64,000 nt of DNA. It comes from Defluviitalea phaphyphila (lineage in GTDB: Bacteria; Bacillota; Clostridia; Lachnospirales; Defluviitaleaceae). Shown here piece by piece: positions 1-64,000 of the stretch. How positions within the stretch are numbered: the stretch's first letter is position 1; every line of letters starts with the position of its first letter. The stretch is taken from positions 1 to 64,000 of the forward strand of contig NZ_JWID01000005.1 in assembly GCF_001466305.1 (NCBI RefSeq), written 5' to 3'. The position numbers and the translations under genes were made by a program. The notes under the pieces are model-generated. The model was not told where the DNA came from, did not search any database, and saw nothing but the letters and a program-made list of their open reading frames with translations.

Positions 1-354
1 TAAATCATACATGATTTCTCACTATGGTTGTCAATTATTTTTTTTATATTTTTTTATCTGTTGCATTTAATTTTACAACGAACCAAAAAATACAAATTAA
101 TAGATAAAATATCGTCGATATATGGGGAAATATTAATTTTTATTTAAAATATTAATCCAAAAAATATATATATTAATATTTTTTTACAATTTAACAAATT
201 AGTTTATTGGTAATTAAGGCATGATTAAATTTCGACAATTCGACAAAAAGCCAATTAAAGTTATATAAAAAGTATGAATATAGCTTGTTTCATATTTTTA
301 GTAGAATTGAATATATATTATAAAAAGTAAGAAAAAAGGAGGACATATTAATAT
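1..354. other. Gene-free AT-rich stretch upstream of spmA
   Basis: No credible reading frame, tRNA or terminator is seen here. It is very AT-rich with long T runs near 40-60. Two things stand out: the tandem TTCGACAA repeat at 231-246, listed separately, and the sequence GTATGAA (272-278) followed 12 bases later by CATATTTTT (291-299), which loosely resembles a sigma-E-type promoter and would suit spmA. The second is weak. The gene that precedes this window is not visible. Confidence 0.5.
231..246 (-). promoter_or_regulatory. Tandem Spo0A-box-like repeat upstream of spmA
   Basis: The sequence is TTCGACAA twice in direct succession. Read on the - strand each unit is TTGTCGAA, which contains the Spo0A box core TGTCGAA. 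The repeat lies about 110 bases before the spmA start. The units are 8 bp apart, whereas paired 0A boxes are often about 10 bp apart, so binding by a Spo0A dimer is inferred and not certain. Confidence 0.45.
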
Positions 355-936
355 ATGCTTAATTATTTATGGGGATTTATGATTTTGATTGGTATTATAT
401 TTGCTGCTTTTACAGGAAAAGTGGGAGAAGTAACTCAAATGGCTATAACTTCTTCAAAGGAAGGAGTACAAATATGTATTACTTTATTAGGAGTTTTAAG
501 TTTTTGGATGGGAATTATGAAAATAGCTCAAAAGTCAGGGCTTATTAATGTTTTAACTGTTAAATTAAGACCTATTCTTAAATTTTTATTTCCAGATATA
601 CCAGATGGCCATAATGCACAAAAATATATAGCTACTAATTTAATTGCCAATGTTTTAGGCCTTGGATGGGCAGCAACTCCTCCTGGATTAATGGCTATGA
701 AAGAATTACAAAAACTTAATCTTAAAAAAGATGAAGCCAGTAATGCCATGTGTATGTTTCTAATTATAAATATATCTTCTGTTCAGCTTATTTCTGTAAA
801 TATTATTGCTTATAGAGCACAATATGGTTCTACTAATCCATCAGAAATTATTGGTCCATCTTTATTATCTACTCTAGTATCAACCATAGTAGGAGTTATA
901 TTTGCACTTATTATGCAAAGGAGGAGAAAAGTATGA
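355..936 (+). CDS. spmA: Spore maturation protein A
   Basis: Integral membrane protein of 193 residues needed for spore core dehydration and heat resistance in Bacillus, with SpmB as partner. Several hydrophobic segments are visible, and the Gate (nucleoside-recognition type) domain pattern runs through most of the protein, including a conserved stretch near NVLGLGWAATPPGL. The ATG follows a GGAGG (338-342) at a rather long spacing of 12 bases. The last bases overlap spmB in an ATGA arrangement, so the two are translationally coupled. Transcription may depend on the Spo0A-like boxes or a sporulation sigma factor upstream. Length and neighbour agree with the family. Confidence 0.95.
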   Translation: MLNYLWGFMILIGIIFAAFTGKVGEVTQMAITSSKEGVQICITLLGVLSFWMGIMKIAQKSGLINVLTVKLRPILKFLFPDIPDGHNAQKYIATNLIANVLGLGWAATPPGLMAMKELQKLNLKKDEASNAMCMFLIINISSVQLISVNIIAYRAQYGSTNPSEIIGPSLLSTLVSTIVGVIFALIMQRRRKV

Positions 937-1466
937 AATTGATTTTATATATTTCTGATTTTATGCTCCCAGGAATATTAATGATAATATTAATTTATGG
1001 TTTATTAGAAAAAGTAAATATATTTGATACTTTTATAGAGGGGGCTAAAGAAAGTGTAAATGTTATTATGACCATAATGCCAACTTTAATTGGTCTTATG
1101 GTAGCTGTAGGAATAATTAGGGCTTCAGGAGCTTTAGATTTAATAGAGAGAGGATTAAAACCTATTTTTTCATTTACATCTTTTCCGTTGCAGCTTATCC
1201 CTTTAAGTATTCTTAGAACTATATCTTCTTCAGCTAGTTTAGGTTTAGTATTGGATTTATTTAAACAATACGGTCCCGATTCATTTATTGGTAGATTAGT
1301 TTCTGTCATGATGGGATGCACTGAAACTATTTTTTATACTATGTCAGTATATTTTATGTCCGTTGGAATTAAAAAAACAAGATATACCCTTACAGGAGCT
1401 ATTCTTGCTAATCTAGCGGGAATTATTGCTTCTTTTTATATTACATTATGGGTTTTTGGAAAATAA
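933..1466 (+). CDS. spmB: Spore maturation protein B
   Basis: Partner of SpmA, 177 residues, with multiple membrane segments and the Gate-domain signature of this family (SGALDLIERGLKP, then SSASLGLVLDLF and GCTETIFYTMSVYF). The protein is needed for proper core dehydration in the spore. Its ATG (933) overlaps the spmA stop and has GGAGG (920-924) inside the end of spmA. The gene ends directly in a strong bidirectional terminator shared with the convergent pckA. Length is typical. Confidence 0.95.
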   Translation: MKLILYISDFMLPGILMIILIYGLLEKVNIFDTFIEGAKESVNVIMTIMPTLIGLMVAVGIIRASGALDLIERGLKPIFSFTSFPLQLIPLSILRTISSSASLGLVLDLFKQYGPDSFIGRLVSVMMGCTETIFYTMSVYFMSVGIKKTRYTLTGAILANLAGIIASFYITLWVFGK

Positions 1467-1493
1467 AAAGGAAGCTATTAGCTTCCTTTTTAT
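1465..1493. terminator. Bidirectional terminator between spmB and pckA
   Basis: A 12-bp stem (1465-1476 with 1480-1491) closes on a 3-base loop. It is flanked by A on one side and T on the other, so it can stop both convergent transcripts. It overlaps the stop codons of both genes. Confidence 0.85.
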
Positions 1494-3145
1494 TTTAATT
1501 CACTTACAACTTTTTTAAGAGCTTCTAAAGCTTCTTTAGGAAGTTTATCAAATCCACCTTTTTCTGTTTCTCTAGATTCAACGAATTTGATTCTATCTTC
1601 CATTCTCTTTCTTAATTGGTCTACATATTCAGGATCATTTAAATCAGGAACATATCCTTCAACTTCTAAGATTTCAATATCAGAGAAGTTACCCCAAGGT
1701 TTAAACTTAGCAGTTCCTTCTATAATAGATTCTAATACTCCTAAAGTAACAGCAGGAGTTACTTTTTTATCCATGAAGAATCCAGTATTTAGAATGTAGC
1801 AATCAACATTTCTTTCAGCAAATAATGATTTAAATTTATTATAGTCATCAGCTAATGGGTATGTTCTAAATGGGTTAGCATAAGGTTCTACAACTAATGC
1901 ATTAGGGTCTACTCCTGGAGCAAGTCTTTCAGCTGATGTTCTTTTTGTAGCTAATGTAGCTCCCATAACAGAAGCAAGTTCAGCTCCTCTTAATTTTACA
2001 ACTGGAGGAAGAGTTGGGTCTTTCATTAACCAGAAAATAGCATTAACAGGTTCGTCAAATTTATCAACTCTATTAGGTGACCATAATTTAGATTTAACAG
2101 CACGTCCGTTTCCATTACGGATATCTTCTGTAACAAGAACTACTTTACCATCTTCATCAAAAGTAGCACCATTATTTTGTACTGTTAATAAGAATTTATT
2201 ATCTTCAGATGTTAAAGGATAATCTTGAGTTTTATCAAAATAAGCAGGTTCTAAAGCAACAGAAGAACCATTTTCTGTAGAGATAATAAATGCATCATCA
2301 TGTAAAACTGTAATATCATATTTATTGTTATGACGAGCATGAGTAATAGTAGATTTACCGGATCCAGATAATCCAAATACTCCAGCTACGAATTTTTTAC
2401 CATTAGGTAAATTATAACGTTTTTGTCCACCATGGCAGGATGCATATCCATTACGGTTTGCAATAGCCCATGCTAATGTAAGAGTACCTTTTTTATGTTC
2501 TCCAAAATATCTCATTCCAAGAAGAGCAGCACAGTTATGAGCTGGATCAAAGAAAGTTAATCCTAGTGGATGTTCACTATGAGACCAATCAGGATCAGAG
2601 AAAATATAGATGTCTCCTTCTCCTTCAATTACTTTTGATTCACTATACATTTTTGCATATTTATCATTAATATATTGGAAATTTAAAAGCCAAGAATACA
2701 TAATATTTTCATGACCTTCTGGAATTAAGAGGTGAGCTCTTACCATAAAGTCAGGGTCAAGTCCTACAAATGCTTCTGCATGATATAATTTTCTATATCT
2801 TGTACCGTAAATAGCTTCCCTAATTTTTGCAGCATATTCTTCTTGATCAACACCAGGTTCTCCAAGGATTCTTCTAGCGGCAGCACATCTTCCTTTTACG
2901 GCTCCATCATTAAATAGAAGAACTTTTGCATCTTCATCAAGACCAATTTCTTCTGGTTTATATACAGGCATATCAGTTACAATAGTTCCAGGAGAAGCAG
3001 CAGCTAATTTATATGCTTCTTTTAAAGAATTAACTTTAACTACGTTATTACCATAAAAAGGCGTTTCAATAGTTGTTCTGATTTGAGAGAAAATAGGATT
3101 ATTAGATCCAATTTTGTCTCTTGAAAATCTTGATTGTGTTGACAT
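1490..3145 (-). CDS. pckA: Phosphoenolpyruvate carboxykinase (ATP)
   Basis: Converts oxaloacetate and ATP to PEP, CO2 and ADP, or the reverse in fermenting anaerobes. The kinase P-loop GLSGSGKST is at about residues 255-264, followed by LHDDAFII in the metal/nucleotide region. At 551 residues it is slightly longer than the usual 530-540, and the N-terminal part is divergent from the E. coli enzyme, so this is a distinct clostridial branch. The start is set by AAGGAGGATT (3151-3160). A - strand sigma-A-like promoter lies at 3217-3246. Codon use is more GC-rich than in neighbouring genes, as expected for a highly expressed central enzyme. Substrate nucleotide (ATP, not GTP) is inferred from the family. 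Confidence 0.87.
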   Translation of the reverse strand: MSTQSRFSRDKIGSNNPIFSQIRTTIETPFYGNNVVKVNSLKEAYKLAAASPGTIVTDMPVYKPEEIGLDEDAKVLLFNDGAVKGRCAAARRILGEPGVDQEEYAAKIREAIYGTRYRKLYHAEAFVGLDPDFMVRAHLLIPEGHENIMYSWLLNFQYINDKYAKMYSESKVIEGEGDIYIFSDPDWSHSEHPLGLTFFDPAHNCAALLGMRYFGEHKKGTLTLAWAIANRNGYASCHGGQKRYNLPNGKKFVAGVFGLSGSGKSTITHARHNNKYDITVLHDDAFIISTENGSSVALEPAYFDKTQDYPLTSEDNKFLLTVQNNGATFDEDGKVVLVTEDIRNGNGRAVKSKLWSPNRVDKFDEPVNAIFWLMKDPTLPPVVKLRGAELASVMGATLATKRTSAERLAPGVDPNALVVEPYANPFRTYPLADDYNKFKSLFAERNVDCYILNTGFFMDKKVTPAVTLGVLESIIEGTAKFKPWGNFSDIEILEVEGYVPDLNDPEYVDQLRKRMEDRIKFVESRETEKGGFDKLPKEALEALKKVVSELK

Positions 3146-3216
3146 AGCTTAATCCTCCTTATAATTATTATCATTGAATAGAGAAAATAAATAAAATTAA
3201 AATTTTCCCCAACATA

Positions 3217-3246
3217 ATAATACATGATATATTCTAAAAGTGTCAA
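3217..3246 (-). promoter_or_regulatory. Sigma-A-like promoter of pckA
   Basis: On the - strand TTGACA (3246-3241) is followed after 18 bases by TATTAT (3222-3217). This gives a leader of about 60-70 bases before the pckA start. Confidence 0.55.
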
Positions 3247-3287
3247 GAAAGTAGTAAAAAAATTAACAAAGTTTAAATGTTTAATTT

Positions 3288-3316
3288 TTGCTTTTTTTTT
3301 AAAAAGCATATATAAT
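3288..3316 (+). promoter_or_regulatory. Sigma-A-like promoter of metG
   Basis: TTGCTT (3288-3293), a 17-base spacer, then TATAAT (3311-3316). Transcription would begin near 3323, about 50 bases before metG. Confidence 0.5.
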
Positions 3317-3373
3317 AATTTTTAATAAATTTAATGAAACTATACATATAATAAAATAATTTGGAGGGCTAAT

Positions 3374-5320
3374 ATGAGTAAAAAAACCTATTACATTACA
3401 ACACCTATTTATTATCCTAGTGATAAACTTCATATAGGACATTCTTATACTACTGTTGCTGCTGATGCTATGGCAAGATATAAAAGACTTAGAGGATATG
3501 ACGTAAAGTTTTTAACAGGAACTGATGAACATGGCCAAAAAATTGAAAGAATAGCAAATAAAAAAGGAGTTACCCCAAAAGCTTATGTCGATTCTATTGT
3601 AGAATGGATAAAAGATTTATGGAAAATAATGAACATAAGTTATGATAAATTTATTAGGACAACGGATGATTATCATGAAAAAACTGTTCAGAAAATATTT
3701 AAGAAACTTTATGAAAAGGGAGATATATATAAAAGTTCTTATGAAGGATGGTACTGTACTCCTTGTGAAACCTTTTTTACAGAAAGACAATTAAATGATG
3801 GGAAATGTCCTGATTGTGGTAGAGAAGTAGAAAAGGTTAAAGAAGAAAGCTACTTTTTTAAATTATCAAAATATCAAGATAAGTTAATTGAATATATAGA
3901 AAATCATCCAGAATTTATACAACCTCAAACAAGACAAAATGAAATGATTAATAATTTCTTAAAACCAGGACTTGAAGATCTTTGTGTATCTAGAACATCT
4001 TTTAAATGGGGAATTCCTGTAGAGTTTGACCCTGGACATGTGGTATATGTATGGGTTGATGCCCTATCTAATTATATTACAGCTTTAGGCTACTTATCTG
4101 AAAATGATGAAGAATATAAAAAATATTGGCCAGCAGATGTTCATTTAGTAGGGAAAGAAATTGTACGTTTTCATACTATTATATGGCCAGCTATTTTAAT
4201 GGCTTTAGGAGAACCTTTGCCAAAGCAAGTTTTTGGGCATGGTTGGCTTATAATAGATGGAGGTAAAATGTCAAAATCCAAGGGAAATGTAGTAGACCCT
4301 AAAGTATTAGTAGACAGATATGGTTCAGATGCTATTAGATACTTTTTACTTAGAGAAGTTGCCTTTGGACAAGATGGAAACTTTAGCAATGAAGCTTTAA
4401 TTCAAAGAATTAATTCAGACCTTGCTAATGATTTTGGAAATTTACTATCAAGAACAGTGGCTATGATAGGTAAATATTTTAATAATACTTTAATAGAGGA
4501 AAGAGAAGCTACAGAATTTGATGAAGATTTAAAAAATATGGCCATTGCAACTGTTGATAAAGTAGAAGGATATATGGAAAAACTTTTGTTTAGCGATGCA
4601 TTAGCAGAAATTTGGAATCTCATTAGAAGAGCTAATAAATATATTGATGAAACAACTCCTTGGATTATAGCTAAGGATGAATCTAAGAAAGCACAATTAG
4701 CTAATATTTTATATAACTTAGGAGAAGTTATTCGTATTGTTTCCATTTTAATTTATCCTTTTATGCCTGCTACTCCAAAAAAAGTATGGGAACAATTAGG
4801 AATTAAAGAAGGAAATGCTACAACTTGGGATAGCACAAAAGTATGGGGAACTCTTCCTAAAAACTTTACTGTTAAAAAAGGAAAAGTTTTATTCCCAAGA
4901 ATAGATTTAAAAGTTGAATTAGAAAAATTAGAAGAAGCTCAAAAGAAAAGTCAAAAAGAATCAGTTGTAAAAACAGAAGAAAAAGAAAAAGATAATTATA
5001 TATCTATAGATGATTTTGCTAAAGTAGACCTTAGAATAGGAGAAGTAATTAAATGCGAAAAAATAGAAAAAGCAGATAAACTTTTAAAATCTCAAATAAA
5101 AATAGGTGATGAAGTAAGACAAATCGTATCTGGAATTGCAAAACACTATACTCCAGAAGAAATGGTAGGGAAAAAAGTTATAGTAGTGTGTAATTTAAAA
5201 CCTGTAAAATTAAGAGGAGTATTATCAGAAGGAATGATATTAGCAGCTTCTGATGAAAATGGTAATTTAGTTTTAGCGTCTACAGATAAAGATATAGAAA
5301 GTGGGGCAAAGGTTAAATAA
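3374..5320 (+). CDS. metG: Methionyl-tRNA synthetase
   Basis: Charges tRNA-Met. The class I signatures are present: HIGH (LHIGHSYTT, near residue 20) and KMSKS (residues 298-302). A zinc-knuckle pair of Cys motifs (CTPC and CPDC) lies near residues 127-148. The C-terminal 110 residues form an EMAP/Trbp111-type tRNA-binding domain (DFAKVDLRIGEV), joined by a Lys/Glu-rich linker. The 648-residue length fits the dimeric bacterial form with this extra domain. The ATG follows TGGAGGG. The stop overlaps the tatD start by one base (TAATG), so the two are co-translated, an order common in Firmicutes. Confidence 0.97.
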   Translation: MSKKTYYITTPIYYPSDKLHIGHSYTTVAADAMARYKRLRGYDVKFLTGTDEHGQKIERIANKKGVTPKAYVDSIVEWIKDLWKIMNISYDKFIRTTDDYHEKTVQKIFKKLYEKGDIYKSSYEGWYCTPCETFFTERQLNDGKCPDCGREVEKVKEESYFFKLSKYQDKLIEYIENHPEFIQPQTRQNEMINNFLKPGLEDLCVSRTSFKWGIPVEFDPGHVVYVWVDALSNYITALGYLSENDEEYKKYWPADVHLVGKEIVRFHTIIWPAILMALGEPLPKQVFGHGWLIIDGGKMSKSKGNVVDPKVLVDRYGSDAIRYFLLREVAFGQDGNFSNEALIQRINSDLANDFGNLLSRTVAMIGKYFNNTLIEEREATEFDEDLKNMAIATVDKVEGYMEKLLFSDALAEIWNLIRRANKYIDETTPWIIAKDESKKAQLANILYNLGEVIRIVSILIYPFMPATPKKVWEQLGIKEGNATTWDSTKVWGTLPKNFTVKKGKVLFPRIDLKVELEKLEEAQKKSQKESVVKTEEKEKDNYISIDDFAKVDLRIGEVIKCEKIEKADKLLKSQIKIGDEVRQIVSGIAKHYTPEEMVGKKVIVVCNLKPVKLRGVLSEGMILAASDENGNLVLASTDKDIESGAKVK

Positions 5321-6078
5321 TGTATTTCGAATCTCATGCACATTATGATGATGAAGCTTTTGATGAAGATAGAGAAAGTCTTATAGAAAGTTTTAAAAAA
5401 GAAGGTATTGATTATATTATTCAAGTAGCTGGTGATATTTTATCATCTAAAAAAAGTTTAGAATTAGCTAATAAATATGACTTTATATATTGTAGTTTAG
5501 GGGTACATCCCCATGAAGTTGAAGAATTAGATGAAGTTAAATTTAATGATTTAAAAAGTCTTACAAAAGAAAAAAAAGTAGTTGCAATAGGAGAAATAGG
5601 ACTTGACTATCATTATGAAAATTCACCAAAAGATTTGCAAAAATATTGGTTTAAAAAACAATTAGAATGGGCAAAAGAAGTAGATTTGCCTGTTATTATT
5701 CATAGTAGGGAAGCAAGTCAGGATACTTTTGATATAATGGAAGAATCAAAAATTACAAAAGGAGTAATTCACTGTTATTCAGGTAGTGTAGAAATGGCTA
5801 AGGAATATATAAAGAGAGGTTTTTATATTGGAGTAGGAGGCACATCTACTTTTAAAAACGCCAAAAGAATTGTAGAAGTAGTTAAAGAGATACCCCTATC
5901 TTCTATATTAATAGAAACAGATTCCCCTTATTTAGCTCCTACTCCTTTTAGGGGAAAAAGGAATGATTCTACTAAATTAAAGTATATAGTGGAAAGAATT
6001 GCTCAATTAAAAGGGATATTACCAGAAGAAGTAGCTAAGGTAACAAAAGAAAATGGATTAAAATTATTTGAAATTTAA
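5320..6078 (+). CDS. tatD: TatD-family metal-dependent deoxyribonuclease
   Basis: TIM-barrel metal-dependent hydrolase of 252 residues, related to Bacillus YabD. Metal ligands typical of the family are visible: the N-terminal ESHAHYDDE, IGEIGLDYH near residue 90, VIIHSREA near 127, GVIHCYSG near 150 and LIETDSPYLAP near 200. Family members act as 3'-5' DNases in DNA repair or quality control; the physiological substrate is not certain. The start is coupled to the metG stop. A strong terminator follows at 6126-6172. Confidence 0.93.
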   Translation: MYFESHAHYDDEAFDEDRESLIESFKKEGIDYIIQVAGDILSSKKSLELANKYDFIYCSLGVHPHEVEELDEVKFNDLKSLTKEKKVVAIGEIGLDYHYENSPKDLQKYWFKKQLEWAKEVDLPVIIHSREASQDTFDIMEESKITKGVIHCYSGSVEMAKEYIKRGFYIGVGGTSTFKNAKRIVEVVKEIPLSSILIETDSPYLAPTPFRGKRNDSTKLKYIVERIAQLKGILPEEVAKVTKENGLKLFEI

Positions 6079-6125
6079 GAACAATTAAATTTTAATTACA
6101 AAAAAATAATAGGAAATTAATTATA

Positions 6126-6172
6126 CCAGAATATGTAAAGTGCTTAAATGCTTTATATATTCTGGTTTTTTT
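6126..6172 (+). terminator. Intrinsic terminator after tatD
   Basis: A 15-bp stem pairs 6126-6140 with 6151-6165 and has one G-T pair. Its loop has 10 bases and a run of seven T follows. Confidence 0.88.
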
Positions 6173-6301
6173 ATATATGTTAAGAAAATATAAATTTTAG
6201 TTTACAAAATTATAAATACTTATGAATAAGATATTAAAAATGTGTATAATATAGTAATAACAATATATTTGGTAATTTTTTATATTAAAAAGTTTTAAAA
6301 T

Positions 6302-6330
6302 TTGACAACAGATAATTTTATAACTATAAT
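6302..6330 (+). promoter_or_regulatory. Consensus sigma-A promoter of yabE
   Basis: A perfect TTGACA (6302-6307), 17-base spacer and perfect TATAAT (6325-6330). The start point would be near 6337, about 30 bases before the gene. Confidence 0.8.
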
Positions 6331-6367
6331 ACCAAAGGTATTAGTTTAAGTACAAGGAGGTACTATG

Positions 6368-7372
6368 ATGAATAAAAAAACTAGAACCTTAGTGTTTATT
6401 ATGGTCATGTTTTTATTGGGGTCAAGTAGCGCAACAGCGTATCAATTAATGTTAAAAGAAGTAACAGTTATTGATGATGAAAAAGTTGCTACATATAAAA
6501 CTCCAGCATCTACAGTAGAAGAATTTTTAGAAAAGCAAGGTATTACTTTAGATATAGAAGACGAAATTAATGTGGAAATAGATGATCCTATAGAAGAGGG
6601 AATGACCATAGAAATAATTAGGTCTGTTCCAGTTAAAATGGAATTAGATGGAGAAGAAAAAATAGTTTATACTAAGGCTAAAACTGTAGAAGACTTCTTA
6701 AAAGAGCAAAATATTGCATTAGGAGAGAAGGGAAGTATAAATGTTTCTTTAGATAAGGAAATAGTTCCTGAAATGGAATTAGAGATTAAAACCTATAAGG
6801 TGGAAGTTGTTACTCATAAGGAATATATCCCTTTTGAAACTGAAATAAAAGAAACTCTTAATTTAGAACCAGGAGAAAAACAGATAACTATTGCAGGAGA
6901 AAGAGGTGTAAAAGTAGTAACTACTAAAATAGAATATATTGGTGGTGTAGCACAAAATACAGAAATTATATCTAGTGAAGTTATAAAAGAGCCAAGAAAT
7001 GAATTAATAAAAATTGGTGCTGAAAATGTAGTAGAAGATGCGAATGGTAAAAAATATAAATATAAAGAAGTGCTGACTATGAGTGCTACAGCATATACTG
7101 CTAGTTTTAAAGATACAGGAAAGACCCCAGATCATCCGGCTTTTGGTATTACCTATACAGGAACAAGGGCAAAAGTTGGTACTGTAGCAGTAGACCCAAA
7201 TGTAATCCCTCTTGGAACTAAATTATTTGTTGAAGGGTATGGATATGCTGTTGCAGAAGATATAGGGGGAGCTATTAAAGGAAATAAAATAGATTTATAT
7301 TTTGATACTCAAGAAGAAGCTGATAATTTTGGAAGACAAACAAGAAAAGTATATATATTAGAAGATCAATAA
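6368..7372 (+). CDS. yabE: YabE-like cell-wall protein: DUF348 repeats, G5 and 3D domains
   Basis: Secreted wall-active protein of 334 residues with an N-terminal signal or anchor segment. Two DUF348 units follow (about residues 30-150), then a G5 domain (about 150-225) and a C-terminal 3D domain with the family's conserved aspartates (SATAYTAS, VAVDPNVIPLGT, GNKIDLYFDT). The architecture is that of Bacillus YabE and resembles RpfB-type resuscitation factors; 3D domains resemble lytic transglycosylases, so a peptidoglycan-cleaving role is inferred. An ATG at 6365 is also in frame, but AAGGAGGT (6354-6361) is only four bases from it and seven from the second ATG, which is preferred. A consensus promoter precedes the gene. 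Confidence 0.88.
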   Translation: MNKKTRTLVFIMVMFLLGSSSATAYQLMLKEVTVIDDEKVATYKTPASTVEEFLEKQGITLDIEDEINVEIDDPIEEGMTIEIIRSVPVKMELDGEEKIVYTKAKTVEDFLKEQNIALGEKGSINVSLDKEIVPEMELEIKTYKVEVVTHKEYIPFETEIKETLNLEPGEKQITIAGERGVKVVTTKIEYIGGVAQNTEIISSEVIKEPRNELIKIGAENVVEDANGKKYKYKEVLTMSATAYTASFKDTGKTPDHPAFGITYTGTRAKVGTVAVDPNVIPLGTKLFVEGYGYAVAEDIGGAIKGNKIDLYFDTQEEADNFGRQTRKVYILEDQ

Positions 7373-7396
7373 GGTCGGTAATATCCGACCTTATTT
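7371..7396 (+). terminator. Hairpin between yabE and ksgA
   Basis: An 8-bp stem (7371-7378 with 7385-7392) closes on a 6-base loop and overlaps the yabE stop. The following T tract is short and broken, so it probably attenuates transcription into ksgA and does not block it. Confidence 0.55.
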
Positions 7397-7414
7397 AACT
7401 AAGGGAGGAATAAT

Positions 7415-8278
7415 ATGGAGATAATAGCAACTCCGAATAAAACAAAAGAGATATTAAGTAAATATCCTTTTGTATTTAGAAAAAAATATGGACAAAATTT
7501 TTTAATAGATACTCATGTTTTAAATAAAATTATAAAAGGTGCAGATATAAAAGAAGATGATTGTGTGTTAGAAATAGGCCCGGGAATAGGAAGTTTAACT
7601 CAAAGTTTAGCTCTAAGGGCAAAAAAAGTAATAGCAGTAGAAATAGATGACCAGTTAATTCCTATATTAAAAGAAACTTTAGGAGAGTATGAGAATATAG
7701 AAATAATTCATCAAGATATATTAAAGGTAGATCTTAAAAAATTAATAGAAGATAAAAATAATAATGAACCTATAAAAGTAGTAGCAAATCTTCCATATTA
7801 TATTACAACGCCTATTATTATGGGGCTACTAGAAAATAAACTTCCAATTACTAGTATTACTATAATGGTTCAAAAAGAAGTAGCTAAAAGATTAACAGCA
7901 TCTCCAGGTAATAAAGATTATGGAGCTATTTCTTTAGCTGTAAATTATTATGCTAAACCGAAGTTAATAGCTAATGTCCCACATAATTGTTTTATTCCAA
8001 GACCTAATGTAGATTCTGCAGTAATAAAACTAGAAGTTTTAGATGAACCTCTAGTAAAAGTTAAAGATAAACAATTATTTTTTAATATCATAAAAGCTGG
8101 ATTCATACAAAGAAGAAAAACTCTTATAAATACTTTATATAAACAAAAAATAGTTTCATTATCTAAAGAAGAAATGGCAAATTTATTTAAAACAATAGGA
8201 ATAAACGAAAATATCAGAGCAGAAATGCTTTCTATTTATGATTTTGCTAAAATATCTGATGCACTAAGTAAAAATTAA
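7415..8278 (+). CDS. ksgA: 16S rRNA (adenine(1518)-N6/adenine(1519)-N6)-dimethyltransferase
   Basis: Dimethylates the two adjacent adenines near the 3' end of 16S rRNA during 30S maturation, using S-adenosylmethionine. Seen here: KKYGQNFLID at the N-terminus, the SAM-binding VLEIGPGIGSLT, and the catalytic NLPYYITTPI, with 287 residues as usual for KsgA/RsmA. The ATG follows GGGAGGA (7403-7409). It sits after yabE as in other Firmicutes, but the RNase M5 gene that often lies between them is missing. Confidence 0.96.
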   Translation: MEIIATPNKTKEILSKYPFVFRKKYGQNFLIDTHVLNKIIKGADIKEDDCVLEIGPGIGSLTQSLALRAKKVIAVEIDDQLIPILKETLGEYENIEIIHQDILKVDLKKLIEDKNNNEPIKVVANLPYYITTPIIMGLLENKLPITSITIMVQKEVAKRLTASPGNKDYGAISLAVNYYAKPKLIANVPHNCFIPRPNVDSAVIKLEVLDEPLVKVKDKQLFFNIIKAGFIQRRKTLINTLYKQKIVSLSKEEMANLFKTIGINENIRAEMLSIYDFAKISDALSKN

Positions 8279-8348
8279 TATAAAAAAGCATATTTTTAAT
8301 TCTCCTCCAATATATTATAAAGACAAGGTATAAAAAGGGGGAGATTAT

Positions 8349-9461
8349 TTGATAAATAGAAAAGAGTATTATAAAACTTTTATAATCTTAAAGCCTGATA
8401 CAAGGGGATATGCTTTAGATAATAAGGAACCGTCAGGATTTTGTAAAATTGATGCTTATGGGAATAAGGCTAAAGTACAAGTGAGTGTACAAAATTTAAA
8501 ACCTATTTCAGAGGATAGAGGATATAATATTTATTTATTAGCAAATTGCAGGGATGGAGTTAGACAAGTTTTATTAAAATCTTTTTATGTTGATGAAAAA
8601 GGAAAAAGGGATCTAAAATTTGATATGAATAGATATAATGTAGAAGGAACTAACCTATCCATAGAGGAATTTGAAGGTGTAGGAATATTAGTAGAAAAGG
8701 ATGGATATATTTTATCTCCTTTAATAGGATTTAAAAAAGAGCCATTTATGTGGAAGGTTGCAAAGAACAATGTAAAAAAGGAAACAAAAAATAAAGAATC
8801 CGATAAGTTAGAAAAAAGGGAAGAAAAAATAGAGATAAATCCTTTTACAGATAAAAAAGAAGCACAAGAAAAAAATGATATAAAAATAGAAGTAAAAAAG
8901 GAAACAGATAATAGAAATAATGTTGAAATAGAAAAAGAAGAAATAGAAATAAATAAAAATCAAGAAATAGAAAAAACAAAAGAAGAAGTAAAAAAAGAAA
9001 TTTTAGTAGATAAAGAAATAGCAGAAAATAAGAAAGATAGTATTATAGAGGAATATTTTACTCCTAATAAGAGATTATATAATTTTCAAAGGGAGAAACC
9101 TAAAAAAGAGGATTTTTTAAAAGATATCATAAATAAAAGTATAAGAATGAATCCTTTTGAAAAAGTTAATGAAGATATGGAATGGTATAGAATATCTTAT
9201 GAAGAGTTGCCCCTTATTGTAGATTATCCTTGGAGATGGTATTCTAATCCTTATCTTTTAGTAGGAGCTAAAAAATATAATCATCTTTTATTAGGGAAAA
9301 ATAAAGAGTTAAATACTTATTGTTTGGGGATACCAGATATTTATTTTCCTAAAACAAAAGAAGGGGCAAAAAGATTTGGATGTAATACCTTTTTGTGTTG
9401 TAGAGATATAAAACCTGCTCCAGGAGAATATGGATATTGGATTATAAATTTACCTATTTAA
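8349..9461 (+). CDS. Uncharacterised protein with charged low-complexity linker
   Basis: I do not recognise a named family. The 370-residue protein has no signal peptide or membrane segment. Residues 1-135 look like a beta-rich domain (FIILKPDTRGYAL, GVGILVEKDGYIL). Residues about 136-235 are a Lys/Glu-rich stretch, probably a coiled coil or flexible linker. Residues about 255-370 are a Trp/Tyr-rich domain (EDMEWYRISYEELP, YPWRWYSNPYLLVGAKKY) ending in CRDIKPAPGEYGYWI, with Cys residues close together near the end. Start is TTG behind a GGGGGAG. The place after ksgA and the spore-former background suggest a spore or envelope role, but that is only a guess. Confidence 0.75.
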   Translation: MINRKEYYKTFIILKPDTRGYALDNKEPSGFCKIDAYGNKAKVQVSVQNLKPISEDRGYNIYLLANCRDGVRQVLLKSFYVDEKGKRDLKFDMNRYNVEGTNLSIEEFEGVGILVEKDGYILSPLIGFKKEPFMWKVAKNNVKKETKNKESDKLEKREEKIEINPFTDKKEAQEKNDIKIEVKKETDNRNNVEIEKEEIEINKNQEIEKTKEEVKKEILVDKEIAENKKDSIIEEYFTPNKRLYNFQREKPKKEDFLKDIINKSIRMNPFEKVNEDMEWYRISYEELPLIVDYPWRWYSNPYLLVGAKKYNHLLLGKNKELNTYCLGIPDIYFPKTKEGAKRFGCNTFLCCRDIKPAPGEYGYWIINLPI

Positions 9462-9477
9462 TTTAAAGTAAAAATTT

Positions 9478-9504
9478 GAATGTGTTTTAACACATTCTTT
9501 TTTA
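9478..9504 (+). terminator. Intrinsic terminator of the ksgA-side transcript
   Basis: Stem GAATGTGTT (9478-9486) with AACACATTC (9489-9497), followed by six T. Confidence 0.82.
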
Positions 9505-9528
9505 TTTATGGAAAATTATAAAAATGAT

Positions 9529-9553
9529 AAAAAGGGTGAATAAACACCCTTTT
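9529..9553 (-). terminator. Intrinsic terminator of the 9559-10335 gene
   Basis: AAAAAGGGTG pairs with CACCCTTTT around a 6-base loop. Read on the - strand it is followed by a T-rich stretch just beyond the stop of the gene at 9559. Confidence 0.75.
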
Positions 9554-9558
9554 AGTTA

Positions 9559-10335
9559 TTAGTTTAATTTTTCAATATATTCTGCTGCTTCCATTACTTT
9601 ATCTTGATGAATTTTTTGAACCACATTAGTACCGTGGGTTCTACTATTTAAAAAGTGTATATCTACATGACCATCCATTCCATTATTTTTTACAGAATCT
9701 AAATTTTGTCCTGTGCCATATCCACCACTTCTTTCATCAACTATAACTATAGCTGGTTTATTATCAACTCCAGCATGGGGCATAGCAGTCATAGACCCAG
9801 CTATTAAATGTCCATCTACTTCAACTACAACAGCTCGTCTTTCCCAGCTATATTCTCCCCATATTTCCTTCATAATTTCTGTATCTTCTTTAGTTAAAGT
9901 TTCTACATCAGCATGATTTGTACCAAAAGTTCTTTTAATCATAAAAGATTTACCAGTTTTTATATCAGTAACTTTAGCATTCATACCCCTAGGGAAAATA
10001 TATTGAACTTGATTAAACCAATCTATAGCTCCATTTAAAGAAGAAGTATCATTATCATCGACAAATAAAGCACTATATGTATTTTCTCCTACAATTCCGT
10101 CTACTACAAGTCCTTTGTCTTTTTGAAAAGCTCTCACTGCATTATCAGTAATATATCCAAAATATCCTGTAGCAGTAGGATAGTTAAAGTATCCAAGTTT
10201 TTTTAATTCAGTTTGAATTTTTTTTACTTCTGTTCCACTCATACCCCTTTTTATAAGTAAGGCAGAAACATTTTGAGGAATTATAAAAAAAGATAAAACT
10301 AGAAAAATTGTAAACCATTTTTTAATAATATTCAT
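9559..10335 (-). CDS. Secreted peptidoglycan-binding protein with unassigned C-terminal domain
   Basis: Has a signal peptide of about 26 residues (KKWFTIFLVLSFFIIP, ending near VSA), then a PG_binding_1 domain (residues about 28-92, with GMSGTEVKKIQTELKKLGYF and AVRAFQKDKGLVVDGIVG). The remaining 165 residues form a domain I cannot assign. It holds several conserved-looking His and Asp (TFGTNHADVETL, HLIAGSMTAMPHAG, MDGHVDIHFLNSRTHG), a pattern that recalls a metal-dependent wall enzyme without matching any exactly. Start ATG has AGGAGGAAG on the - strand. It is a single gene with its own terminator. Confidence 0.85.
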   Translation of the reverse strand: MNIIKKWFTIFLVLSFFIIPQNVSALLIKRGMSGTEVKKIQTELKKLGYFNYPTATGYFGYITDNAVRAFQKDKGLVVDGIVGENTYSALFVDDNDTSSLNGAIDWFNQVQYIFPRGMNAKVTDIKTGKSFMIKRTFGTNHADVETLTKEDTEIMKEIWGEYSWERRAVVVEVDGHLIAGSMTAMPHAGVDNKPAIVIVDERSGGYGTGQNLDSVKNNGMDGHVDIHFLNSRTHGTNVVQKIHQDKVMEAAEYIEKLN

Positions 10336-10493
10336 GGGCTTCCTCCTGCTAGTTAGATTACATAATATGTTTACAAATTTATTTTATTATAAAATAATTA
10401 ATTTGTAAACCTTGTTTTAATACTTTTGCAATAGATAATAAGTATTTAACTTTTATTATATTTAATGCATAAAATATATAAAGGGGGGTTTTT

Positions 10494-10649
10494 ATGAAAA
10501 TACATACAAAAATTAAATTTAAAATTCGTCAATATGGATATGGTTATAAAAATATAAAATCTCATTCTAGAGAAATTGCAAAAAAAATAGGGGAAATGGA
10601 TAAGTATTTAGATGATGTGATAAATCATAAAAAAAGAAGAAAAAAATAA
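10494..10649 (+). CDS. Small basic protein of unknown function
   Basis: A 51-residue reading frame starting MKIHTKIKFKIRQYGYGYK and ending HKKRRKK. It has an excellent ribosome-binding site, AAGGGGGG (10481-10488), five bases before the ATG, and a perfect terminator overlapping its stop, which together support a real gene. The protein is highly basic with no hydrophobic segment, so it is likely cytosolic and may bind nucleic acid. No family is recognised. It is a single-gene unit between two - strand genes. Confidence 0.65.
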   Translation: MKIHTKIKFKIRQYGYGYKNIKSHSREIAKKIGEMDKYLDDVINHKKRRKK

Positions 10650-10671
10650 AATCAACCAAAGGGTTGATTTT
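10648..10671. terminator. Bidirectional terminator
   Basis: Stem 10648-10657 with 10662-10671 around a 4-base loop (core TCAACC / GGTTGA). It serves the small gene on + and the CPBP gene on -. Confidence 0.82.
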
Positions 10672-10675
10672 ATAA

Positions 10676-11650
10676 TTAATCAATTAATGATTTTAAAAAT
10701 TTAGTTATATTTTCTAAATTTAATATAAAGGTCATAAAAGAGATATACAAAGCAATAGATGCCCAAACAGGCCAATTAAATACCTTTTCATTAGAAGGCA
10801 TATTTAAAGAAGTTATATTATTGTTAACTAAATTTTTATTTTTATAAATATTTCTTAAGGTATATATTAGTCCAATAGCTATGGGGGTTATAAATAGTGC
10901 AATAACAAAAATGAAGACTACTCCCATTAATTTATCCATAAATGTAACATTTTCAATTAAATTCGCTGTATTTTGGTTTGTATTTTGGCTGATATAAGTA
11001 ATAAATTTTTGCATTAAAAATTGAGAACCATTAATAGTAAAATGTGCTACCATAGAAGGTATTATAGAGTTAGTTAATCTAACTATATAAGCAAATAAAG
11101 CTCCAAGGGCAAAGGTATATAAAAATTGTTGAAAATTAAGGTGCAACATTGCAAAAAATAATCCATTTAAGAGTATAGCTTTTTTTATGTCAATATTATC
11201 ATAGCCAGATAAAAAAATACCTCTCATAGTTATTTCTTCACAAATAGCAGGAGTTAGGGCAATTACTAAAAACATTAAAATAGTAGGATAATTATTTAGT
11301 TTATTTATTACTTCTGCGATGTCATTATTAAAAAATAATCCCGTGATAGATGATAGAAACATCATAAATGGTTGGATAAATATAGAAATAGATACGGATA
11401 ATAAAATAGTAGTAAAACCAGGCCAATTAAGTCTTAGAGTTTTTTTAATAGATTCTTTTGTAATTATAAAATATATTATAGAAGGAATTATTAAAAATAA
11501 AATTTGATTTATAACAAGCAAAAGGGGATATGGTAAATTACTAAACCATGGAAATAAAAAATAACTTAAAATGGATAAACATATGCTACCTAAACTTCCA
11601 AGAAGAATTAAAATAAATACAAATATATTGGCTTTAAGAACTTTATTCAT
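10676..11650 (-). CDS. CPBP-family intramembrane metalloprotease
   Basis: A 324-residue polytopic membrane protein of the CAAX prenyl protease/bacteriocin-processing (CPBP) family. The family's three motifs are visible: EEITMRG (glutamate pair plus Arg), AMLHLNFQQFLYTFALGALFAYIV (first His) and IIPSMVAHFTIN (second His). Family members process peptides or act in immunity and regulation; the substrate here is unknown. The ATG has GAGGTGAA on the - strand. It is monocistronic and lies divergent from trxA. Confidence 0.85.
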   Translation of the reverse strand: MNKVLKANIFVFILILLGSLGSICLSILSYFLFPWFSNLPYPLLLVINQILFLIIPSIIYFIITKESIKKTLRLNWPGFTTILLSVSISIFIQPFMMFLSSITGLFFNNDIAEVINKLNNYPTILMFLVIALTPAICEEITMRGIFLSGYDNIDIKKAILLNGLFFAMLHLNFQQFLYTFALGALFAYIVRLTNSIIPSMVAHFTINGSQFLMQKFITYISQNTNQNTANLIENVTFMDKLMGVVFIFVIALFITPIAIGLIYTLRNIYKNKNLVNNNITSLNMPSNEKVFNWPVWASIALYISFMTFILNLENITKFLKSLID

Positions 11651-11717
11651 TATTTCACCTCAAATAATATTTTTATGACATGATAACAAATAAATAAATA
11701 ATCATCCAGATAAAAGG

Positions 11718-11746
11718 TTGCAAAAATCAATATATTATAATATAAT
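11718..11746 (+). promoter_or_regulatory. Sigma-A-like promoter of trxA
   Basis: TTGCAA (11718-11723), 17 bases, TATAAT (11741-11746). Its position also shows that translation must start downstream, at 11778. Confidence 0.65.
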
Positions 11747-11777
11747 AATATTAAAGAATAGTAAGGAGGGATTTAGT

Positions 11778-12095
11778 ATGGCAATGCAATTTACAGATTC
11801 AAATTTTGAAAAAGAAGTTCTTGAATATAAAGGTACAGTTTTAGTTGATTTTTTTGCAGTATGGTGTGGACCTTGTAAAATGATGAGTCCTATAATAGAT
11901 GAACTTTCTACTAAATATGAAGGTAAAGTTAAAATAGGAAAATTAAATGTCGATGAAGAACCAAGTACAGCGGCTAAATACGGAATAATGAGTATTCCTA
12001 CTATAATGATATTTAAGGATGGAAAAGTAGTAGATAAAGTAGTAGGAGCTCTACCAAAACAAGAATTAGAAAATCGTTTAAGTAAATGGATGTAA
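11778..12095 (+). CDS. trxA: Thioredoxin
   Basis: Dithiol-disulfide oxidoreductase of 105 residues with the active site WCGPC at residues 29-33 and the conserved cis-proline region SIPT. Reduced by thioredoxin reductase, it serves cytoplasmic disulfide reduction. An upstream in-frame start would add 20 residues, but AAGGAGGG (11763-11770) lies seven bases before ATG 11778 and the promoter overlaps the upstream frame, so the short form is right. Single gene with its own promoter and terminator. Confidence 0.96.
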   Translation: MAMQFTDSNFEKEVLEYKGTVLVDFFAVWCGPCKMMSPIIDELSTKYEGKVKIGKLNVDEEPSTAAKYGIMSIPTIMIFKDGKVVDKVVGALPKQELENRLSKWM

Positions 12096-12119
12096 AAGGG
12101 ATTAATTAATCCCTTTTTT
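12093..12119. terminator. Bidirectional terminator between trxA and the AI-2E permease gene
   Basis: Near-perfect palindrome AAAAGGGATTAATTAATCCC with T on the right and A on the left, overlapping both stop codons. Confidence 0.85.
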
Positions 12120-13262
12120 ATTTAGTCTTTTTTCTATCCATTTATTAAATAATGACCTAAAGACAGCAAATGCAGGTACTCCTATTAGCATTCCTAACAC
12201 TCCAAATAATGCTCCACCTACTATAATAGCAAATATAACCCAAAAGGGACTAAGACCTGTAGAATCTCCTAATATTTTAGGCCCTAAAATAATGCCATCA
12301 AATTGTTGTAGGGCAAATATAAATAAGCTAACCCAAAGGGCTTTTATAGGACTTATAAAAAGAGTAATTAATACCGCAGGAATTGCTCCTATAAAAGGGC
12401 CAAAATAAGGAATCATATTTGTAATACCAACAATTACTGAGATAAGCAAGGCATAGGGATTTTTTAAAAATAGCATGCCGATAAAACATAAAACTCCCAT
12501 TATAAAAGAATCAATAAATTTTCCAACAAAGAAGCGGTTAAACATATAGTGACTTTCTTTAGCAATCTCAATTATTTTGTCAGCAGTTTTAACTTTAAAT
12601 AAAGCATATATAAAATTTTTAAGTTTTTCAATAAATTTTTCCTTTTCATTTAATAAATAAAAGCCTATCATAAGTCCTAATAAAAGATTTAAAAGACTAG
12701 ATGTAATTCCTAAGGCACTATTAATAATATATGTAAAGATTCGATTAAATACCAAACTAGATTGTTGTATTAAGGAATTTATATTATTATCAAATATAGA
12801 TTTAAAGTCATAATATTCCAGATATCCAGAATTAGATAAGAAATTTTCAAGTTCATTTTCTAATATTATAAGATTTTCTGGAAGTTTTTGAAATAGATCT
12901 ATAATACTTTGAGAAATTTGAGGAATAACATAAATAAATGTAAGACTTAAAAATCCAAATACAGTTACATATACAATTAGAATAGAAAGAATACGTCTAA
13001 GTCTAGAATAACCTTTGCGTTTATCTAATATTTGAAGCCATTTTTCTACTTTATTAATGGCGGGACTTAAAATATAAGCAATAAAAAATCCATATATAAA
13101 AGGAGACAATATACTAAAAACTTCTTTAAAAAATAAAGAAATATAATTAGAAATTATATCTATATTACCTATAATTTTTTCAAATAAAACAGTCATAGCT
13201 AAAACTAAAAAAGCATAAAAAGATATTTTAAAATAATTTGTGTCCCAGGGTACTTTTTTCAT
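12102..13262 (-). CDS. AI-2E family transporter (PerM/YdbI-like)
   Basis: A 386-residue membrane protein with the usual eight-helix pattern of the AI-2E exporter superfamily: two N-terminal helices, a soluble region at about residues 110-190 and a C-terminal bundle with NMIPYFGPFIGAIPA and QQFDGIILGPKILGDSTGL. Family functions include autoinducer-2 export and Na+/H+ exchange; the substrate here is unknown. An in-frame Met upstream would add 14 residues, but AGGAGG on the - strand favours the Met before KKVPWDTN. A second member of the superfamily, ytvI, lies 850 bases away. Confidence 0.85.
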   Translation of the reverse strand: MKKVPWDTNYFKISFYAFLVLAMTVLFEKIIGNIDIISNYISLFFKEVFSILSPFIYGFFIAYILSPAINKVEKWLQILDKRKGYSRLRRILSILIVYVTVFGFLSLTFIYVIPQISQSIIDLFQKLPENLIILENELENFLSNSGYLEYYDFKSIFDNNINSLIQQSSLVFNRIFTYIINSALGITSSLLNLLLGLMIGFYLLNEKEKFIEKLKNFIYALFKVKTADKIIEIAKESHYMFNRFFVGKFIDSFIMGVLCFIGMLFLKNPYALLISVIVGITNMIPYFGPFIGAIPAVLITLFISPIKALWVSLFIFALQQFDGIILGPKILGDSTGLSPFWVIFAIIVGGALFGVLGMLIGVPAFAVFRSLFNKWIEKRLNKKGIN

Positions 13263-13348
13263 GATATTCCTCCTATTGTAACTGTAATAACTATACAGTA
13301 TCATAGTATAAAATCGTGGTCAATGGGTTTAAATTTTAAAATTGGGTA

Positions 13349-13377
13349 TTGCAAAAAATAATTTTAAGTGTTATAAT
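13349..13377 (+). promoter_or_regulatory. Promoter of the tRNA-Lys/tRNA-Leu transcript
   Basis: TTGCAA (13349-13354), 17 bases, then TATAAT (13372-13377) preceded by TG one base upstream (extended -10). The start point would be near 13384, just before the tRNA-Lys gene. Confidence 0.75.
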
Positions 13378-13397
13378 ACCCATTGCGTAGAAAATCT

Positions 13398-13470
13398 GCA
13401 CCATTAGCTCAGTTGGTAGAGCACCTGACTCTTAATCAGGGTGTCCAGGGTTCGAGCCCCTGATGGTGTA
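13398..13470 (+). tRNA. tRNA-Lys (anticodon CTT)
   Basis: A 73-nt cloverleaf. The acceptor arm GCACCAT pairs with ATGGTGT (one G-U), the D arm has AGCTCAGTTGGTAGAGC, the anticodon loop is CTCTTAA with CTT at 13431-13433, and the T arm holds GGTTCGAGCC. The discriminator is A and no CCA is encoded, so CCA must be added by the cca product. Confidence 0.95.
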
Positions 13471-13474
13471 CTTT

Positions 13475-13560
13475 GCGATTGTGGCGGAATTGGCATACGC
13501 GCTAGACTAAGGATCTAGTGTCCACTTACGGACTTGGGGGTTCGAGTCCCCCCAATCGCA
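13475..13560 (+). tRNA. tRNA-Leu (anticodon AAG)
   Basis: An 86-nt class II tRNA with a long variable arm (TGTCCACTTACGGACTT region). The acceptor GCGATTG pairs with CAATCGC. The anticodon stem CTAGA/TCTAG encloses loop CTAAGGA, so the anticodon is AAG at 13509-13511. A34 would need deamination to inosine. No CCA is encoded. It lies four bases after tRNA-Lys in the same transcript. Confidence 0.93.
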
Positions 13561-13571
13561 TTTTATAAAGT

Positions 13572-13621
13572 AAATAATTAGGGGTATTTAGCTGGAGTAG
13601 CTAGGTATCCTTAATTTATTT
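13572..13621 (+). other. Large imperfect hairpin downstream of the tRNA pair
   Basis: The left arm (13572-13593) and right arm (13599-13621) pair over about 22 positions, with some wobble pairs and one bulge, around the loop GGAGT. No T run follows, so it is not a terminator by itself. It may be a processing or stability element of the tRNA transcript, or a repeat. Confidence 0.5.
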
Positions 13622-13634
13622 TGCAGAAAAAGTC

Positions 13635-13673
13635 AAAGAGGATATACCTATTTTAGGTATGTCCTCTTTTTTT
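13635..13673. terminator. Terminator after the tRNA genes
   Basis: Stem of AAAGAGGA-ATACCT with AGGTAT-TCCTCTTT, interrupted by one mismatch, around a 5-base loop and followed by seven T. The left flank is A-rich, so it could also serve the small - strand frame at 13684. Confidence 0.85.
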
Positions 13674-13683
13674 GGTATATATT

Positions 13684-13872
13684 TCATTCATTATTAATCT
13701 CTATTCCTAATCTATTCATATAAATAGGTAAGATAATTGTATATATTAATAAAAAGCCACCCATCCAATGCATTATCATATATTTTTTTATACTTATATC
13801 AAAATTATTAAATTGATTTATATGCAAAGACAAAAACTGTATAAATCTATTATTATTAATTTTTATATTCAT
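13684..13872 (-). CDS. Possible small membrane protein
   Basis: A 62-residue frame with one clear hydrophobic segment (WMGGFLLIYTIILPIYM, residues 36-52) and an Asn/Ile-rich N-terminus. Its ribosome-binding site is weak (AGGATGAG, seven bases before the start), and no family is recognised. The stop is placed next to a terminator that could work on this strand. In such AT-rich DNA a chance frame of this size is possible. Confidence 0.3.
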   Translation of the reverse strand: MNIKINNNRFIQFLSLHINQFNNFDISIKKYMIMHWMGGFLLIYTIILPIYMNRLGIEINNE

Positions 13873-14057
13873 CTTAATCTCATCCTAAGCATGTTAAATA
13901 TAAGTTAATACATTTAATTCTTATTTCGTAAAAGAAAAAATGAATAACAAGATAATGATATATTATACCATAAAATATATTTAATGTTAAAAATATTTTT
14001 ATTACTTAAAATAAACTTAGTATATACTAAAATCGTATTTATAAATAACATAATTTA

Positions 14058-14086
14058 TTGAACAAATATGCCAAATTTTGTATTAT
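14058..14086 (+). promoter_or_regulatory. Sigma-A-like promoter of ytvI
   Basis: TTGAAC (14058-14063), 17 bases, TATTAT (14081-14086). The perfect 14-bp palindrome TTAGTATATACTAA at 14017-14030 lies 28 bases upstream of the -35 hexamer and could be an operator. Confidence 0.5.
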
Positions 14087-14117
14087 ATAAGTAAATATAA
14101 ATTAAAAGGAGAATGTT

Positions 14118-15185
14118 ATGAGAGAGTTTTATAAGAAAAATAGACAAACCATAAATAAATTAATTGTTTTAATATTAATAATACTAGGATTATATTTATT
14201 TTTTAAGTATGTATTTTCTTATGTTGCTCCTTTTGTTTTTGCATGGATTCTTTCTTCTTTAATAGAACCTTTAGTAAGATGGTTTAATAAAAAATGTAAG
14301 CTGTCTAGAGGAATCTCTAGTATATTATCTATTCTTATAGTCTTAATTTTTATTGGAAGTGGACTAGTAATGATAATAATAAAGATAATTCAAGAAGCTC
14401 AAGGCTTTTTAAGAGATTTTCCTAAATATTATTATAATTTTATAAATACTATTGAAAATATAAGAGATAAAGCAGAAGGATTAATTTTTGGACTACCTAT
14501 TCAAGTTCAAGGAATATTGAAAAATGGATTGGATAGTATATTAAATATTTTCCCAACGGTTTTAGGGCCTGGAGTTGGAAAAGGTTCTATAAATTTTGTT
14601 ATTGCTCTTCCTAATGCTCTATTTGTTAGTATAGTAACAATAATTGCCACATTTTTTATGAGTAAAGATAGGGAAAAAATATATGCTTTTATTGAAAGAC
14701 AGATGCCAAAATCTTGGATAAGAAAAATAGATATGATAAGAAGAGATTTGTTTGGAGCTTTACTTGGATATGTAAGAACTCAATTTATTTTAATGATATT
14801 TGTTTCTACTATTTCCATTATAGGCCTTATAATTCTTGGATTTAAATATGCACTTTTAATAGGAATAATAATAGGTATTGTAGATGCTTTTCCTATACTT
14901 GGTAGTGGAACGATTTTAATTCCTTGGGCAATTTATCATGGAATTAATAGAAATATATATGAAGCTTTAGGGTTATTAATTATATATGGAATAGTTGTTT
15001 TATTTAGACAAATGCTAGAACCTAAGGTTTTAGGAAGTCAAATAGGAGTATATCCCTTAGTAACTTTAATGGGAATGTACATAGGAATTAAAATATTTGG
15101 ATTTATAGGTATTATTATAGGACCTATTTTCATAATTTTCTTAAAAACGATGCAAAAGTTAGGTATCATTCATCAGTGGAAATAA
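14118..15185 (+). CDS. ytvI: Sporulation integral membrane protein YtvI
   Basis: A 355-residue AI-2E-superfamily membrane protein with eight predicted helices. The N-terminal FKYVFSYVAPFVFAWILSSL, the central TFFMSKDREKI and the C-terminal VDAFPILGSGTILIPWAI and RQMLEPKVLGSQIGVYPL are the pattern of the YtvI subgroup, which is made during sporulation. Its exact role is not known. The ATG follows AAAGGAG (14105-14111). It is separated from the fumarase genes by only 60 bases, but those seem to have their own promoter. Confidence 0.85.
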   Translation: MREFYKKNRQTINKLIVLILIILGLYLFFKYVFSYVAPFVFAWILSSLIEPLVRWFNKKCKLSRGISSILSILIVLIFIGSGLVMIIIKIIQEAQGFLRDFPKYYYNFINTIENIRDKAEGLIFGLPIQVQGILKNGLDSILNIFPTVLGPGVGKGSINFVIALPNALFVSIVTIIATFFMSKDREKIYAFIERQMPKSWIRKIDMIRRDLFGALLGYVRTQFILMIFVSTISIIGLIILGFKYALLIGIIIGIVDAFPILGSGTILIPWAIYHGINRNIYEALGLLIIYGIVVLFRQMLEPKVLGSQIGVYPLVTLMGMYIGIKIFGFIGIIIGPIFIIFLKTMQKLGIIHQWK

Positions 15186-15193
15186 TATAAAAC

Positions 15194-15222
15194 TTGTATA
15201 ATATTCATACTTAATTTATAAT
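15194..15222 (+). promoter_or_regulatory. Sigma-A-like promoter of the fumarase operon
   Basis: TTGTAT (15194-15199), 17 bases, TATAAT (15217-15222). Transcription would start near 15229, giving a very short leader. Confidence 0.45.
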
Positions 15223-15248
15223 TAAAAAAAAACAAATGAGGTGTCATG

Positions 15249-16091
15249 GTGAGAGAAGTACATGTAAAAGAGATCGAACAAGCGGTATCAAAGCTTTGTA
15301 TGGAGGCTAATTTTCATTTATCAAAAGATATAAAAGAAAGTTTAGAAAAATCAAGAGAGGAAGAAATAAGTCCTCTAGGGGAAAATATATTAGAAGATAT
15401 AATAGAAAATGCTAATATAGCTAGTAAAAAAGAGATTCCCATATGTCAAGACACAGGAACTGCTGTTGTATTTATTGAAATAGGTCAAGATGTACATATA
15501 ATAGGAGGAGATTTAGAAGAAGCTATTCAAAATGGTATAAGAAAAGGATATAGTGAAGGTTTTCTTCGAAAATCTATAGTAGAAGATCCATTAATAAGAG
15601 TTAATACAAAGGATAATACTCCTGGAATTATTCATTATTTGATAGTTAAAGGAGATAAAATAAAGATTACTTTAGCACCTAAGGGTGGGGGCAGTGAAAA
15701 TATGAGTGCCCTTAAGATGCTAAAACCTGCTGATGGAGTAGAAGGAGTAGAAAAATTTGTTTTAGAAACGGTGGATAAAGCAGGTCCTAATGCCTGTCCA
15801 CCTTTAGTTGTGGGAGTAGGAATTGGCGGCAATTTTGAGATGGCGGCTTTTCTTGCTAAAAAAGCTTTGATAAGGCCTATAGATAAAAGTAATCCTAAAA
15901 AGCATATAAAAGAAATGGAAGAAAGGCTTTTAAATAAAATAAATACCTTAGGAATTGGTCCACAAGGGCTAGGGGGGAAAATTACAGCTCTAGGAGTAAA
16001 TATTGAAGTCTTTCCAACTCATATAGCTAGTTTACCAGTAGCTGTTAATATAAGTTGTCATGTTACAAGACATAAAACCATAGTTTTATAG
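15249..16091 (+). CDS. Fumarate hydratase (class I), alpha subunit
   Basis: Large subunit of the oxygen-sensitive [4Fe-4S] fumarase (or the related L(+)-tartrate dehydratase). Three cysteines in the family positions, in [11 protein letters not shown] (about residue 66), [13 protein letters not shown] (183) and SCHVTRHK (270), should hold the cluster. The 280-residue length is normal. ATG 15246 is also in frame, but GTG 15249 is better spaced from GAGGTG and gives the usual N-terminus MREVHVKEI. The beta subunit follows within 10 bases. Fumarase is more likely than tartrate dehydratase in a clostridium, but sequence reading alone does not settle it. Confidence 0.9.
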
Positions 16092-16100
16092 GGGGCAATC

Positions 16101-16664
16101 ATGGAAAAAAGAATATCATTACCACTAAAAGAAGATGTTATATTAGATTTAAAAGCAGGAGATAAAGTACTTTTATCAGGAACTATATATACAGGAAGAG
16201 ATGCAGCTCATAAAAGAATGATAGAGGCATTAAATAAAGGTGAAGATTTGCCAATAGATATTAATGGGCAAGTAATATATTATGTAGGGCCTTGTCCAGC
16301 CAAGGAAAATGAAGTGATTGGAAGTTGCGGCCCTACAACTAGTGGAAGAATGGATGTCTATACTCCAGCTATATTAGAGCAGGGATTAAAAGGTATGATT
16401 GGAAAAGGCGAAAGAAGTAAGTCTGTTATAGAATCTATGAAAAAGAATAAAGCAATATATTTTACAGCTATTGGGGGGGCAGGAGCTCTTTTAGCTGATA
16501 GAGTAAAGGCTGCAGAGGTAGTTGCTTATAATGACTTAGGAGCAGAAGCTATTTATAAATTGGAAGTAGAAGATTTTCCTGTAATAGTTACTATTGATTG
16601 TGAAGGTAATAATTTATATGATACTCAAAAGGAAAGATATAAAGAATTATTAAATCAAAAATAA
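16101..16664 (+). CDS. Fumarate hydratase (class I), beta subunit
   Basis: Small subunit of 187 residues that completes the substrate site of the two-subunit class I hydro-lyase. Recognisable segments are [41 protein letters not shown] and [13 protein letters not shown]. It starts 9 bases after the alpha subunit with GGGGGC upstream. With the alpha subunit it interconverts malate and fumarate. A ligase and an ACT protein follow closely, so all four may be one operon. Confidence 0.9.
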
Positions 16665-16678
16665 AAGGCGGGGGAAAT

Positions 16679-17977
16679 ATGATTTGGAACGAACATAAAG
16701 AATGTATGAGCAGAGAAGAACTAAGAATTCTTCAAGGGAAAAGACTTTGTGAAATGGTTGAAAGGGTATATCATAATGTACCTTTTTATAGGAAGAAGAT
16801 GCAAGAGTTAGGATTAGAACCTGGGGATATTAAGGGCATTGATGATTTACCTAAGCTTCCCTTTACTACAAAACAAGATTTAAGAGATAATTATCCTTAT
16901 AACTTATTTGCAGTACCCATGAGTGAAGTTGTAAGAGTTCATGCTTCATCTGGAACAACTGGCAGACCAACAGTAGTTGGATATACTAGAAAAGATATAT
17001 CTACTTGGTCAGAAGTAGTAGCAAGATGTCTTATTTCTTCGGGAGTTAAGAAAAATGATATTATACAGATTGCTTATGGGTATGGATTATTTACTGGAGG
17101 ACTTGGTCTTCATTATGGAAGTGAAAAAGTAGGAGCTACGGTTATTCCTATATCCGGTGGTAATACGAAAAAACAAATTCAGCTTATGAAAGATTTTGGG
17201 AGCACAGTACTTGCTTGTACTCCATCTTATGCCTTATATTTAGCAGAGTCTATGGAGGAAATGGGAATAAACCCTAAGGATTTAAAATTAAGAGTAGGAA
17301 TATTTGGAGCAGAACCTTGGACTGAAGAAATGAGAAAGGAAATAGAAAAAAAATTGAATATTAAAGCCATTGATATATATGGTTTAAGTGAGGTAATAGG
17401 ACCTGGAGTATCCTGTGAATGTGAAATGCAAAAAGGATTACATATTCAAGAAGATCATTTTATTCCAGAAACTATTGATCCTAATACCCTAGAACCGGTG
17501 TCTAATGGACAAGTAGGAGAATTAGTATTTACTACCGTAACTAAAGAAGCATTACCTCTTCTTAGATATAGAACAAGGGATTTAACAACTCTTAATTATG
17601 AAAAATGTGAATGTGGGAGAACTTTAGTTCGTATGGAAAAATGTACAGGACGAAGTGATGACATGTTAATTATTAGAGGAGTTAATGTATTTCCTTCTCA
17701 AATAGAAAGTGTACTTCTTAATATGGGAGAAACAAATCCTCATTATCTTCTTATAGTAGATAGAATAAATAATCTAGATGTATTAGAAGTATGGGTAGAA
17801 GTAGAAGGAAGCTTTTTCTCCGATGAAATTAGAAAGCTAGAATCTTTAACAGCAAGGATAAAACATCAAATAGAAAGCACTCTTGGAATAAGTGTTAAAG
17901 TGAAATTAGTAGAACCAAAGACTATTGAAAGAACTGAAGGTAAGGCTAAAAGAGTAATTGATAAAAGAAAAATTTAA
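16679..17977 (+). CDS. paaK: Phenylacetate-CoA ligase family protein
   Basis: An adenylate-forming enzyme of 432 residues that activates aryl acids, typically phenylacetate, to CoA thioesters. Motifs seen: the P-loop-like [16 protein letters not shown] near residue 85, [10 protein letters not shown] in the core and YRTRDL plus [20 protein letters not shown] toward the C-terminal lid. In anaerobes such ligases often travel with ACT-domain proteins and indolepyruvate oxidoreductases and help in aromatic amino-acid fermentation. Here the ACT gene is next, but no oxidoreductase is in view. The ATG has GCGGGGG upstream. Exact substrate is unknown. Confidence 0.88.
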
Positions 17978-17988
17978 GGAGGGGTAAT

Positions 17989-18414
17989 GTGATTATTAAA
18001 CAATTATCAGTTTTTTTAGAAAACAAATCAGGGAGATTAACAGAAGTAACAAAGATTTTAGGAGACTTAGGTATCAATATTTCTGCTCTTAGTATTGCAG
18101 ATACAGCAGAATATGGAATCCTTAGAATGATACTAACAGATACAGATAAAGCTTACAAGGCTTTATCAGAAAAAGGATTTTCTGTAAGTTTAACAGATGT
18201 TTTGTGTCTTAAAGTTCCTCATGTTCCAGGAGCTTTAGCTAAAGCTTTAGAGATTCTTTCAAAAAAAGGAATTAGCGTTGAATATATGTATGCCTTTGAA
18301 GTGGGAGAACAGGCATTAGTAATAATTAAAACAGATGATATAAAAAAATCAATAGATCTAATAACATCTAATGAGATGGAACTTATAAAAGCTAGTGAAA
18401 TTGATCAGATATAA
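17989..18414 (+). CDS. Tandem ACT-domain protein
   Basis: A 141-residue protein made only of two ACT domains (about 1-68, starting IIKQLSVFLENKSGRLTEV, and 69-141, starting LKVPHVPGALAKALEIL). Such proteins bind amino acids and act as sensors. Those beside phenylacetate-CoA-ligase-like genes are thought to tune aromatic amino-acid metabolism. The start is GTG with GGAGGGG eight to nine bases upstream. A very long hairpin terminator follows directly. Confidence 0.88.
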   Translation: MIIKQLSVFLENKSGRLTEVTKILGDLGINISALSIADTAEYGILRMILTDTDKAYKALSEKGFSVSLTDVLCLKVPHVPGALAKALEILSKKGISVEYMYAFEVGEQALVIIKTDDIKKSIDLITSNEMELIKASEIDQI

Positions 18415-18418
18415 AAAT

Positions 18419-18497
18419 AAAACTCCATTGTCATCTTAGTTTTATTAATGATTATTTTAATAATTATTAATATTAAAGATGACTAATGGAGTTTTTT
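18419..18497 (+). terminator. Unusually long hairpin terminator
   Basis: The outer stem AAAACTCCATT (18419-18429) pairs with AATGGAGTTTT (18485-18495). It continues inward through GTCATCTT/AAGATGAC, with one T bulged, and an AT-rich inner part. A run of seven T ends it. The whole structure spans about 80 bases. Confidence 0.85.
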
Positions 18498-18507
18498 AGT
18501 ACAAATC

Positions 18508-18536
18508 TTGAATGATTTTTTTTAAAAATGTAAAAT
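18508..18536 (+). promoter_or_regulatory. Candidate promoter of the sugar-sensor operon
   Basis: TTGAAT (18508-18513), 17 bases, TAAAAT (18531-18536), followed by a leader of about 50 bases. No other promoter is evident before the kinase gene. Confidence 0.4.
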
Positions 18537-18591
18537 AATAATATATCACTATTAAAAATTATTAAATAAAAGAATTAAGAAAGGTAGTAAT

Positions 18592-19596
18592 ATGAAAAAT
18601 AAATATTATACATTTTTTTTATTCTTAATAATCTTAATATTAATAATTATTGGATTTATATTTTATAGAATCAATAATACTATTAATAAGGGAGAACAAA
18701 ATATAGGAATGATTGTTCCAGAAAATATTCCTAGTTATCATTTTGCAATTATATATAAAGATATGGAGGACTCTAATTGGTTTTTTATAAAAAAAGGAGT
18801 AGAAAGAGCTTCTAAAGATTTTAATGTTGCCGTAGAATTTAATGGTTCATATACATATGATGAACAGGAATTAGAAAGATATATGGATATTGCCATTGCT
18901 TCAAAGGTGGATGGAATAGTTACATATGTTTGGAATGTGGATAAAACTGGCGAGTTAATAAATAAAGCTGTAGAAAAAGAGATACCTGTTATAACAATAG
19001 GTACAGACGCAGAAAAAAGTAATAGAGCCTCATTTGTAGGTGGAAATACATATGATATAGGTGCGCAATTAGGGGAATTAGCATTTTTATCTACGGAAGG
19101 AAAAGGAGAAGTAGTTATTTTAAATGGAAATAAAAAAGGTAGTGAGGCAATATTACAAAATTTAATGATATTAGGAATTCATGATGTATTAGAACAATAT
19201 TCAGATATCAATATTAATATTATAGAATATGATGGTTTGAGTCTTTTTGAAATAGAAGATGCAATTACATCTTTGTTAGATCAAGATTTAAAGATTAGTA
19301 CAATTATATGCACATCAACAAAAGATACCGTTATTTTAGCAGAGAGATTAATTGATTTAAACAAAGTAGATTATAACATTATTGGATATGGAATTTCCGC
19401 AGATCTTTTAGGATATATTGAAAGAGGAGTTGTTTTTGGAACAGTTACCCCAGATTTAGAACAAATGGGATATGATACAATAAAAGCTTTAGTCGATTTA
19501 AAGGAAAAGGGGAGAACTTCTGCTTATTTTAATGTTGATACATTTGTAATTACACAAGAAAATATATCTAAATATTTAAATATTGGGGAAGAATAA
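18592..19596 (+). CDS. Membrane-anchored sugar-binding-type sensor protein
   Basis: A 334-residue type 1 periplasmic-binding fold (two Rossmann-like lobes; SKVDGIVTYVWN, EIPVITIGTDAEKS, VIILNGNKKGSEA-type stretches). It is fixed to the membrane by a single N-terminal helix (FFLFLIILILIIIGFIF) in place of a lipobox. It is closer to RbsB/TorT-like proteins than to XylF. Lying directly before a LytS/YesM-type kinase with one base between them, it probably binds a small molecule outside the cell and passes the signal to the kinase. The ligand is unknown. Start has AAAGGTAG upstream. Confidence 0.8.
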   Translation: MKNKYYTFFLFLIILILIIIGFIFYRINNTINKGEQNIGMIVPENIPSYHFAIIYKDMEDSNWFFIKKGVERASKDFNVAVEFNGSYTYDEQELERYMDIAIASKVDGIVTYVWNVDKTGELINKAVEKEIPVITIGTDAEKSNRASFVGGNTYDIGAQLGELAFLSTEGKGEVVILNGNKKGSEAILQNLMILGIHDVLEQYSDININIIEYDGLSLFEIEDAITSLLDQDLKISTIICTSTKDTVILAERLIDLNKVDYNIIGYGISADLLGYIERGVVFGTVTPDLEQMGYDTIKALVDLKEKGRTSAYFNVDTFVITQENISKYLNIGEE

Positions 19597-19597
19597 T

Positions 19598-21115
19598 ATG
19601 ATTTCTTTAAAAGATTTAAAAAATTTTTGGAATAAAAATAAATTTAAAAAAAGATTAAGTATATATTTTTTAGCTGTTATTTTAACAATGAGTATAACAA
19701 GTATTTTTCCATTATACACTATTGGGAAACTTATGGAACAGATGAGTACAACTTTTGAAATAAATGTAAAGCTTAATTCTCTTTACGATACTCTTGAAAC
19801 ATTACATGAAGTATATAAAGATTATTTAACTTTAAAACATTCTAGAAGCCTTGATGGATATTATAAATATTATAGTGAATTAAAAAAAGAAGCAGATTCT
19901 ATAAAAATGGATTATACCAATATTAAAAATATGCTTATGATGAAAGATATTAAAAATATGATATCTACATATTTAGAATATACAGATAGAGCAGTTATGG
20001 CAAGAAGAGGGAGAAATGTAGAAGAATATCATTTATATTATGAAGAGAGCAGTAAAGTTTTTGAATATATTAATGAATATATTACAAAACTAAATAACAT
20101 TCTTTTTTTACAAAATACAGATAGATATTTATCTGTAAGAGATAGAGTTTATTTATTAGAAACTTTAAATATAGGAATGATAATAGCCATAGCTTTATTA
20201 AATATTACATTAATATTATGGTTTATTTATAATATTACAAAACCTATATCAGATCTTTCTAATGCAGCTGATGAAATAACTAGAGGAAATTATTACGTTT
20301 CACCTATAAAAGTGGATTATGATGATGAACTAGGAATTATGGCAAAAGCATTCAATAGAATGACAAAAAGTATTAGAGAATATATAAATGAAATTAAAGA
20401 AAAAGCAAAATTAGAAAGTAAATTAAAAGAAAAGGAAATGGAGAATTTAAAAATAAAAAGTGACCTTAGAGAAGCAGAACTTCATGCTCTTCAAGCACAA
20501 ATTAATCCTCACTTTTTATTTAATACTTTAAATACAGGAGCTCAACTTGCCATGTTAGAAGGTGCTGATAGAGCATGTAGTTTTATAGAACATGCAGCGG
20601 AACTATTTAGATATAATATAAGAAGTTTAGATACTCCTGTTACTATTGGAGATGAGATAAAAAATATAGAAAATTATATGCATTTATTAAAAGAAAGATT
20701 TGCAGATAAAATAGAGTTTGTTTTAGAAAAAGAAGATAATATATTAGATGTAAAAATTCCAAGTATGATATTGCAACCAATTGTGGAAAATGCGGTAGTG
20801 CATGGGCTAGGAGATGTAGAATATACAGGGGTAATATGGATTAAAGCTTATAAAGTCGATTCATTTGTAGAAATTTCTATAAAAGATAATGGAAAAGGAA
20901 TGACCCAGGAAAAAATTAAAGAAATTTTAAATGAAAAAATAAAAAAGAATAAAGATAAAAGATTTTCTAATGGTATAGCTATTAACAATATTTTAAGTAG
21001 ATTGAAAATTTTTTATAGTAGAGAAGATATTATAAGTATAAAAAGTGAATTAGGAGAGGGAACAGAAGTTTTATTAAGAATACCTATTAATATTGGGGGA
21101 AATATTGATGATTAA
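19598..21115 (+). CDS. LytS/YesM-type sensor histidine kinase
   Basis: A 505-residue membrane kinase. One helix near residues 18-40, an extracytoplasmic helical region of about 130 residues, a second helix near 190-215, then HAMP (ITKPISDLSNAADEI), a coiled coil and the His_kinase domain with phospho-acceptor H305 in QINPHFLFNTLN. The ATPase domain shows the N box (LQPIVENAVVHG) and DNGKGM. This is the class partnered with XylFII in Clostridium beijerinckii xylose sensing. A TTG upstream would add five residues, but ATG 19598 is better spaced from GGGGAAG. The end overlaps the regulator gene by eight bases. Confidence 0.9.
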   Translation: MISLKDLKNFWNKNKFKKRLSIYFLAVILTMSITSIFPLYTIGKLMEQMSTTFEINVKLNSLYDTLETLHEVYKDYLTLKHSRSLDGYYKYYSELKKEADSIKMDYTNIKNMLMMKDIKNMISTYLEYTDRAVMARRGRNVEEYHLYYEESSKVFEYINEYITKLNNILFLQNTDRYLSVRDRVYLLETLNIGMIIAIALLNITLILWFIYNITKPISDLSNAADEITRGNYYVSPIKVDYDDELGIMAKAFNRMTKSIREYINEIKEKAKLESKLKEKEMENLKIKSDLREAELHALQAQINPHFLFNTLNTGAQLAMLEGADRACSFIEHAAELFRYNIRSLDTPVTIGDEIKNIENYMHLLKERFADKIEFVLEKEDNILDVKIPSMILQPIVENAVVHGLGDVEYTGVIWIKAYKVDSFVEISIKDNGKGMTQEKIKEILNEKIKKNKDKRFSNGIAINNILSRLKIFYSREDIISIKSELGEGTEVLLRIPINIGGNIDD

Positions 21116-22694
21116 AATAATGCTTGTAGATGATGAAAAAATAGTAATAGATTCTCTAAAATTTATTCTTGAGAAAAATTTTGATAGTGATATAAAAATT
21201 GTTGGAACAGCAAGGTCAGGTAGGGAGGCCATTGAAAAAGCAGATATTTTTTTCCCAGATATTATATTTATGGACATAAGGATGCCAGGGATTAATGGAA
21301 TAGAAGCTGTAAAAGAAATAAAAAAACGACATCAAAATACAATTTTTATTTTATTAACAGCTTTTGATAAATTTGATTTTGCTAAAGAAGCTGTGAATTT
21401 AGGAGTATTTGAATATCTTTTAAAACCTGTAAATCGCAGAAAAGTTGTAGAAGTTGTAAAAAAGGCGTCACAATTAATAAAGGAAGAAAGAGAGAAAAGA
21501 AAGACAGAATTAGAATTAAAAGAAAAATTAGAAATTGTACTTCCTATATTAGAACATGGATTTATTTATTCTATGATATTATTTGAAGAAAATCGTAAAG
21601 AGTTAATAAATTATAAAGAACTTTTTGATATAAAAGAAAATGGAGGTTATGTTATAACTATAGAATTTGGAGAAGAAAAAAATGGAGAGTTAGAAAATAG
21701 AATAGGTTATAGTATACGAAGTCAACGTTTTTATCCTTTTTTTAGAGATGTTATTAATGGATTTAAAAGATGTATAGTAGGTCCTGTTATGTTAAATAGA
21801 ATAGTTATAGTCGTCCCATATGAATATAATATAGATGAATTCACTGTTAGAATACAGGCTTTATCTTTTGCAGAACAGATATATCAAAAACTTTCTGAAA
21901 AATTAGATTGTGCTTTAAAAATAGGTATAGGAAGAATATACAGTAGTTTTGAATATCTTAGTTCTTCTTATGAAGAATCTTTAGAAGCTTTAAGAAGTTT
22001 AAATAGTGATGGGATTATGCATTATATGGATATGCCTAGTGGTTCTTTAAATACATCTGGTTATCCAAATAATAAGGAAAAATATTTATTTCAAAAAATA
22101 TCTAATGGTAATATTAAGGAAAGTTTAGAGGCTTTTAATTATATATTCGATTGGCTTATAAGAGAATATAGCCACCAACCTTTGAAAATTAAAAATAAAT
22201 TATTAGAAATTATTTTTTCTATTCATCGTATAGAATGGGAAAAAAATATTAATGAAGGAAATAATAAAGAGTTTTTTATTCTTGAAAAAATATTATCTAT
22301 GGAAGATATGAATGAATTAAGGTTATGGTGTAAAAAGATAATAAAAAGAGTAACAAATAGTATTAAAGATAATAAAGAAAATAGGGTAGGGGAAATTACT
22401 AATATAGCAAAGGACTATATTAATAAAAATTATTCAAAACCTATTACTTTAGAAGATATTTCAAGGAAAGTAAATGTTAGCCCTCAATATTTTAGTAAAT
22501 TATTTAAAGAAGAAACGGGTGAAAATTTTATTGATTATTTGACTAATGTTAGAATTTCAGCGGCTAAAAAGCTTTTATTAGAAGGTAATTTAAGTATAAA
22601 AGAGATTTGCTATAAAATAGGATATAATGACCCTAATTATTTTAGTAGAATATTTAAAAAAATAGTAGGGGTAACACCAACGGAGTATAGGTAA
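21108..22694 (+). CDS. YesN-type AraC-family response regulator
   Basis: A 528-residue regulator: N-terminal receiver with D56 in IIFMDIRMPG and the conserved DD near residue 8 and K near 105, a long middle region, and a C-terminal AraC pair of helix-turn-helix motifs (SRKVNVSPQYFSKLFKEETG and EICYKIGYNDPNYFSRIFKK). It should be phosphorylated by the kinase just upstream, whose gene it overlaps, and activate sugar genes. The likely target is the weak extended -10 promoter before chvE. The start ATG follows GGGGGA; an upstream in-frame TTG was not used. Confidence 0.92.
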   Translation: MIKIMLVDDEKIVIDSLKFILEKNFDSDIKIVGTARSGREAIEKADIFFPDIIFMDIRMPGINGIEAVKEIKKRHQNTIFILLTAFDKFDFAKEAVNLGVFEYLLKPVNRRKVVEVVKKASQLIKEEREKRKTELELKEKLEIVLPILEHGFIYSMILFEENRKELINYKELFDIKENGGYVITIEFGEEKNGELENRIGYSIRSQRFYPFFRDVINGFKRCIVGPVMLNRIVIVVPYEYNIDEFTVRIQALSFAEQIYQKLSEKLDCALKIGIGRIYSSFEYLSSSYEESLEALRSLNSDGIMHYMDMPSGSLNTSGYPNNKEKYLFQKISNGNIKESLEAFNYIFDWLIREYSHQPLKIKNKLLEIIFSIHRIEWEKNINEGNNKEFFILEKILSMEDMNELRLWCKKIIKRVTNSIKDNKENRVGEITNIAKDYINKNYSKPITLEDISRKVNVSPQYFSKLFKEETGENFIDYLTNVRISAAKKLLLEGNLSIKEICYKIGYNDPNYFSRIFKKIVGVTPTEYR

Positions 22695-22728
22695 TAAATA
22701 TGGGGGAAAATAAATAAGGGGGTGTAAC

Positions 22729-23799
22729 ATGAATTATTTAAAAAAAACAATTATATTTCTATTTGTAGTTTTATTTTGTTTTTTAATAGTTATATATATG
22801 AAAAATAAAGAAGAAAAAATGGCTAATAAAGAAGGAGATAAAATAGTAATAGGTTTTGCAATGGATACTCTAGTACATGAAAGATGGTTAAGAGATAGGG
22901 ATATATTTACGGCGGTGGCAAAAGAATTAGGAGCAGAAGTAATTATACAAACTGCTAATAGCGATAGCAAAGAGCAAGAAAAACAGGTAAAATATCTTTT
23001 AGATAATGACATAGATATTCTTGTTTTAGTTCCTCATGACGCAGAATATGCTGAGAGAATGGTAAGGGAAGCAAAAAGTAGAGGAGTAAAGGTGATAGCC
23101 TATGATAGATTGGTAAAAAATGCAAATGTAGATTTATATATATCTTTTGATAATGTAAAAGTAGGAGAATTAATGGGGAAGGCTATAATAGAAGCTAAAC
23201 CAGAGGGAAATTATATTTTACTTAATGGTTCTAAATCAGATAATAATTCTTTTTTGCTTAATGAAGGATATTATAAAGTATTAGAACCTATGATAAATAA
23301 TAAAAAAATAAATATTATAGGAGAGACTTGGGTTAAGGATTGGCTTTATGAAAATGCATTTCAGTTTACAAATGATATTCTAGCTGAAAATATACAAGTA
23401 GACGGAATTATAGCGGCTAATGATACTTTAGCGGCGGCAGCAGTAAACGCATTATCAGAAAAAAGATTAGCTGGGAAAGTTGCAGTTGTAGCTCAAGATG
23501 CGGACCTTGACGCATGTCAAAGAGTTGTTGAGGGAACGCAATTAGCGACTGTTTATAAGCCTATTGATATACTTGTTAAAACAGCTGTACAATATGCTAT
23601 TGATATGGCAAAGGGAAAAGAAATTCAAACAGATGAAACAATTTATGATGGTAAATATGAAGTTCCGTATTATAAAATAGAGCCAGTATTAGTAACAAAA
23701 GAAAATATGATGGATACGGTAATCGCAGATAATTTTCATTCCTTAGAAGATGTATATATGAATGTCCCAAAATTTCTGTGGCCTAATAAGGAAAAGTAA
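22729..23799 (+). CDS. XylF-like (XylFII-type) membrane-anchored sugar-binding protein
   Basis: A 356-residue type 1 binding protein close to D-xylose-binding XylF: FAMDTLVHERWLRDRDIF, VIAYDRLV, DLYISFDNVKVGEL and VAQDADLDACQRV match XylF segments. Unlike a transport lipoprotein it has no lipobox Cys but one N-terminal helix (TIIFLFVVLFCFLIVIYM), as in XylFII, the xylose sensor that works with LytS-YesN in Clostridium beijerinckii. It follows the regulator gene by 34 bases with GGGGGTG before the ATG. It may share the kinase with the other anchored binding protein. Xylose as ligand is inferred. A terminator follows. Confidence 0.85.
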   Translation: MNYLKKTIIFLFVVLFCFLIVIYMKNKEEKMANKEGDKIVIGFAMDTLVHERWLRDRDIFTAVAKELGAEVIIQTANSDSKEQEKQVKYLLDNDIDILVLVPHDAEYAERMVREAKSRGVKVIAYDRLVKNANVDLYISFDNVKVGELMGKAIIEAKPEGNYILLNGSKSDNNSFLLNEGYYKVLEPMINNKKINIIGETWVKDWLYENAFQFTNDILAENIQVDGIIAANDTLAAAAVNALSEKRLAGKVAVVAQDADLDACQRVVEGTQLATVYKPIDILVKTAVQYAIDMAKGKEIQTDETIYDGKYEVPYYKIEPVLVTKENMMDTVIADNFHSLEDVYMNVPKFLWPNKEK

Positions 23800-23826
23800 G
23801 CTATTAATTAATAGCTTACTTTTTTT
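23795..23826 (+). terminator. Terminator after the sensor genes
   Basis: Stem AGTAAGCTATT (23795-23805) with AATAGCTTACT (23810-23820) and six T. It separates the sensor/regulator genes from the transport genes. Confidence 0.88.
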
Positions 23827-23915
23827 AATGATAAAAATGTCCTATATTTTTTTGAAAAATATGTAATCAGTTATAAAATATGAAGAATGTCATTAACTAA
23901 GTCTAGATAGAGTCA

Positions 23916-23924
23916 TGTTATACT
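23916..23924 (+). promoter_or_regulatory. Extended -10 promoter of the sugar transport operon
   Basis: TGT-TATACT (23916-23924) forms an extended -10. The -35 position (around 23896-23901) reads ACTAAG, far from consensus. A promoter of this kind usually needs an activator, here plausibly the YesN-type regulator. Confidence 0.45.
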
Positions 23925-23959
23925 TAGCTTGTAAAAATTAAATAGGGGGAGGAAATTAA

Positions 23960-25141
23960 ATGAAAAAGACATTATTTAAATTGATAGCTTTTGTAACAGT
24001 AGGAGTGATGTTACTAGGAACATTAGTAGGATGTGGTTCTAAAGATACAGATGGAAATGGAGATTCTTCAGCTCAAACAGAAAATGCATTAGAAAAAAGT
24101 GACGATTCTCAAAGTTCTAGTAGTAGAGTAGATATAGGAGTGGTACTTCCAACTAAAGATGAACCAAGATGGGTTCAGGATGAAACAAGATTTAAAGAAG
24201 CTTTAAAAGATACAGATTATTATGTAGAAATTTTATTTAGTCAGGGGTCTCCAGCTAAAGAAAAAGAAAATGTAGAGGCATTACTTGCTAAAGGAATTAA
24301 AGTTTTAATTATTTGTCCTCATGATGGTAGTGCAGCAGCTGCAGCAGCAGAAGCAGCTAAAAAAGAAGGAGTAACAGTAATTTCTTATGATAGACTTATA
24401 ACAGATACAGATGCAATTGATTATTATGTAACATTTGATAGTGTTGCAGTTGGTATGGCACAAGCACAATATCTTGTAGATAAAGCTAGTGGTAGCGGAA
24501 ATCCTCTTTATTTATATGCAGGAGCAGCTTCAGATAATAATGCATTCTTATTTTTCGAGGGGGCTTGGAAAGTATTACAACCTAAGATTGCAGATGGAAC
24601 ATTTGTTATAAAAAATTCTTCTGAAGCAGTGGCTTTACAAGATAAAGAAGAATTAACTCGTGAAGAAATGAGTAAAATTATTTCTCAAGTAACAACAAAT
24701 TGGGATTTCAATGAAGCTAAAAGTAAAGCAGAAGCTCATTTAACAGCTGCTAAAAAAGAAGATAAAGGTGATGTATTTATTCTTGCTCCAAATGATGGAA
24801 CTGCTCGTTCAATTGCCGATGTATTTGCAATGGATAAAGATGTAACAAGTTATGTAATAACAGGGCAAGACGCTGAAAAGGCTTCTATACAATACATTAT
24901 TGATGGAAAACAATCTATGACAGTATTTAAAGATGTACGTACTCTTGTTAAAGATGCAATTGATATGGCAATTAATGTATTACAAGATAAGACACCAGAA
25001 ACAACTGGTAGTTATAACAATGGTGAAATCGATGTAAAAGCAAAACAAACCGAAGTTATAGTAGTGGATAAAGAAAATGTAAAATCTGTATTAATTGATT
25101 CAGGATACTATGATGCATCAGAATTCACAGGAATAGAATAA
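23960..25141 (+). CDS. chvE: ChvE-type multiple-monosaccharide-binding lipoprotein
   Basis: Substrate-binding component of a sugar ABC importer, 393 residues. The lipobox LVGC (Cys near residue 26) marks a lipoprotein, followed by a Ser/Asp-rich linker. The fold matches ChvE rather than XylF: VVLPTKDEPRWVQDE, VISYDRLI, DYYVTFDSVAVG, SDNNAFLFFEGA, VITGQDAEKAS and MTVFKDVRTLVKDA. ChvE proteins bind several aldoses including xylose, arabinose and glucose. The gene has AGGGGGAGG before its ATG and is richer in GC-ending codons than its neighbours, as expected for an abundant protein. A hairpin follows before the ATPase gene. Confidence 0.88.
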   Translation: MKKTLFKLIAFVTVGVMLLGTLVGCGSKDTDGNGDSSAQTENALEKSDDSQSSSSRVDIGVVLPTKDEPRWVQDETRFKEALKDTDYYVEILFSQGSPAKEKENVEALLAKGIKVLIICPHDGSAAAAAAEAAKKEGVTVISYDRLITDTDAIDYYVTFDSVAVGMAQAQYLVDKASGSGNPLYLYAGAASDNNAFLFFEGAWKVLQPKIADGTFVIKNSSEAVALQDKEELTREEMSKIISQVTTNWDFNEAKSKAEAHLTAAKKEDKGDVFILAPNDGTARSIADVFAMDKDVTSYVITGQDAEKASIQYIIDGKQSMTVFKDVRTLVKDAIDMAINVLQDKTPETTGSYNNGEIDVKAKQTEVIVVDKENVKSVLIDSGYYDASEFTGIE

Positions 25142-25153
25142 GAAAATAATAAA

Positions 25154-25180
25154 AATAGTCAGGACTTAGTCCTGACTATT
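25154..25180 (+). promoter_or_regulatory. Intercistronic hairpin between chvE and the ATPase gene
   Basis: A perfect 12-bp stem (25154-25165 with 25169-25180) with a 3-base loop and almost no T run. It likely slows 3' decay of the chvE message or only partly ends transcription, so that the binding protein is made in excess over the membrane parts. Confidence 0.65.
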
Positions 25181-25211
25181 ATAAAATTGCAATAAAGGAG
25201 GGATAAGTATT

Positions 25212-26744
25212 ATGGTGGAAACTTCTTATATTCTAGAAATGAACAATATTACAAAAGAATTTCCAGGAGTTAAAGCTTTGGATAATGTTAATTTTAAGGT
25301 AAAAAAAGGAGAAATACATTGTCTTGTAGGAGAAAATGGAGCAGGGAAATCAACATTAATGAAAATTTTAAGTGGTGTATATAAATATGGAGAATATAGT
25401 GGAGATATTGTATTTAATGGCAATATACAAAAATTTAATAGTGTTAAAGATAGTGAAAAAGTAGGTATTGCTATTATATATCAAGAACTTGCTCTTATCC
25501 CGGAACTAAGTGTTTATGAAAATATATATATAGGTCATGAAATAAAAAATGGGTCTGTGATTGATTGGAATGCAACAATAGCAAGTGCAAATAAAATGTT
25601 AAAAAAGGTTGGATTAGATATTAATCCAGAAACAAAAATAAAAGATTTAGGAGTAGGAAAGCAACAATTAGTAGAAATAGCAAAAGCATTAAGTAAAAAT
25701 GTTAAGTTATTAATTTTAGATGAACCTACAGCAGCATTAAATGAAGATGATAGTGAAAATCTTCTTTTGTTATTAAAGCAATTACAAAAACAAGGAATTA
25801 CTTCTATTATGATTTCACATAAATTAAAAGAAGTTTTAGCTATAGCAGATACTATTACTGTTCTTAGAGATGGCAAAACTATTTGTTCTATGGAAAAAGG
25901 AAAAGATGAAATATCTGAAAATATAATTATAAAAAATATGGTAGGGCGTGAAATAAATAATATCTACCCTAAACGAGATTTTAATCATGGGGAAGAAGTT
26001 GTGTTAGAAGTTAAGAATTGGAGTGCCTATGACCCAAAATTAGGAAGACAAATTTTAAAGGATATAAATATAAAACTTAAAAAAGGAGAAATTGTGGGTA
26101 TAGCAGGATTAATGGGAGCCGGTCGTACAGAATTAGCTCAAAGTATTTTTGGAAATGCAAAAAATTATATTATAAAAGGGACATTAATTGTTAATGGGAA
26201 AGAAAAAGTTTTAAAGCAGCCTAGAGATGCTATTAAAACAGGTATTGCATATGTAACAGAGGACAGAAAAGGAGATGGATTAATACTTATTCAAAATATT
26301 AAACAAAATATTTCTATTTCCAATTTAAATTCTATATCTGCTAGAGGAGTAATAAATGAAAATGAAGAAATAAAAAGTGCTAATGATTATAAGAGAACTT
26401 TAAATATCAAAGCTCCTAATATTGAGCAAATTGTAGGTAATTTAAGTGGAGGTAACCAGCAAAAAGTTTCTTTGGCTAAGTGGTTATTTGCAAAACCTAA
26501 TATTCTTATTTTAGATGAACCGACAAGAGGTATTGATGTAGGAGCTAAATATGAAATATATACTTTTATGAATGAACTTGTAAAAAAAGGAATGAGTATA
26601 ATTATGATATCTTCTGAGTTACCAGAAGTATTAGGAATGAGTGATAGAGTATATGTAATGTCGGAAGGGAGTATTAAAGGGGAATTAAAAATAGAAGAAG
26701 CCACTCAAGAAAGAATTATGGAGATGGCAACCAAGGAGGATTGA
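25212..26744 (+). CDS. mmsA: Multiple-monosaccharide ABC transporter ATP-binding protein
   Basis: A 510-residue double ATPase of the ribose/xylose/ChvE-type importers. First domain: Walker A GENGAGKSTLMK and signature GVGKQQLVEIAKAL. Second domain: a degenerate Walker A (GLMGAGRTELAQ), VTEDRKGDGLI and signature LSGGNQQKVSLAKW, the usual asymmetry of this class. It also resembles XylG and GguA; the MmsA name rests on the ChvE-type partner. GGAGGG is 12 bases before the ATG. The permease start follows the stop by two bases. Confidence 0.9.
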   Translation: MVETSYILEMNNITKEFPGVKALDNVNFKVKKGEIHCLVGENGAGKSTLMKILSGVYKYGEYSGDIVFNGNIQKFNSVKDSEKVGIAIIYQELALIPELSVYENIYIGHEIKNGSVIDWNATIASANKMLKKVGLDINPETKIKDLGVGKQQLVEIAKALSKNVKLLILDEPTAALNEDDSENLLLLLKQLQKQGITSIMISHKLKEVLAIADTITVLRDGKTICSMEKGKDEISENIIIKNMVGREINNIYPKRDFNHGEEVVLEVKNWSAYDPKLGRQILKDINIKLKKGEIVGIAGLMGAGRTELAQSIFGNAKNYIIKGTLIVNGKEKVLKQPRDAIKTGIAYVTEDRKGDGLILIQNIKQNISISNLNSISARGVINENEEIKSANDYKRTLNIKAPNIEQIVGNLSGGNQQKVSLAKWLFAKPNILILDEPTRGIDVGAKYEIYTFMNELVKKGMSIIMISSELPEVLGMSDRVYVMSEGSIKGELKIEEATQERIMEMATKED

Positions 26745-26746
26745 TT

Positions 26747-27985
26747 ATGAAGTCAATTGATATAAATAAGTCACAAACTAATACAGTCAATCATCAGGAG
26801 GGAGTAGCAGTGCAATTTTTTAAGGATGCTTATTTATTATTTAAAGAAAATATTCGTGAATATGGTATGTACATCTCTTTAGTAATTATTATGATTATAT
26901 TCTCTATTACTACCGATGGATTATTTATGTCTTCAAGAAATATTAGTAATTTAATTAATCAAACGGGTTATATAGCCGTATTAGCAGTTGGTATGACTTT
27001 GGTCATTGTAATTAGACATATTGATTTATCAGTAGGATTTGTAGCAGGGTTTTTAGGAGCTATTGCAGCTATTATGCTTACTAAATTGGGTTTACCTGTA
27101 ATTATTACTATTCCTGTTATTCTTTTATTAGGATTAATGATTGGATTATTTAACGGACTTTTAGTTGCTAAATTTACTATTCCTTCTTTTGTTGTATCCC
27201 TTGCAGGAATGCTTTTATTTAGAGGAGCTCTGCTTCAAGTTACAGAAGGTACAGGGACAATTATTGTAGATAATGAAGCTTTTAATGCTATAGGAAATGG
27301 TTTTATCCCTGATATTGTAAATTTTGAAGATGTTCATATTCTTACAATAATATTGGGGTTAGTGGCTATTGGATTTTTTATTTGGAATGAATTAAAAGTA
27401 AGAAAAAATAAATTAAAATATAATTTTAGTGTAATTCCTTCAAGCATGCTTTTAATTAAGATTATTCTGGTATCAGCTGTTATTGGATATATTACATGGA
27501 CGCTTGCAAATTATAATGGATTATCTTGGACTGTTATAGTAGTAATTTTAATTGTAGGTATATATCATTTTATTACTACCAAGACTGTAATAGGAAGACA
27601 TATTTATGCTGTAGGTGGAAATCCAGAGGCAGCTAAATTAAGTGGCATAGATGTAAATAAAATAACTTATATGGTATTTGGGTCAATGAGTATGCTTGCA
27701 GCTTTATCTGGTATTCTCTATACTTCTAGATTGCAGTCTGCGACAACAACAGCAGGAACAGCATTTGAACTTGATGCTATTGCTGCAGCTTATGTAGGAG
27801 GAGTATCTGCAGCAGGAGGAGTAGGTAAAGTAACAGGTTCTATTGTTGGAGCATTAGTTATGAGTGCTTTAACTAGTGGAATGAATCTTATGGGAGTAGG
27901 GATTTCTTATCAATATATGATAAAAGGAATTGTACTTGTATCAGCGGTAATATTTGATGTTGCTACTAGAAATAAGAAGAAGTAA
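26747..27985 (+). CDS. mmsB: Multiple-monosaccharide ABC transporter permease
   Basis: Membrane component of the importer, 412 residues, with about ten hydrophobic segments of the BPD_transp_2 family. The N-terminal KENIREYGMYISLVIIMI and VIRHIDLSVG and the C-terminal IYAVGGNPEAAKLSGI are characteristic; the NIREYGM start is typical for MmsB/GguB. It is also similar to XylH. A TTG at 26741 is in frame, but AAGGAGG (26733-26739) lies seven bases from ATG 26747. The transport genes chvE, mmsA and mmsB form one operon. Confidence 0.9.
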   Translation: MKSIDINKSQTNTVNHQEGVAVQFFKDAYLLFKENIREYGMYISLVIIMIIFSITTDGLFMSSRNISNLINQTGYIAVLAVGMTLVIVIRHIDLSVGFVAGFLGAIAAIMLTKLGLPVIITIPVILLLGLMIGLFNGLLVAKFTIPSFVVSLAGMLLFRGALLQVTEGTGTIIVDNEAFNAIGNGFIPDIVNFEDVHILTIILGLVAIGFFIWNELKVRKNKLKYNFSVIPSSMLLIKIILVSAVIGYITWTLANYNGLSWTVIVVILIVGIYHFITTKTVIGRHIYAVGGNPEAAKLSGIDVNKITYMVFGSMSMLAALSGILYTSRLQSATTTAGTAFELDAIAAAYVGGVSAAGGVGKVTGSIVGALVMSALTSGMNLMGVGISYQYMIKGIVLVSAVIFDVATRNKKK

Positions 27986-28048
27986 TCAATATGTTTTATG
28001 CTTCTACAATAACCTGTATCTGTTATTAAAACAGATAGGGGGATAGTT

Positions 28049-29725
28049 ATGGGGAAAATTAGAAATAAAATGGTTCTTATTACAGTAATTATAATTATAA
28101 TTACTGTAATAAGTATTGGTATTCCAGGATATTATACTACTGTTATGCAAAGTAATATGATATTATCTACTCAAATGGATCAACGTACAGCAAGTCTTAT
28201 AGGGGTAATTGAAGGGTATAGAGATTTATCACAGACAGAAGAACAAGCTCAAGAAAGATTCATAGAATATCTTTCAAATAGAGTTATAGGAAAAACTGGA
28301 TATGGTTTTATGCTTACAGGAAACGGAGAATTTATGATGCATCCTGATAATAATTTATTAGGAAAAGATGGAACAAAATATGATTTTGTTCAAGAGATTT
28401 TATCCCATAAAGAAGATGTAAATAATAATGGATATGGTCGTGCTAGAGTTTTAAAGGTATCTTATAATTGGGAAGGGAAAGAAAGATTTGCTTATTATAC
28501 TTATCATTATGATTGGGATGTATTTATTGCCTTATCCGGTGTTTATGATGAATTTCTTGCGGCTCAGAAAACAGCTTTAAGGAATTTATGTATAGTTGGG
28601 GTATTAGTATTATTTATATCAATTTCTATAATATACATTGTTATGACTAAGATGATTAAGCCTATAGGATTGTTATCTATGGCAATGAAAGAAATAGAGA
28701 AAGGGAATATAAATATAACTCCAATTACTGTTAAAAACAGAGATGAAATAGGGATACTTTCTAAAGGCTTTAATGAAATGACTAATACTTTAAAGAAATT
28801 AATAATTAATATAAAAAATAGTACTAAAATACTTTATAATACTATCTGTGATACAAAAGAAGGGATGGACCAAACGATACAAAGTTCACAGGAAGTGACA
28901 AAAGCTATTAATGAAATAGCTTTGTCTAATCAAAATCTTGCAGAAAATATTGAAAAAGGTAATATTGCAATACAAGATATATTTAAATCAATAACTCATA
29001 CCAATAAAGCAACAAGTAATATAAATAAAATTATAGATGAAGTTAAAATAGCAGTAGAAAAAGGGAATATTGCAATTAAAGATTTAACAATAAAATCTGA
29101 TAAAACTATGGAAACTTTTTATTATATTGATAAGCAAATAAACTTTCTTAAAAATAAATCGAAAGAAATTTATACTATTACAAAAATTATTAATTCTATT
29201 TCAGAACAAACTAATTTACTATCACTAAATGCAACTATAGAATCTGCAAAAGTAGGGAAATTAGGAAAAGGTTTTGCAGTAGTAGCAGATGAAATTAGAA
29301 AATTATCTATGCAATCAGAAGAGCAAACAAAGATCATTAATAATGTGATAAATAATATATTTGTGCAAATTGAAGATATAGTAAAATATATGGAAAATGG
29401 GAAAAATACAGTAAAAGAACAGGATGAAACTGTAAAGAAAACAAATAGAGCTTTATCTGAAATAAAAATTAAAATAAAAGATATGGAAAATCATATAACA
29501 ATAATTTTGGAACAAATTCTTGAAATAACAAAAAATACAAAAAGCACAGTAAAAATAGTAGAAGATATATCTAATAATTCTGAAGAAACTTGTGCTAGAT
29601 CAGAAGAAGTATCAGCATTAACACAAGAGCAATTAGAAAGTATTCGGATTATAGAAAAATCAATAGAAAAATTAAATGATTTATCAAAAAATCTTTCTTT
29701 TATAGTCAATCAATTTAATTTATAA
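28049..29725 (+). CDS. Methyl-accepting chemotaxis-like transducer with Cache domain
   Basis: A 558-residue two-helix membrane receptor: helix at about 8-30, single-Cache-type sensor at 31-180 (GYGFMLTGNGEFMMHPDN), helix near 188-210, HAMP to about 260 and a signalling coiled coil. The hairpin tip is SEQTNLLSLNATIESAKVG at about 385-403. There, two residues normally Arg and Glu in receptor tips are Lys (K401, K404), and the flanks are unusually rich in Asn and Ile. It follows the permease by 63 bases with GGGGG before the ATG, so it is probably read with the sugar operon, as a chemoreceptor or a diverged sensor. Confidence 0.85.
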   Translation: MGKIRNKMVLITVIIIIITVISIGIPGYYTTVMQSNMILSTQMDQRTASLIGVIEGYRDLSQTEEQAQERFIEYLSNRVIGKTGYGFMLTGNGEFMMHPDNNLLGKDGTKYDFVQEILSHKEDVNNNGYGRARVLKVSYNWEGKERFAYYTYHYDWDVFIALSGVYDEFLAAQKTALRNLCIVGVLVLFISISIIYIVMTKMIKPIGLLSMAMKEIEKGNINITPITVKNRDEIGILSKGFNEMTNTLKKLIINIKNSTKILYNTICDTKEGMDQTIQSSQEVTKAINEIALSNQNLAENIEKGNIAIQDIFKSITHTNKATSNINKIIDEVKIAVEKGNIAIKDLTIKSDKTMETFYYIDKQINFLKNKSKEIYTITKIINSISEQTNLLSLNATIESAKVGKLGKGFAVVADEIRKLSMQSEEQTKIINNVINNIFVQIEDIVKYMENGKNTVKEQDETVKKTNRALSEIKIKIKDMENHITIILEQILEITKNTKSTVKIVEDISNNSEETCARSEEVSALTQEQLESIRIIEKSIEKLNDLSKNLSFIVNQFNL

Positions 29726-29769
29726 TTTACTATTTTGTACAAATTATAAAATATATAAAAAGATATCCC

Positions 29770-29798
29770 TTGACATATAAGCGTATCTTGTTTATCAT
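29770..29798 (+). promoter_or_regulatory. Promoter of the proS T-box leader
   Basis: Perfect TTGACA (29770-29775), 17 bases, TATCAT (29793-29798). The RNA would start near 29805. Confidence 0.65.
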
Positions 29799-29804
29799 AA
29801 ACTC

Positions 29805-30012
29805 AATAATGTTAAAAACAATGAAAAGGAATCATAAATAAGGCTTTTTCATAGAGAGGGAATCATTGGTGGAAGATTTCTAAAAAGTCTATTTATGTCC
29901 CGCCTTGGAGTTCTGCATGATGAATGCAGCGGTGAGAAACTCATCGTTACCAATAAAGAGAGATGCTTATGCATTATTAGGGTGGTACCGCCGATGACCT
30001 CGGTCCCTTTTT
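29805..30012 (+). promoter_or_regulatory. T-box riboswitch (tRNA-Pro responsive) before proS
   Basis: The leader carries the canonical T-box TGGTACCGCC (29983-29992), which should pair with the acceptor end of uncharged tRNA. Stem I is short but has the distal GAGAGGG and GGTGGAA elements (29853-29873 region) closed by CATAAATA/TATTTATG. By comparison with other leaders, where the specifier lies five bases before GGAG, the specifier is CCC (29899-29901), a proline codon, which suits the gene. A competing terminator pairs AGGG..ACCG with CGGT..CCCT and ends in five T. Confidence 0.88.
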
Positions 30013-30053
30013 GGGATAGAGGTTTTTTATTTTGGAAAGAAAGGAAAGGTAAT

Positions 30054-31490
30054 ATGGGGAAAAATAAAAAGTTTGTACAAGAAATAACCGATATGGAAAA
30101 AGATTTTGCACAGTGGTATACGGATGTAGTAAAAAAAGCAGAACTTATAGACTATTCTAGTGTAAGAGGATGTATGATATTACAACCTTATGGATATGCC
30201 ATATGGGAGCTTATTCAAAAACAGTTAGATAAACGTTTTAAAGAAACAGGGCATAAAAATGTATATATGCCAATGTTTATTCCAGAAAGTTTGCTTCAAA
30301 AAGAAAAAGACCATGTAGAAGGTTTTGCACCAGAGGTTGCTTGGGTTACTCATGGAGGTAATGAAAAATTAACAGAGCGACTTTGTGTTAGACCAACTTC
30401 TGAAACTTTATTTTGTGAACATTATGCTAATGTAATTCAATCATATAGGGATCTACCAAAGCTGTATAATCAATGGTGTTCCGTTGTTAGATGGGAAAAA
30501 ACTACAAGACCTTTCTTAAGGACTTTAGAATTTTTATGGCAAGAAGGACATACAGCTCATGCAACAGCTAAGGAAGCAGAAGAAGAAACTATAAAAATGT
30601 TAAATGTATATGCTGATTTTTGTGAGAATGTTCTTGCTATTCCGGTTATAAAGGGACAAAAAACTGATAAAGAAAAATTTGCAGGAGCTAAGGCTACTTA
30701 TACTATAGAGAGTTTAATGCATGATGGAAAAGCTCTTCAATCAGGAACAAGTCATAATTTTGGAGATGGTTTTGCTAGGGCTTTTGGAATTCAATATACA
30801 GATAAAGATAATCAGTTAAAATACGTTCATCAAACTTCTTGGGGAGTTACCACAAGATTAATAGGAGCAATTATTATGGTTCATGGAGATAATAGTGGAT
30901 TAGTACTTCCACCTAAAGTAGCTCCTGTTCAGTTGGTAATTATTCCTATTGCTGCTCATAAAGAAGGAGTTTTAGAAAAGGCCAGAGAAATAAAAGAAAA
31001 ACTTTCTTCTATAGTTAGGGTAGAATTAGATGATAGTGATAAAATGCCAGGTTGGAAATTCAGTGAATATGAAATGAAAGGAATTCCTTATAGATTAGAA
31101 ATAGGACCTAAGGATATAGAAAAAAATCAAGTAGTATTAGTTAGAAGGGATACTAGAGAAAAAATAATAGTTTCTATAGATGAGTTAGAAACTAAAATAC
31201 CAGAACTTATGGATACACTTCAAAGGGATTTATTAGAAAAAGCAAGAAAAATGCGAGATGAAAAAACTTATACAGCTAAAAATTTAGATGAATTTAAACA
31301 AATAATATCTACTACTCCAGGCTTTATTAAAGCTATGTGGTGTGGAGATGAAGAATGCGAAAATAAAATAAAAGAAGAAACAGGAGCAACATCAAGATGT
31401 ATTCCATTTGAACAAGAAGAAATATCAGATACCTGTGTATGTTGTGGTAAACCTGCTAAGAAAATGCTTTATTGGGGCAGGGCATATTAA
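30054..31490 (+). CDS. proS: Prolyl-tRNA synthetase (eukaryote/archaeal-like type)
   Basis: Charges tRNA-Pro. At 478 residues without the insertion (editing) domain and with a C-terminal zinc-binding domain (CGDEEC, then [18 protein letters not shown]), this is the type 3, archaeal/eukaryote-like ProRS found in many clostridia. Class II motifs include [26 protein letters not shown] and the motif 3 region [13 protein letters not shown]. The correct ATG is 30054 behind AAGGAAAGG; earlier in-frame codons lie inside the T-box leader. It is controlled by the T-box and ends in a strong terminator. Confidence 0.95.
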
Positions 31491-31500
31491 AGTAAGTAGT

Positions 31501-31526
31501 AAACAACCACCAAAAGGTGGTTGTTT
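31501..31526. terminator. Bidirectional terminator after proS
   Basis: Stem AAACAACCACC (31501-31511) with GGTGGTTGTTT (31516-31526), AAAA loop, shared with the convergent stress-protein gene. Confidence 0.85.
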
Positions 31527-31996
31527 TAATGTACTTCTATATCCTCACCACCAAAATTTTTAAGGGTATCAACTACTGCATCAACAGTTTCTTCCCTAGC
31601 TTTAGTAGTAAGTAAAACTTTACCTTCCTTTATTTTTTCTTCATATTTTGTACTAGAGCTTTCAGGAATACCAAGATCAATAAGTCCTCCTACAATTCCA
31701 CCAGTTATAGCTCCAGATAAAAGCCCTGCTAGGGGTCCTGCAGCTACTAAAACTCCAAGGCCAGGAATAGCAAAAGTTCCAGCTCCAATTAAAAGTCCAG
31801 CCAGTCCACCAAGTACACTTCCCGTAGTAATTCCATCAGATATATTATCATTTACTAATTCGTCAGATTCTTCTTTAAAATCTTGTTTAGCAGCTATAGA
31901 TATATCATCCATACGAAGATTTTGATTTCTTAATTCGTAAGCCGCATTTTCTGCATCAAGTCGATTATTAAATAGAGCTACTACAGTTTTATCCAT
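31526..31996 (-). CDS. General stress protein-like (YflT/glycine-zipper) protein
   Basis: A 156-residue protein with an N-terminal ferredoxin-like fold (VVALFNNRLDAENAAYELRN), a central Gly/Ala/Leu-rich segment (GGLAGLLIGAGTFAIPGLGV and AGLLSGAITGGIVGGLIDLG) that may insert in or lie on the membrane, and a second small domain (EGKVLLTTKAREETVDAV). The layout resembles heat-stress protein YflT/GS17M-type and DUF1269 proteins, which are induced by stress; function is not known. It has AAAGGAGG on the - strand and is monocistronic. Confidence 0.75.
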   Translation of the reverse strand: MDKTVVALFNNRLDAENAAYELRNQNLRMDDISIAAKQDFKEESDELVNDNISDGITTGSVLGGLAGLLIGAGTFAIPGLGVLVAAGPLAGLLSGAITGGIVGGLIDLGIPESSSTKYEEKIKEGKVLLTTKAREETVDAVVDTLKNFGGEDIEVH

Positions 31997-32112
31997 ATAA
32001 AAACCTCCTTTCTTTAATAGTTTAAATTAATTTTATAAATTTATTCATGGTTCTTTTAAAATGTGACAAACTAAGATAATATAATCTTAAACAAGATTTA
32101 TGGAGGGAAAAA

Positions 32113-33447
32113 ATGTTAGAAAAAATAAGTATTCCAAAGGAAGTTGAAGAAATAATAGAAAAATTAAATGAGAATGGCTATGAAGGATATATAGTGGGTG
32201 GCTGCGTTAGGGATATTTTAATGGGAAGGACGCCACATGATTGGGATATAACTACATCAGCAAAACCTGATGAAGTTAAAAATATATTTAATAGAACTTA
32301 TGATACAGGCATTGCTCATGGAACAGTGACAGTTATTTTAAATAAAAAACATTTTGAAATAACAACTTATCGCATAGAAGGAATATATGAAGATTATAGA
32401 AGACCTAAAGAAGTTATATTTACTAATCATTTAGAAGCAGATTTATCTAGAAGAGATTTCACTATGAATGCCATAGTCTATCATCCTAAAGATGGATTTA
32501 TAGACCCTATGGGAGGGATAGAGGATATTAAAAGAGGAATAATTAGATGTGTAGGAAATCCTGATAAAAGATTTGAAGAAGATGCTTTAAGGATGCTTAG
32601 AGGAATTAGATTTTCATCTCAACTTAACTTTAAGATAGAAGATAAGACCCTAGAAGCTATAAAGAAAAATGCCCATCTTATATCTTATATTAGTGCTGAA
32701 AGAATAAAAGAGGAATTAGATAAAATACTTTTATCTGATTATGTTGAAAAATTTATTATGCTATATAATACAAAAATTTCAAATTATATACTTAAAGAAA
32801 TGGATCAATGTTTTAAAACAGAGCAAAATCATCCTCATCATGTGGATAATGTGGGAATTCATACTTTAAAAGCTATAAAAGCTGTGGATAAAGATCTAAA
32901 ACTTAAATGGGCTATGTTTTTTCATGATATAGGAAAACCTGAAAGTAAAACTACAGATGAAAATGGTATAGATCATTTTTATGGACATGTAGATAAAAGT
33001 GTGAAAATATCTAGAGAAATTATGAGAAGATTAAGATTTGATAAAAAAAGTATGAATCATATATTAAAGTTAGTAGAATATCATGATGAAAAAATAGAAG
33101 AAGATAAAAAATCTGTAAAAGAATTTTTATATAAGATAGGGGAAGAAGTATTTTTAGATTTATTAAAAGTACAATTAGCAGATGCTAAAGCCCAAAATCC
33201 GAAGTTTTATAAAGAAAAAGAAGAAAGGATAAAAAATATACAAAGGATATATAAAGAGATAAAAGAAAATAATGAGTGTTTTAATTTAAAGGACTTAGCA
33301 GTAAATGGAGGAGACTTAATTAAAATAGGAATAAAAGAGGGTAAGAAAATAGGTAAAACCTTAGATTACCTTTTGAAATTAGTTATAGAAAATCCTAAAT
33401 TGAATAAAAAAGACATTCTTTTATCAATATTAAAGTCGAAACTTTAA
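32113..33447 (+). CDS. cca: CCA tRNA nucleotidyltransferase with HD domain
   Basis: Adds or repairs the 3' CCA of tRNAs without a template. The class II nucleotidyltransferase core has GGCVRDILMGRTPHDWDI with catalytic D43/D45, then RRDFTMNAI and the RFEEDALRMLRGIRFSSQL neck. An HD phosphohydrolase domain (MFFHDIGKPESK, near residue 270) follows, so total length is 444 residues. Both tRNA genes in this window lack an encoded CCA and depend on this activity. ATG is preceded by GGAGGGA. Single gene ending in a 19-bp stem terminator. Confidence 0.95.
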   Translation: MLEKISIPKEVEEIIEKLNENGYEGYIVGGCVRDILMGRTPHDWDITTSAKPDEVKNIFNRTYDTGIAHGTVTVILNKKHFEITTYRIEGIYEDYRRPKEVIFTNHLEADLSRRDFTMNAIVYHPKDGFIDPMGGIEDIKRGIIRCVGNPDKRFEEDALRMLRGIRFSSQLNFKIEDKTLEAIKKNAHLISYISAERIKEELDKILLSDYVEKFIMLYNTKISNYILKEMDQCFKTEQNHPHHVDNVGIHTLKAIKAVDKDLKLKWAMFFHDIGKPESKTTDENGIDHFYGHVDKSVKISREIMRRLRFDKKSMNHILKLVEYHDEKIEEDKKSVKEFLYKIGEEVFLDLLKVQLADAKAQNPKFYKEKEERIKNIQRIYKEIKENNECFNLKDLAVNGGDLIKIGIKEGKKIGKTLDYLLKLVIENPKLNKKDILLSILKSKL

Positions 33448-33464
33448 GTTTCGACTTTAATATT
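33426..33464. terminator. Bidirectional terminator after cca
   Basis: A perfect 19-bp inverted repeat with one central base (AATATTAAAGTCGAAACTT and its complement), overlapping the cca stop and bordered by T. Confidence 0.85.
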
Positions 33465-34319
33465 TTATTCAGATTTATCTTCAATAAAAAGGGAGGTTGA
33501 ATCTATTTTATAAATAAATTTTTTATCTTTAGTAACATAAGCTATATCTTCTTCTACATTTCCAACATAAAGAGTTAATATAGAATCATCTTGATCATCT
33601 AAATATATAGTTATAATTTCATTTGGTTCTTTTAATCCATATTGTTCTAAAATTTCATCATTGGCATTATCACTTATAAATTCTTTTATGATTTTACTAC
33701 TTAAAGAAGATATAAAAGGAGTTAGATTTTCTTCTTCACTTAAGGTTAAAGTAGAATCTTTAGATTGTATTACAACTTTTTTTACATATTCTTCATTAAA
33801 AGAAAACAGTTTTTTATCTCTTAATGAATTAACATCAAAAGGAATATTATCTAAAAGGGAAGAAGAAGCCGTATAAACTTTATTATCATAAAGTATATAA
33901 TATCCTTTAGAAAAAGGGGCAATATTACCAAAACTTAAAGTATTAGATATATTTTCATCATTAGTTAAAGTAATACTTTTAATTGGAGAGTCTAATCCAT
34001 AAATAGATAGATCCTTAGGATTTTCTTCTACTAATTCATTAGCTGTAGGGAAAGAAAATGTAGATATTATATTAGTTATTAAAAAATCATTGGCAGGATA
34101 ATTAATAGGATATACTATATCCCAGTTAGCTCCATTTCTTTTTATACTTATTTTTTCATCTTCATTTAGTATATCAATAGAAACTATTTTATTTTGGTCT
34201 TCTTCCCAAAGTAAAATATCGGTATTATTAGAAGCCATTTTTTGTTGAAAATTTTTATAATAAATAAAAACTCCTATAAACATAATAATAGCTAAAATAG
34301 TCGGCAGAATCTTTTTCAT
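33465..34319 (-). CDS. DUF4340 domain-containing protein
   Basis: A 284-residue protein with one N-terminal membrane helix (TILAIIMFIGVFIYY) and an exposed beta-rich DUF4340 region (ISIKRNGANWDIVYP, PIKSITLTN, TLSFGNIAPFSKGYYILYD). It is the last gene of a four-gene - strand operon with an ATPase, a permease and a GldG-like protein, and it overlaps the GldG-like gene by four bases. DUF4340 proteins regularly follow such export systems. The role is unknown; it probably works as an extracytoplasmic partner. Confidence 0.85.
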   Translation of the reverse strand: MKKILPTILAIIMFIGVFIYYKNFQQKMASNNTDILLWEEDQNKIVSIDILNEDEKISIKRNGANWDIVYPINYPANDFLITNIISTFSFPTANELVEENPKDLSIYGLDSPIKSITLTNDENISNTLSFGNIAPFSKGYYILYDNKVYTASSSLLDNIPFDVNSLRDKKLFSFNEEYVKKVVIQSKDSTLTLSEEENLTPFISSLSSKIIKEFISDNANDEILEQYGLKEPNEIITIYLDDQDDSILTLYVGNVEEDIAYVTKDKKFIYKIDSTSLFIEDKSE

Positions 34320-35638
34320 AAAGTTCTCCTCCTAAAGTATATTAGTCCACCTAATAAAAATACAGAAAGAGGAATTAATATAACTGATACTATAAATATT
34401 AAAATACCTTGATTGCCTACTAAAACAATCGGTTCTGGTGTATAAGTTTTTGGAGGAATATTTAGTATATAAGCATCATTATCAAACCATTTAAGACTTC
34501 CTAAAAATATTTCACTGTTTCCAGCTAAGCTAATAACTTCGTTATGAGCAAAAAATACATTACCAATTACTAAAAGTTGCATTTTTTTATTATTATCTAA
34601 ATCTTTTTCAGCAGTAACAGCTATTGGCAGATCATCAGAGGTTTTAAGAACCACTTCATTGGTTATACCCTCTTTTTCTTCTATAGAAAGTTCTAAAGCC
34701 CTAGGGATAATTGTTGCAATATTATCTTCATTTAGCCTTTCTACAATACTGTGAGAAGAATATAGAGGAATTAAGGTTTGTTCATCTCCAGAATAGTTAC
34801 TTTTATCATCTGTTAAAATATTATCTTTTACATTAATACCATAGCTGCTAGATAGTTCTTTAAGGTTAGGAAGATTATTTTCTCCGAAACTATCAAAAGC
34901 TAGAAATACTTTACCACCATTATCAAGATAATTTTTTATTGTATTTATTTCTTCTTTAGTATAGTCAAATTGAGGACCTAAAATATAAATAATATCAGCA
35001 TCTTCAGGAATTTCATTTTGACTAGGTAAAGAATAAGTATCTACTAAAACTCCTTTTTGTTCTAAAAAAGAACTAAGAAGGGATAACTCAACATCTTTTT
35101 GAAATTCTCCATGTCCTTCTATAATATAAATTTTATTTTGATCTTCATCACTTACATCTAATATAGCTTGTATAAGAGCAGCTTCGCCATCAAAATATTG
35201 TTCACCAGTTTCATAATTAATTCTTATAAGGTCATAAGAAGGAACTTGTATAGATCTTTTACTAGAAGATACTACAGAAGTATACATAGAATTTATTTGA
35301 TATTCATTTACAAGGCTTGGATTTTTCATAGGATTGATTATTTCCAGGGAAATTTTATTATTTATTTCTTTCATATTTTTGTAAAGTTCTTGTATATCTA
35401 AAGAAATATTATCAGAAGGGTCAGCAAAAAATAATATTTCAATTTCTTCATCTATATGTTTAAGAGCATCTTTTCCTTCATCTGAAAGAGTATACAATTT
35501 CCCATGAGTTAAGTCCAATTTAAAAGGAAGAGAACTAAGCATTAAATTAATAAGAATTACAACTCCTATTACAGCTGAAGTAAATATAATGGAATTAGTT
35601 CCATATTTTATATTTTTCTTTAATTTATTTTTATTCAT
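34316..35638 (-). CDS. GldG-like ABC transport accessory protein
   Basis: A 440-residue protein with an N-terminal helix (SIIFTSAVIGVVILINLMLS), a large extracytoplasmic domain (LSDEGKDALKHIDEEIEILF, IYIIEGHGEFQKDV, IIYILGPQFDYTKEEI) and a C-terminal helix (ILIFIVSVILIPLSVFLLGGL). This is the Gldg/ABC-auxiliary family. In Bacteroidetes GldG works with GldA and GldF in gliding, but in Firmicutes these operons have no known gliding role. Its start is 9 bases after the permease stop. Confidence 0.87.
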   Translation of the reverse strand: MNKNKLKKNIKYGTNSIIFTSAVIGVVILINLMLSSLPFKLDLTHGKLYTLSDEGKDALKHIDEEIEILFFADPSDNISLDIQELYKNMKEINNKISLEIINPMKNPSLVNEYQINSMYTSVVSSSKRSIQVPSYDLIRINYETGEQYFDGEAALIQAILDVSDEDQNKIYIIEGHGEFQKDVELSLLSSFLEQKGVLVDTYSLPSQNEIPEDADIIYILGPQFDYTKEEINTIKNYLDNGGKVFLAFDSFGENNLPNLKELSSSYGINVKDNILTDDKSNYSGDEQTLIPLYSSHSIVERLNEDNIATIIPRALELSIEEKEGITNEVVLKTSDDLPIAVTAEKDLDNNKKMQLLVIGNVFFAHNEVISLAGNSEIFLGSLKWFDNDAYILNIPPKTYTPEPIVLVGNQGILIFIVSVILIPLSVFLLGGLIYFRRRTL

Positions 35639-35647
35639 AACAGCCTC

Positions 35648-36349
35648 CTATTGAAGCCAACGGCTTTTAATTACTCTAATAGTTAAAAATAAAAATATTC
35701 CTGTAAAACTTAGATAATAAATAACTCCTGATAAAGAAATAATTCCCTTTTGAAAAGCAGAATAAGGAGTAAAAAGGCTAAGAATTTTAATAAGGTTTTG
35801 GGAAATACCACTAAACATTCCTTGTAAAAGATCAGAAAGCCAAAAAAACAGCAGTAATCCAAAACTTATAACTCCAGCAATAATTTGATTTTCTGTTAGA
35901 GAAGAAGCAAATACCCCAACGGATAGAAAACTAAAACCAAGCAGAATATTTCCTACATAAGAAGAAAAGATTATTCCCATGTCTGGTTTTCCTATTATAA
36001 AAACAATTATTACATTAACAAAGGTAAAAATTAATGTAGATAAATAAACTAAACATACACTTAGAAATTTTCCTAAAACTATTTCATAAACAGAAATGGG
36101 GGATGAAAATATTAATTTTTCAGTTCCATATTTTCTTTCTTCTGTAAAAAGTTTCATAGTTAAAATAGGGGCTATAAATAAAAGAATAATAGGCCAACTA
36201 GACATGGCATATTGAATACTAGGGTCATTGGATCTTATAATAAAATCACTAAATAAAAAACCAGTTAAAACAAGGAAAAATCCCATTAATATATAAGCTT
36301 GAGGAGAATAAAAATATCCTTTTAATTCTCGTTTACATATTATCCACAA
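35648..36349 (-). CDS. ABC-2 type permease (GldF-like)
   Basis: A six-helix membrane protein of 233 residues. ICKRELKGYFYSPQAYILMG at the N-terminus and LTMKLFTEERKYGTEKLIF are typical for this permease class. An in-frame ATG 27 bases upstream would give 242 residues, but AAAGGAGGG lies inside that extension and points to the TTG at 36349. The gene overlaps the end of the ATPase gene by 17 bases, so they are translationally coupled. The exported substrate is unknown. Confidence 0.87.
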   Translation of the reverse strand: MWIICKRELKGYFYSPQAYILMGFFLVLTGFLFSDFIIRSNDPSIQYAMSSWPIILLFIAPILTMKLFTEERKYGTEKLIFSSPISVYEIVLGKFLSVCLVYLSTLIFTFVNVIIVFIIGKPDMGIIFSSYVGNILLGFSFLSVGVFASSLTENQIIAGVISFGLLLFFWLSDLLQGMFSGISQNLIKILSLFTPYSAFQKGIISLSGVIYYLSFTGIFLFLTIRVIKSRWLQ

Positions 36350-37301
36350 AAGTATGCCCTCCTTTATTATTTTCATTTAAAGTAATTTTAAGAAATACAT
36401 CTTCTAAACTCATATTTTTAACTTCCATTTTTAAAATAGGCATTTTTGCATCAGCTAAGGCATAAAAAATAGGACGACGAACATCAATATCTTTTTTTCC
36501 TTCAATTTTATATGTATATAATTTATCATTTATAGTTTCGACTATTTCTACTGATAAAACTCCCTTAATAGAAGAAAGAGTATATAGTACATCTTCTTTA
36601 GGTCCTTCAATTTCAACTAAAAGTTGAGAAACATTTTGAAGGGATAGGGATAAATTTTTAGGAGTGTCTATAGCAGAAATTTCTCCTTTATTCATAATAA
36701 TAATTCTATCACAAAGGGCATTAACTTCTGGCAAAATATGAGAGCTTAATATAATTGAATGATTTTTAGATAAAGATTTTATCATATTTCTAATTTCTCT
36801 TATTTGGTTAGGGTCAAGACCTACCGTTGGTTCATCAAATATAAGAACGTCAGGATCTCCTATTAAGGCACTAGCAATTCCTAATCTTTGTTTATATCCT
36901 TTTGAAAGATTTTTAATAAGTCTATTTTTTACATCATAAGTTCCAGATAATTTCATAACCCTTATAACTTCATCTTGTTTATTCTTAGATATCTTTTTTA
37001 ATTCACAACAAAATAAAAGATATTCTATTACAGTCATTTCAGGATATAAAGGTGGAATTTCTGGAAGATAACCTATATGTCTTTTTGCTTTTTTAGGATA
37101 CTCTAGTAAATCTATGTCATTAATTTTTATTTTACCTTTATCAGGAACTAAAAGACCACATAACATATTCATTGTAGTTGATTTTCCCGCTCCATTAGGT
37201 CCTAAAAAGCCCAAAATTTCTCCTTTTTTAAGGGAAAAACTAATATCTTTAACGGCATCTATGGGCCCATAGGATTTTGAAAGGTTTAAAACCTCTATCA
37301 T
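36333..37301 (-). CDS. ABC transporter ATP-binding protein (GldA-like)
   Basis: A 322-residue ATPase: Walker A GPNGAGKSTTM, signature LSKGYKQRLGIA, Walker B DVLIFDEPT with VGLDP, and the switch His in ILSSHILPEV. The C-terminal 80 residues follow the pattern of export ATPases with a small extra domain. It is the first gene of the four-gene Gld-like operon. A GTG two codons upstream lies one base from AAGGAG; the ATG at 37301 is seven bases away and is preferred. Confidence 0.9.
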   Translation of the reverse strand: MIEVLNLSKSYGPIDAVKDISFSLKKGEILGFLGPNGAGKSTTMNMLCGLLVPDKGKIKINDIDLLEYPKKAKRHIGYLPEIPPLYPEMTVIEYLLFCCELKKISKNKQDEVIRVMKLSGTYDVKNRLIKNLSKGYKQRLGIASALIGDPDVLIFDEPTVGLDPNQIREIRNMIKSLSKNHSIILSSHILPEVNALCDRIIIMNKGEISAIDTPKNLSLSLQNVSQLLVEIEGPKEDVLYTLSSIKGVLSVEIVETINDKLYTYKIEGKKDIDVRRPIFYALADAKMPILKMEVKNMSLEDVFLKITLNENNKGGHTFVDNM

Positions 37302-37486
37302 AAGCACACTCCTTTAGGGATTCATAATTATATTTAGTATAATTTGTAGTTATGAATAATTTATGAACAAATTGTAAATAAGATAAAAATCTTAAATTCA
37401 TGTCCTCATATTTCTTTTGATGTTTTCATAAATATATATATAGAATTTCTTAAAAGTTAAATTCAAAATGAAGTGGAGGTGATAAT

Positions 37487-38476
37487 TTGAAAGAATTAAA
37501 TCCAGAAATTTTAAAAGGATTTGGATGTAAGTTAAAAAAATATGTACCTTTTCGCAGCTCTTTTATATGCGAAACAGATAAAGGAGTAAAACTTATTAAA
37601 CCAATAGATAAAGAAATTTCTAAGCTTCTTTTTGAATACAGTATAAAAGAGCATTTATATAAAAATGGGTTTAAATATATTGATAGATATCATGTTTCTG
37701 ATAAAAATACTCCATATTATATTTATAAAGGAATAGTATATACTATGACGGAATGGATAGATGGTAGAGAATGTGATTTTAATAACTTGTATGATATAAA
37801 AAAAGCTTTTTTAACTTTAGGAGAAATGCATAAAGTATCAAAAGGTTTAGAGCCTATAGAAGGTAGTAGCATTAAATATTATAATAAAAATTTAAGATCA
37901 GTTTTTGAAAAAAGAATAGGAGAAATTTCTAAAATTAAAAAAAAGATTAATAGACAAAGTCATTTAAGCGATTTTGATATATTATTTTTAAAAAATTATA
38001 AAGAGTATGAAGAACTTTCATATAGAGCATTAGAATGGTTTAATAAATCTAATTATAATAATTTAGTAAAAAAGATAGATAAGGGTAAGTATTTTTATCA
38101 TAATCATTATACATACCATAATTTAATTATATCTTCTGATGAAAATTTATATGTAACTCATTTTGAAAATTGCAAATATGGATTTCCTATTTATGATTTA
38201 GTTTATATTTTAAAAAAAATTATGAAAAGGCATGAATGGGATATAAAATTAGCTCATGAATTACTTTTATTATATAATAAAAAAATAGACATAGAAGAAG
38301 AAAAAAATCTTTTAATTAGTCTTTTGATTTTTCCCCATGATTTTTTTAAAATATGTAGTGGATATTATAATTTTAAAAAAAGTTGGGTACCTCAAATTTT
38401 TATTAAAAAATTAGAGCTTATTATAAAACAAAAAAGAAATGTATTAAATTTTGTAGATTATATAGAGAACTTATAA
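37487..38476 (+). CDS. CotS-family spore coat protein (probable pseudokinase)
   Basis: A 329-residue protein with the aminoglycoside-phosphotransferase/CotS fold (VYTMTEWIDGRECDFN, AFLTLGEMHKVSKG, PIYDLVYILKKIM). In active members the catalytic loop is HGDxxxxN and the metal loop is xDF; here they read HNHYTYHN (residues 205-212) and THFENC (around 225), so both catalytic Asp are lost. CotS proteins belong to the spore coat, and structural use is likely. The start is TTG behind a strong GGAGGTGAT. No promoter is certain, though CATAAATATA near 37426 resembles a sporulation -10. Confidence 0.8.
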   Translation: MKELNPEILKGFGCKLKKYVPFRSSFICETDKGVKLIKPIDKEISKLLFEYSIKEHLYKNGFKYIDRYHVSDKNTPYYIYKGIVYTMTEWIDGRECDFNNLYDIKKAFLTLGEMHKVSKGLEPIEGSSIKYYNKNLRSVFEKRIGEISKIKKKINRQSHLSDFDILFLKNYKEYEELSYRALEWFNKSNYNNLVKKIDKGKYFYHNHYTYHNLIISSDENLYVTHFENCKYGFPIYDLVYILKKIMKRHEWDIKLAHELLLLYNKKIDIEEEKNLLISLLIFPHDFFKICSGYYNFKKSWVPQIFIKKLELIIKQKRNVLNFVDYIENL

Positions 38477-38478
38477 GA

Positions 38479-38510
38479 AGGAAGCCTATAATAAAGGTTT
38501 CTTTTTTTTA
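38479..38510 (+). terminator. Terminator after the CotS-like gene
   Basis: GAAGCCT pairs with AGGTTTC (one wobble) around a short loop and is followed by eight T. Confidence 0.72.
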
Positions 38511-38569
38511 TATATTTATTAGTGTATAATAAATATGTTTCTTAAAAATATATTGGGAAGAGGGGTAAA

Positions 38570-39892
38570 ATGAGTAAAAGAAATAGTGCAAAAAGCCAGT
38601 CAAATTTTGTTCGATTCATCTTTTTGACAGGTTTAGGAGGAATATTAATATTAATTCTTATGTTCGTTATACTTTTTTCTGCTATTACAAAAGAAGATAA
38701 TAATGTTAAAAATGAAGATACTATTTTAGAAGATAAAACTTCTTTAGAAGATGAGACAAAGGAAGAATTAGAAGAATTAAAAGAAGAAAAAGAAGAAATA
38801 ATAGGGTTAGTGATAAAGCCGCCAGAAGATAATTCTATTACAGTTCTTAATGTAGAAGATGAACAAGAAATAATTCTTAAAATAGAAATAGGAACAGAAA
38901 TGAAAGATGTCTATGGAAATGCCATGAGTTTAAAAGAATTTCAAGTAGGCGATATTATAAAAACTAAATATAACAAGACAAATATGGAAGCAGAGTTTCT
39001 CAGAATTAGTGGAGAAGCTTGGGAGAAAAAAACAGTTACAGATGTAAAAATAAATTTAGAAAATAATACTATACAAATAGGAAATGACTTATATGAATAT
39101 ACTGATAATTTAATTTCAATATATAGAGGTGAAAATATTTCATTAGATAAAATATTACCTGTAGATGAAATTACTTTAAGGGGATATAAAGATAAAGTAT
39201 GGTTTTTAAATGTTGATAAATCTCATGGATATATTAGTGTTATTTCTTCTGATACAGATGAAGGGACAGTAGAAATAGATAATAATATTTATATGGCTAT
39301 AAAAGAAGTAAAAGATATTCCTATTACTGAAGGTTCCCATAAAATAGTTATAAAAAAAGATAATTATGAGCCTTTAGTAGAAAATATACAATTAGATTAT
39401 ATGCAAACTTTAGAAATTAGTTTAGACAATATGAAAAAGAAAGTTGGAAATCTTATAGTAAAAGCAAATAATGTATCAGATTATAAGGTATTTATTGATG
39501 ATGTAGAATATCCTGGAGAACAGTCAATTTTATTAGAATATGGGCAATATCATGTTGTAGTGCAAAAAGAAGGATATAAGGATTGGAATAAAGATATAAC
39601 ATTAGATCAAGATAGCATAGTAATTAATGTGGAACTTGAAAAAGAGGATATCCCTAAGACAGCTGAGGTATCAATTAATACTAATCCAGAAGGGGCAGAT
39701 GTTTATATAGATGACATGTTTATGGGTATTTCTCCTATAGAAATAGATTTATCTTATGGAGAACATAAAATTACCATAAAAAAAGAAGAATATAATCCCT
39801 TAAGTATATCAATTAATATAGAAGAAAATCAGAAAAAAAGAAACTTTATATTTACATTACAGAAAATATCAGAGATGCAAAATTTAGAATAA
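38570..39892 (+). CDS. Membrane-anchored PEGA-domain protein
   Basis: A 440-residue protein with an N-terminal helix (FIFLTGLGGILILILMFVIL), a Glu/Lys-rich coiled segment (about 40-75), a middle beta region and a C-terminal row of PEGA-like units. The clearest is SINTNPEGADVYIDDMFMGI-SPIEIDLSYGEH at about 365-395; two related ones are near 280-350 (DYKVFIDDVEYPGEQSILLEYGQY). PEGA domains occur in surface proteins and are thought to bind wall or S-layer parts. Start ATG has GAGGGG upstream. Single gene. Confidence 0.8.
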   Translation: MSKRNSAKSQSNFVRFIFLTGLGGILILILMFVILFSAITKEDNNVKNEDTILEDKTSLEDETKEELEELKEEKEEIIGLVIKPPEDNSITVLNVEDEQEIILKIEIGTEMKDVYGNAMSLKEFQVGDIIKTKYNKTNMEAEFLRISGEAWEKKTVTDVKINLENNTIQIGNDLYEYTDNLISIYRGENISLDKILPVDEITLRGYKDKVWFLNVDKSHGYISVISSDTDEGTVEIDNNIYMAIKEVKDIPITEGSHKIVIKKDNYEPLVENIQLDYMQTLEISLDNMKKKVGNLIVKANNVSDYKVFIDDVEYPGEQSILLEYGQYHVVVQKEGYKDWNKDITLDQDSIVINVELEKEDIPKTAEVSINTNPEGADVYIDDMFMGISPIEIDLSYGEHKITIKKEEYNPLSISINIEENQKKRNFIFTLQKISEMQNLE

Positions 39893-39909
39893 TTTTAAAA
39901 AAATTAAAA

Positions 39910-39938
39910 TTGACAAAAATGTCTTAATAAATTAAATT
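39910..39938 (+). promoter_or_regulatory. Candidate promoter of the phosphosugar mutase gene
   Basis: Perfect TTGACA (39910-39915), 17 bases, then TAAATT (39933-39938). Confidence 0.4.
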
Positions 39939-39971
39939 ATATTATTAAAAAGTATTATAGGAGGGAGTATA

Positions 39972-41666
39972 ATGGATTTTATAAAAAGATACAATCAGTG
40001 GTTAGAAGATGATTATTTTGATGAAGAAACTAAAGAAGAATTAAAAGGTATAGAAGAAAAAGAAATACAAGAAAGATTTTATAAAGACTTAGAATTTGGA
40101 ACTGGAGGATTAAGAGGAATAATAGGTGCTGGGACAAATCGCATAAATAAATATACTGTTAGAAAAGCAACTCAAGGGCTTGCAAATTATATTTTAAAAA
40201 ATAAAAGTGAAGAAAGAGAAAAAAGTGTGGTTATAGCGTATGATTCAAGAAATCGTTCTAAAGAATTTGCCCATGAAGCTGCTTTAGTTTTAAATGGTAA
40301 TGGCATAAAAGCTTATGTATTTGAAGAGTTAACACCTACTCCAGAACTTTCTTTTGCAGTTAGATATTTAAATTGCATAGCAGGAATTGTTATTACAGCA
40401 AGTCATAATCCACCAGAGTATAATGGATATAAGGTATACTGGTCTGATGGTGCTCAAGTTTCACCACCACTAGATAAAGAAATTATTACTGAAGTTAATA
40501 AAATAGAAGATTTTAAACAAGTGAAAATAGCTAATAAAGATAAGGCAATAAAAGAAGGTCTTTTTAATATAATAGGAAAAGAGGTCAATGATGCATATAT
40601 ACAAGAAGTAAAAAAACAAAGTATAAATGGAGATATAATTAAAAAAGTAGCTGATAATTTTACTATTGTATATACTCCCTTACATGGTACAGGAAATAAA
40701 CCGGTTAGAAGAGTTTTAAAAGAAATAGGATTTAAAAATGTAATAGTTGTTCCAGAACAAGAAAATCCAGACCCCAATTTTAGTACCGTATCTTATCCCA
40801 ACCCAGAAGACCCTAAAGCTTTTGAATTAGCAATTAAATTAGCAAAAGAAAAGAATGCAGATATAATAATAGGAACAGATCCCGATGCAGATAGAGTAGG
40901 AGTATTAGTAAAAAATGAAAAAGGAGAATATGTTGTTTTAACAGGAAATATGACAGGGGTACTTCTATCAGAATACATATTATCAGCTAAAAAAGAAAAG
41001 GGAGTTTTACCTAAAAATGGTGCTTTAGTAAAAACAATAGTTACTACTGAAATGGCAAGAGCCATTACTAAGGAATACAATATAGAATTAATAGAAGTTT
41101 TAACAGGATTTAAATTTATAGGAGAAAAAATTAAACAATTTAAACAAAATGGGAAATATGAGTATCTTTTTGGATTTGAAGAAAGTTATGGATATTTAGC
41201 AGGAACGTATACTAGAGATAAAGACGGAGTAGTTGCTTCAATGTTAATATGTGAATTAGCCGCTGTTTATAAAAATAAGGGAATGACCTTATATGAAGGT
41301 TTACAAGAATTATATAAAAAATATGGTTATTATAAAGAAACCTTAGAATTTATTACTTTAAAAGGAATAGAGGGATTAGAAAAAATTAAAGAAATAATGT
41401 CATATTTAAGAAATAATCCTCCAAAAGAATTTGCAGGAAATAAAGTATTAGAAGTAAGAGATTATGAAAAAGGATTAAGTGGATTCCCAAAATCAAATGT
41501 ATTATATTTTGTTTTAGAAAATAATTCTTGGGTTTGTGTAAGACCTTCAGGGACAGAACCTAAAGTTAAATTTTATTTTGGAGTTAAAGGAAAAGATGAA
41601 GTAGATGCTAATGAAAAATTATCAAATTTAACCAAAGAAGTAATGGAAAAAATAAATAATATATAA
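39972..41666 (+). CDS. pgcA: Phosphoglucomutase/phosphomannomutase (PgcA type)
   Basis: Alpha-D-phosphohexomutase of 564 residues. The catalytic phosphoserine loop is TASHNPPEYNGYKVYW (near residue 140), the metal loop is GTDPDADRVG (near 305), the sugar-binding loop is GFEESYGY (near 400) and the phosphate-binding loop is RPSGTEPKVKFYF near the C-terminus. It interconverts glucose-1-P and glucose-6-P and with galU in this window supplies UDP-glucose. Length matches the Bacillus PgcA group. GGAGGG precedes the ATG. Confidence 0.93.
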   Translation: MDFIKRYNQWLEDDYFDEETKEELKGIEEKEIQERFYKDLEFGTGGLRGIIGAGTNRINKYTVRKATQGLANYILKNKSEEREKSVVIAYDSRNRSKEFAHEAALVLNGNGIKAYVFEELTPTPELSFAVRYLNCIAGIVITASHNPPEYNGYKVYWSDGAQVSPPLDKEIITEVNKIEDFKQVKIANKDKAIKEGLFNIIGKEVNDAYIQEVKKQSINGDIIKKVADNFTIVYTPLHGTGNKPVRRVLKEIGFKNVIVVPEQENPDPNFSTVSYPNPEDPKAFELAIKLAKEKNADIIIGTDPDADRVGVLVKNEKGEYVVLTGNMTGVLLSEYILSAKKEKGVLPKNGALVKTIVTTEMARAITKEYNIELIEVLTGFKFIGEKIKQFKQNGKYEYLFGFEESYGYLAGTYTRDKDGVVASMLICELAAVYKNKGMTLYEGLQELYKKYGYYKETLEFITLKGIEGLEKIKEIMSYLRNNPPKEFAGNKVLEVRDYEKGLSGFPKSNVLYFVLENNSWVCVRPSGTEPKVKFYFGVKGKDEVDANEKLSNLTKEVMEKINNI

Positions 41667-41671
41667 AATAA

Positions 41672-41706
41672 GTGGAACGATTTATAAATATCGTTCCTCT
41701 ATTTTA
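41672..41706 (+). terminator. Terminator after the mutase gene
   Basis: GGAACGAT (41674-41681) pairs with ATCGTTCC (41690-41697), followed by a T-rich stretch. Confidence 0.7.
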
Positions 41707-41773
41707 TTTAAGTATCTTGAAAAAATTAAATAGTGTGTTAAACTAATTAAGTTAAGAAATTTATATAAAAATA

Positions 41774-41792
41774 ACTACATATAATATGTAGT
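41774..41792. repeat. Inverted repeat upstream of the antiporter gene
   Basis: ACTACAT and ATGTAGT are separated by ATAAT, about 37 bases before the gene. It may be an operator or a small RNA hairpin in the leader. Confidence 0.4.
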
Positions 41793-41828
41793 AAAAATAG
41801 ATATTTTATTGATTTGCGAGGTGACATC

Positions 41829-42968
41829 ATGTCTACTCATTTTATGTTAGATATAGCCATTATTTTAATTTTTACAAAAGTATTTGGATTAATTACAAAA
41901 AGATTTAGTATGCCACAAGTTTTAGGTGCTCTTATAGCCGGATTATTATTAGGACCTGCAGGAATTAATATTATTCAAGAAACAGAGTTTTTAGAGTTGG
42001 TTGCTGAATTAGGGGTTATAGTTCTTATGTTTTCAGCTGGTCTTGAAACTGATTTAAAAGAATTAAAAAAATGCGGAAAAGCTTCTTTAGTTATTGCTGT
42101 TATAGGGGTTTTTGTACCTTTACTTGGTGGGATGTTAGTATCTGAGTTTTTTAATAAAAATTTATTAGAAAATATTTTTATAGGTGTAGTTTTAACAGCT
42201 ACATCAGTTAGTATTACTGTTGAAACATTACAAGAGATGGGAAAACTAAAAACTAAGTCAGGGACAGCTATATTAGGAGCTGCGGTTATAGATGATATTT
42301 TAGGTGTTATTATTTTAACATTAGTTACTAGTTCAGCAAGTCCTAATGCTCCTAGTATTGGTTTTGTACTTCTTAAAATTGCCGCATTTTTTGCTTTAGC
42401 TGTAATAGCAGGAATATTATTTTATTACTTTTTTCAATGGCTTAGTAAGCAAGAAGGTAAGAAAAGAAGAATTCCTATATTTAGTTTTGCATTTTGCTTA
42501 ATTTTATCTTTTGTAGCAGAAGAATTTGGAGTAGCAGATATTACGGGAGCATACATAGCAGGATTAATTCTTTGTAATACTGTTCAAGCTCATTATATAG
42601 AAAGAAGAGTAGAGATAATGTCTTATATGCTTTTATCCCCTATATTCTTTGCAAGCATAGGAATTAAGACTTCTGTTATGGGTATGAATGGGGAAATTAT
42701 TTTATTTACAGTTTTACTAGTTATAATTGCTATAATTAGTAAGATTATCGGATGTGGGATAGGAGCTAAGATATGTGGATATACAACTAAAGAATCTTAT
42801 AGAATAGGCGTTGGAATGATATCAAGGGGAGAAGTCGCCCTTATTGTTGCTAATAAAGGTTCTATGGTAGGGCTTATGCCAAAGGCTTTTTTTGCTCCAG
42901 TAATTCTTATGGTTATTATAACAACTTTAATTACTCCTATATGGTTAAAAACTGCATACAATAATTAA
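41829..42968 (+). CDS. Cation:proton antiporter (CPA2 family)
   Basis: A 379-residue membrane protein with about 12 helices, of the Na+/H+ exchanger type (KefB/NapA-like membrane part without RCK domain). Typical stretches are MPQVLGALIAGLLLGPAGI, ELGVIVLMFSAGLETDL, the TATSVSITVETLQEMG and AAVIDDILGVIIL segments with the conserved ion-binding Asp pair (IDD), and MISRGEVALIVANKG. It likely exchanges Na+ or K+ for H+. An in-frame TTG is upstream, but GAGGTGAC (41818-41825) sets ATG 41829 as start. An inverted repeat lies in the leader. Confidence 0.9.
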   Translation: MSTHFMLDIAIILIFTKVFGLITKRFSMPQVLGALIAGLLLGPAGINIIQETEFLELVAELGVIVLMFSAGLETDLKELKKCGKASLVIAVIGVFVPLLGGMLVSEFFNKNLLENIFIGVVLTATSVSITVETLQEMGKLKTKSGTAILGAAVIDDILGVIILTLVTSSASPNAPSIGFVLLKIAAFFALAVIAGILFYYFFQWLSKQEGKKRRIPIFSFAFCLILSFVAEEFGVADITGAYIAGLILCNTVQAHYIERRVEIMSYMLLSPIFFASIGIKTSVMGMNGEIILFTVLLVIIAIISKIIGCGIGAKICGYTTKESYRIGVGMISRGEVALIVANKGSMVGLMPKAFFAPVILMVIITTLITPIWLKTAYNN

Positions 42969-42998
42969 AAACAGGCATATTAATTTGCCTGTTTTTTT
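42968..42998 (+). terminator. Terminator after the antiporter gene
   Basis: AAAACAGGCA pairs with TGCCTGTTTT around an 8-base loop and is followed by a T run. Confidence 0.85.
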
Positions 42999-43056
42999 AT
43001 CACAATAAGGATTTATTACATAATATGGATTAGAAGGTTTTGGAAGGAGAATCCAT

Positions 43057-43890
43057 ATGTTAAATGTAGGAGATATTGTAGTTCGAAAATCTTATAGAGG
43101 AGATTTATATTTTCGTATAATTGAAATAAATCCTTATGGTATGGCAAAACTAGTAGGAATAAATTATAGGGTATTAGCTGATGCTCCTTTAGAAGATTTA
43201 CAAAAGATAGATTATGGTGGATTTTTTTATTATGATAAATTAAATTTAATGAAAGTGGAAAAAACTACAAAAAATATATTAAAAAAAAGATTACAAGGAG
43301 AAAGACAAAGGAGTGCTATGGCAGAATCTGTATTAAAAAGGCCTGGAAAGGTTCTTCATTTAGATGGAGATTTAGAGTATTTAAAAATTTGCTTAAAATA
43401 TTATCGCAAACTAGAGATTGATGTTATTGGTAAAAACATAGAAGAAAAAGAACATCCTAAAGAAGTCTTATCTCTACTTAAAAAATATAAACCGGATATA
43501 TTGGTAATAACAGGACATGATGCTATATCTAAAGGAACAAAAGACTATAATAATATGGATAATTATAAGAATTCTAAATATTTTGTGGAAGCTGTGAAAA
43601 AAGCAAGGGAATACAAATCGAATATGGATGAGTTAGTAATTTTTGCAGGAGCTTGCCAATCAAATTATGAAGCATTGATTGAAGCAGGAGCTAATTTTGC
43701 AAGTTCTCCTAATAGAATAATGATTCATGCCTTAGATCCTGTATTTATATGTGAAAAAATAGCGTATACATCTGTAGAAAATGTTCTTTCTATAAACGAA
43801 GCAATAGAAAATACAATAACAGGAATAAAAGGAATAGGAGGTTTTCAAACTAGGGGGAAATATAGAGAAGGAGCTCCAGATTTTTTGTAG
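43057..43890 (+). CDS. yabG: Sporulation-specific protease YabG
   Basis: Cysteine protease of 277 residues that processes spore coat proteins (in Clostridioides difficile also proteins acting on germination). Recognised by the N-terminal VGDIVVRKSYRGDLYFRI, the middle ILVITGHDAISKGTKDY and the FAGACQSNYEALIEAGANF segment holding the conserved Cys, with SSPNRIMIHALDP nearby. CACA (43001) and CATAATATG (43019-43027) 15 bases on resemble a sigma-K-type promoter, consistent with late mother-cell expression. AAGGAG precedes the ATG. The gene order yabG-veg-sipL is conserved in clostridia. Confidence 0.95.
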   Translation: MLNVGDIVVRKSYRGDLYFRIIEINPYGMAKLVGINYRVLADAPLEDLQKIDYGGFFYYDKLNLMKVEKTTKNILKKRLQGERQRSAMAESVLKRPGKVLHLDGDLEYLKICLKYYRKLEIDVIGKNIEEKEHPKEVLSLLKKYKPDILVITGHDAISKGTKDYNNMDNYKNSKYFVEAVKKAREYKSNMDELVIFAGACQSNYEALIEAGANFASSPNRIMIHALDPVFICEKIAYTSVENVLSINEAIENTITGIKGIGGFQTRGKYREGAPDFL

Positions 43891-43931
43891 TTTTTTGAAA
43901 GTTTTAAGTTTATAATTTTTTTAAATATATA

Positions 43932-43961
43932 TTGACATCCATTAAAAGAATTTGATATAAT
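43932..43961 (+). promoter_or_regulatory. Upstream veg promoter
   Basis: Perfect TTGACA (43932-43937), 18 bases, perfect TATAAT (43956-43961). Confidence 0.65.
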
Positions 43962-43971
43962 CTAAAATTTA

Positions 43972-44000
43972 TTGACATTTCATCTTATTTATGTTATACT
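43972..44000 (+). promoter_or_regulatory. Downstream veg promoter
   Basis: Perfect TTGACA (43972-43977), 17 bases, TATACT (43995-44000). It sits only 40 bases after the first promoter, giving veg two strong starts. Confidence 0.75.
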
Positions 44001-44034
44001 GAGCAAAGTGACGTAGGATGAGGTGATATTAGTG

Positions 44035-44286
44035 ATGGTAAGTCAAGATCTTTCTAAAATTAGAAAAAATATTCAAGAGTACGTAGGTACTAGGGTAAAA
44101 CTTAAGACTAATAAAGGAAGACGAAAAATTATTATCAATGAAGGAATACTAGAAGACGCTTATCCTAGTGTATTTGTGGTTAAAGTAAAAAATGCTTTTG
44201 AAGACACTTTTAGGACGATTTCTTATAGCTATACAGATATACTTACTAAAACAGTAGAGCTTTCGTTTTATAAAGATAATGATTAA
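44035..44286 (+). CDS. veg: Veg family protein
   Basis: A small protein of 83 residues (DLSKIRKNIQEYVGTRVKLK, SYSYTDILTKTVEL), highly expressed in Bacillus, where Veg affects biofilm matrix genes and spore outgrowth. The fold is a small beta-barrel. Two upstream in-frame GTG codons are less likely than ATG 44035, which lies seven bases after AGGTGAT. Two consensus promoters and a strong terminator frame it. Order yabG-veg-sipL-ispE supports the call. Confidence 0.93.
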   Translation: MVSQDLSKIRKNIQEYVGTRVKLKTNKGRRKIIINEGILEDAYPSVFVVKVKNAFEDTFRTISYSYTDILTKTVELSFYKDND

Positions 44287-44289
44287 GGG

Positions 44290-44319
44290 CAAATCAATTA
44301 ATTTGATTTGTTCTTTTTT
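44290..44319 (+). terminator. Terminator after veg
   Basis: CAAATCAA (44290-44297) pairs with TTGATTTG (44303-44310), followed by a long T run. Confidence 0.85.
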
Positions 44320-44331
44320 TTTATTTTTTTG

Positions 44332-44361
44332 TCATAAATTACTTAGTATTTATCATACATT
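44332..44361 (+). promoter_or_regulatory. Sigma-E-like promoter of sipL
   Basis: TCATAAAT (44332-44339), 14 bases, then CATACATT (44354-44361). This matches the mother-cell sigma-E consensus (roughly KMATATT, 13-14 bases, CATACAnT) and suits sipL, which is sigma-E dependent in Clostridioides difficile. Confidence 0.6.
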
Positions 44362-44407
44362 TTATATAGACAAAGGTCCTGAGGAGGGAATTTAAGGAGG
44401 GAAATTT

Positions 44408-45982
44408 ATGGCATTAGAATTTATAAAAGACAGTATAGAATTTGACCAACAAGTATGCAAGGAAAAGGTTCAGGTGATTGTGGAAGAAGATATTATAGTT
44501 CCTGATGTAAAGCCAGATATAGTAAAAGTTTTACAACTGGATGGTAAGGTAAATCTAGAACAGGTGGAAATTTTTACAGATAGACTAAATTACAGAGGAG
44601 AAGTTAAAGTATGCATACTTTATGCTGCAGAAGGCTCTGATAGATTAGTACATAGTATGGTGGTAAGTTTACCCTTAGATGATTTTATTAACATGGATGG
44701 GATAAAAAAAGAAATGACTTATACTCTAGAGCATAATCTAGAACATTTAGATTTTATGTTAATAAATTCCAGAAAATTAACTATAAAGGCATTAGTTGAA
44801 ATTGAAGCTAAGGTAGCAGAAAAAATAGAAAATGAAATTATAGTAGGAGTTAATAGTTCACTTCCTATTCAAATACAAAAAAAATCTTTTGATTTTTATA
44901 GAACAATAGCAGCGAATCAAGATAAAATGATAATAAAAGATGAATTATCGGTTCCAACAGGTAAACCTAATATACATGAAATATTAAATACAGATATAAA
45001 ACTTTGCAATAAGGAATTTAAAGTAGGCAATGGAGTAATTAGTTTAAAAGGAGACTTAAATATAAAAACTCTTTACGCAGGGTCCATGACGGAAAATCAA
45101 ATGGATTATATGGAACATCAAATACCTTTTAATGGAACTATAGAATGTCCAGGAGCAAAAGAAGGAATGTTTTGTAATATTGATATAAAAATGATAAATG
45201 AATATATTCAAGTACGACCAGATTTAGATGGAGAAGAAAGAATACTAGATGTAGAAGTAGTGTTACTTGTTAATGCTAAGGCAATTTCTATGGAAGAAGT
45301 TCAAATTATAGATGATGCTTATTGTCCAGGGAAAAATATTAAGTTAGAAAAGAAAAAACTTTTATATAAAAAAATACTTAATAAAAATAGAGAAAATATT
45401 TTGTTAAATGAGAATATAAGTCTAGATTCAGATGCTTTAGATATTGATTATATATATAATGTTAAAGTAAAGCCTAATATAGAAGAAATTAAATTAATGG
45501 AAAATAAAATATTCTTAGAAGGAGTTTTTGAAATAGAATTAGTATATATTACACAAGATAATGAAGAGCCAATATGTAATTATGAAACTATTATACCGTT
45601 TAATCAAAGTTTAGAGGCTGAAAAAAGTAATATAGATAAAAAAGTAGAAATACAATTTGATATAGATGATATTTTATGTAATCTTATTTCTAAAAAGGAT
45701 GTAGAAATTAAAATAATTCTAGGAATAGATTTTGAAATTATAGATGAACAAGAAACAGATATTATTACAGATATGACAGAAGAAGATATAGACCCTAATA
45801 CATTTATTAATATGCCTAGTTTAATAATTTATATGGTGCAAGATGGAGATACTTTATGGAAAATTGCAAAAAAATATAATTCTACTATAGAAGAATTGGT
45901 ATCTATTAATGATATAGAAGACCCTGATAATATATATCCAGGGCAGAAACTTCTTATAATTAAAAAAGTAGTAACAGGTTAA
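44408..45982 (+). CDS. sipL: SpoIVA-interacting coat morphogenetic protein SipL
   Basis: A 524-residue cytoplasmic mother-cell protein with repeated SPOCS (DUF3794) units (IVEEDIIVPDVKPDIVKVL at residue 23, VKVKPNIEEIKLMENKIFLEG near 355) and a C-terminal LysM domain (MVQDGDTLWKIAKKYNST, then PGQKLLIIKK; about 476-520). This architecture and length are those of SipL, which binds SpoIVA through LysM and tethers the coat to the forespore. The ATG follows AAGGAGG and a sigma-E-like promoter is placed right. It is flanked by veg and ispE as in other clostridia. Confidence 0.9.
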   Translation: MALEFIKDSIEFDQQVCKEKVQVIVEEDIIVPDVKPDIVKVLQLDGKVNLEQVEIFTDRLNYRGEVKVCILYAAEGSDRLVHSMVVSLPLDDFINMDGIKKEMTYTLEHNLEHLDFMLINSRKLTIKALVEIEAKVAEKIENEIIVGVNSSLPIQIQKKSFDFYRTIAANQDKMIIKDELSVPTGKPNIHEILNTDIKLCNKEFKVGNGVISLKGDLNIKTLYAGSMTENQMDYMEHQIPFNGTIECPGAKEGMFCNIDIKMINEYIQVRPDLDGEERILDVEVVLLVNAKAISMEEVQIIDDAYCPGKNIKLEKKKLLYKKILNKNRENILLNENISLDSDALDIDYIYNVKVKPNIEEIKLMENKIFLEGVFEIELVYITQDNEEPICNYETIIPFNQSLEAEKSNIDKKVEIQFDIDDILCNLISKKDVEIKIILGIDFEIIDEQETDIITDMTEEDIDPNTFINMPSLIIYMVQDGDTLWKIAKKYNSTIEELVSINDIEDPDNIYPGQKLLIIKKVVTG

Positions 45983-46005
45983 AGCTTGCTTTGCAAGCTT
46001 TTTTA
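45981..46005 (+). terminator. Terminator after sipL
   Basis: AAAGCTTGC (45981-45989) pairs with GCAAGCTTT (45993-46001) around TTT, then T. Confidence 0.85.
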
Positions 46006-46006
46006 T

Positions 46007-46036
46007 TTGACTTATATTTAAATTATTGTATATAAT
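46007..46036 (+). promoter_or_regulatory. Sigma-A-like promoter of ispE
   Basis: TTGACT (46007-46012), 18 bases, TATAAT (46031-46036). It lies across the upstream in-frame codons of ispE and so supports the later start. Confidence 0.6.
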
Positions 46037-46070
46037 ATTAAGTATACAAATTATAGAGTGGAATGATAAA

Positions 46071-46952
46071 ATGGATGCTATGCATAAGATAGAATTAAAA
46101 GCTAGAGCAAAAATAAATTTAACTCTTGATGTAATAGGGAAAAGAGAAGACGGATATCATGATGTAGAAATGATTATGCAAACTGTAAATTTGTGTGATC
46201 ATGTTACTATTAGAAAAATGAAAGCTCCAGGAATTATTTTAAAAACAGATTTTAAATGGCTTCCAGAGGATGAAAGAAATCTTGCGTATAAGGCAGCTAA
46301 AGAAATGGTTAAAACCTATGGTATAAAAGAAGGTATTTTAATTGAACTAAAAAAAAGGATACCAATTGCAGCAGGCCTTGCAGGAGGTAGTTCGGATGCA
46401 GCTGCAGTTTTTGTAGGAATTAATAAACTATTTAATTTAAAACTTTCAAAAAAAGAATTAATGGATTTAGGAGTTAAACTAGGAGCAGATATTCCCTATT
46501 GCATTCTAAGAGGTACAGTTTTAGCTGAAGGGATAGGAGAAAAATTAACAAAACTTCCTCCCATGCCTTTTTGCTATGTAGTTATTGCAAAACCACCTAT
46601 TAGTGTATCAACAGCTTATGTGTACAAAAATTTAAATTTAGAAAAATTATCCTCTCATCCAGATACTAAAAAGATGATACAAGCAATTAAAAATAAAGAT
46701 TTATATAATATATCAAATAATCTTGGGAATGTATTAGAAAGTGTAACTATAAAAAAATATCCTATTATTAATGATATTAAAAAAACTATGATAGAATATG
46801 GCGCTATGGGAGCATTAATGAGTGGTAGTGGCCCTTCAGTGTTTGGGCTTTTTAAGACTAAAAAGGAAGCTCAAAATTTAGCCAAAGAATTTAAACTTCA
46901 TCATAATCTTAAAAATGTTTTTGTGACAACAATATTTAACAGGAGAGGTTAG
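46071..46952 (+). CDS. ispE: 4-diphosphocytidyl-2-C-methyl-D-erythritol kinase
   Basis: GHMP kinase of the non-mevalonate (MEP) isoprenoid pathway, phosphorylating CDP-methylerythritol. Signature elements: AKINLTLDVIGKREDGYHDV at the N-terminus, the ATP loop PIAAGLAGGSSDAAAVFVG and the C-terminal MSGSGPSVFGLF. 293 residues. The start is taken at ATG 46071 because an earlier start at 46026 would lie before the likely transcription start. It is followed by a GntR gene one base later, so they share a transcript. Confidence 0.94.
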   Translation: MDAMHKIELKARAKINLTLDVIGKREDGYHDVEMIMQTVNLCDHVTIRKMKAPGIILKTDFKWLPEDERNLAYKAAKEMVKTYGIKEGILIELKKRIPIAAGLAGGSSDAAAVFVGINKLFNLKLSKKELMDLGVKLGADIPYCILRGTVLAEGIGEKLTKLPPMPFCYVVIAKPPISVSTAYVYKNLNLEKLSSHPDTKKMIQAIKNKDLYNISNNLGNVLESVTIKKYPIINDIKKTMIEYGAMGALMSGSGPSVFGLFKTKKEAQNLAKEFKLHHNLKNVFVTTIFNRRG

Positions 46953-46953
46953 C

Positions 46954-47637
46954 ATGGATAAAGATATGTTAAACGTTAATTTAAATGAATATCTTCCACT
47001 TAGGGATGTAGTATTTAATACACTTAGAAAAGCTATTTTATCTGGTGATTTAAAACCTGGGGAAAGGCTTATGGAAAAGCAATTAGCAGAAAAAATGGGA
47101 GTTAGTAGAACTCCTGTTAGAGAAGCTATAAGAAAGCTAGAATTAGAAGGTTTTGTTGTAATGATTCCAAGAAAAGGCGCCCAGGTTGCAGAAATCACCG
47201 AAAAGGATATACAAGATGTATTAGAAGTTAGAGGTGCTTTAGAAGCCTTAGCTGTAAAACTTGCTTGCAGTAAGATGAGCAAAGAAAATTTACAAGAACT
47301 AGAAAAAGCTATGAAAGGTTTTGCTGATGCAGCAGACAAAGAAGATATTAATGGAATGATAGAAAAAGATGTGGAATTCCATGATATTATTTTTAAATCT
47401 ACTAAAAATGAAAAACTTATTCAAATAGTAAACAATTTAAGAGAACAGATTCATAGATATAGGGTAGCATATTTAAAAAGTTTTGATAATTTTAGAATTA
47501 TTCAAGAAGAACATGAAGAAATTTTAAAATCTATTAAAAATAGAGATGAAAAATTAGCAGAAGAAGTAGCTATAAAACATATTAAAAACCAAGAACAAGC
47601 AGTTATTAAGTTTATAAGATCAGGAACAAATAATTAA
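46954..47637 (+). CDS. GntR-family transcriptional regulator (FCD type)
   Basis: A 227-residue regulator with an N-terminal winged helix (LAEKMGVSRTPVREAIRKLE, residues about 45-65) and a C-terminal FCD ligand-binding domain rich in helices. Three His expected for FCD metal binding seem present (EFHDIIF, EEHEEIL, IKHIKNQ). Genes of this group often follow ispE in clostridia. The effector and targets are unknown. The ATG is preceded by AGGAGAGG at the end of ispE. Confidence 0.92.
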   Translation: MDKDMLNVNLNEYLPLRDVVFNTLRKAILSGDLKPGERLMEKQLAEKMGVSRTPVREAIRKLELEGFVVMIPRKGAQVAEITEKDIQDVLEVRGALEALAVKLACSKMSKENLQELEKAMKGFADAADKEDINGMIEKDVEFHDIIFKSTKNEKLIQIVNNLREQIHRYRVAYLKSFDNFRIIQEEHEEILKSIKNRDEKLAEEVAIKHIKNQEQAVIKFIRSGTNN

Positions 47638-47671
47638 ACACCTACAGGAATTTTCCTGTAGGTGTTTTTTT
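47636..47671 (+). terminator. Terminator after the GntR gene
   Basis: A 13-bp stem AAACACCTACAGG / CCTGTAGGTGTTT around a 6-base loop, then T. Confidence 0.88.
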
Positions 47672-47729
47672 ATGAATAAAATTAAAAAAAATACAGAAAA
47701 TGAAATTAAAAGAAATAAGGAGATAAAGT

Positions 47730-47940
47730 ATGTATTGGATATTAAAAAAAATTATGAGTATTTATTCCTTGTGGACAATGATACTAATAATTATTATTGG
47801 ATTATTTACTTTTTTTAATGATTCAAAGGTTCTAGAGTCAAAAAAAAAAATTAAAAGAATCTAAATTAGCTAAAATAATTGGGATTACATATATTATAGG
47901 AGGAATAGGAGTTTTTATATTAATTAAGATATTACTTTGA
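47730..47940 (+). pseudogene. Small two-helix membrane protein gene interrupted at an A11 tract
   Basis: The frame starts at ATG 47730 behind AAGGAGAT and encodes a first hydrophobic segment (MILIIIIGLFTFF). It meets eleven A (47840-47850) and then stops at 47862-47864 after 44 residues. Removing one A joins it to a second helix (IIGITYIIGGIGVFILIKILL) and a stop at 47938-47940, just before the gerA-type operon, giving 69 residues. The full form resembles small membrane proteins (CLC_0170-like) that clostridia keep near gerA genes, as I recall it. This may be a true frameshift, transcriptional slippage on the A run, or a sequencing error. Confidence 0.6.
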
Positions 47941-47954
47941 ATAGGAGGCAAAAA

Positions 47955-49538
47955 ATGAAAAAAATTAAAAATTGGTTTAATAAATTAAAATGGGAAGATG
48001 AATTTCATGATGAAGATAATAAAGTTACTATTCCTCTTTCAAAGAATTTAGACGAAAATATAAAGAATTTAGAAATACTTTTTAAGGATTGTGGAGATTT
48101 TGTAAAAAGGAAATTTCCCATAGGAATTAACAAAGAATTAAATATGTTTATTGGATATATTGATTTAATGATTGATAGAAGGGTTATAGAGGAATCCTTA
48201 TTAGAACAGTTAATATTACAAGTTAGAAGTGTATCACCTAGTATGGATAAAATAAAATCATCTATATATGAATTTATTAGAGATGGAGGGATAGCAACTG
48301 CGGATGTAAAAGAAGTAGAAACCTTAGATGAAGCAGTTCTTGCTGTTTTATCAGGGGATACTATATTACTTATAGATGGATATGCAAAGGTTATAGTAAT
48401 TGGAACTAAAGGATGGCCTAATAGGGGAATTCAAAATCCAGATTCAGAAGTTGTTGTAAGAGGTCCTAAGGAAGCATTTAGCGAAGCACTTAGGATGAAT
48501 ACAGTTTTAATTAGAAGAAGAATAAGAGATACAAAACTTAAAGTTAAACAACTTCGAATAGGAAATAGAAGTAGAACAGATATTGCACTTATGTATATAG
48601 AAGATATTGTTAGAAAAGATATATTAGAAGAAGTGGAAAAGAGATTAAATAATTTTAAGATAGATGGAATACTAGATAGTGGAAATATAGAACAATTAAT
48701 AGAAGATAATTGGAAAAGTCCTTTTCCTCAAATCCAAGGAACTCAAAGACCGGATAAAGCTTCTTCTGCAATATTAGAAGGAAGAATTGCTATTATTGTT
48801 GATAATAGTCCTTTTGTACTTTTAATACCAACTACTATAAATAGTTTTTTTAAATCTTCAGAAGATTATTATCAAAGATGGAGTATTATGAGTTTTACAA
48901 GATTTATACGCTATATAGCTGCAATTTTTTCAGCAGCAATACCGGGGTTTTATATAGCTTTAACTGATTATCACCCATCTATGATACCTACTCCTCTTAC
49001 TATGGCTATAGCTGCTTCAAGAGAAGCAGTTCCTTTTCCCTCAGTCGTAGAAGTAGTTTTAATGGAATTAGCTTTTGAACTTCTTAGAGAAGCTGGAATA
49101 AGGCTTCCAGGGCCTATAGGTAATACCATTGGTATTGTAGGAGGTATTATTATAGGGCAAGCAGCAGTTGAAGCTAAAATAGTAAGTCCTATAGTGGTTA
49201 TTATTGTATCAGTTACAGCTATTTCTAGTTTTGCTATACCAGATGATTCTTTAACAGTAGGCTTTAGACTTATAAAATATCTTATTATTGCCTTTTCTGC
49301 AGTTCTTGGGTTATATGGATTTTTATTAGGAGGGCTTGTTGTACTTATTCATCTTGTTTCATTAAAAAGTTTTGGTATTCCTTATATGTTTCCTTACGTA
49401 TCTTCTGTAATAAATAATTATTATGATTTAAAAGATTCTATATTTAGATTGCCAATATTTATGATAAATAAAAGACCAATTTTTGCAAGACCGAATGAAA
49501 AAATAAGATTAAAAATAAAAAATAAAAAAGGGGAGTAG
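47955..49538 (+). CDS. Spore germination protein GerA family (A subunit)
   Basis: The A subunit of a nutrient germinant receptor in the spore inner membrane, 527 residues. A soluble N-terminal half (KRKFPIGINKELNMFIGYID, TVLIRRRIRDTKLKVKQLRIG) is followed by about five membrane segments starting near residue 300 (FIRYIAAIFSAAIPGFYIAL). The AIAASREAVPFPSVVEVVLMEL-type region is typical of the family. An in-frame TTG upstream is not used since AGGAGG lies 6 bases before ATG 47955. The operon continues with B and C subunits. Germinant specificity cannot be read. Confidence 0.93.
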   Translation: MKKIKNWFNKLKWEDEFHDEDNKVTIPLSKNLDENIKNLEILFKDCGDFVKRKFPIGINKELNMFIGYIDLMIDRRVIEESLLEQLILQVRSVSPSMDKIKSSIYEFIRDGGIATADVKEVETLDEAVLAVLSGDTILLIDGYAKVIVIGTKGWPNRGIQNPDSEVVVRGPKEAFSEALRMNTVLIRRRIRDTKLKVKQLRIGNRSRTDIALMYIEDIVRKDILEEVEKRLNNFKIDGILDSGNIEQLIEDNWKSPFPQIQGTQRPDKASSAILEGRIAIIVDNSPFVLLIPTTINSFFKSSEDYYQRWSIMSFTRFIRYIAAIFSAAIPGFYIALTDYHPSMIPTPLTMAIAASREAVPFPSVVEVVLMELAFELLREAGIRLPGPIGNTIGIVGGIIIGQAAVEAKIVSPIVVIIVSVTAISSFAIPDDSLTVGFRLIKYLIIAFSAVLGLYGFLLGGLVVLIHLVSLKSFGIPYMFPYVSSVINNYYDLKDSIFRLPIFMINKRPIFARPNEKIRLKIKNKKGE

Positions 49539-49547
49539 AATCACATT

Positions 49548-50654
49548 ATGTTTTCTCAAAATAATAAAATTTCCATGAGACAATTAGAAATTCTACTCTT
49601 TTTGGATTTATTTAGTACAGCAGTACTTATTTTACCTAGAAGAGCAGCAGAATTTGCTAATCAAGATGGGTGGATAATAGTAATATTATCAACATTTTTA
49701 GCTCTTTTTTATAGTTGGATTATTACATATTTAGCTAGTCGTTTTCCTAAAGATACCTTTGTAGAATTTTCTTCAAAGATTTTATCAAAACCCGTAGGGA
49801 TAATCCTTAGTTTATTTCTTTTTATAAAAATATGTTTTAATACAGCTATGGAGTTAAGGATTTTTGGAGAGTTAGTAAAACAAATTCTTCTTCCAAGAAC
49901 CCCCATAGAAGTTATCATGATTTCTATGTTGTTTGTATCTGCTTATCTTGTAAGACAAGGATATGAAGCTAGAGGAAGACTTGGAGAGATTCTTTTTTTT
50001 GTTATATTTATACCCATAATATCTATTTTATTGTTTGTTTTACCAGTTACAGATTTTAGAAATCTCAAACCGATTCTTACAACCCCCTTGTCTAAATTAT
50101 TAAAAGGAAGTTATGATTTAGGATTTACATTTTCATATATAGAATTTCTTTTAATGGTTGCTCCTCTTGTAAAAAATCCTAAAGGTTTAAAAAAGTCAGC
50201 CTTTAAAGTAATTGGAATGGTTGGTTTTATAAATGTTATTTTAGTTATTGTTACTTTAGGAGTTTTTGGCTCTATAGAAACTAAAGAGCAAATATGGCCG
50301 GTAATAGGATTAATGCAAGTGATAGAAATTCCCGGAGCTTTTTTAGAAAGGCAAGACGCATTAATGATGATTTTTTGGATTACTTCTGTATTTTCTTTAA
50401 TAAGTGCAGGATTATATTTTGTAAGTTTTATTATTACAAGAATTATGGAAGTAGAAGAACATAAATTTTTAGTTTTTCCTATGATACCTATTATATATCT
50501 TATAGCTCTTATTCCTGATAATATTGCAGAAACTTTAGATTCAATAAATATTATGAAAAATTATTTTAGAATTTCATTTTTATTCCCCATACCACTTATT
50601 CTTATAATAGTTGCTAAGATAAGAAAGTTAGGTGAAACTATTGAGAAAAAATAA
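49548..50654 (+). CDS. Spore germination protein GerB family (permease-like B subunit)
   Basis: Membrane subunit of the receptor, 368 residues and about ten helices, of the endospore germination permease (amino-acid permease-like) family. MRQLEILLFLDLFSTAVLIL at the N-terminus and LVRQGYEARGRLGEILFF in the middle fit GerAB/GerKB. It probably holds the germinant-binding site. It starts 9 bases after the A subunit with GGGAG, and overlaps the C-subunit start. Confidence 0.92.
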   Translation: MFSQNNKISMRQLEILLFLDLFSTAVLILPRRAAEFANQDGWIIVILSTFLALFYSWIITYLASRFPKDTFVEFSSKILSKPVGIILSLFLFIKICFNTAMELRIFGELVKQILLPRTPIEVIMISMLFVSAYLVRQGYEARGRLGEILFFVIFIPIISILLFVLPVTDFRNLKPILTTPLSKLLKGSYDLGFTFSYIEFLLMVAPLVKNPKGLKKSAFKVIGMVGFINVILVIVTLGVFGSIETKEQIWPVIGLMQVIEIPGAFLERQDALMMIFWITSVFSLISAGLYFVSFIITRIMEVEEHKFLVFPMIPIIYLIALIPDNIAETLDSINIMKNYFRISFLFPIPLILIIVAKIRKLGETIEKK

Positions 50655-51798
50655 AATACTTGTATTTATTATAATATTTATTTTATGTATGCTTACAGGA
50701 TGTTGGGATAGTATGAGTATTGATAGAAGAGCCTTTATAGTGGCTGTTGGTATAGATAAATTTATATTTAATGAATTAGAGGACGAACCAAGTTTAAATA
50801 AACAAATTAATAGATATGAAATGACTTTTGCTATTCCCAATCTTCAAAAAGTAGTAGGAGAACAGGGGCTTAGTGATGAACCAAGATTTGTAAAAACTAG
50901 CGTAGGACCTACATTTATTAATACTTATAAAAATTTAGAAGGACGTATTAATAAAAACGCTTATTTTGGGCATACAAAAGCGATATTATTAGGGAAAGAA
51001 CTTTTAAAAGATAAGACTTTATTAAAAGAAACTTTAGATATTTTACAAAGAAATAATCAATTTAGTAGGAGTATACCAGTAGTATCTGTTGATGGAACTG
51101 CAAAAGAAGCTCTTATGGCCAATGCAGATATGCAGCCATTAATAGGAATATATATATCAGAATTATTTGAAAATAATGAAGGAGTAAATACTAGGTTTGA
51201 ACAAAGAACCTTAGGAGATCTTTTAAAAGATTTTAAAGAAGATAAAGGAGCGATTATACCTAAATTAAGTATAGGAGAAAAAGATATAAAGATTGCAGGA
51301 GCAGCACTTGTTAAAGATTATGAACTTAAAGGATGGTTAGATGAATATGAGGTAAGGGGCATGCTCTGGATTAAAAAAAATAATCAAAGATTAGAAGTGA
51401 GCATTCCTTATAAACATTTTTATATAGCATATCATGTATCCAATTCAAAATCAAAAATTACTTTTTATAAAGAAGAGGAAGATATTGTTTGTAGGGTATT
51501 AGTAGAGGCAGAGGGGAGATTAGAAGAATATATATTAGATGAAAATATATTAGATAATAAAGAAATTGAAAAAGTTGAAGATGCAATAGAAAAAAGCATA
51601 AAAGAAGAAATTGAAAATTCAATTCATATATTACAGAAGCAATATAATACAGATGTAATTAATATTGGGAAAGAATTAGAAAGACAAGACCCTAAACAAT
51701 GGGAATTAGTTAAGGATAATTGGGATGAAGTATTTGAAAAAATGAAATTTGATATTAATGTTAGTATAAATATTAGACGTATAGGGCAAATAAAATAG
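50641..51798 (+). CDS. Spore germination lipoprotein Ger(x)C family
   Basis: The lipoprotein C subunit, 385 residues. Signal peptide with lipobox LTGC (Cys near residue 21), then the three-domain GerC body with IDRRAFIVAVGIDK, GHTKAILLGKELL and IPVVSVDGTAKEAL. It lies on the outside of the inner spore membrane and needs lipidation for activity in Bacillus. Start is TTG 50641, spaced from GGTG; a GTG at 50632 is also in frame and would add three residues. The gene overlaps the B subunit, so the three form one operon. Confidence 0.92.
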   Translation: MRKNKILVFIIIFILCMLTGCWDSMSIDRRAFIVAVGIDKFIFNELEDEPSLNKQINRYEMTFAIPNLQKVVGEQGLSDEPRFVKTSVGPTFINTYKNLEGRINKNAYFGHTKAILLGKELLKDKTLLKETLDILQRNNQFSRSIPVVSVDGTAKEALMANADMQPLIGIYISELFENNEGVNTRFEQRTLGDLLKDFKEDKGAIIPKLSIGEKDIKIAGAALVKDYELKGWLDEYEVRGMLWIKKNNQRLEVSIPYKHFYIAYHVSNSKSKITFYKEEEDIVCRVLVEAEGRLEEYILDENILDNKEIEKVEDAIEKSIKEEIENSIHILQKQYNTDVINIGKELERQDPKQWELVKDNWDEVFEKMKFDINVSINIRRIGQIK

Positions 51799-51805
51799 TT
51801 TTTTT

Positions 51806-51834
51806 GTATAAAAAAAACTGAGATGGAAATAATA
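51806..51834 (+). promoter_or_regulatory. Sigma-F-like promoter of spoIIR
   Basis: GTATA (51806-51810), 14 bases, then GGAAATAATA (51825-51834), which fits the sigma-F -10 pattern GGnnAnAnTA at every fixed position. spoIIR is a known sigma-F gene, so gene and promoter agree. It starts just after the end of the GerC gene. Confidence 0.7.
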
Positions 51835-51860
51835 AAAATAAATCAAAAGGGGGAATAAAA

Positions 51861-52550
51861 ATGAAAATATTAAATTGGATTAAAAGAGAAAAGTTTATAT
51901 TATTATCTTCTATAATTTTAGGAATAATTATTACAGGGATATTTATTAATTATTCTAAACAATATTCTGATGCAATTCAAACAAGTTTATCAAAAAGTGT
52001 AATTCGATTTCACGTTATAGCTAATAGTGATTCTGATGAGGATCAAGATATAAAAAAAGAAGTCAGAGATGCTATTTTACAAGAAATGACTCCACTTCTT
52101 TCAACATCAAATAAAATAGATATTACAAGAAATATTATTATTCAAAATATGGACAAGATAAAAGAAATAGCCGAAAATGTAATAAAAGAAAGAGGGAAAG
52201 ATTATTCTGTTGAAGTTAGTTTAGGTCCTGCAGTATTTCCTACTAAACAATATGGAGACATAGTATTTCCTACAGGAGAATATGAAGCTCTTAAAGTATC
52301 TATAGGAGAAGCTAAAGGAAAGAATTGGTGGTGTGTTATGTTTCCACCTTTGTGTTTTGTAGATGTAACTCATGGAATAGTTCCACAAGAAAATAAGGAA
52401 GATTTAAAAAAAGTTCTTAATGAAGAAGAATATAAATTAGTAACAGGTGTAAGTTATGAAGATAATATTCCTGTTAAAGTTAAATTTAAAATTGTAGAAT
52501 GGTGGCAAGAAAGAAAAATTAATAAAAAACATCAACTTGTAAAAGAATAA
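51861..52550 (+). CDS. spoIIR: Stage II sporulation protein R
   Basis: A forespore signalling protein of 229 residues, exported to the intermembrane space to trigger SpoIIGA cleavage of pro-sigma-E in the mother cell. N-terminal helix (FILLSSIILGIIITGIFI), then VIRFHVIANSDSDEDQDIK, the family's most conserved stretch, and GKNWWCVMFPPLCFVD near residue 160. GGGGGA precedes the ATG. A sigma-F-like promoter lies just upstream, and a 20-bp stem terminator follows. Confidence 0.95.
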   Translation: MKILNWIKREKFILLSSIILGIIITGIFINYSKQYSDAIQTSLSKSVIRFHVIANSDSDEDQDIKKEVRDAILQEMTPLLSTSNKIDITRNIIIQNMDKIKEIAENVIKERGKDYSVEVSLGPAVFPTKQYGDIVFPTGEYEALKVSIGEAKGKNWWCVMFPPLCFVDVTHGIVPQENKEDLKKVLNEEEYKLVTGVSYEDNIPVKVKFKIVEWWQERKINKKHQLVKE

Positions 52551-52554
52551 ACAT

Positions 52555-52599
52555 AAAAAATTTAGCTTTATAACATTTGTTATAAAGCTAAATTTTTTT
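52555..52599 (+). terminator. Terminator after spoIIR
   Basis: Long stem (52555-52574 with 52579-52598, core TTTAGCTTTATAAC) with a 4-base loop, ending in T. Confidence 0.87.
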
Positions 52600-52628
52600 A
52601 TATTATTGTCTAATTTTGTTTAAAAATA

Positions 52629-52657
52629 TTGAAAAAAAATAGGTTGTATTATAAAAT
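52629..52657 (+). promoter_or_regulatory. Candidate promoter of the sigma/anti-sigma pair
   Basis: TTGAAA (52629-52634), 17 bases, TAAAAT (52652-52657). No AAC-type ECF -35 motif is obvious, so autoregulation is not evident. Confidence 0.35.
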
Positions 52658-52703
52658 AATAGTTACATTTACAAATAATATAAATATTAAAAGGAGGATT
52701 GAT

Positions 52704-53252
52704 GTGTCATTAGAAATTCCTTTTGAAATAGAAGAAGAGGAACTAAGTTTTGAACATATATATAATACATATAAAGGTTTAGTATACAAATGTTCTTTAG
52801 AAATACTAAAAAATTCAAGTTTAGCTGAAGAGGCAACTAAAAAAGTTTTTATAAAAATATATAATAATTTAAACAAGATTAATTTTAAAGATTATAATAA
52901 AACTATAGGATTTATAATAATCATAACAAAAAATATTTGCATAGATATGTTAAATAATAAAAAAGATAGCTTTTCATTTTTTAAAGACAAAAAAGGAAAT
53001 TATGACATATCAGTTGATATTAATAATAAGATTATTTCACAATATAAATATAAAGAATTGATTTCAGCTATAGGGAATCTAAAAAATGAATTACAGGCAC
53101 CTTTCTTATTATATTATATTTATGGATATTCTGATAAAGAAATTGCAGAAATTCTTGAAATTGCATCAAGTAGTGTGATTATAAGAAGACATAAGGCAAA
53201 GAAAATTTTGCATAAATTTATAAAAGAAAGAAGGCTGTGTAATGAATATTAA
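52704..53252 (+). CDS. RNA polymerase sigma-70 family (ECF-like) factor
   Basis: A 182-residue sigma factor with region 2 (FEHIYNTYKGLVYKCSLEIL, SLAEEATKKVFIKIYNNL) and region 4 (LQAPFLLYYIYGYSDKEIAE, SSSVIIRRHKAKKILHKF) and only a short link between them, the ECF layout. Its region 2 is divergent (KKVFIKI where most have QEVFLKV). The start is GTG 52704, seven bases after AAAGGAGG; an earlier TTG in frame lies in the promoter. The stop overlaps the next gene by 11 bases, the usual arrangement with an anti-sigma factor. Confidence 0.85.
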   Translation: MSLEIPFEIEEEELSFEHIYNTYKGLVYKCSLEILKNSSLAEEATKKVFIKIYNNLNKINFKDYNKTIGFIIIITKNICIDMLNNKKDSFSFFKDKKGNYDISVDINNKIISQYKYKELISAIGNLKNELQAPFLLYYIYGYSDKEIAEILEIASSSVIIRRHKAKKILHKFIKERRLCNEY

Positions 53253-53931
53253 TTCTCTAGATAAGGATATAGTTGAAGTAATATTAAAATATTCTGCTCA
53301 AGATTATATAGATCTGGAGATTAAAAGTTTAAAAGAAAAAGTTAAAGATATGGAAGAGCCTTTTTTTTCTGATAATTTTAAAAGAGAAATTAATAATTTG
53401 ATTGATATAGAAAGAAAGAAAAAAAAGAAAAAAAAGATTTATAAATTAATTAAAAGAGCTATATATTTTATTATATGTATTATTGCTATACTTGTTATTG
53501 TTATGTTAGATTCTCGATATTATAAAACTAAAATTTTTAGTTATATATTTAAAGAAAATCAAGAATGTGATGAAATTATGCTAGATGAACTTCCAGAAGA
53601 ATGGGACTATTTTTATATTCCGGAATATATTCCTTCTGGTTATGTTATAAAAAATATGGAAACTACCCCTAAGTCTGTAATAATAAAATTTAAAAATGAA
53701 GAAAATGATTATTTATATTTTATACAAAATAATGATTTAGGTCCTAAACCTATGAAACATGATAAACAAATCAACGAGGTAAATGTTGGGGGAAACAAAG
53801 GTTATTTTACTAAAAATGAACAAAGGATTGATTTAATATGGTATGGTAAAGATTATAGATTTAATTTAATAGGAAAATTAGAATTAAAAGAGCTAATCAA
53901 AATGGGCGAAAGTTTAAAAATTTATAATTAA
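53242..53931 (+). CDS. Putative anti-sigma factor with DUF4367-like outer domain
   Basis: A 229-residue single-pass membrane protein. A cytoplasmic N-terminal part (about 70 residues, ending in a Lys run), one helix (AIYFIICIIAILVIVML, near residues 75-92) and an outer domain with WDYFYIPEYIPSGYVIKNME and IDLIWYGKDYRFNL, which resembles DUF4367. Genes of this design overlap ECF sigma genes and hold the sigma factor at the membrane until a signal arrives. It has no zinc-binding anti-sigma motif. The signal is unknown. Confidence 0.75.
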   Translation: MNINSLDKDIVEVILKYSAQDYIDLEIKSLKEKVKDMEEPFFSDNFKREINNLIDIERKKKKKKKIYKLIKRAIYFIICIIAILVIVMLDSRYYKTKIFSYIFKENQECDEIMLDELPEEWDYFYIPEYIPSGYVIKNMETTPKSVIIKFKNEENDYLYFIQNNDLGPKPMKHDKQINEVNVGGNKGYFTKNEQRIDLIWYGKDYRFNLIGKLELKELIKMGESLKIYN

Positions 53932-53936
53932 TATAA

Positions 53937-53968
53937 AAATCCTTGCTTTTTAAGCAGGGATTTTTTCT
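53937..53968 (+). terminator. Terminator after the anti-sigma gene
   Basis: AAAATCCTTGCTT pairs with AAGCAGGGATTTT (one wobble), followed by T. Confidence 0.8.
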
Positions 53969-53970
53969 TT

Positions 53971-54000
53971 GGATAAAAAAATATTTTTTAACAAATACTA
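53971..54000 (+). promoter_or_regulatory. Candidate sigma-G-type promoter of the sleB-ypeB operon
   Basis: GGATA (53971-53975), 18 bases, AATACTA (53994-54000), one mismatch from a sigma-G -10 (CATnnTA). Late forespore expression is expected for sleB. The match is weak and AT-rich. Confidence 0.3.
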
Positions 54001-54038
54001 CTATTGCATAAGACTTGAAAAAGTATTGGAGGTTTATA

Positions 54039-54941
54039 ATGAGTATTAAAAAGATACTAATGGGTGCACTTATTATTATGATGGTGATAAGTAGTATTAT
54101 GGCAATTTTTACTTCATATATCATTCCTGAAAATATAGAAACTGTTACATATACATGGGGTTCAGAAGGAGATGTAGTAAAAGAAATCCAAACTAAATTA
54201 AAGCAGTGGGGGTATTATGAAGGTAGTATAGATGGAAAATATGGATATGAAACATGGAAAGCAGTAAGAGAATTTCAGGAAAAAAATGGAATACAAGTAG
54301 ATGGTATAGCGGGTTCTGTAACTTTAAATAAAATGGGAATTAATGTTAATACAAGTTCTACATCTAAAATATATTCATGGGGAGCTAGAGGAGAAACAGT
54401 AAGAGAAATTCAAAGAAGATTAAAAAATTGGGGTTATTATGATGGATATGTAGATGGAATATATGGGTATAAAACTTGGCTTGCTGTAAGAAGTTTTCAA
54501 AGTAAAAATGGATTACAGGTAGATGGAGTAGTAGGAAGTGCCACTCTTAATGCTTTAGGAATTCCAACAGGAGAGAGTAGTACAACAGTTGATCAAAATG
54601 TATATCTTATAGCAGCGGCGATTCACGGAGAAGCTAGAGGAGAACCTTATATAGGGCAGGTAGCAGTAGGAGCAGTTATATTAAATCGAGTTAGACATTC
54701 TTCATTTCCTAATTCGATAGCTGGAGTGATATATCAGCCGGGAGCATTTGATGCAGTATCTGATGGGCAAATTAATTTAACACCTGATGAAACAGCTTAT
54801 AAAGCTGCTAAAGATGCTATTAATGGCTGGGATCCAACAGGGGGAGCTATATATTACTGGAATCCTGCAACAGCAACTAGTGAATGGATATGGTCAAGAA
54901 CTATTATAAAACAAATAGGAAAACATGTATTTGCAAAATAA
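54039..54941 (+). CDS. sleB: Spore cortex-lytic enzyme SleB, copy 1
   Basis: Lytic transglycosylase that opens spore cortex peptidoglycan in germination. 300 residues: N-terminal helix (MGALIIMMVISSIMAIF), two PG_binding_1 repeats (TWGSEGDVVKEIQTKLKQWG and SWGARGETVREIQRRLKNWG) and the Hydrolase_2 domain with AIHGEARGEPYIGQVAVGAV and its catalytic Glu. Most SleB proteins have one binding repeat, so two is unusual. ATG 54039 is set by GGAGGT (54028-54033). It is followed by a second copy and ypeB. Confidence 0.92.
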   Translation: MSIKKILMGALIIMMVISSIMAIFTSYIIPENIETVTYTWGSEGDVVKEIQTKLKQWGYYEGSIDGKYGYETWKAVREFQEKNGIQVDGIAGSVTLNKMGINVNTSSTSKIYSWGARGETVREIQRRLKNWGYYDGYVDGIYGYKTWLAVRSFQSKNGLQVDGVVGSATLNALGIPTGESSTTVDQNVYLIAAAIHGEARGEPYIGQVAVGAVILNRVRHSSFPNSIAGVIYQPGAFDAVSDGQINLTPDETAYKAAKDAINGWDPTGGAIYYWNPATATSEWIWSRTIIKQIGKHVFAK

Positions 54942-54960
54942 AGAATAGGAGGATATTTTT

Positions 54961-55665
54961 ATGAAGCTAAAAAAAATAACTCTTGGTATACTAACTGTTA
55001 TCATGATAGGAAATTTATGTTTTGCAATATGGATTAATAAAGTTACTCCTAAAAATATAGAAACTATATCCTATACATGGGGTTCAGAAGGGGATGTAGT
55101 TAAAGAAATACAAGAGAAATTAAAAAAATGGGGATATTATAAAGGAAATGTAGATGGGAAATATGGATATAAAACATGGCAAGCAGTTAAAGATTTTCAA
55201 TCTAAAAATGGATTAAAAGCAGATGGAATAGCAGGAGAACAAACTTTAAGTAAAATAGGGATTCAAATACCACAAGATTCTATAAATAAAAAAAGTAATA
55301 CTTCATCTTATAGTAAAGATGTATATCTTATAGCAGCGGCAATTCATGGAGAAGGAAGGGGAGAGCCTTATATAGGACAGGTGGCTATAGGAGCAGTTAT
55401 ATTAAATCGAGTTAGACATCCTTCATTTCCTAATTCAATAGCTGGAGTGATATATCAGCCGGGAGCATTTGATGCAGTATCAGATGGACAAATTAATCTG
55501 CAACCGGGAGATTCGGCACTTAAAGCGGCAAGAGATGCCCTTAATGGCTGGGATCCAACAGGAGGGGCTATATATTACTGGAATCCTGCAACTGCCAAAA
55601 GTAAATGGATATGGTCTGTACCAATTACAAAAACAATAGGAAAACATGTTTTTGGTAAGAAATAA
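54961..55665 (+). CDS. sleB: Spore cortex-lytic enzyme SleB, copy 2
   Basis: A 234-residue paralogue with N-terminal helix (ILTVIMIGNLCFAIWI), one PG_binding_1 repeat (TWGSEGDVVKEIQEKLKKWG) and the same Hydrolase_2 domain (AIHGEGRGEPYIGQVAIGAV). Both copies share long stretches of identical DNA in the catalytic domain, so the duplication is fairly recent or kept alike by gene conversion. It starts 19 bases after copy 1, behind AGGAGGA. Layout with ypeB suggests co-production in the forespore. Confidence 0.93.
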   Translation: MKLKKITLGILTVIMIGNLCFAIWINKVTPKNIETISYTWGSEGDVVKEIQEKLKKWGYYKGNVDGKYGYKTWQAVKDFQSKNGLKADGIAGEQTLSKIGIQIPQDSINKKSNTSSYSKDVYLIAAAIHGEGRGEPYIGQVAIGAVILNRVRHPSFPNSIAGVIYQPGAFDAVSDGQINLQPGDSALKAARDALNGWDPTGGAIYYWNPATAKSKWIWSVPITKTIGKHVFGKK

Positions 55666-55687
55666 GCTAGTATAAGAGGTGATAATT

Positions 55688-57097
55688 TTGAAAGAAAAAA
55701 ATAATAAACTATATGAATGGAAAAAAAGATTATCTAGTGTTCATATGTATAGTATTATAATAATTATTTTTGCTCTTACTTTAGGATTTGGAATATATCA
55801 GTATAAACAAAAATTAAATTATAGACAATATTTACAAAATCGTTTTCAACAGGCATTTTATGAAACTATAGCTTATGTGGATAATGTAGATAAATTACTG
55901 GCAAAAACAAAACTAACTAATTCTCCTGAGCAAAGTGCATCTATATTTGCTCAAATTTGGAAAGAAGCTTCATCAGCCCAAGAAAATTTAGGAGAACTCC
56001 CATATCACCATTCTAGTGTATCTAGTGCATTAAAATTTTTATCTCAACTTAGTGATTTTTCATTTTCTATGACTAATAAAGCTATAGATGGATTTAAGCT
56101 AGATGAAGAAGATTGGGAAAAAGTATCAAGGCTTCAAATGTATGCTCAAACTCTTTCTAACGAATTAAATAATATAAGCAGTGAAATTAATGATGGGAAC
56201 AGAATAGATTGGGAAGAGATAGAAAAAGCAGGAGAAAAATTAGCAATGGATGATTCTACAAAAATTATAGGTTCAATTTCTGAAGTAAGTAAACAGTTTC
56301 AAGATATGCCCACTTTAATATATGATGGACCTTTTTCAGATCATATTGAAAGAATGGAACCTAGAATGACAAGAGACAAAGAAACCATCACAAAAGAAGA
56401 GGGAGAAAAAATTGTAGAAAATTTTATAGGAAAGGATAAAATAAGTTCTATTAAACAAACGGGAGAAACAGATACAAAAGCAGAATATGTAATTCCTGTA
56501 TATAGTTATGAAGTAACTCTTAAAGATCAAGAAGACCCAACTATAGCTATAGATGTAACAAAACAAGGAGGATATGTTCTTTGGATGTTAAATTATACAG
56601 AAAAAGAGTCTTCTGATAAAAAACTCAGTTTAGAAGAGGCAAGAAAAAAAGCCGAAGAATTCCTAGAAGAAAAAGAATATCCTAATATGCAGCCCAGTTA
56701 CTACGAAAAAGTAGATAATACTGTAGTCATTAATTTTGCTCCTAAGGAAAATAATGTGATAATGTATCCTGATTTAATAAAAGTAAAAGTATCCATGGAT
56801 GATGGAGAAATAATAGGATTTGAATCTTTAGGTTATATTATGATGCATCATGATAGAGATCTTCCAGAAATAAAAATAAGTGAAGAAGAAGCAAGAAGCA
56901 AAATAACAACAGATTTTGAAATTAAAAAAGTAAATATGGCAGTTATACCTTTAGAATCAAAAAGAGAAGTGTTTTGTTATGAATTTAAGGGAGAATATGA
57001 AAATAATCCATTTATAGTTTATATTAATGTTGAAAGTGGTAAAGAGGAGAAAATATTACAAGTAATACAAAATGAAAATTCCGTATTAACACAATAA
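55688..57097 (+). CDS. ypeB: Germination protein YpeB
   Basis: Partner that is needed to localise or stabilise SleB in the spore. 469 residues: N-terminal helix (MYSIIIIIFALTLGFGIY), a helical central part and C-terminal PepSY-like repeats (ITKEEGEKIVENFIG, LSLEEARKKAEEFLEE, ISEEEARSKITTDFEI). Start is TTG 55688 with AGAGGTGAT upstream; a GTG at 55679 is inside that ribosome-binding site. Follows the two sleB genes as in other spore formers and ends in a strong terminator. Confidence 0.94.
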   Translation: MKEKNNKLYEWKKRLSSVHMYSIIIIIFALTLGFGIYQYKQKLNYRQYLQNRFQQAFYETIAYVDNVDKLLAKTKLTNSPEQSASIFAQIWKEASSAQENLGELPYHHSSVSSALKFLSQLSDFSFSMTNKAIDGFKLDEEDWEKVSRLQMYAQTLSNELNNISSEINDGNRIDWEEIEKAGEKLAMDDSTKIIGSISEVSKQFQDMPTLIYDGPFSDHIERMEPRMTRDKETITKEEGEKIVENFIGKDKISSIKQTGETDTKAEYVIPVYSYEVTLKDQEDPTIAIDVTKQGGYVLWMLNYTEKESSDKKLSLEEARKKAEEFLEEKEYPNMQPSYYEKVDNTVVINFAPKENNVIMYPDLIKVKVSMDDGEIIGFESLGYIMMHHDRDLPEIKISEEEARSKITTDFEIKKVNMAVIPLESKREVFCYEFKGEYENNPFIVYINVESGKEEKILQVIQNENSVLTQ

Positions 57098-57124
57098 AAG
57101 CCCAAAATTTTTGGGCTTTTATTA
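57094..57124 (+). terminator. Terminator of the sleB-ypeB operon
   Basis: AATAAAAGCCCAAAA pairs with TTTTGGGCTTTTATT, a near-perfect long stem. Confidence 0.87.
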
Positions 57125-57270
57125 TATAATGATTTATCCATATACTAAAATTACTTGAATTAATTATGACAAAACATTAAAATGATATGGTAAGTAAATT
57201 TAATAAGCAAAAATAAAGACATTTTATCATAGAATATTGTATAGTTATAAATTTGAAAGAAGGGGTTTGA

Positions 57271-58338
57271 TTGAATAAGAAAAAAACAGTTGTAGTATTA
57301 TTTGGAGGACAATCTTCAGAACATGATATATCTTTATTATCTGCTAAAAATATTATTAGTAATATTGATACAGATAGATATTCTATTCTTATGGTAGGGA
57401 TTACAAAAGAAGGGAAATGGTTATTATATAATGGTTCAATAGATAATATTAAGCCTAGGGAATGGGAAAAACATGCATCCCCTGCTTTTATAAGTCCTGA
57501 TGCTACCCAAAAAAGTTTAATAAAAATAAATAAGAATAAATTTGAAGCTATTCCAATTGACGTGGTTTTTCCAGTATTGCATGGATTATATGGAGAAGAT
57601 GGAACAGTTCAAGGCTTACTTGAGATGGCAAGAATTCCTTATGTAGGTTGTGGAGTACTAGCTTCTAGTATTTCTATGGATAAAGTTTATACTAAAATAA
57701 TTGCAGAAAAACAAGGCATTGATCAAGCGGATTATGTAGTAGCATATAAAAAAGAATTAAAAGAAATAGATAAAGTAGTATCAAAAATTGAAAGTAGCCT
57801 TGACTATCCTTGTTTTATTAAGCCTTCTAATGCAGGGTCATCTGTTGGAATAACAAAAGCTCATAATAGGGAAGAATTAATTAAAGGATTAAATCTAGCA
57901 GCAGTTCATGATAGAAAGATATTAGTAGAAGAAGCTATAATAGGACGTGAAATAGAATGTGCAGTTTTAGGGAATGAAGAAATAAGGGCTTCTTTAGTAG
58001 GAGAAATAATTTCAGCAGGAGAATTTTATGATTATGATGCAAAATATAACAATGAAGAATCAAAAACAATAATATCTCCAGATTTGCCAAGAGAAATAGT
58101 AGAAGAGATAAGAGAAAAAGCAATTAGAATATTTAAAGCCATTGATGGACAAGGACTTTCTAGAGTAGATTTTTTTGTTGAAAAGGATACTAATAAGGTT
58201 ATTTTTAATGAAATTAATACCATGCCTGGTTTTACTCCTATAAGTATGTATCCCATGCTTTGGGAAAACATGGGAATATCTAAGAAAGAACTTGTTAATA
58301 AATTAATTGAATTAGCATTAAGACGAGTAGATTTTTAG
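57271..58338 (+). CDS. ddl: D-alanine--D-alanine ligase
   Basis: ATP-grasp ligase of 355 residues making the D-Ala-D-Ala dipeptide for peptidoglycan. N-terminal VVVLFGGQSSEHDISLLSA, PVLHGLYGEDGTVQGLLE, KPSNAGSSVGITKA for ATP binding and EINTMPGFTPISMYP at the C-terminus. The omega-loop has GEFYDYDAKY with Tyr, so a D-Ala-D-Ala and not D-lactate product is expected. The start is TTG with GAAGGGG upstream. murI follows 11 bases later. Confidence 0.95.
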   Translation: MNKKKTVVVLFGGQSSEHDISLLSAKNIISNIDTDRYSILMVGITKEGKWLLYNGSIDNIKPREWEKHASPAFISPDATQKSLIKINKNKFEAIPIDVVFPVLHGLYGEDGTVQGLLEMARIPYVGCGVLASSISMDKVYTKIIAEKQGIDQADYVVAYKKELKEIDKVVSKIESSLDYPCFIKPSNAGSSVGITKAHNREELIKGLNLAAVHDRKILVEEAIIGREIECAVLGNEEIRASLVGEIISAGEFYDYDAKYNNEESKTIISPDLPREIVEEIREKAIRIFKAIDGQGLSRVDFFVEKDTNKVIFNEINTMPGFTPISMYPMLWENMGISKKELVNKLIELALRRVDF

Positions 58339-58349
58339 GAGGAATTTAT

Positions 58350-59153
58350 ATGGATGAACGAGCCATAGGAGTATTTGATTCAGGAGTTGGTGGTCTTACA
58401 GTAGTTAAGGAAATAATAGAGCAACTTCCAAATGAAGAAATAATTTATTTTGGAGATACTGCAAGGGTCCCCTATGGAAGTAAATCAAAAGAAACTGTAA
58501 CAAAATATTCTAAACAAATTATTAGATTTTTACTTACTAAAAATATTAAAGCCATTATTATAGCTTGTAATACAGCTAGTTCTAATAGTTTAGAAGAAGT
58601 AAAAAAAACCTTTGATATTCCTATTATAGGAGTAGTAGAACCAGGAGCAGTTATGGCATATAAAAGTACAAAAAATAATAGAATTGGAATAATAGGAACG
58701 GAAGCTACTATTAGGTCTAATAGTTATCCTAACGCTATAAAAAAATATAATAAAGATATAGAAACGTTTTCCCTAGCTTGTCCATTATTTGTGCCTTTAG
58801 CAGAAGAAGGATGGACTAATAATGATGTAGCTTATTTAGTAGCAAAAAAATATCTAGAGCCCTTTAAAGAAAAAGATATAGATACATTGGTACTTGGTTG
58901 TACTCATTATCCATTACTTAAAGATGTAATACAAGAAATAGTAGGAGATAAAGTTAGTTTAATAAATCCTGCTAAGGAAGCTGCTAAAAAATTAAAAGAA
59001 CTTTTGATTTTAAAAAATCAATTAAGAGTAAAAGATAATCCTAAACATCGTTTTTATGTTAGTGATGATACAACAAAATTTGAACAAATTGCTTCTATAG
59101 CTTTAAAAAAATTCATTCCTTCAGCTCAAAAAATAGATATAGAAAAATATTAG
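58350..59153 (+). CDS. murI: Glutamate racemase
   Basis: Makes D-glutamate for peptidoglycan. 267 residues with the two catalytic cysteines in ACNTASSN (C73) and LGCTHYPLL (C184), and the N-terminal IGVFDSGVGGLTVVKEI. It is co-transcribed with ddl (11 bases between, AGGAGG before the ATG), so both D-amino-acid steps are made together. Confidence 0.96.
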   Translation: MDERAIGVFDSGVGGLTVVKEIIEQLPNEEIIYFGDTARVPYGSKSKETVTKYSKQIIRFLLTKNIKAIIIACNTASSNSLEEVKKTFDIPIIGVVEPGAVMAYKSTKNNRIGIIGTEATIRSNSYPNAIKKYNKDIETFSLACPLFVPLAEEGWTNNDVAYLVAKKYLEPFKEKDIDTLVLGCTHYPLLKDVIQEIVGDKVSLINPAKEAAKKLKELLILKNQLRVKDNPKHRFYVSDDTTKFEQIASIALKKFIPSAQKIDIEKY

Positions 59154-59201
59154 ACAATTTTTTATTGTATAATTTAAATTATAAAAATGAGGAGAGAATT
59201 T

Positions 59202-59693
59202 ATGGGTACATCAAAGGAGAAAAAAGTAATTGTATGCGTATTAGGTATACAGCAGTATGAAGAATATGAAAATTCAATTGAAATGGTAGCTTCTGGAAAG
59301 TACTATGAAAAAAATGGAAAAAAATACATTACATATAAAGAAAGGTTAAATAGTGAATCTGAGGATACTACAACAACTATAAAAATAGATGGTAAACAGG
59401 TATCCATTATAAGGTTTGGTAGTATAAATTTTACCATGACTTTTGAACTTAATAAGAAATATACAACTTATTATGATACTATAGAAGGAGCTTTACTTAT
59501 TTCGGTATTTACAAAACATATTAATATAGATTTAAAAGATGGTGAAGGGAAAATAGATATAGTATATAGCTTAGAAATGAATCATGTTTCTATGGGAATA
59601 AATTCGTTTAATATTAAAATTTATACAAGTAATGAAGGGGAAAATATTCCCCTTCACAAATATAATGAAGAAAGCGTTCATATGAATTCATAA
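59202..59693 (+). CDS. DUF1934 domain-containing protein (YwiB-like)
   Basis: A 163-residue protein with a lipocalin/calycin-like beta barrel pattern (VASGKYYEKNGKKYITYKER, TTTIKIDGKQVSIIRFG, IVYSLEMNHVSMGINSFNIKI). Function is unknown. ATG 59202 follows GAGGAGAG; an upstream in-frame ATG at 59187 is part of the ribosome-binding region. Genes of this family often lie near wall-precursor or argS genes in Firmicutes. Confidence 0.87.
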   Translation: MGTSKEKKVIVCVLGIQQYEEYENSIEMVASGKYYEKNGKKYITYKERLNSESEDTTTTIKIDGKQVSIIRFGSINFTMTFELNKKYTTYYDTIEGALLISVFTKHINIDLKDGEGKIDIVYSLEMNHVSMGINSFNIKIYTSNEGENIPLHKYNEESVHMNS

Positions 59694-59715
59694 TATTTTG
59701 CAAGGGGGATAAATA

Positions 59716-60594
59716 ATGAAAATAAGAAAGGCAATAATTCCAGCAGCGGGTTTAGGCACAAGATTTTTACCAGCAACTAAAGCACAGCCCAAGGAAATGC
59801 TTCCTATAGTTGACAAGCCAACAATACAGTATATTGTAGAAGAAGCAGTAAAATCAGGTATTGAGGACATTATAATTGTAACAGGAAGAAGTAAAAGGTC
59901 TATAGAAGACCATTTTGATAAATCTATTGAATTAGAATTGGAGTTAGAAAAAAAAGGTAAAAAAGATCTTCTAAAATTAGCAAGAGAAGTTTCTGAATTA
60001 GCCAATATTCATTACATTCGTCAAAAAGAACCAAAGGGATTAGGACATGCTATTTTAACAGCTAAAAACTTCATAGGAAATGAACCCTTTGCAGTTTTAT
60101 TAGGAGACGATATTATAGTTTCAGAAAAACCCTGCATACAACAAATGATGGAAGTATTTAATGAGTATAAGACCTCTATATTAGGAGTGCAAAAAGTTCC
60201 AAATAAAGACGTGGACAAATATGGTATTATAGATGCTAAAAATATAGAAGATAGAATTTATAAAGTAGTTGATATGGTAGAAAAACCAAGTAAGGATAAG
60301 GCTCCTTCTAATATTGCTATTCTTGGGCGATATATTATTACTCCTAGAATTTTTGATTATCTTGAAACTCAAGAAGCAGGAGCTGGAGGAGAAATACAAT
60401 TAACAGATGCTCTAAGAAAGCTTTCAAAGGAAGAAGCTATGTATGCTTATGATTTTATAGGAAAGAGATACGATGTAGGAAATAAAATGGGATTTTTACA
60501 AGCAACTGTAGAATTTGCTCTTAATAGAGAGGATTTAAGAGAAGAATTTTTAGAATATTTAAATGGACTATTGAATGAAAATATTAAAAAATAA
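59716..60594 (+). CDS. galU: UTP--glucose-1-phosphate uridylyltransferase
   Basis: Makes UDP-glucose from UTP and glucose-1-phosphate. 292 residues, with [20 protein letters not shown] and [19 protein letters not shown] at the N-terminus, [10 protein letters not shown] and LLGDDI in the core, and [15 protein letters not shown]-type substrate loop. GGGGG precedes the ATG. With the mutase at 39972 it supplies UDP-glucose for glycans and glycolipids. Confidence 0.96.
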
Positions 60595-60621
60595 CCCCTC
60601 ATTTAAGAGGGGCTTTTTTTA
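60595..60621 (+). terminator. Terminator after galU
   Basis: CCCCTC (60595-60600) pairs with GAGGGG (60607-60612) around ATTTAA, followed by C and seven T. Confidence 0.85.
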
Positions 60622-60688
60622 TAAAGATATTTACATAATCTGACGATAAAAATATTAGAGTATCTATAATTAAGAGGGGGACTGGATT

Positions 60689-63133
60689 TTGAAGAAAGTA
60701 TCTTGGGTTATAGTATTTCTATTATTTAATATTATTCCTAAAATTACCTGGGGAATAGAAAAAGATATTGATAATTTAAATATCAATAGCTATAAAACAA
60801 TAACAGTTGTAAAAAGTATTTCTGAAAATAATAATTTAGAAAGGCGGATATATAGTTTAAGTAACAATGCTGCAAAAGTAACAGATATATATACAAAAGG
60901 TAGTTGGAGCTTTAATATACAAGGAAATAATTTTACTGACGATATAAAAGAAGTTCATTTAATAAGGATATATGATAATGAAACCATAACAATTAGTAAA
61001 GAAGATATAGATGTTATAAGTGAAGATGAGATAAAGGTAAATATTGTAGATGAAAATGCTGATAAATTTTCTAAAGAAGAATATACAGGTAGTTATAATA
61101 TAGAAATAGAATATGAAGATGGAACGATTATAGATGTGGAAAATGATTATGAAGAACAAGAAATAACTTTAACAGGAGAAAATTTTAGGGACGATATAAA
61201 ACAAATAACTATAAGAAATATATATGATGGTTGGGAAATTATTTTATTAGATGACGATATTGATTATATAAATAGTTCTACTTTAAATTTAAGTTTAAGT
61301 TCTAGTGATGTTGAAAAACTTGCTGGAATAGATGTCTCAGATATAGAAATAACAATAGAATATGAATCAGAATATATATTTGATGATGATTTAGAATATT
61401 GTAAGATAACTTTAATAGGAGAAAATTTTGATAGAGGAGTTCAAAAAATAATTTTAAGACCCACAAGTGGAAGAGCAATATCTCTTCCTGCAGATGAACA
61501 AGATATTATTATAGATGAAGATGATATATCCATAATAAATGATAACAAACTAAATATTTATATAGAAGAAGATAATTTAGACCTTCTTAAGGAATATAAT
61601 CATTCAGGAGATTATAAATTTATAGTAATTTATTCAGGGGATACTTCTAATACAGAGTACACTTTGTCACTTGATTTAGAGGTTTTATATAATTATGGAT
61701 TAAAAACTAGTGAAACAGTTATTCTTAAAGATGATTTTGAAATTAATGGTAAAGATTATATAGAAAATCCTTTGAATTTTACATTACTATCTAAATCAAC
61801 TCCAAAAGTTATAGATATGTATCCTAAATCAATATCAGGATATCCTTGGTTTAATGAAAAAGATTTACAACATGATATTTTAGAAGATAGAAGCTTTTTA
61901 AAAGTAACTTTTGAAGATATTGATGGGAAATTAGAATTTAATTCTCCTTTAGGAATAAGTTATCTCTTAAATAGTAGCATAATACCTGTTGGAGGGAATA
62001 CAAACTATTTAGATACAGATTTTTTAAATATGTGTGAAGAAAATGAAAGTTATATAACTAAATATATATTTATAAAAAATTCTTCAGATGAAGAAGCATA
62101 CTTATATATTCCTGTAAAAGAACTATCTTATCAAACAGATTATGTAGTTAATATTTCAGCAAAAGTTTTAAGAAATGATGCTAGTGAAAATGGGATAATA
62201 GATGAAAGTAAAAGATATAGTCCTGCTATTACATGGGAATTTACTACCATGGCTAATCCAGATGTAAAAGAAGATGAAATAAATATTAAGTCAGTTACAG
62301 AAGACTATGACTACTATACACCTATAAAAATTTTTGGAGACTTTTTTTATGAAGATGATATAGAAGTATTTTTTAATGATGAAGAAGCATATGATGTGGA
62401 AGTTAAACAAAGTAGTAGTGGTGATTATTATTTAGAGGTTTATCTTCCTAGAAGAAGGAGATTAGAGCCTGGGCTTTATAATATAATAATTAAAAACGAT
62501 GATGATCATATAACAACTATTTATGAAGGCTTTAGTGTTTTACCTAAGGGAGATAATATTCCAACAGAAGAATATAAAGTAAAAAATGAAGATATAAAAG
62601 GAGAAGTAAGAGCAGATATTAAAGTAAGTCATGATACTTTATACTTAAAATCTAGATATAGGGATAACTACAGAGTAGAATTAGATTTAGATGAATTAAT
62701 GGGAGAAGATACATTTACTAGAACTATAAATTATACAGGGGAAAAGGGAGATTATATAAGAGAATTAATTACAAAATCAATTCATGGGAATGTAAATATT
62801 TATAATCTTACATTAAGTAGTTTAAATAACAATGATGAGATAAATCTTTATATAGGTAGAGTAAGACCGGATGAAGTACAAACTGCTAAAAGTAAATTAA
62901 GTGGGAAAAATATTAAGTCAGATTTTATAGAAGTAAAAGGAGAAAATTGTACTTGGGAGAATATATACATATCTATTCCTTATAAAAATAGCAGTGGAGA
63001 GAATCTATCCATATATAGATATGATTATATAAGAAGAATATGGCATAAAGAAGAAAGTTATATTGATAAAGTAAATAAAACGGTAAGTGCTGTAGTAAAA
63101 AATGAAGGGATATTTGTAGTAATAGAAAATTAG
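60689..63133 (+). CDS. Large secreted protein with repeated IPT/TIG-like beta domains
   Basis: An 814-residue exported protein; signal peptide at about 1-21 (VSWVIVFLLFNIIPKITWG). Three tandem units of about 82 residues each begin with a GxNF motif (GNNFTDDIK at 79, GENFRDDIK at 163, GENFDRGVQ at 244), and a fourth unit with GDFFYEDDIEVFF begins at 550. The pattern recalls IPT/TIG Ig-like folds. The composition is very acidic and there is no membrane or LPXTG-type anchor at the C-terminus. Start is TTG behind GAGGGGG. It is followed 17 bases later by another secreted repeat protein, so a surface structure or secreted complex is likely. Confidence 0.75.
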   Translation: MKKVSWVIVFLLFNIIPKITWGIEKDIDNLNINSYKTITVVKSISENNNLERRIYSLSNNAAKVTDIYTKGSWSFNIQGNNFTDDIKEVHLIRIYDNETITISKEDIDVISEDEIKVNIVDENADKFSKEEYTGSYNIEIEYEDGTIIDVENDYEEQEITLTGENFRDDIKQITIRNIYDGWEIILLDDDIDYINSSTLNLSLSSSDVEKLAGIDVSDIEITIEYESEYIFDDDLEYCKITLIGENFDRGVQKIILRPTSGRAISLPADEQDIIIDEDDISIINDNKLNIYIEEDNLDLLKEYNHSGDYKFIVIYSGDTSNTEYTLSLDLEVLYNYGLKTSETVILKDDFEINGKDYIENPLNFTLLSKSTPKVIDMYPKSISGYPWFNEKDLQHDILEDRSFLKVTFEDIDGKLEFNSPLGISYLLNSSIIPVGGNTNYLDTDFLNMCEENESYITKYIFIKNSSDEEAYLYIPVKELSYQTDYVVNISAKVLRNDASENGIIDESKRYSPAITWEFTTMANPDVKEDEINIKSVTEDYDYYTPIKIFGDFFYEDDIEVFFNDEEAYDVEVKQSSSGDYYLEVYLPRRRRLEPGLYNIIIKNDDDHITTIYEGFSVLPKGDNIPTEEYKVKNEDIKGEVRADIKVSHDTLYLKSRYRDNYRVELDLDELMGEDTFTRTINYTGEKGDYIRELITKSIHGNVNIYNLTLSSLNNNDEINLYIGRVRPDEVQTAKSKLSGKNIKSDFIEVKGENCTWENIYISIPYKNSSGENLSIYRYDYIRRIWHKEESYIDKVNKTVSAVVKNEGIFVVIEN

Positions 63134-63150
63134 AGAAGGGAGATGATAGA

Positions 63151-64000
63151 GTGTTTAAAAAAGGGAAAATAATATCATGGGTAATGATTTTAACTATGCT
63201 AATAACACTTTTACCTAATAATGTTTATGCATTTGATGCAGATAATTATAGAGTAAATAGTATTACTATTGGAAAAACCTATGATAGAAATCGTATTCTT
63301 AATAATATGTATGTAACCATAACTGGTAAAAATCTACAAAATGCCAATGTTGGGATTATAACTTATGCAGGAGGATATGTAAGTTTAGGAATACCAGAAA
63401 TTAATTCTGATGGAATATTACAATTTGAATTAACAGAAGATCAATTAGGAGAATATTTATCCATAGAAGGAGTTATTATTCCTATTAATGAAGGAGATAT
63501 GCCAACTTTAACAGAAATAACTAGGAGAGTTAAAATAGGGGAAGATGATTTAATTATTAAAGGGACAAGGTTGACAAAAGTTAATGACCCTAATTTAAAT
63601 ATAGAAGCGAAATATGGTAAAGGAAATTCTTATATTACCTTAGATCCTAGTATATTTAATAATGATACAGAAGTGACTATAGAAAAGCCAACAGGAGAAT
63701 TAGGACTTCAAGAATTTGTTTTTACTAGCCAATTTACAAATACGGGAATCGATTTTAATGATAATAATAAAGATCAATCAGTAGATGTACAGATTAACTA
63801 TACTTATGTAGACCAATTTAGATTTATAAAAACTTTAGATATTGAAGGTACATTAGAAATGTTTCCTAATAGAGGAGAAGCAGGAGATACAGTATATTTT
63901 ACAGCGGATAAATTAGATGAATACGATGTATTCTTTTTAAAAACATTAGATGGGACAGATCCATATAGTAATGAAAATAAAGCTTTAAATTCTACTTATA
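63151..64000 (+). CDS. Secreted IPT/TIG-like repeat protein (incomplete at window edge)
   Basis: A frame open from GTG 63151 to the end of the window, at least 283 residues. The signal peptide (WVMILTMLITLLPNNVYA) is followed by beta-rich repeats (MYVTITGKNLQNANVG, LIIKGTRLTKVNDPNL, ending units near 100-residue spacing) with a TIG-like pattern. GAAGGGAGAT precedes the start. It follows the 814-residue protein by 17 bases, so both are in one operon and may act together. The C-terminus and any anchor are beyond the window. Confidence 0.8.
   Translation, partial: MFKKGKIISWVMILTMLITLLPNNVYAFDADNYRVNSITIGKTYDRNRILNNMYVTITGKNLQNANVGIITYAGGYVSLGIPEINSDGILQFELTEDQLGEYLSIEGVIIPINEGDMPTLTEITRRVKIGEDDLIIKGTRLTKVNDPNLNIEAKYGKGNSYITLDPSIFNNDTEVTIEKPTGELGLQEFVFTSQFTNTGIDFNDNNKDQSVDVQINYTYVDQFRFIKTLDIEGTLEMFPNRGEAGDTVYFTADKLDEYDVFFLKTLDGTDPYSNENKALNSTY

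Follow-up and report, generated by a model that had tools for sequence, protein, structure and literature searches.

The question raised by this locus is whether a small gene directly ahead of a gerA-type germinant receptor operon of Defluviitalea phaphyphila, whose reading frame is broken at a run of eleven A's (A11), is dead, is still expressed across the break, or is an intact gene that was miscounted in the assembly. The window (i.e., the whole stretch analysed, 64,000 nucleotides) belongs to a draft assembly of 76 contigs and 2,539,811 bases, in which A11 is the only 11-base A run and the longest A/T run. The preliminary description had read here a gene with a good ribosome-binding site that A11 puts out of frame, and a 69-residue protein with two membrane helices, ending 14 bases ahead of gerA, if the two frames are joined; ribosome-binding site, start codon, tract and end all agree with the sequence (Table 1), and the two helices are predicted by hydropathy peaks at residues 13-29 and 49-65 of the read-through protein, a pattern repeated in 12 relatives. 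The tract falls in the Lys-rich loop that separates both helices. As read from the sequence, an in-frame TAA at 47862-47864, 11 bases past A11, closes the first half, and the other frame stays open past the tract as far as a TGA at 47938-47940. A separate start for the second half was considered and rejected, since this half contains no ATG, GTG or TTG of its own and hence could not be translated on its own from a usual start. As it stands, we infer, the DNA would specify the one-helix form of 44 residues.

Table 1. Features of the small gene, its upstream signals and the receptor operon (window positions).
Feature	Position	Strand	Evidence or detail
Intrinsic terminator of the upstream GntR/FCD regulator gene	47636..47667	+	14-pair stem with T tail
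Conserved promoter-like block, GAATA-15 nt-CAGAAAATGA	47674..47703 (conserved stretch 47670-47705)	+	alignment
Ribosome-binding site AAGGAG	47717-47722	+	sequence; 7 nt ahead of the ATG at 47730
CLC_0170-family gene, read across the break	47730..47940	+	69 codons
CLC_0170-family gene, first half	47730..47864	+	44 residues, complete helix 1, then stop; NF042414 positions 1-28, E 4.7e-5, 23.2 bits
A11 tract	47840-47850	+	
Second half (helix 2), other frame	47851..47940	+	LKESKLAKIIGITYIIGGIGVFILIKILL-stop; NF042414 positions 31-56, E 6.3e-7, 29.2 bits
gerA-type germinant receptor subunit A	47955..49538	+	PF03323, E 7e-182; own ribosome-binding site AGGAGG at 47943-47948
gerB-type subunit (Spore_permease)	49548..50654	+	PF03845, E 2e-64
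gerC-type subunit	50632..51798	+	PF05504 and PF25198
spoIIR, 3' neighbour of the conserved cluster	51861..52550	+	PF09551, E 1e-52

Read through the break, the 69 residues match the NCBIfam profile NF042414 (CLC_0170 family; 56 positions, curated cut-off of 30 bits) with 57.1 bits and an E value of 1.2e-15, i.e., above the cut-off, and the two halves match it separately in consecutive positions. No Pfam family matched the small protein, and no mention of CLC_0170 was found in the literature searched. The D. phaphyphila copy resembles the rest of the family in sequence, in its two hydrophobic segments, in its Lys-rich loop and in its site directly upstream of gerA, and it differs in that its frame is split, whereas all other copies above the cut-off are uninterrupted. 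That is, its score is that of a family member, but the single uninterrupted frame of a member is lacking. We regard its assignment to the CLC_0170 family, and the linkage to the receptor (below), as firm. A search for a second CLC_0170 copy in the D. phaphyphila genome found none.

The upstream terminator, one of a kind with 5 sites in the window vs. 1.0 in shuffles, sets the GntR/FCD regulator gene apart from the ger operon, and between this terminator and the start of the small gene lies the promoter-like block, at the same place in eight genomes. In an alignment of the window with seven relatives from the taxonomic family, TGAATAAAA and TACANAAAATGA proved invariant at most positions. By eye, the block resembles the consensus of forespore sigma-F/sigma-G promoters. 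Because a terminator precedes the gene and the conserved block falls between terminator and start, the small gene probably heads the receptor operon and is cotranscribed with it. The genome has a second gerA-type operon (G000:C1:79159-80520, L126), which has no CLC_0170 gene upstream.

The frame break was seen in no other genome. Within the taxonomic family, each of the eight genomes searched has the gene, intact in seven and interrupted in D. phaphyphila alone (one genome represents the species), and a match to CLC_0170 is found in 36 of 196 genomes searched from the order and 65 of 391 from the class. Among about 87 family members above the cut-off from other genomes, none has an internal stop codon or the split arrangement, and the longest A run in 59 such genes of relatives is A8, always in frame. 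One relative (G002) has TCA AAA AAA TAT at the site of A11, i.e., an in-frame A7, and thus the run may have grown from lysine codons. In a scan with gerA, used because the small protein has too little conserved sequence, the nearest named genomes of the collection were metagenome bins carrying the label Candidatus Epulonipiscium. The assembly itself also holds an 1826-codon frame with a stretch of 771 residues identical to PDB 6JPH, annotated as alginate lyase; 6JPH is the structure of Dp0100, and Dp0100, a multimodular alginate lyase of 201 kDa, comes from the seaweed degrader D. phaphyphila (PMC9971899). The strain is most likely Alg1 (JWID01).

It is important to note that the gene shows no sign of decay. 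The ratio of terminal-branch lengths between the small gene and gerA is 4.0 in the D. phaphyphila lineage vs. 2.6-5.5 in six others, a test that is weak with 69 codons but in which a gene that had been neutral for much of the branch would stand out, and the divergence of the second half by codon position is similar to that among the intact relatives. Since change is not accelerated on the D. phaphyphila lineage, an old pseudogene is unlikely, and we rejected it because the ratio lies inside the range of the other lineages. The lack of decay leaves a change that is recent, one that is tolerated with expression, or one that is absent from the cell.

That a run of this length should slip, as the preliminary description had expected, agrees with both the literature and the composition of the genome. 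In a 391-kb coding sample, 14 coding A runs of at least nine were observed vs. 58.4 expected from shuffling synonymous codons, and one of at least ten vs. 18.1 expected (~18-fold depletion; Poisson P about 3e-7). Likewise, two of the seven runs of at least ten, vs. 68 of the 87 runs of nine, lie inside genes (Fisher P 0.011). Avoidance this strong implies that slippage or length errors at such runs in genes are evidently costly to the cell, although it cannot separate replication from transcription or translation slippage. Avoidance of such runs is also the sign that Baranov et al. 2005 relied on for species with slippage at them (PMC1088944). Within the window, the Lys-rich stretch of a membrane protein (53410-53437) uses AAG-interrupted codons, giving two runs of eight A's or fewer each, and longer runs are avoided.

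Published slippage rates vary greatly and make it likely, by analogy, that some full-length product would arise from A11: the A9 of T. thermophilus dnaX gives about 50% short product (PMC1088944), frameshifted poly-A genes of insect endosymbionts about 30% full-length transcripts (PMC3017870), and ribosomes slide on A11 (PMC4363877). E. coli RNA polymerase makes mostly deletions on A11 in vitro and little or no deletion in vivo on the shorter A runs tested (PMC6260861). The locus resembles the 'pseudo-pseudogenes' described by Baranov et al. 2005 (PMC1088944) and in Blochmannia/Buchnera (PMC3017870) in having an A run at the junction of two frames, one-frame homologs and an undecayed downstream part, and it differs from them in being a germination gene of a free-living thermophilic sporeformer (D. 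phaphyphila produces ethanol at 60 C; PMC4818487). Among the marks of rescue by slippage, the sequence shows a run of at least nine A/T where the two frames meet, with homologs that keep a single frame, and avoidance of such runs in genes; the mark of programmed use, a split arrangement conserved in at least two different homologs, was not found. Programmed recoding by a downstream RNA structure was rejected as well, no such structure being found after A11 (z +1.1).

Bacillus receptors have small two-helix D-subunits, and in B. megaterium loss of GerUD raises the apparent Km for germinants three- to fourfold, one helix alone being sufficient to restore it (PMC4661057). The D-subunits (GerUD, GerKD) and the CLC_0170 protein are both small two-helix membrane proteins encoded next to a gerA-type operon; read through the break, the latter has 69 residues, near the 70-80 or so of a D-subunit, and it shares with D-subunits two predicted helices and a gene adjoining a receptor operon. 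The likeness is one of layout only: we rejected homology to GerUD (here equated, by length and predicted helices, with the 76-codon gene next to gerUA on pBM700), as the CLC_0170 profile shows no sequence relation to it (hhalign probability 0.5%). The GerUD loop faces outside, and a D-subunit would have its ends in the core, whereas the positive charges of the CLC_0170 protein lie in its loop and not at its ends (4-8 K/R in the loop vs. 0-3 at either end), which would suggest the opposite orientation. By analogy of layout, the CLC_0170 protein perhaps works like a D-subunit, and, since a single helix suffices for GerUD, the shortened 44-residue protein might retain function.

Taken together, the frame break is best read as one event, confined to this genome and to its only run of such length, either a slip that is recent and leaky or a miscounted run. 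To the former, a recently gained out-of-frame length in a Lys-codon A run of the CLC_0170 gene with leaky rescue by slippage, we would give about an even chance. Under this hypothesis, an in-frame run would recently have lengthened to A11 and broken the frame, and RNA polymerase or the ribosome would slip on A11 to give mixed products, the full two-helix form among them; the gene would then be leaky, not dead. The break would be cheap if the protein, like B. megaterium GerUD, modulates the receptor as a partner and can do without one helix. However, GerUD is matched in layout and not in sequence, the in vivo results with E. coli polymerase on shorter A runs (PMC6260861) make the efficiency of rescue uncertain, and a miscount in sequencing or assembly, with the strain's run in frame and the gene ordinary and intact, would give the same picture, the lack of decay included. 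Such a miscount is a serious possibility, if in our view somewhat short of probable: A11, as the longest run of the genome, is the likeliest one to be miscounted, the assembly is a draft, and no relative has a broken copy. On the other hand, of the genome's A/T runs of at least nine (A11, six 10-base and about 87 9-base runs), 70 fall in coding sequence, where the 69 other than A11 keep the frame, and 24 are intergenic; no other gene was found broken at a run of at least eight in a 437-kb sample, where the other candidates for a homopolymer frame change were ordinary gene boundaries. The assembly is therefore not generally prone to indels and is sound at nine. Just one of those in-frame coding runs is as long as ten, which leaves room for a miscount at eleven; this only other coding run of ten A's (G000:C76:42094-42103) lies in a 137-codon frame.

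Two further explanations take the break as real and carry far less weight. Simple recent loss of function, in which the small protein is unneeded and the gene has newly begun to decay, could draw on the fact that most genomes of the order lack the family, which makes it dispensable in many members, and on the second receptor operon that does without it. We nevertheless consider it unlikely, given that the gene is kept throughout the taxonomic family and the promoter-like block is conserved, that there is no extra change on the D. phaphyphila branch, and that slippage at A11 makes full silence unlikely. Less probable still is an evolved switch, in which the A run would be kept long for phase variation or for programmed slippage into two forms and would thereby spread germination behaviour. 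The length of A11 suits replication as well as transcription slippage, the tract is placed between both helices, and loss of GerUD in B. megaterium shifts germinant affinity several-fold (PMC4661057). Yet in the relatives the split is absent and no A run exceeds A8, so that conservation, by which programmed use is usually recognised, is lacking; no RNA structure follows the run, and the genome avoids long runs instead of keeping them. With A11 and the split both private to the D. phaphyphila genome, nothing supports an evolved phase switch, and the on/off switching between cells that had been suggested for this tract is not supported. It is also very unlikely that one- and two-helix forms of a receptor partner, made through slippage at A11, spread germinant sensitivity among genetically identical spores.

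The event itself is an ordinary one, and the identification of the gene is the useful part. If real, the frame break would offer a natural test of whether one helix is sufficient and whether slippage can sustain a gene in a free-living thermophile. For the family, the gerX1 clusters of C. botulinum, preceded by an unnamed gene and followed by a stage II sporulation gene (PMC5083711), show the same gene order as D. phaphyphila (CLC_0170-gerA-gerB-gerC-spoIIR); since the upstream family is unnamed in that study, we infer the equivalence from layout and family name. The unnamed CLC_0170 family gains a home, accompanying gerA-type receptors across Clostridia, and by analogy its proteins look like the clostridial counterpart of the Bacillus D-subunits. 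Among the 58 distinct fetched members with enough sequence, gerA lies directly downstream in 52, and different genes follow in the other six. At three loci from one family of the class (L158, L168 and L170), a CLC_0170-like gene is followed by a small gene and then by a leucyl-tRNA synthetase-like gene, not by gerA.
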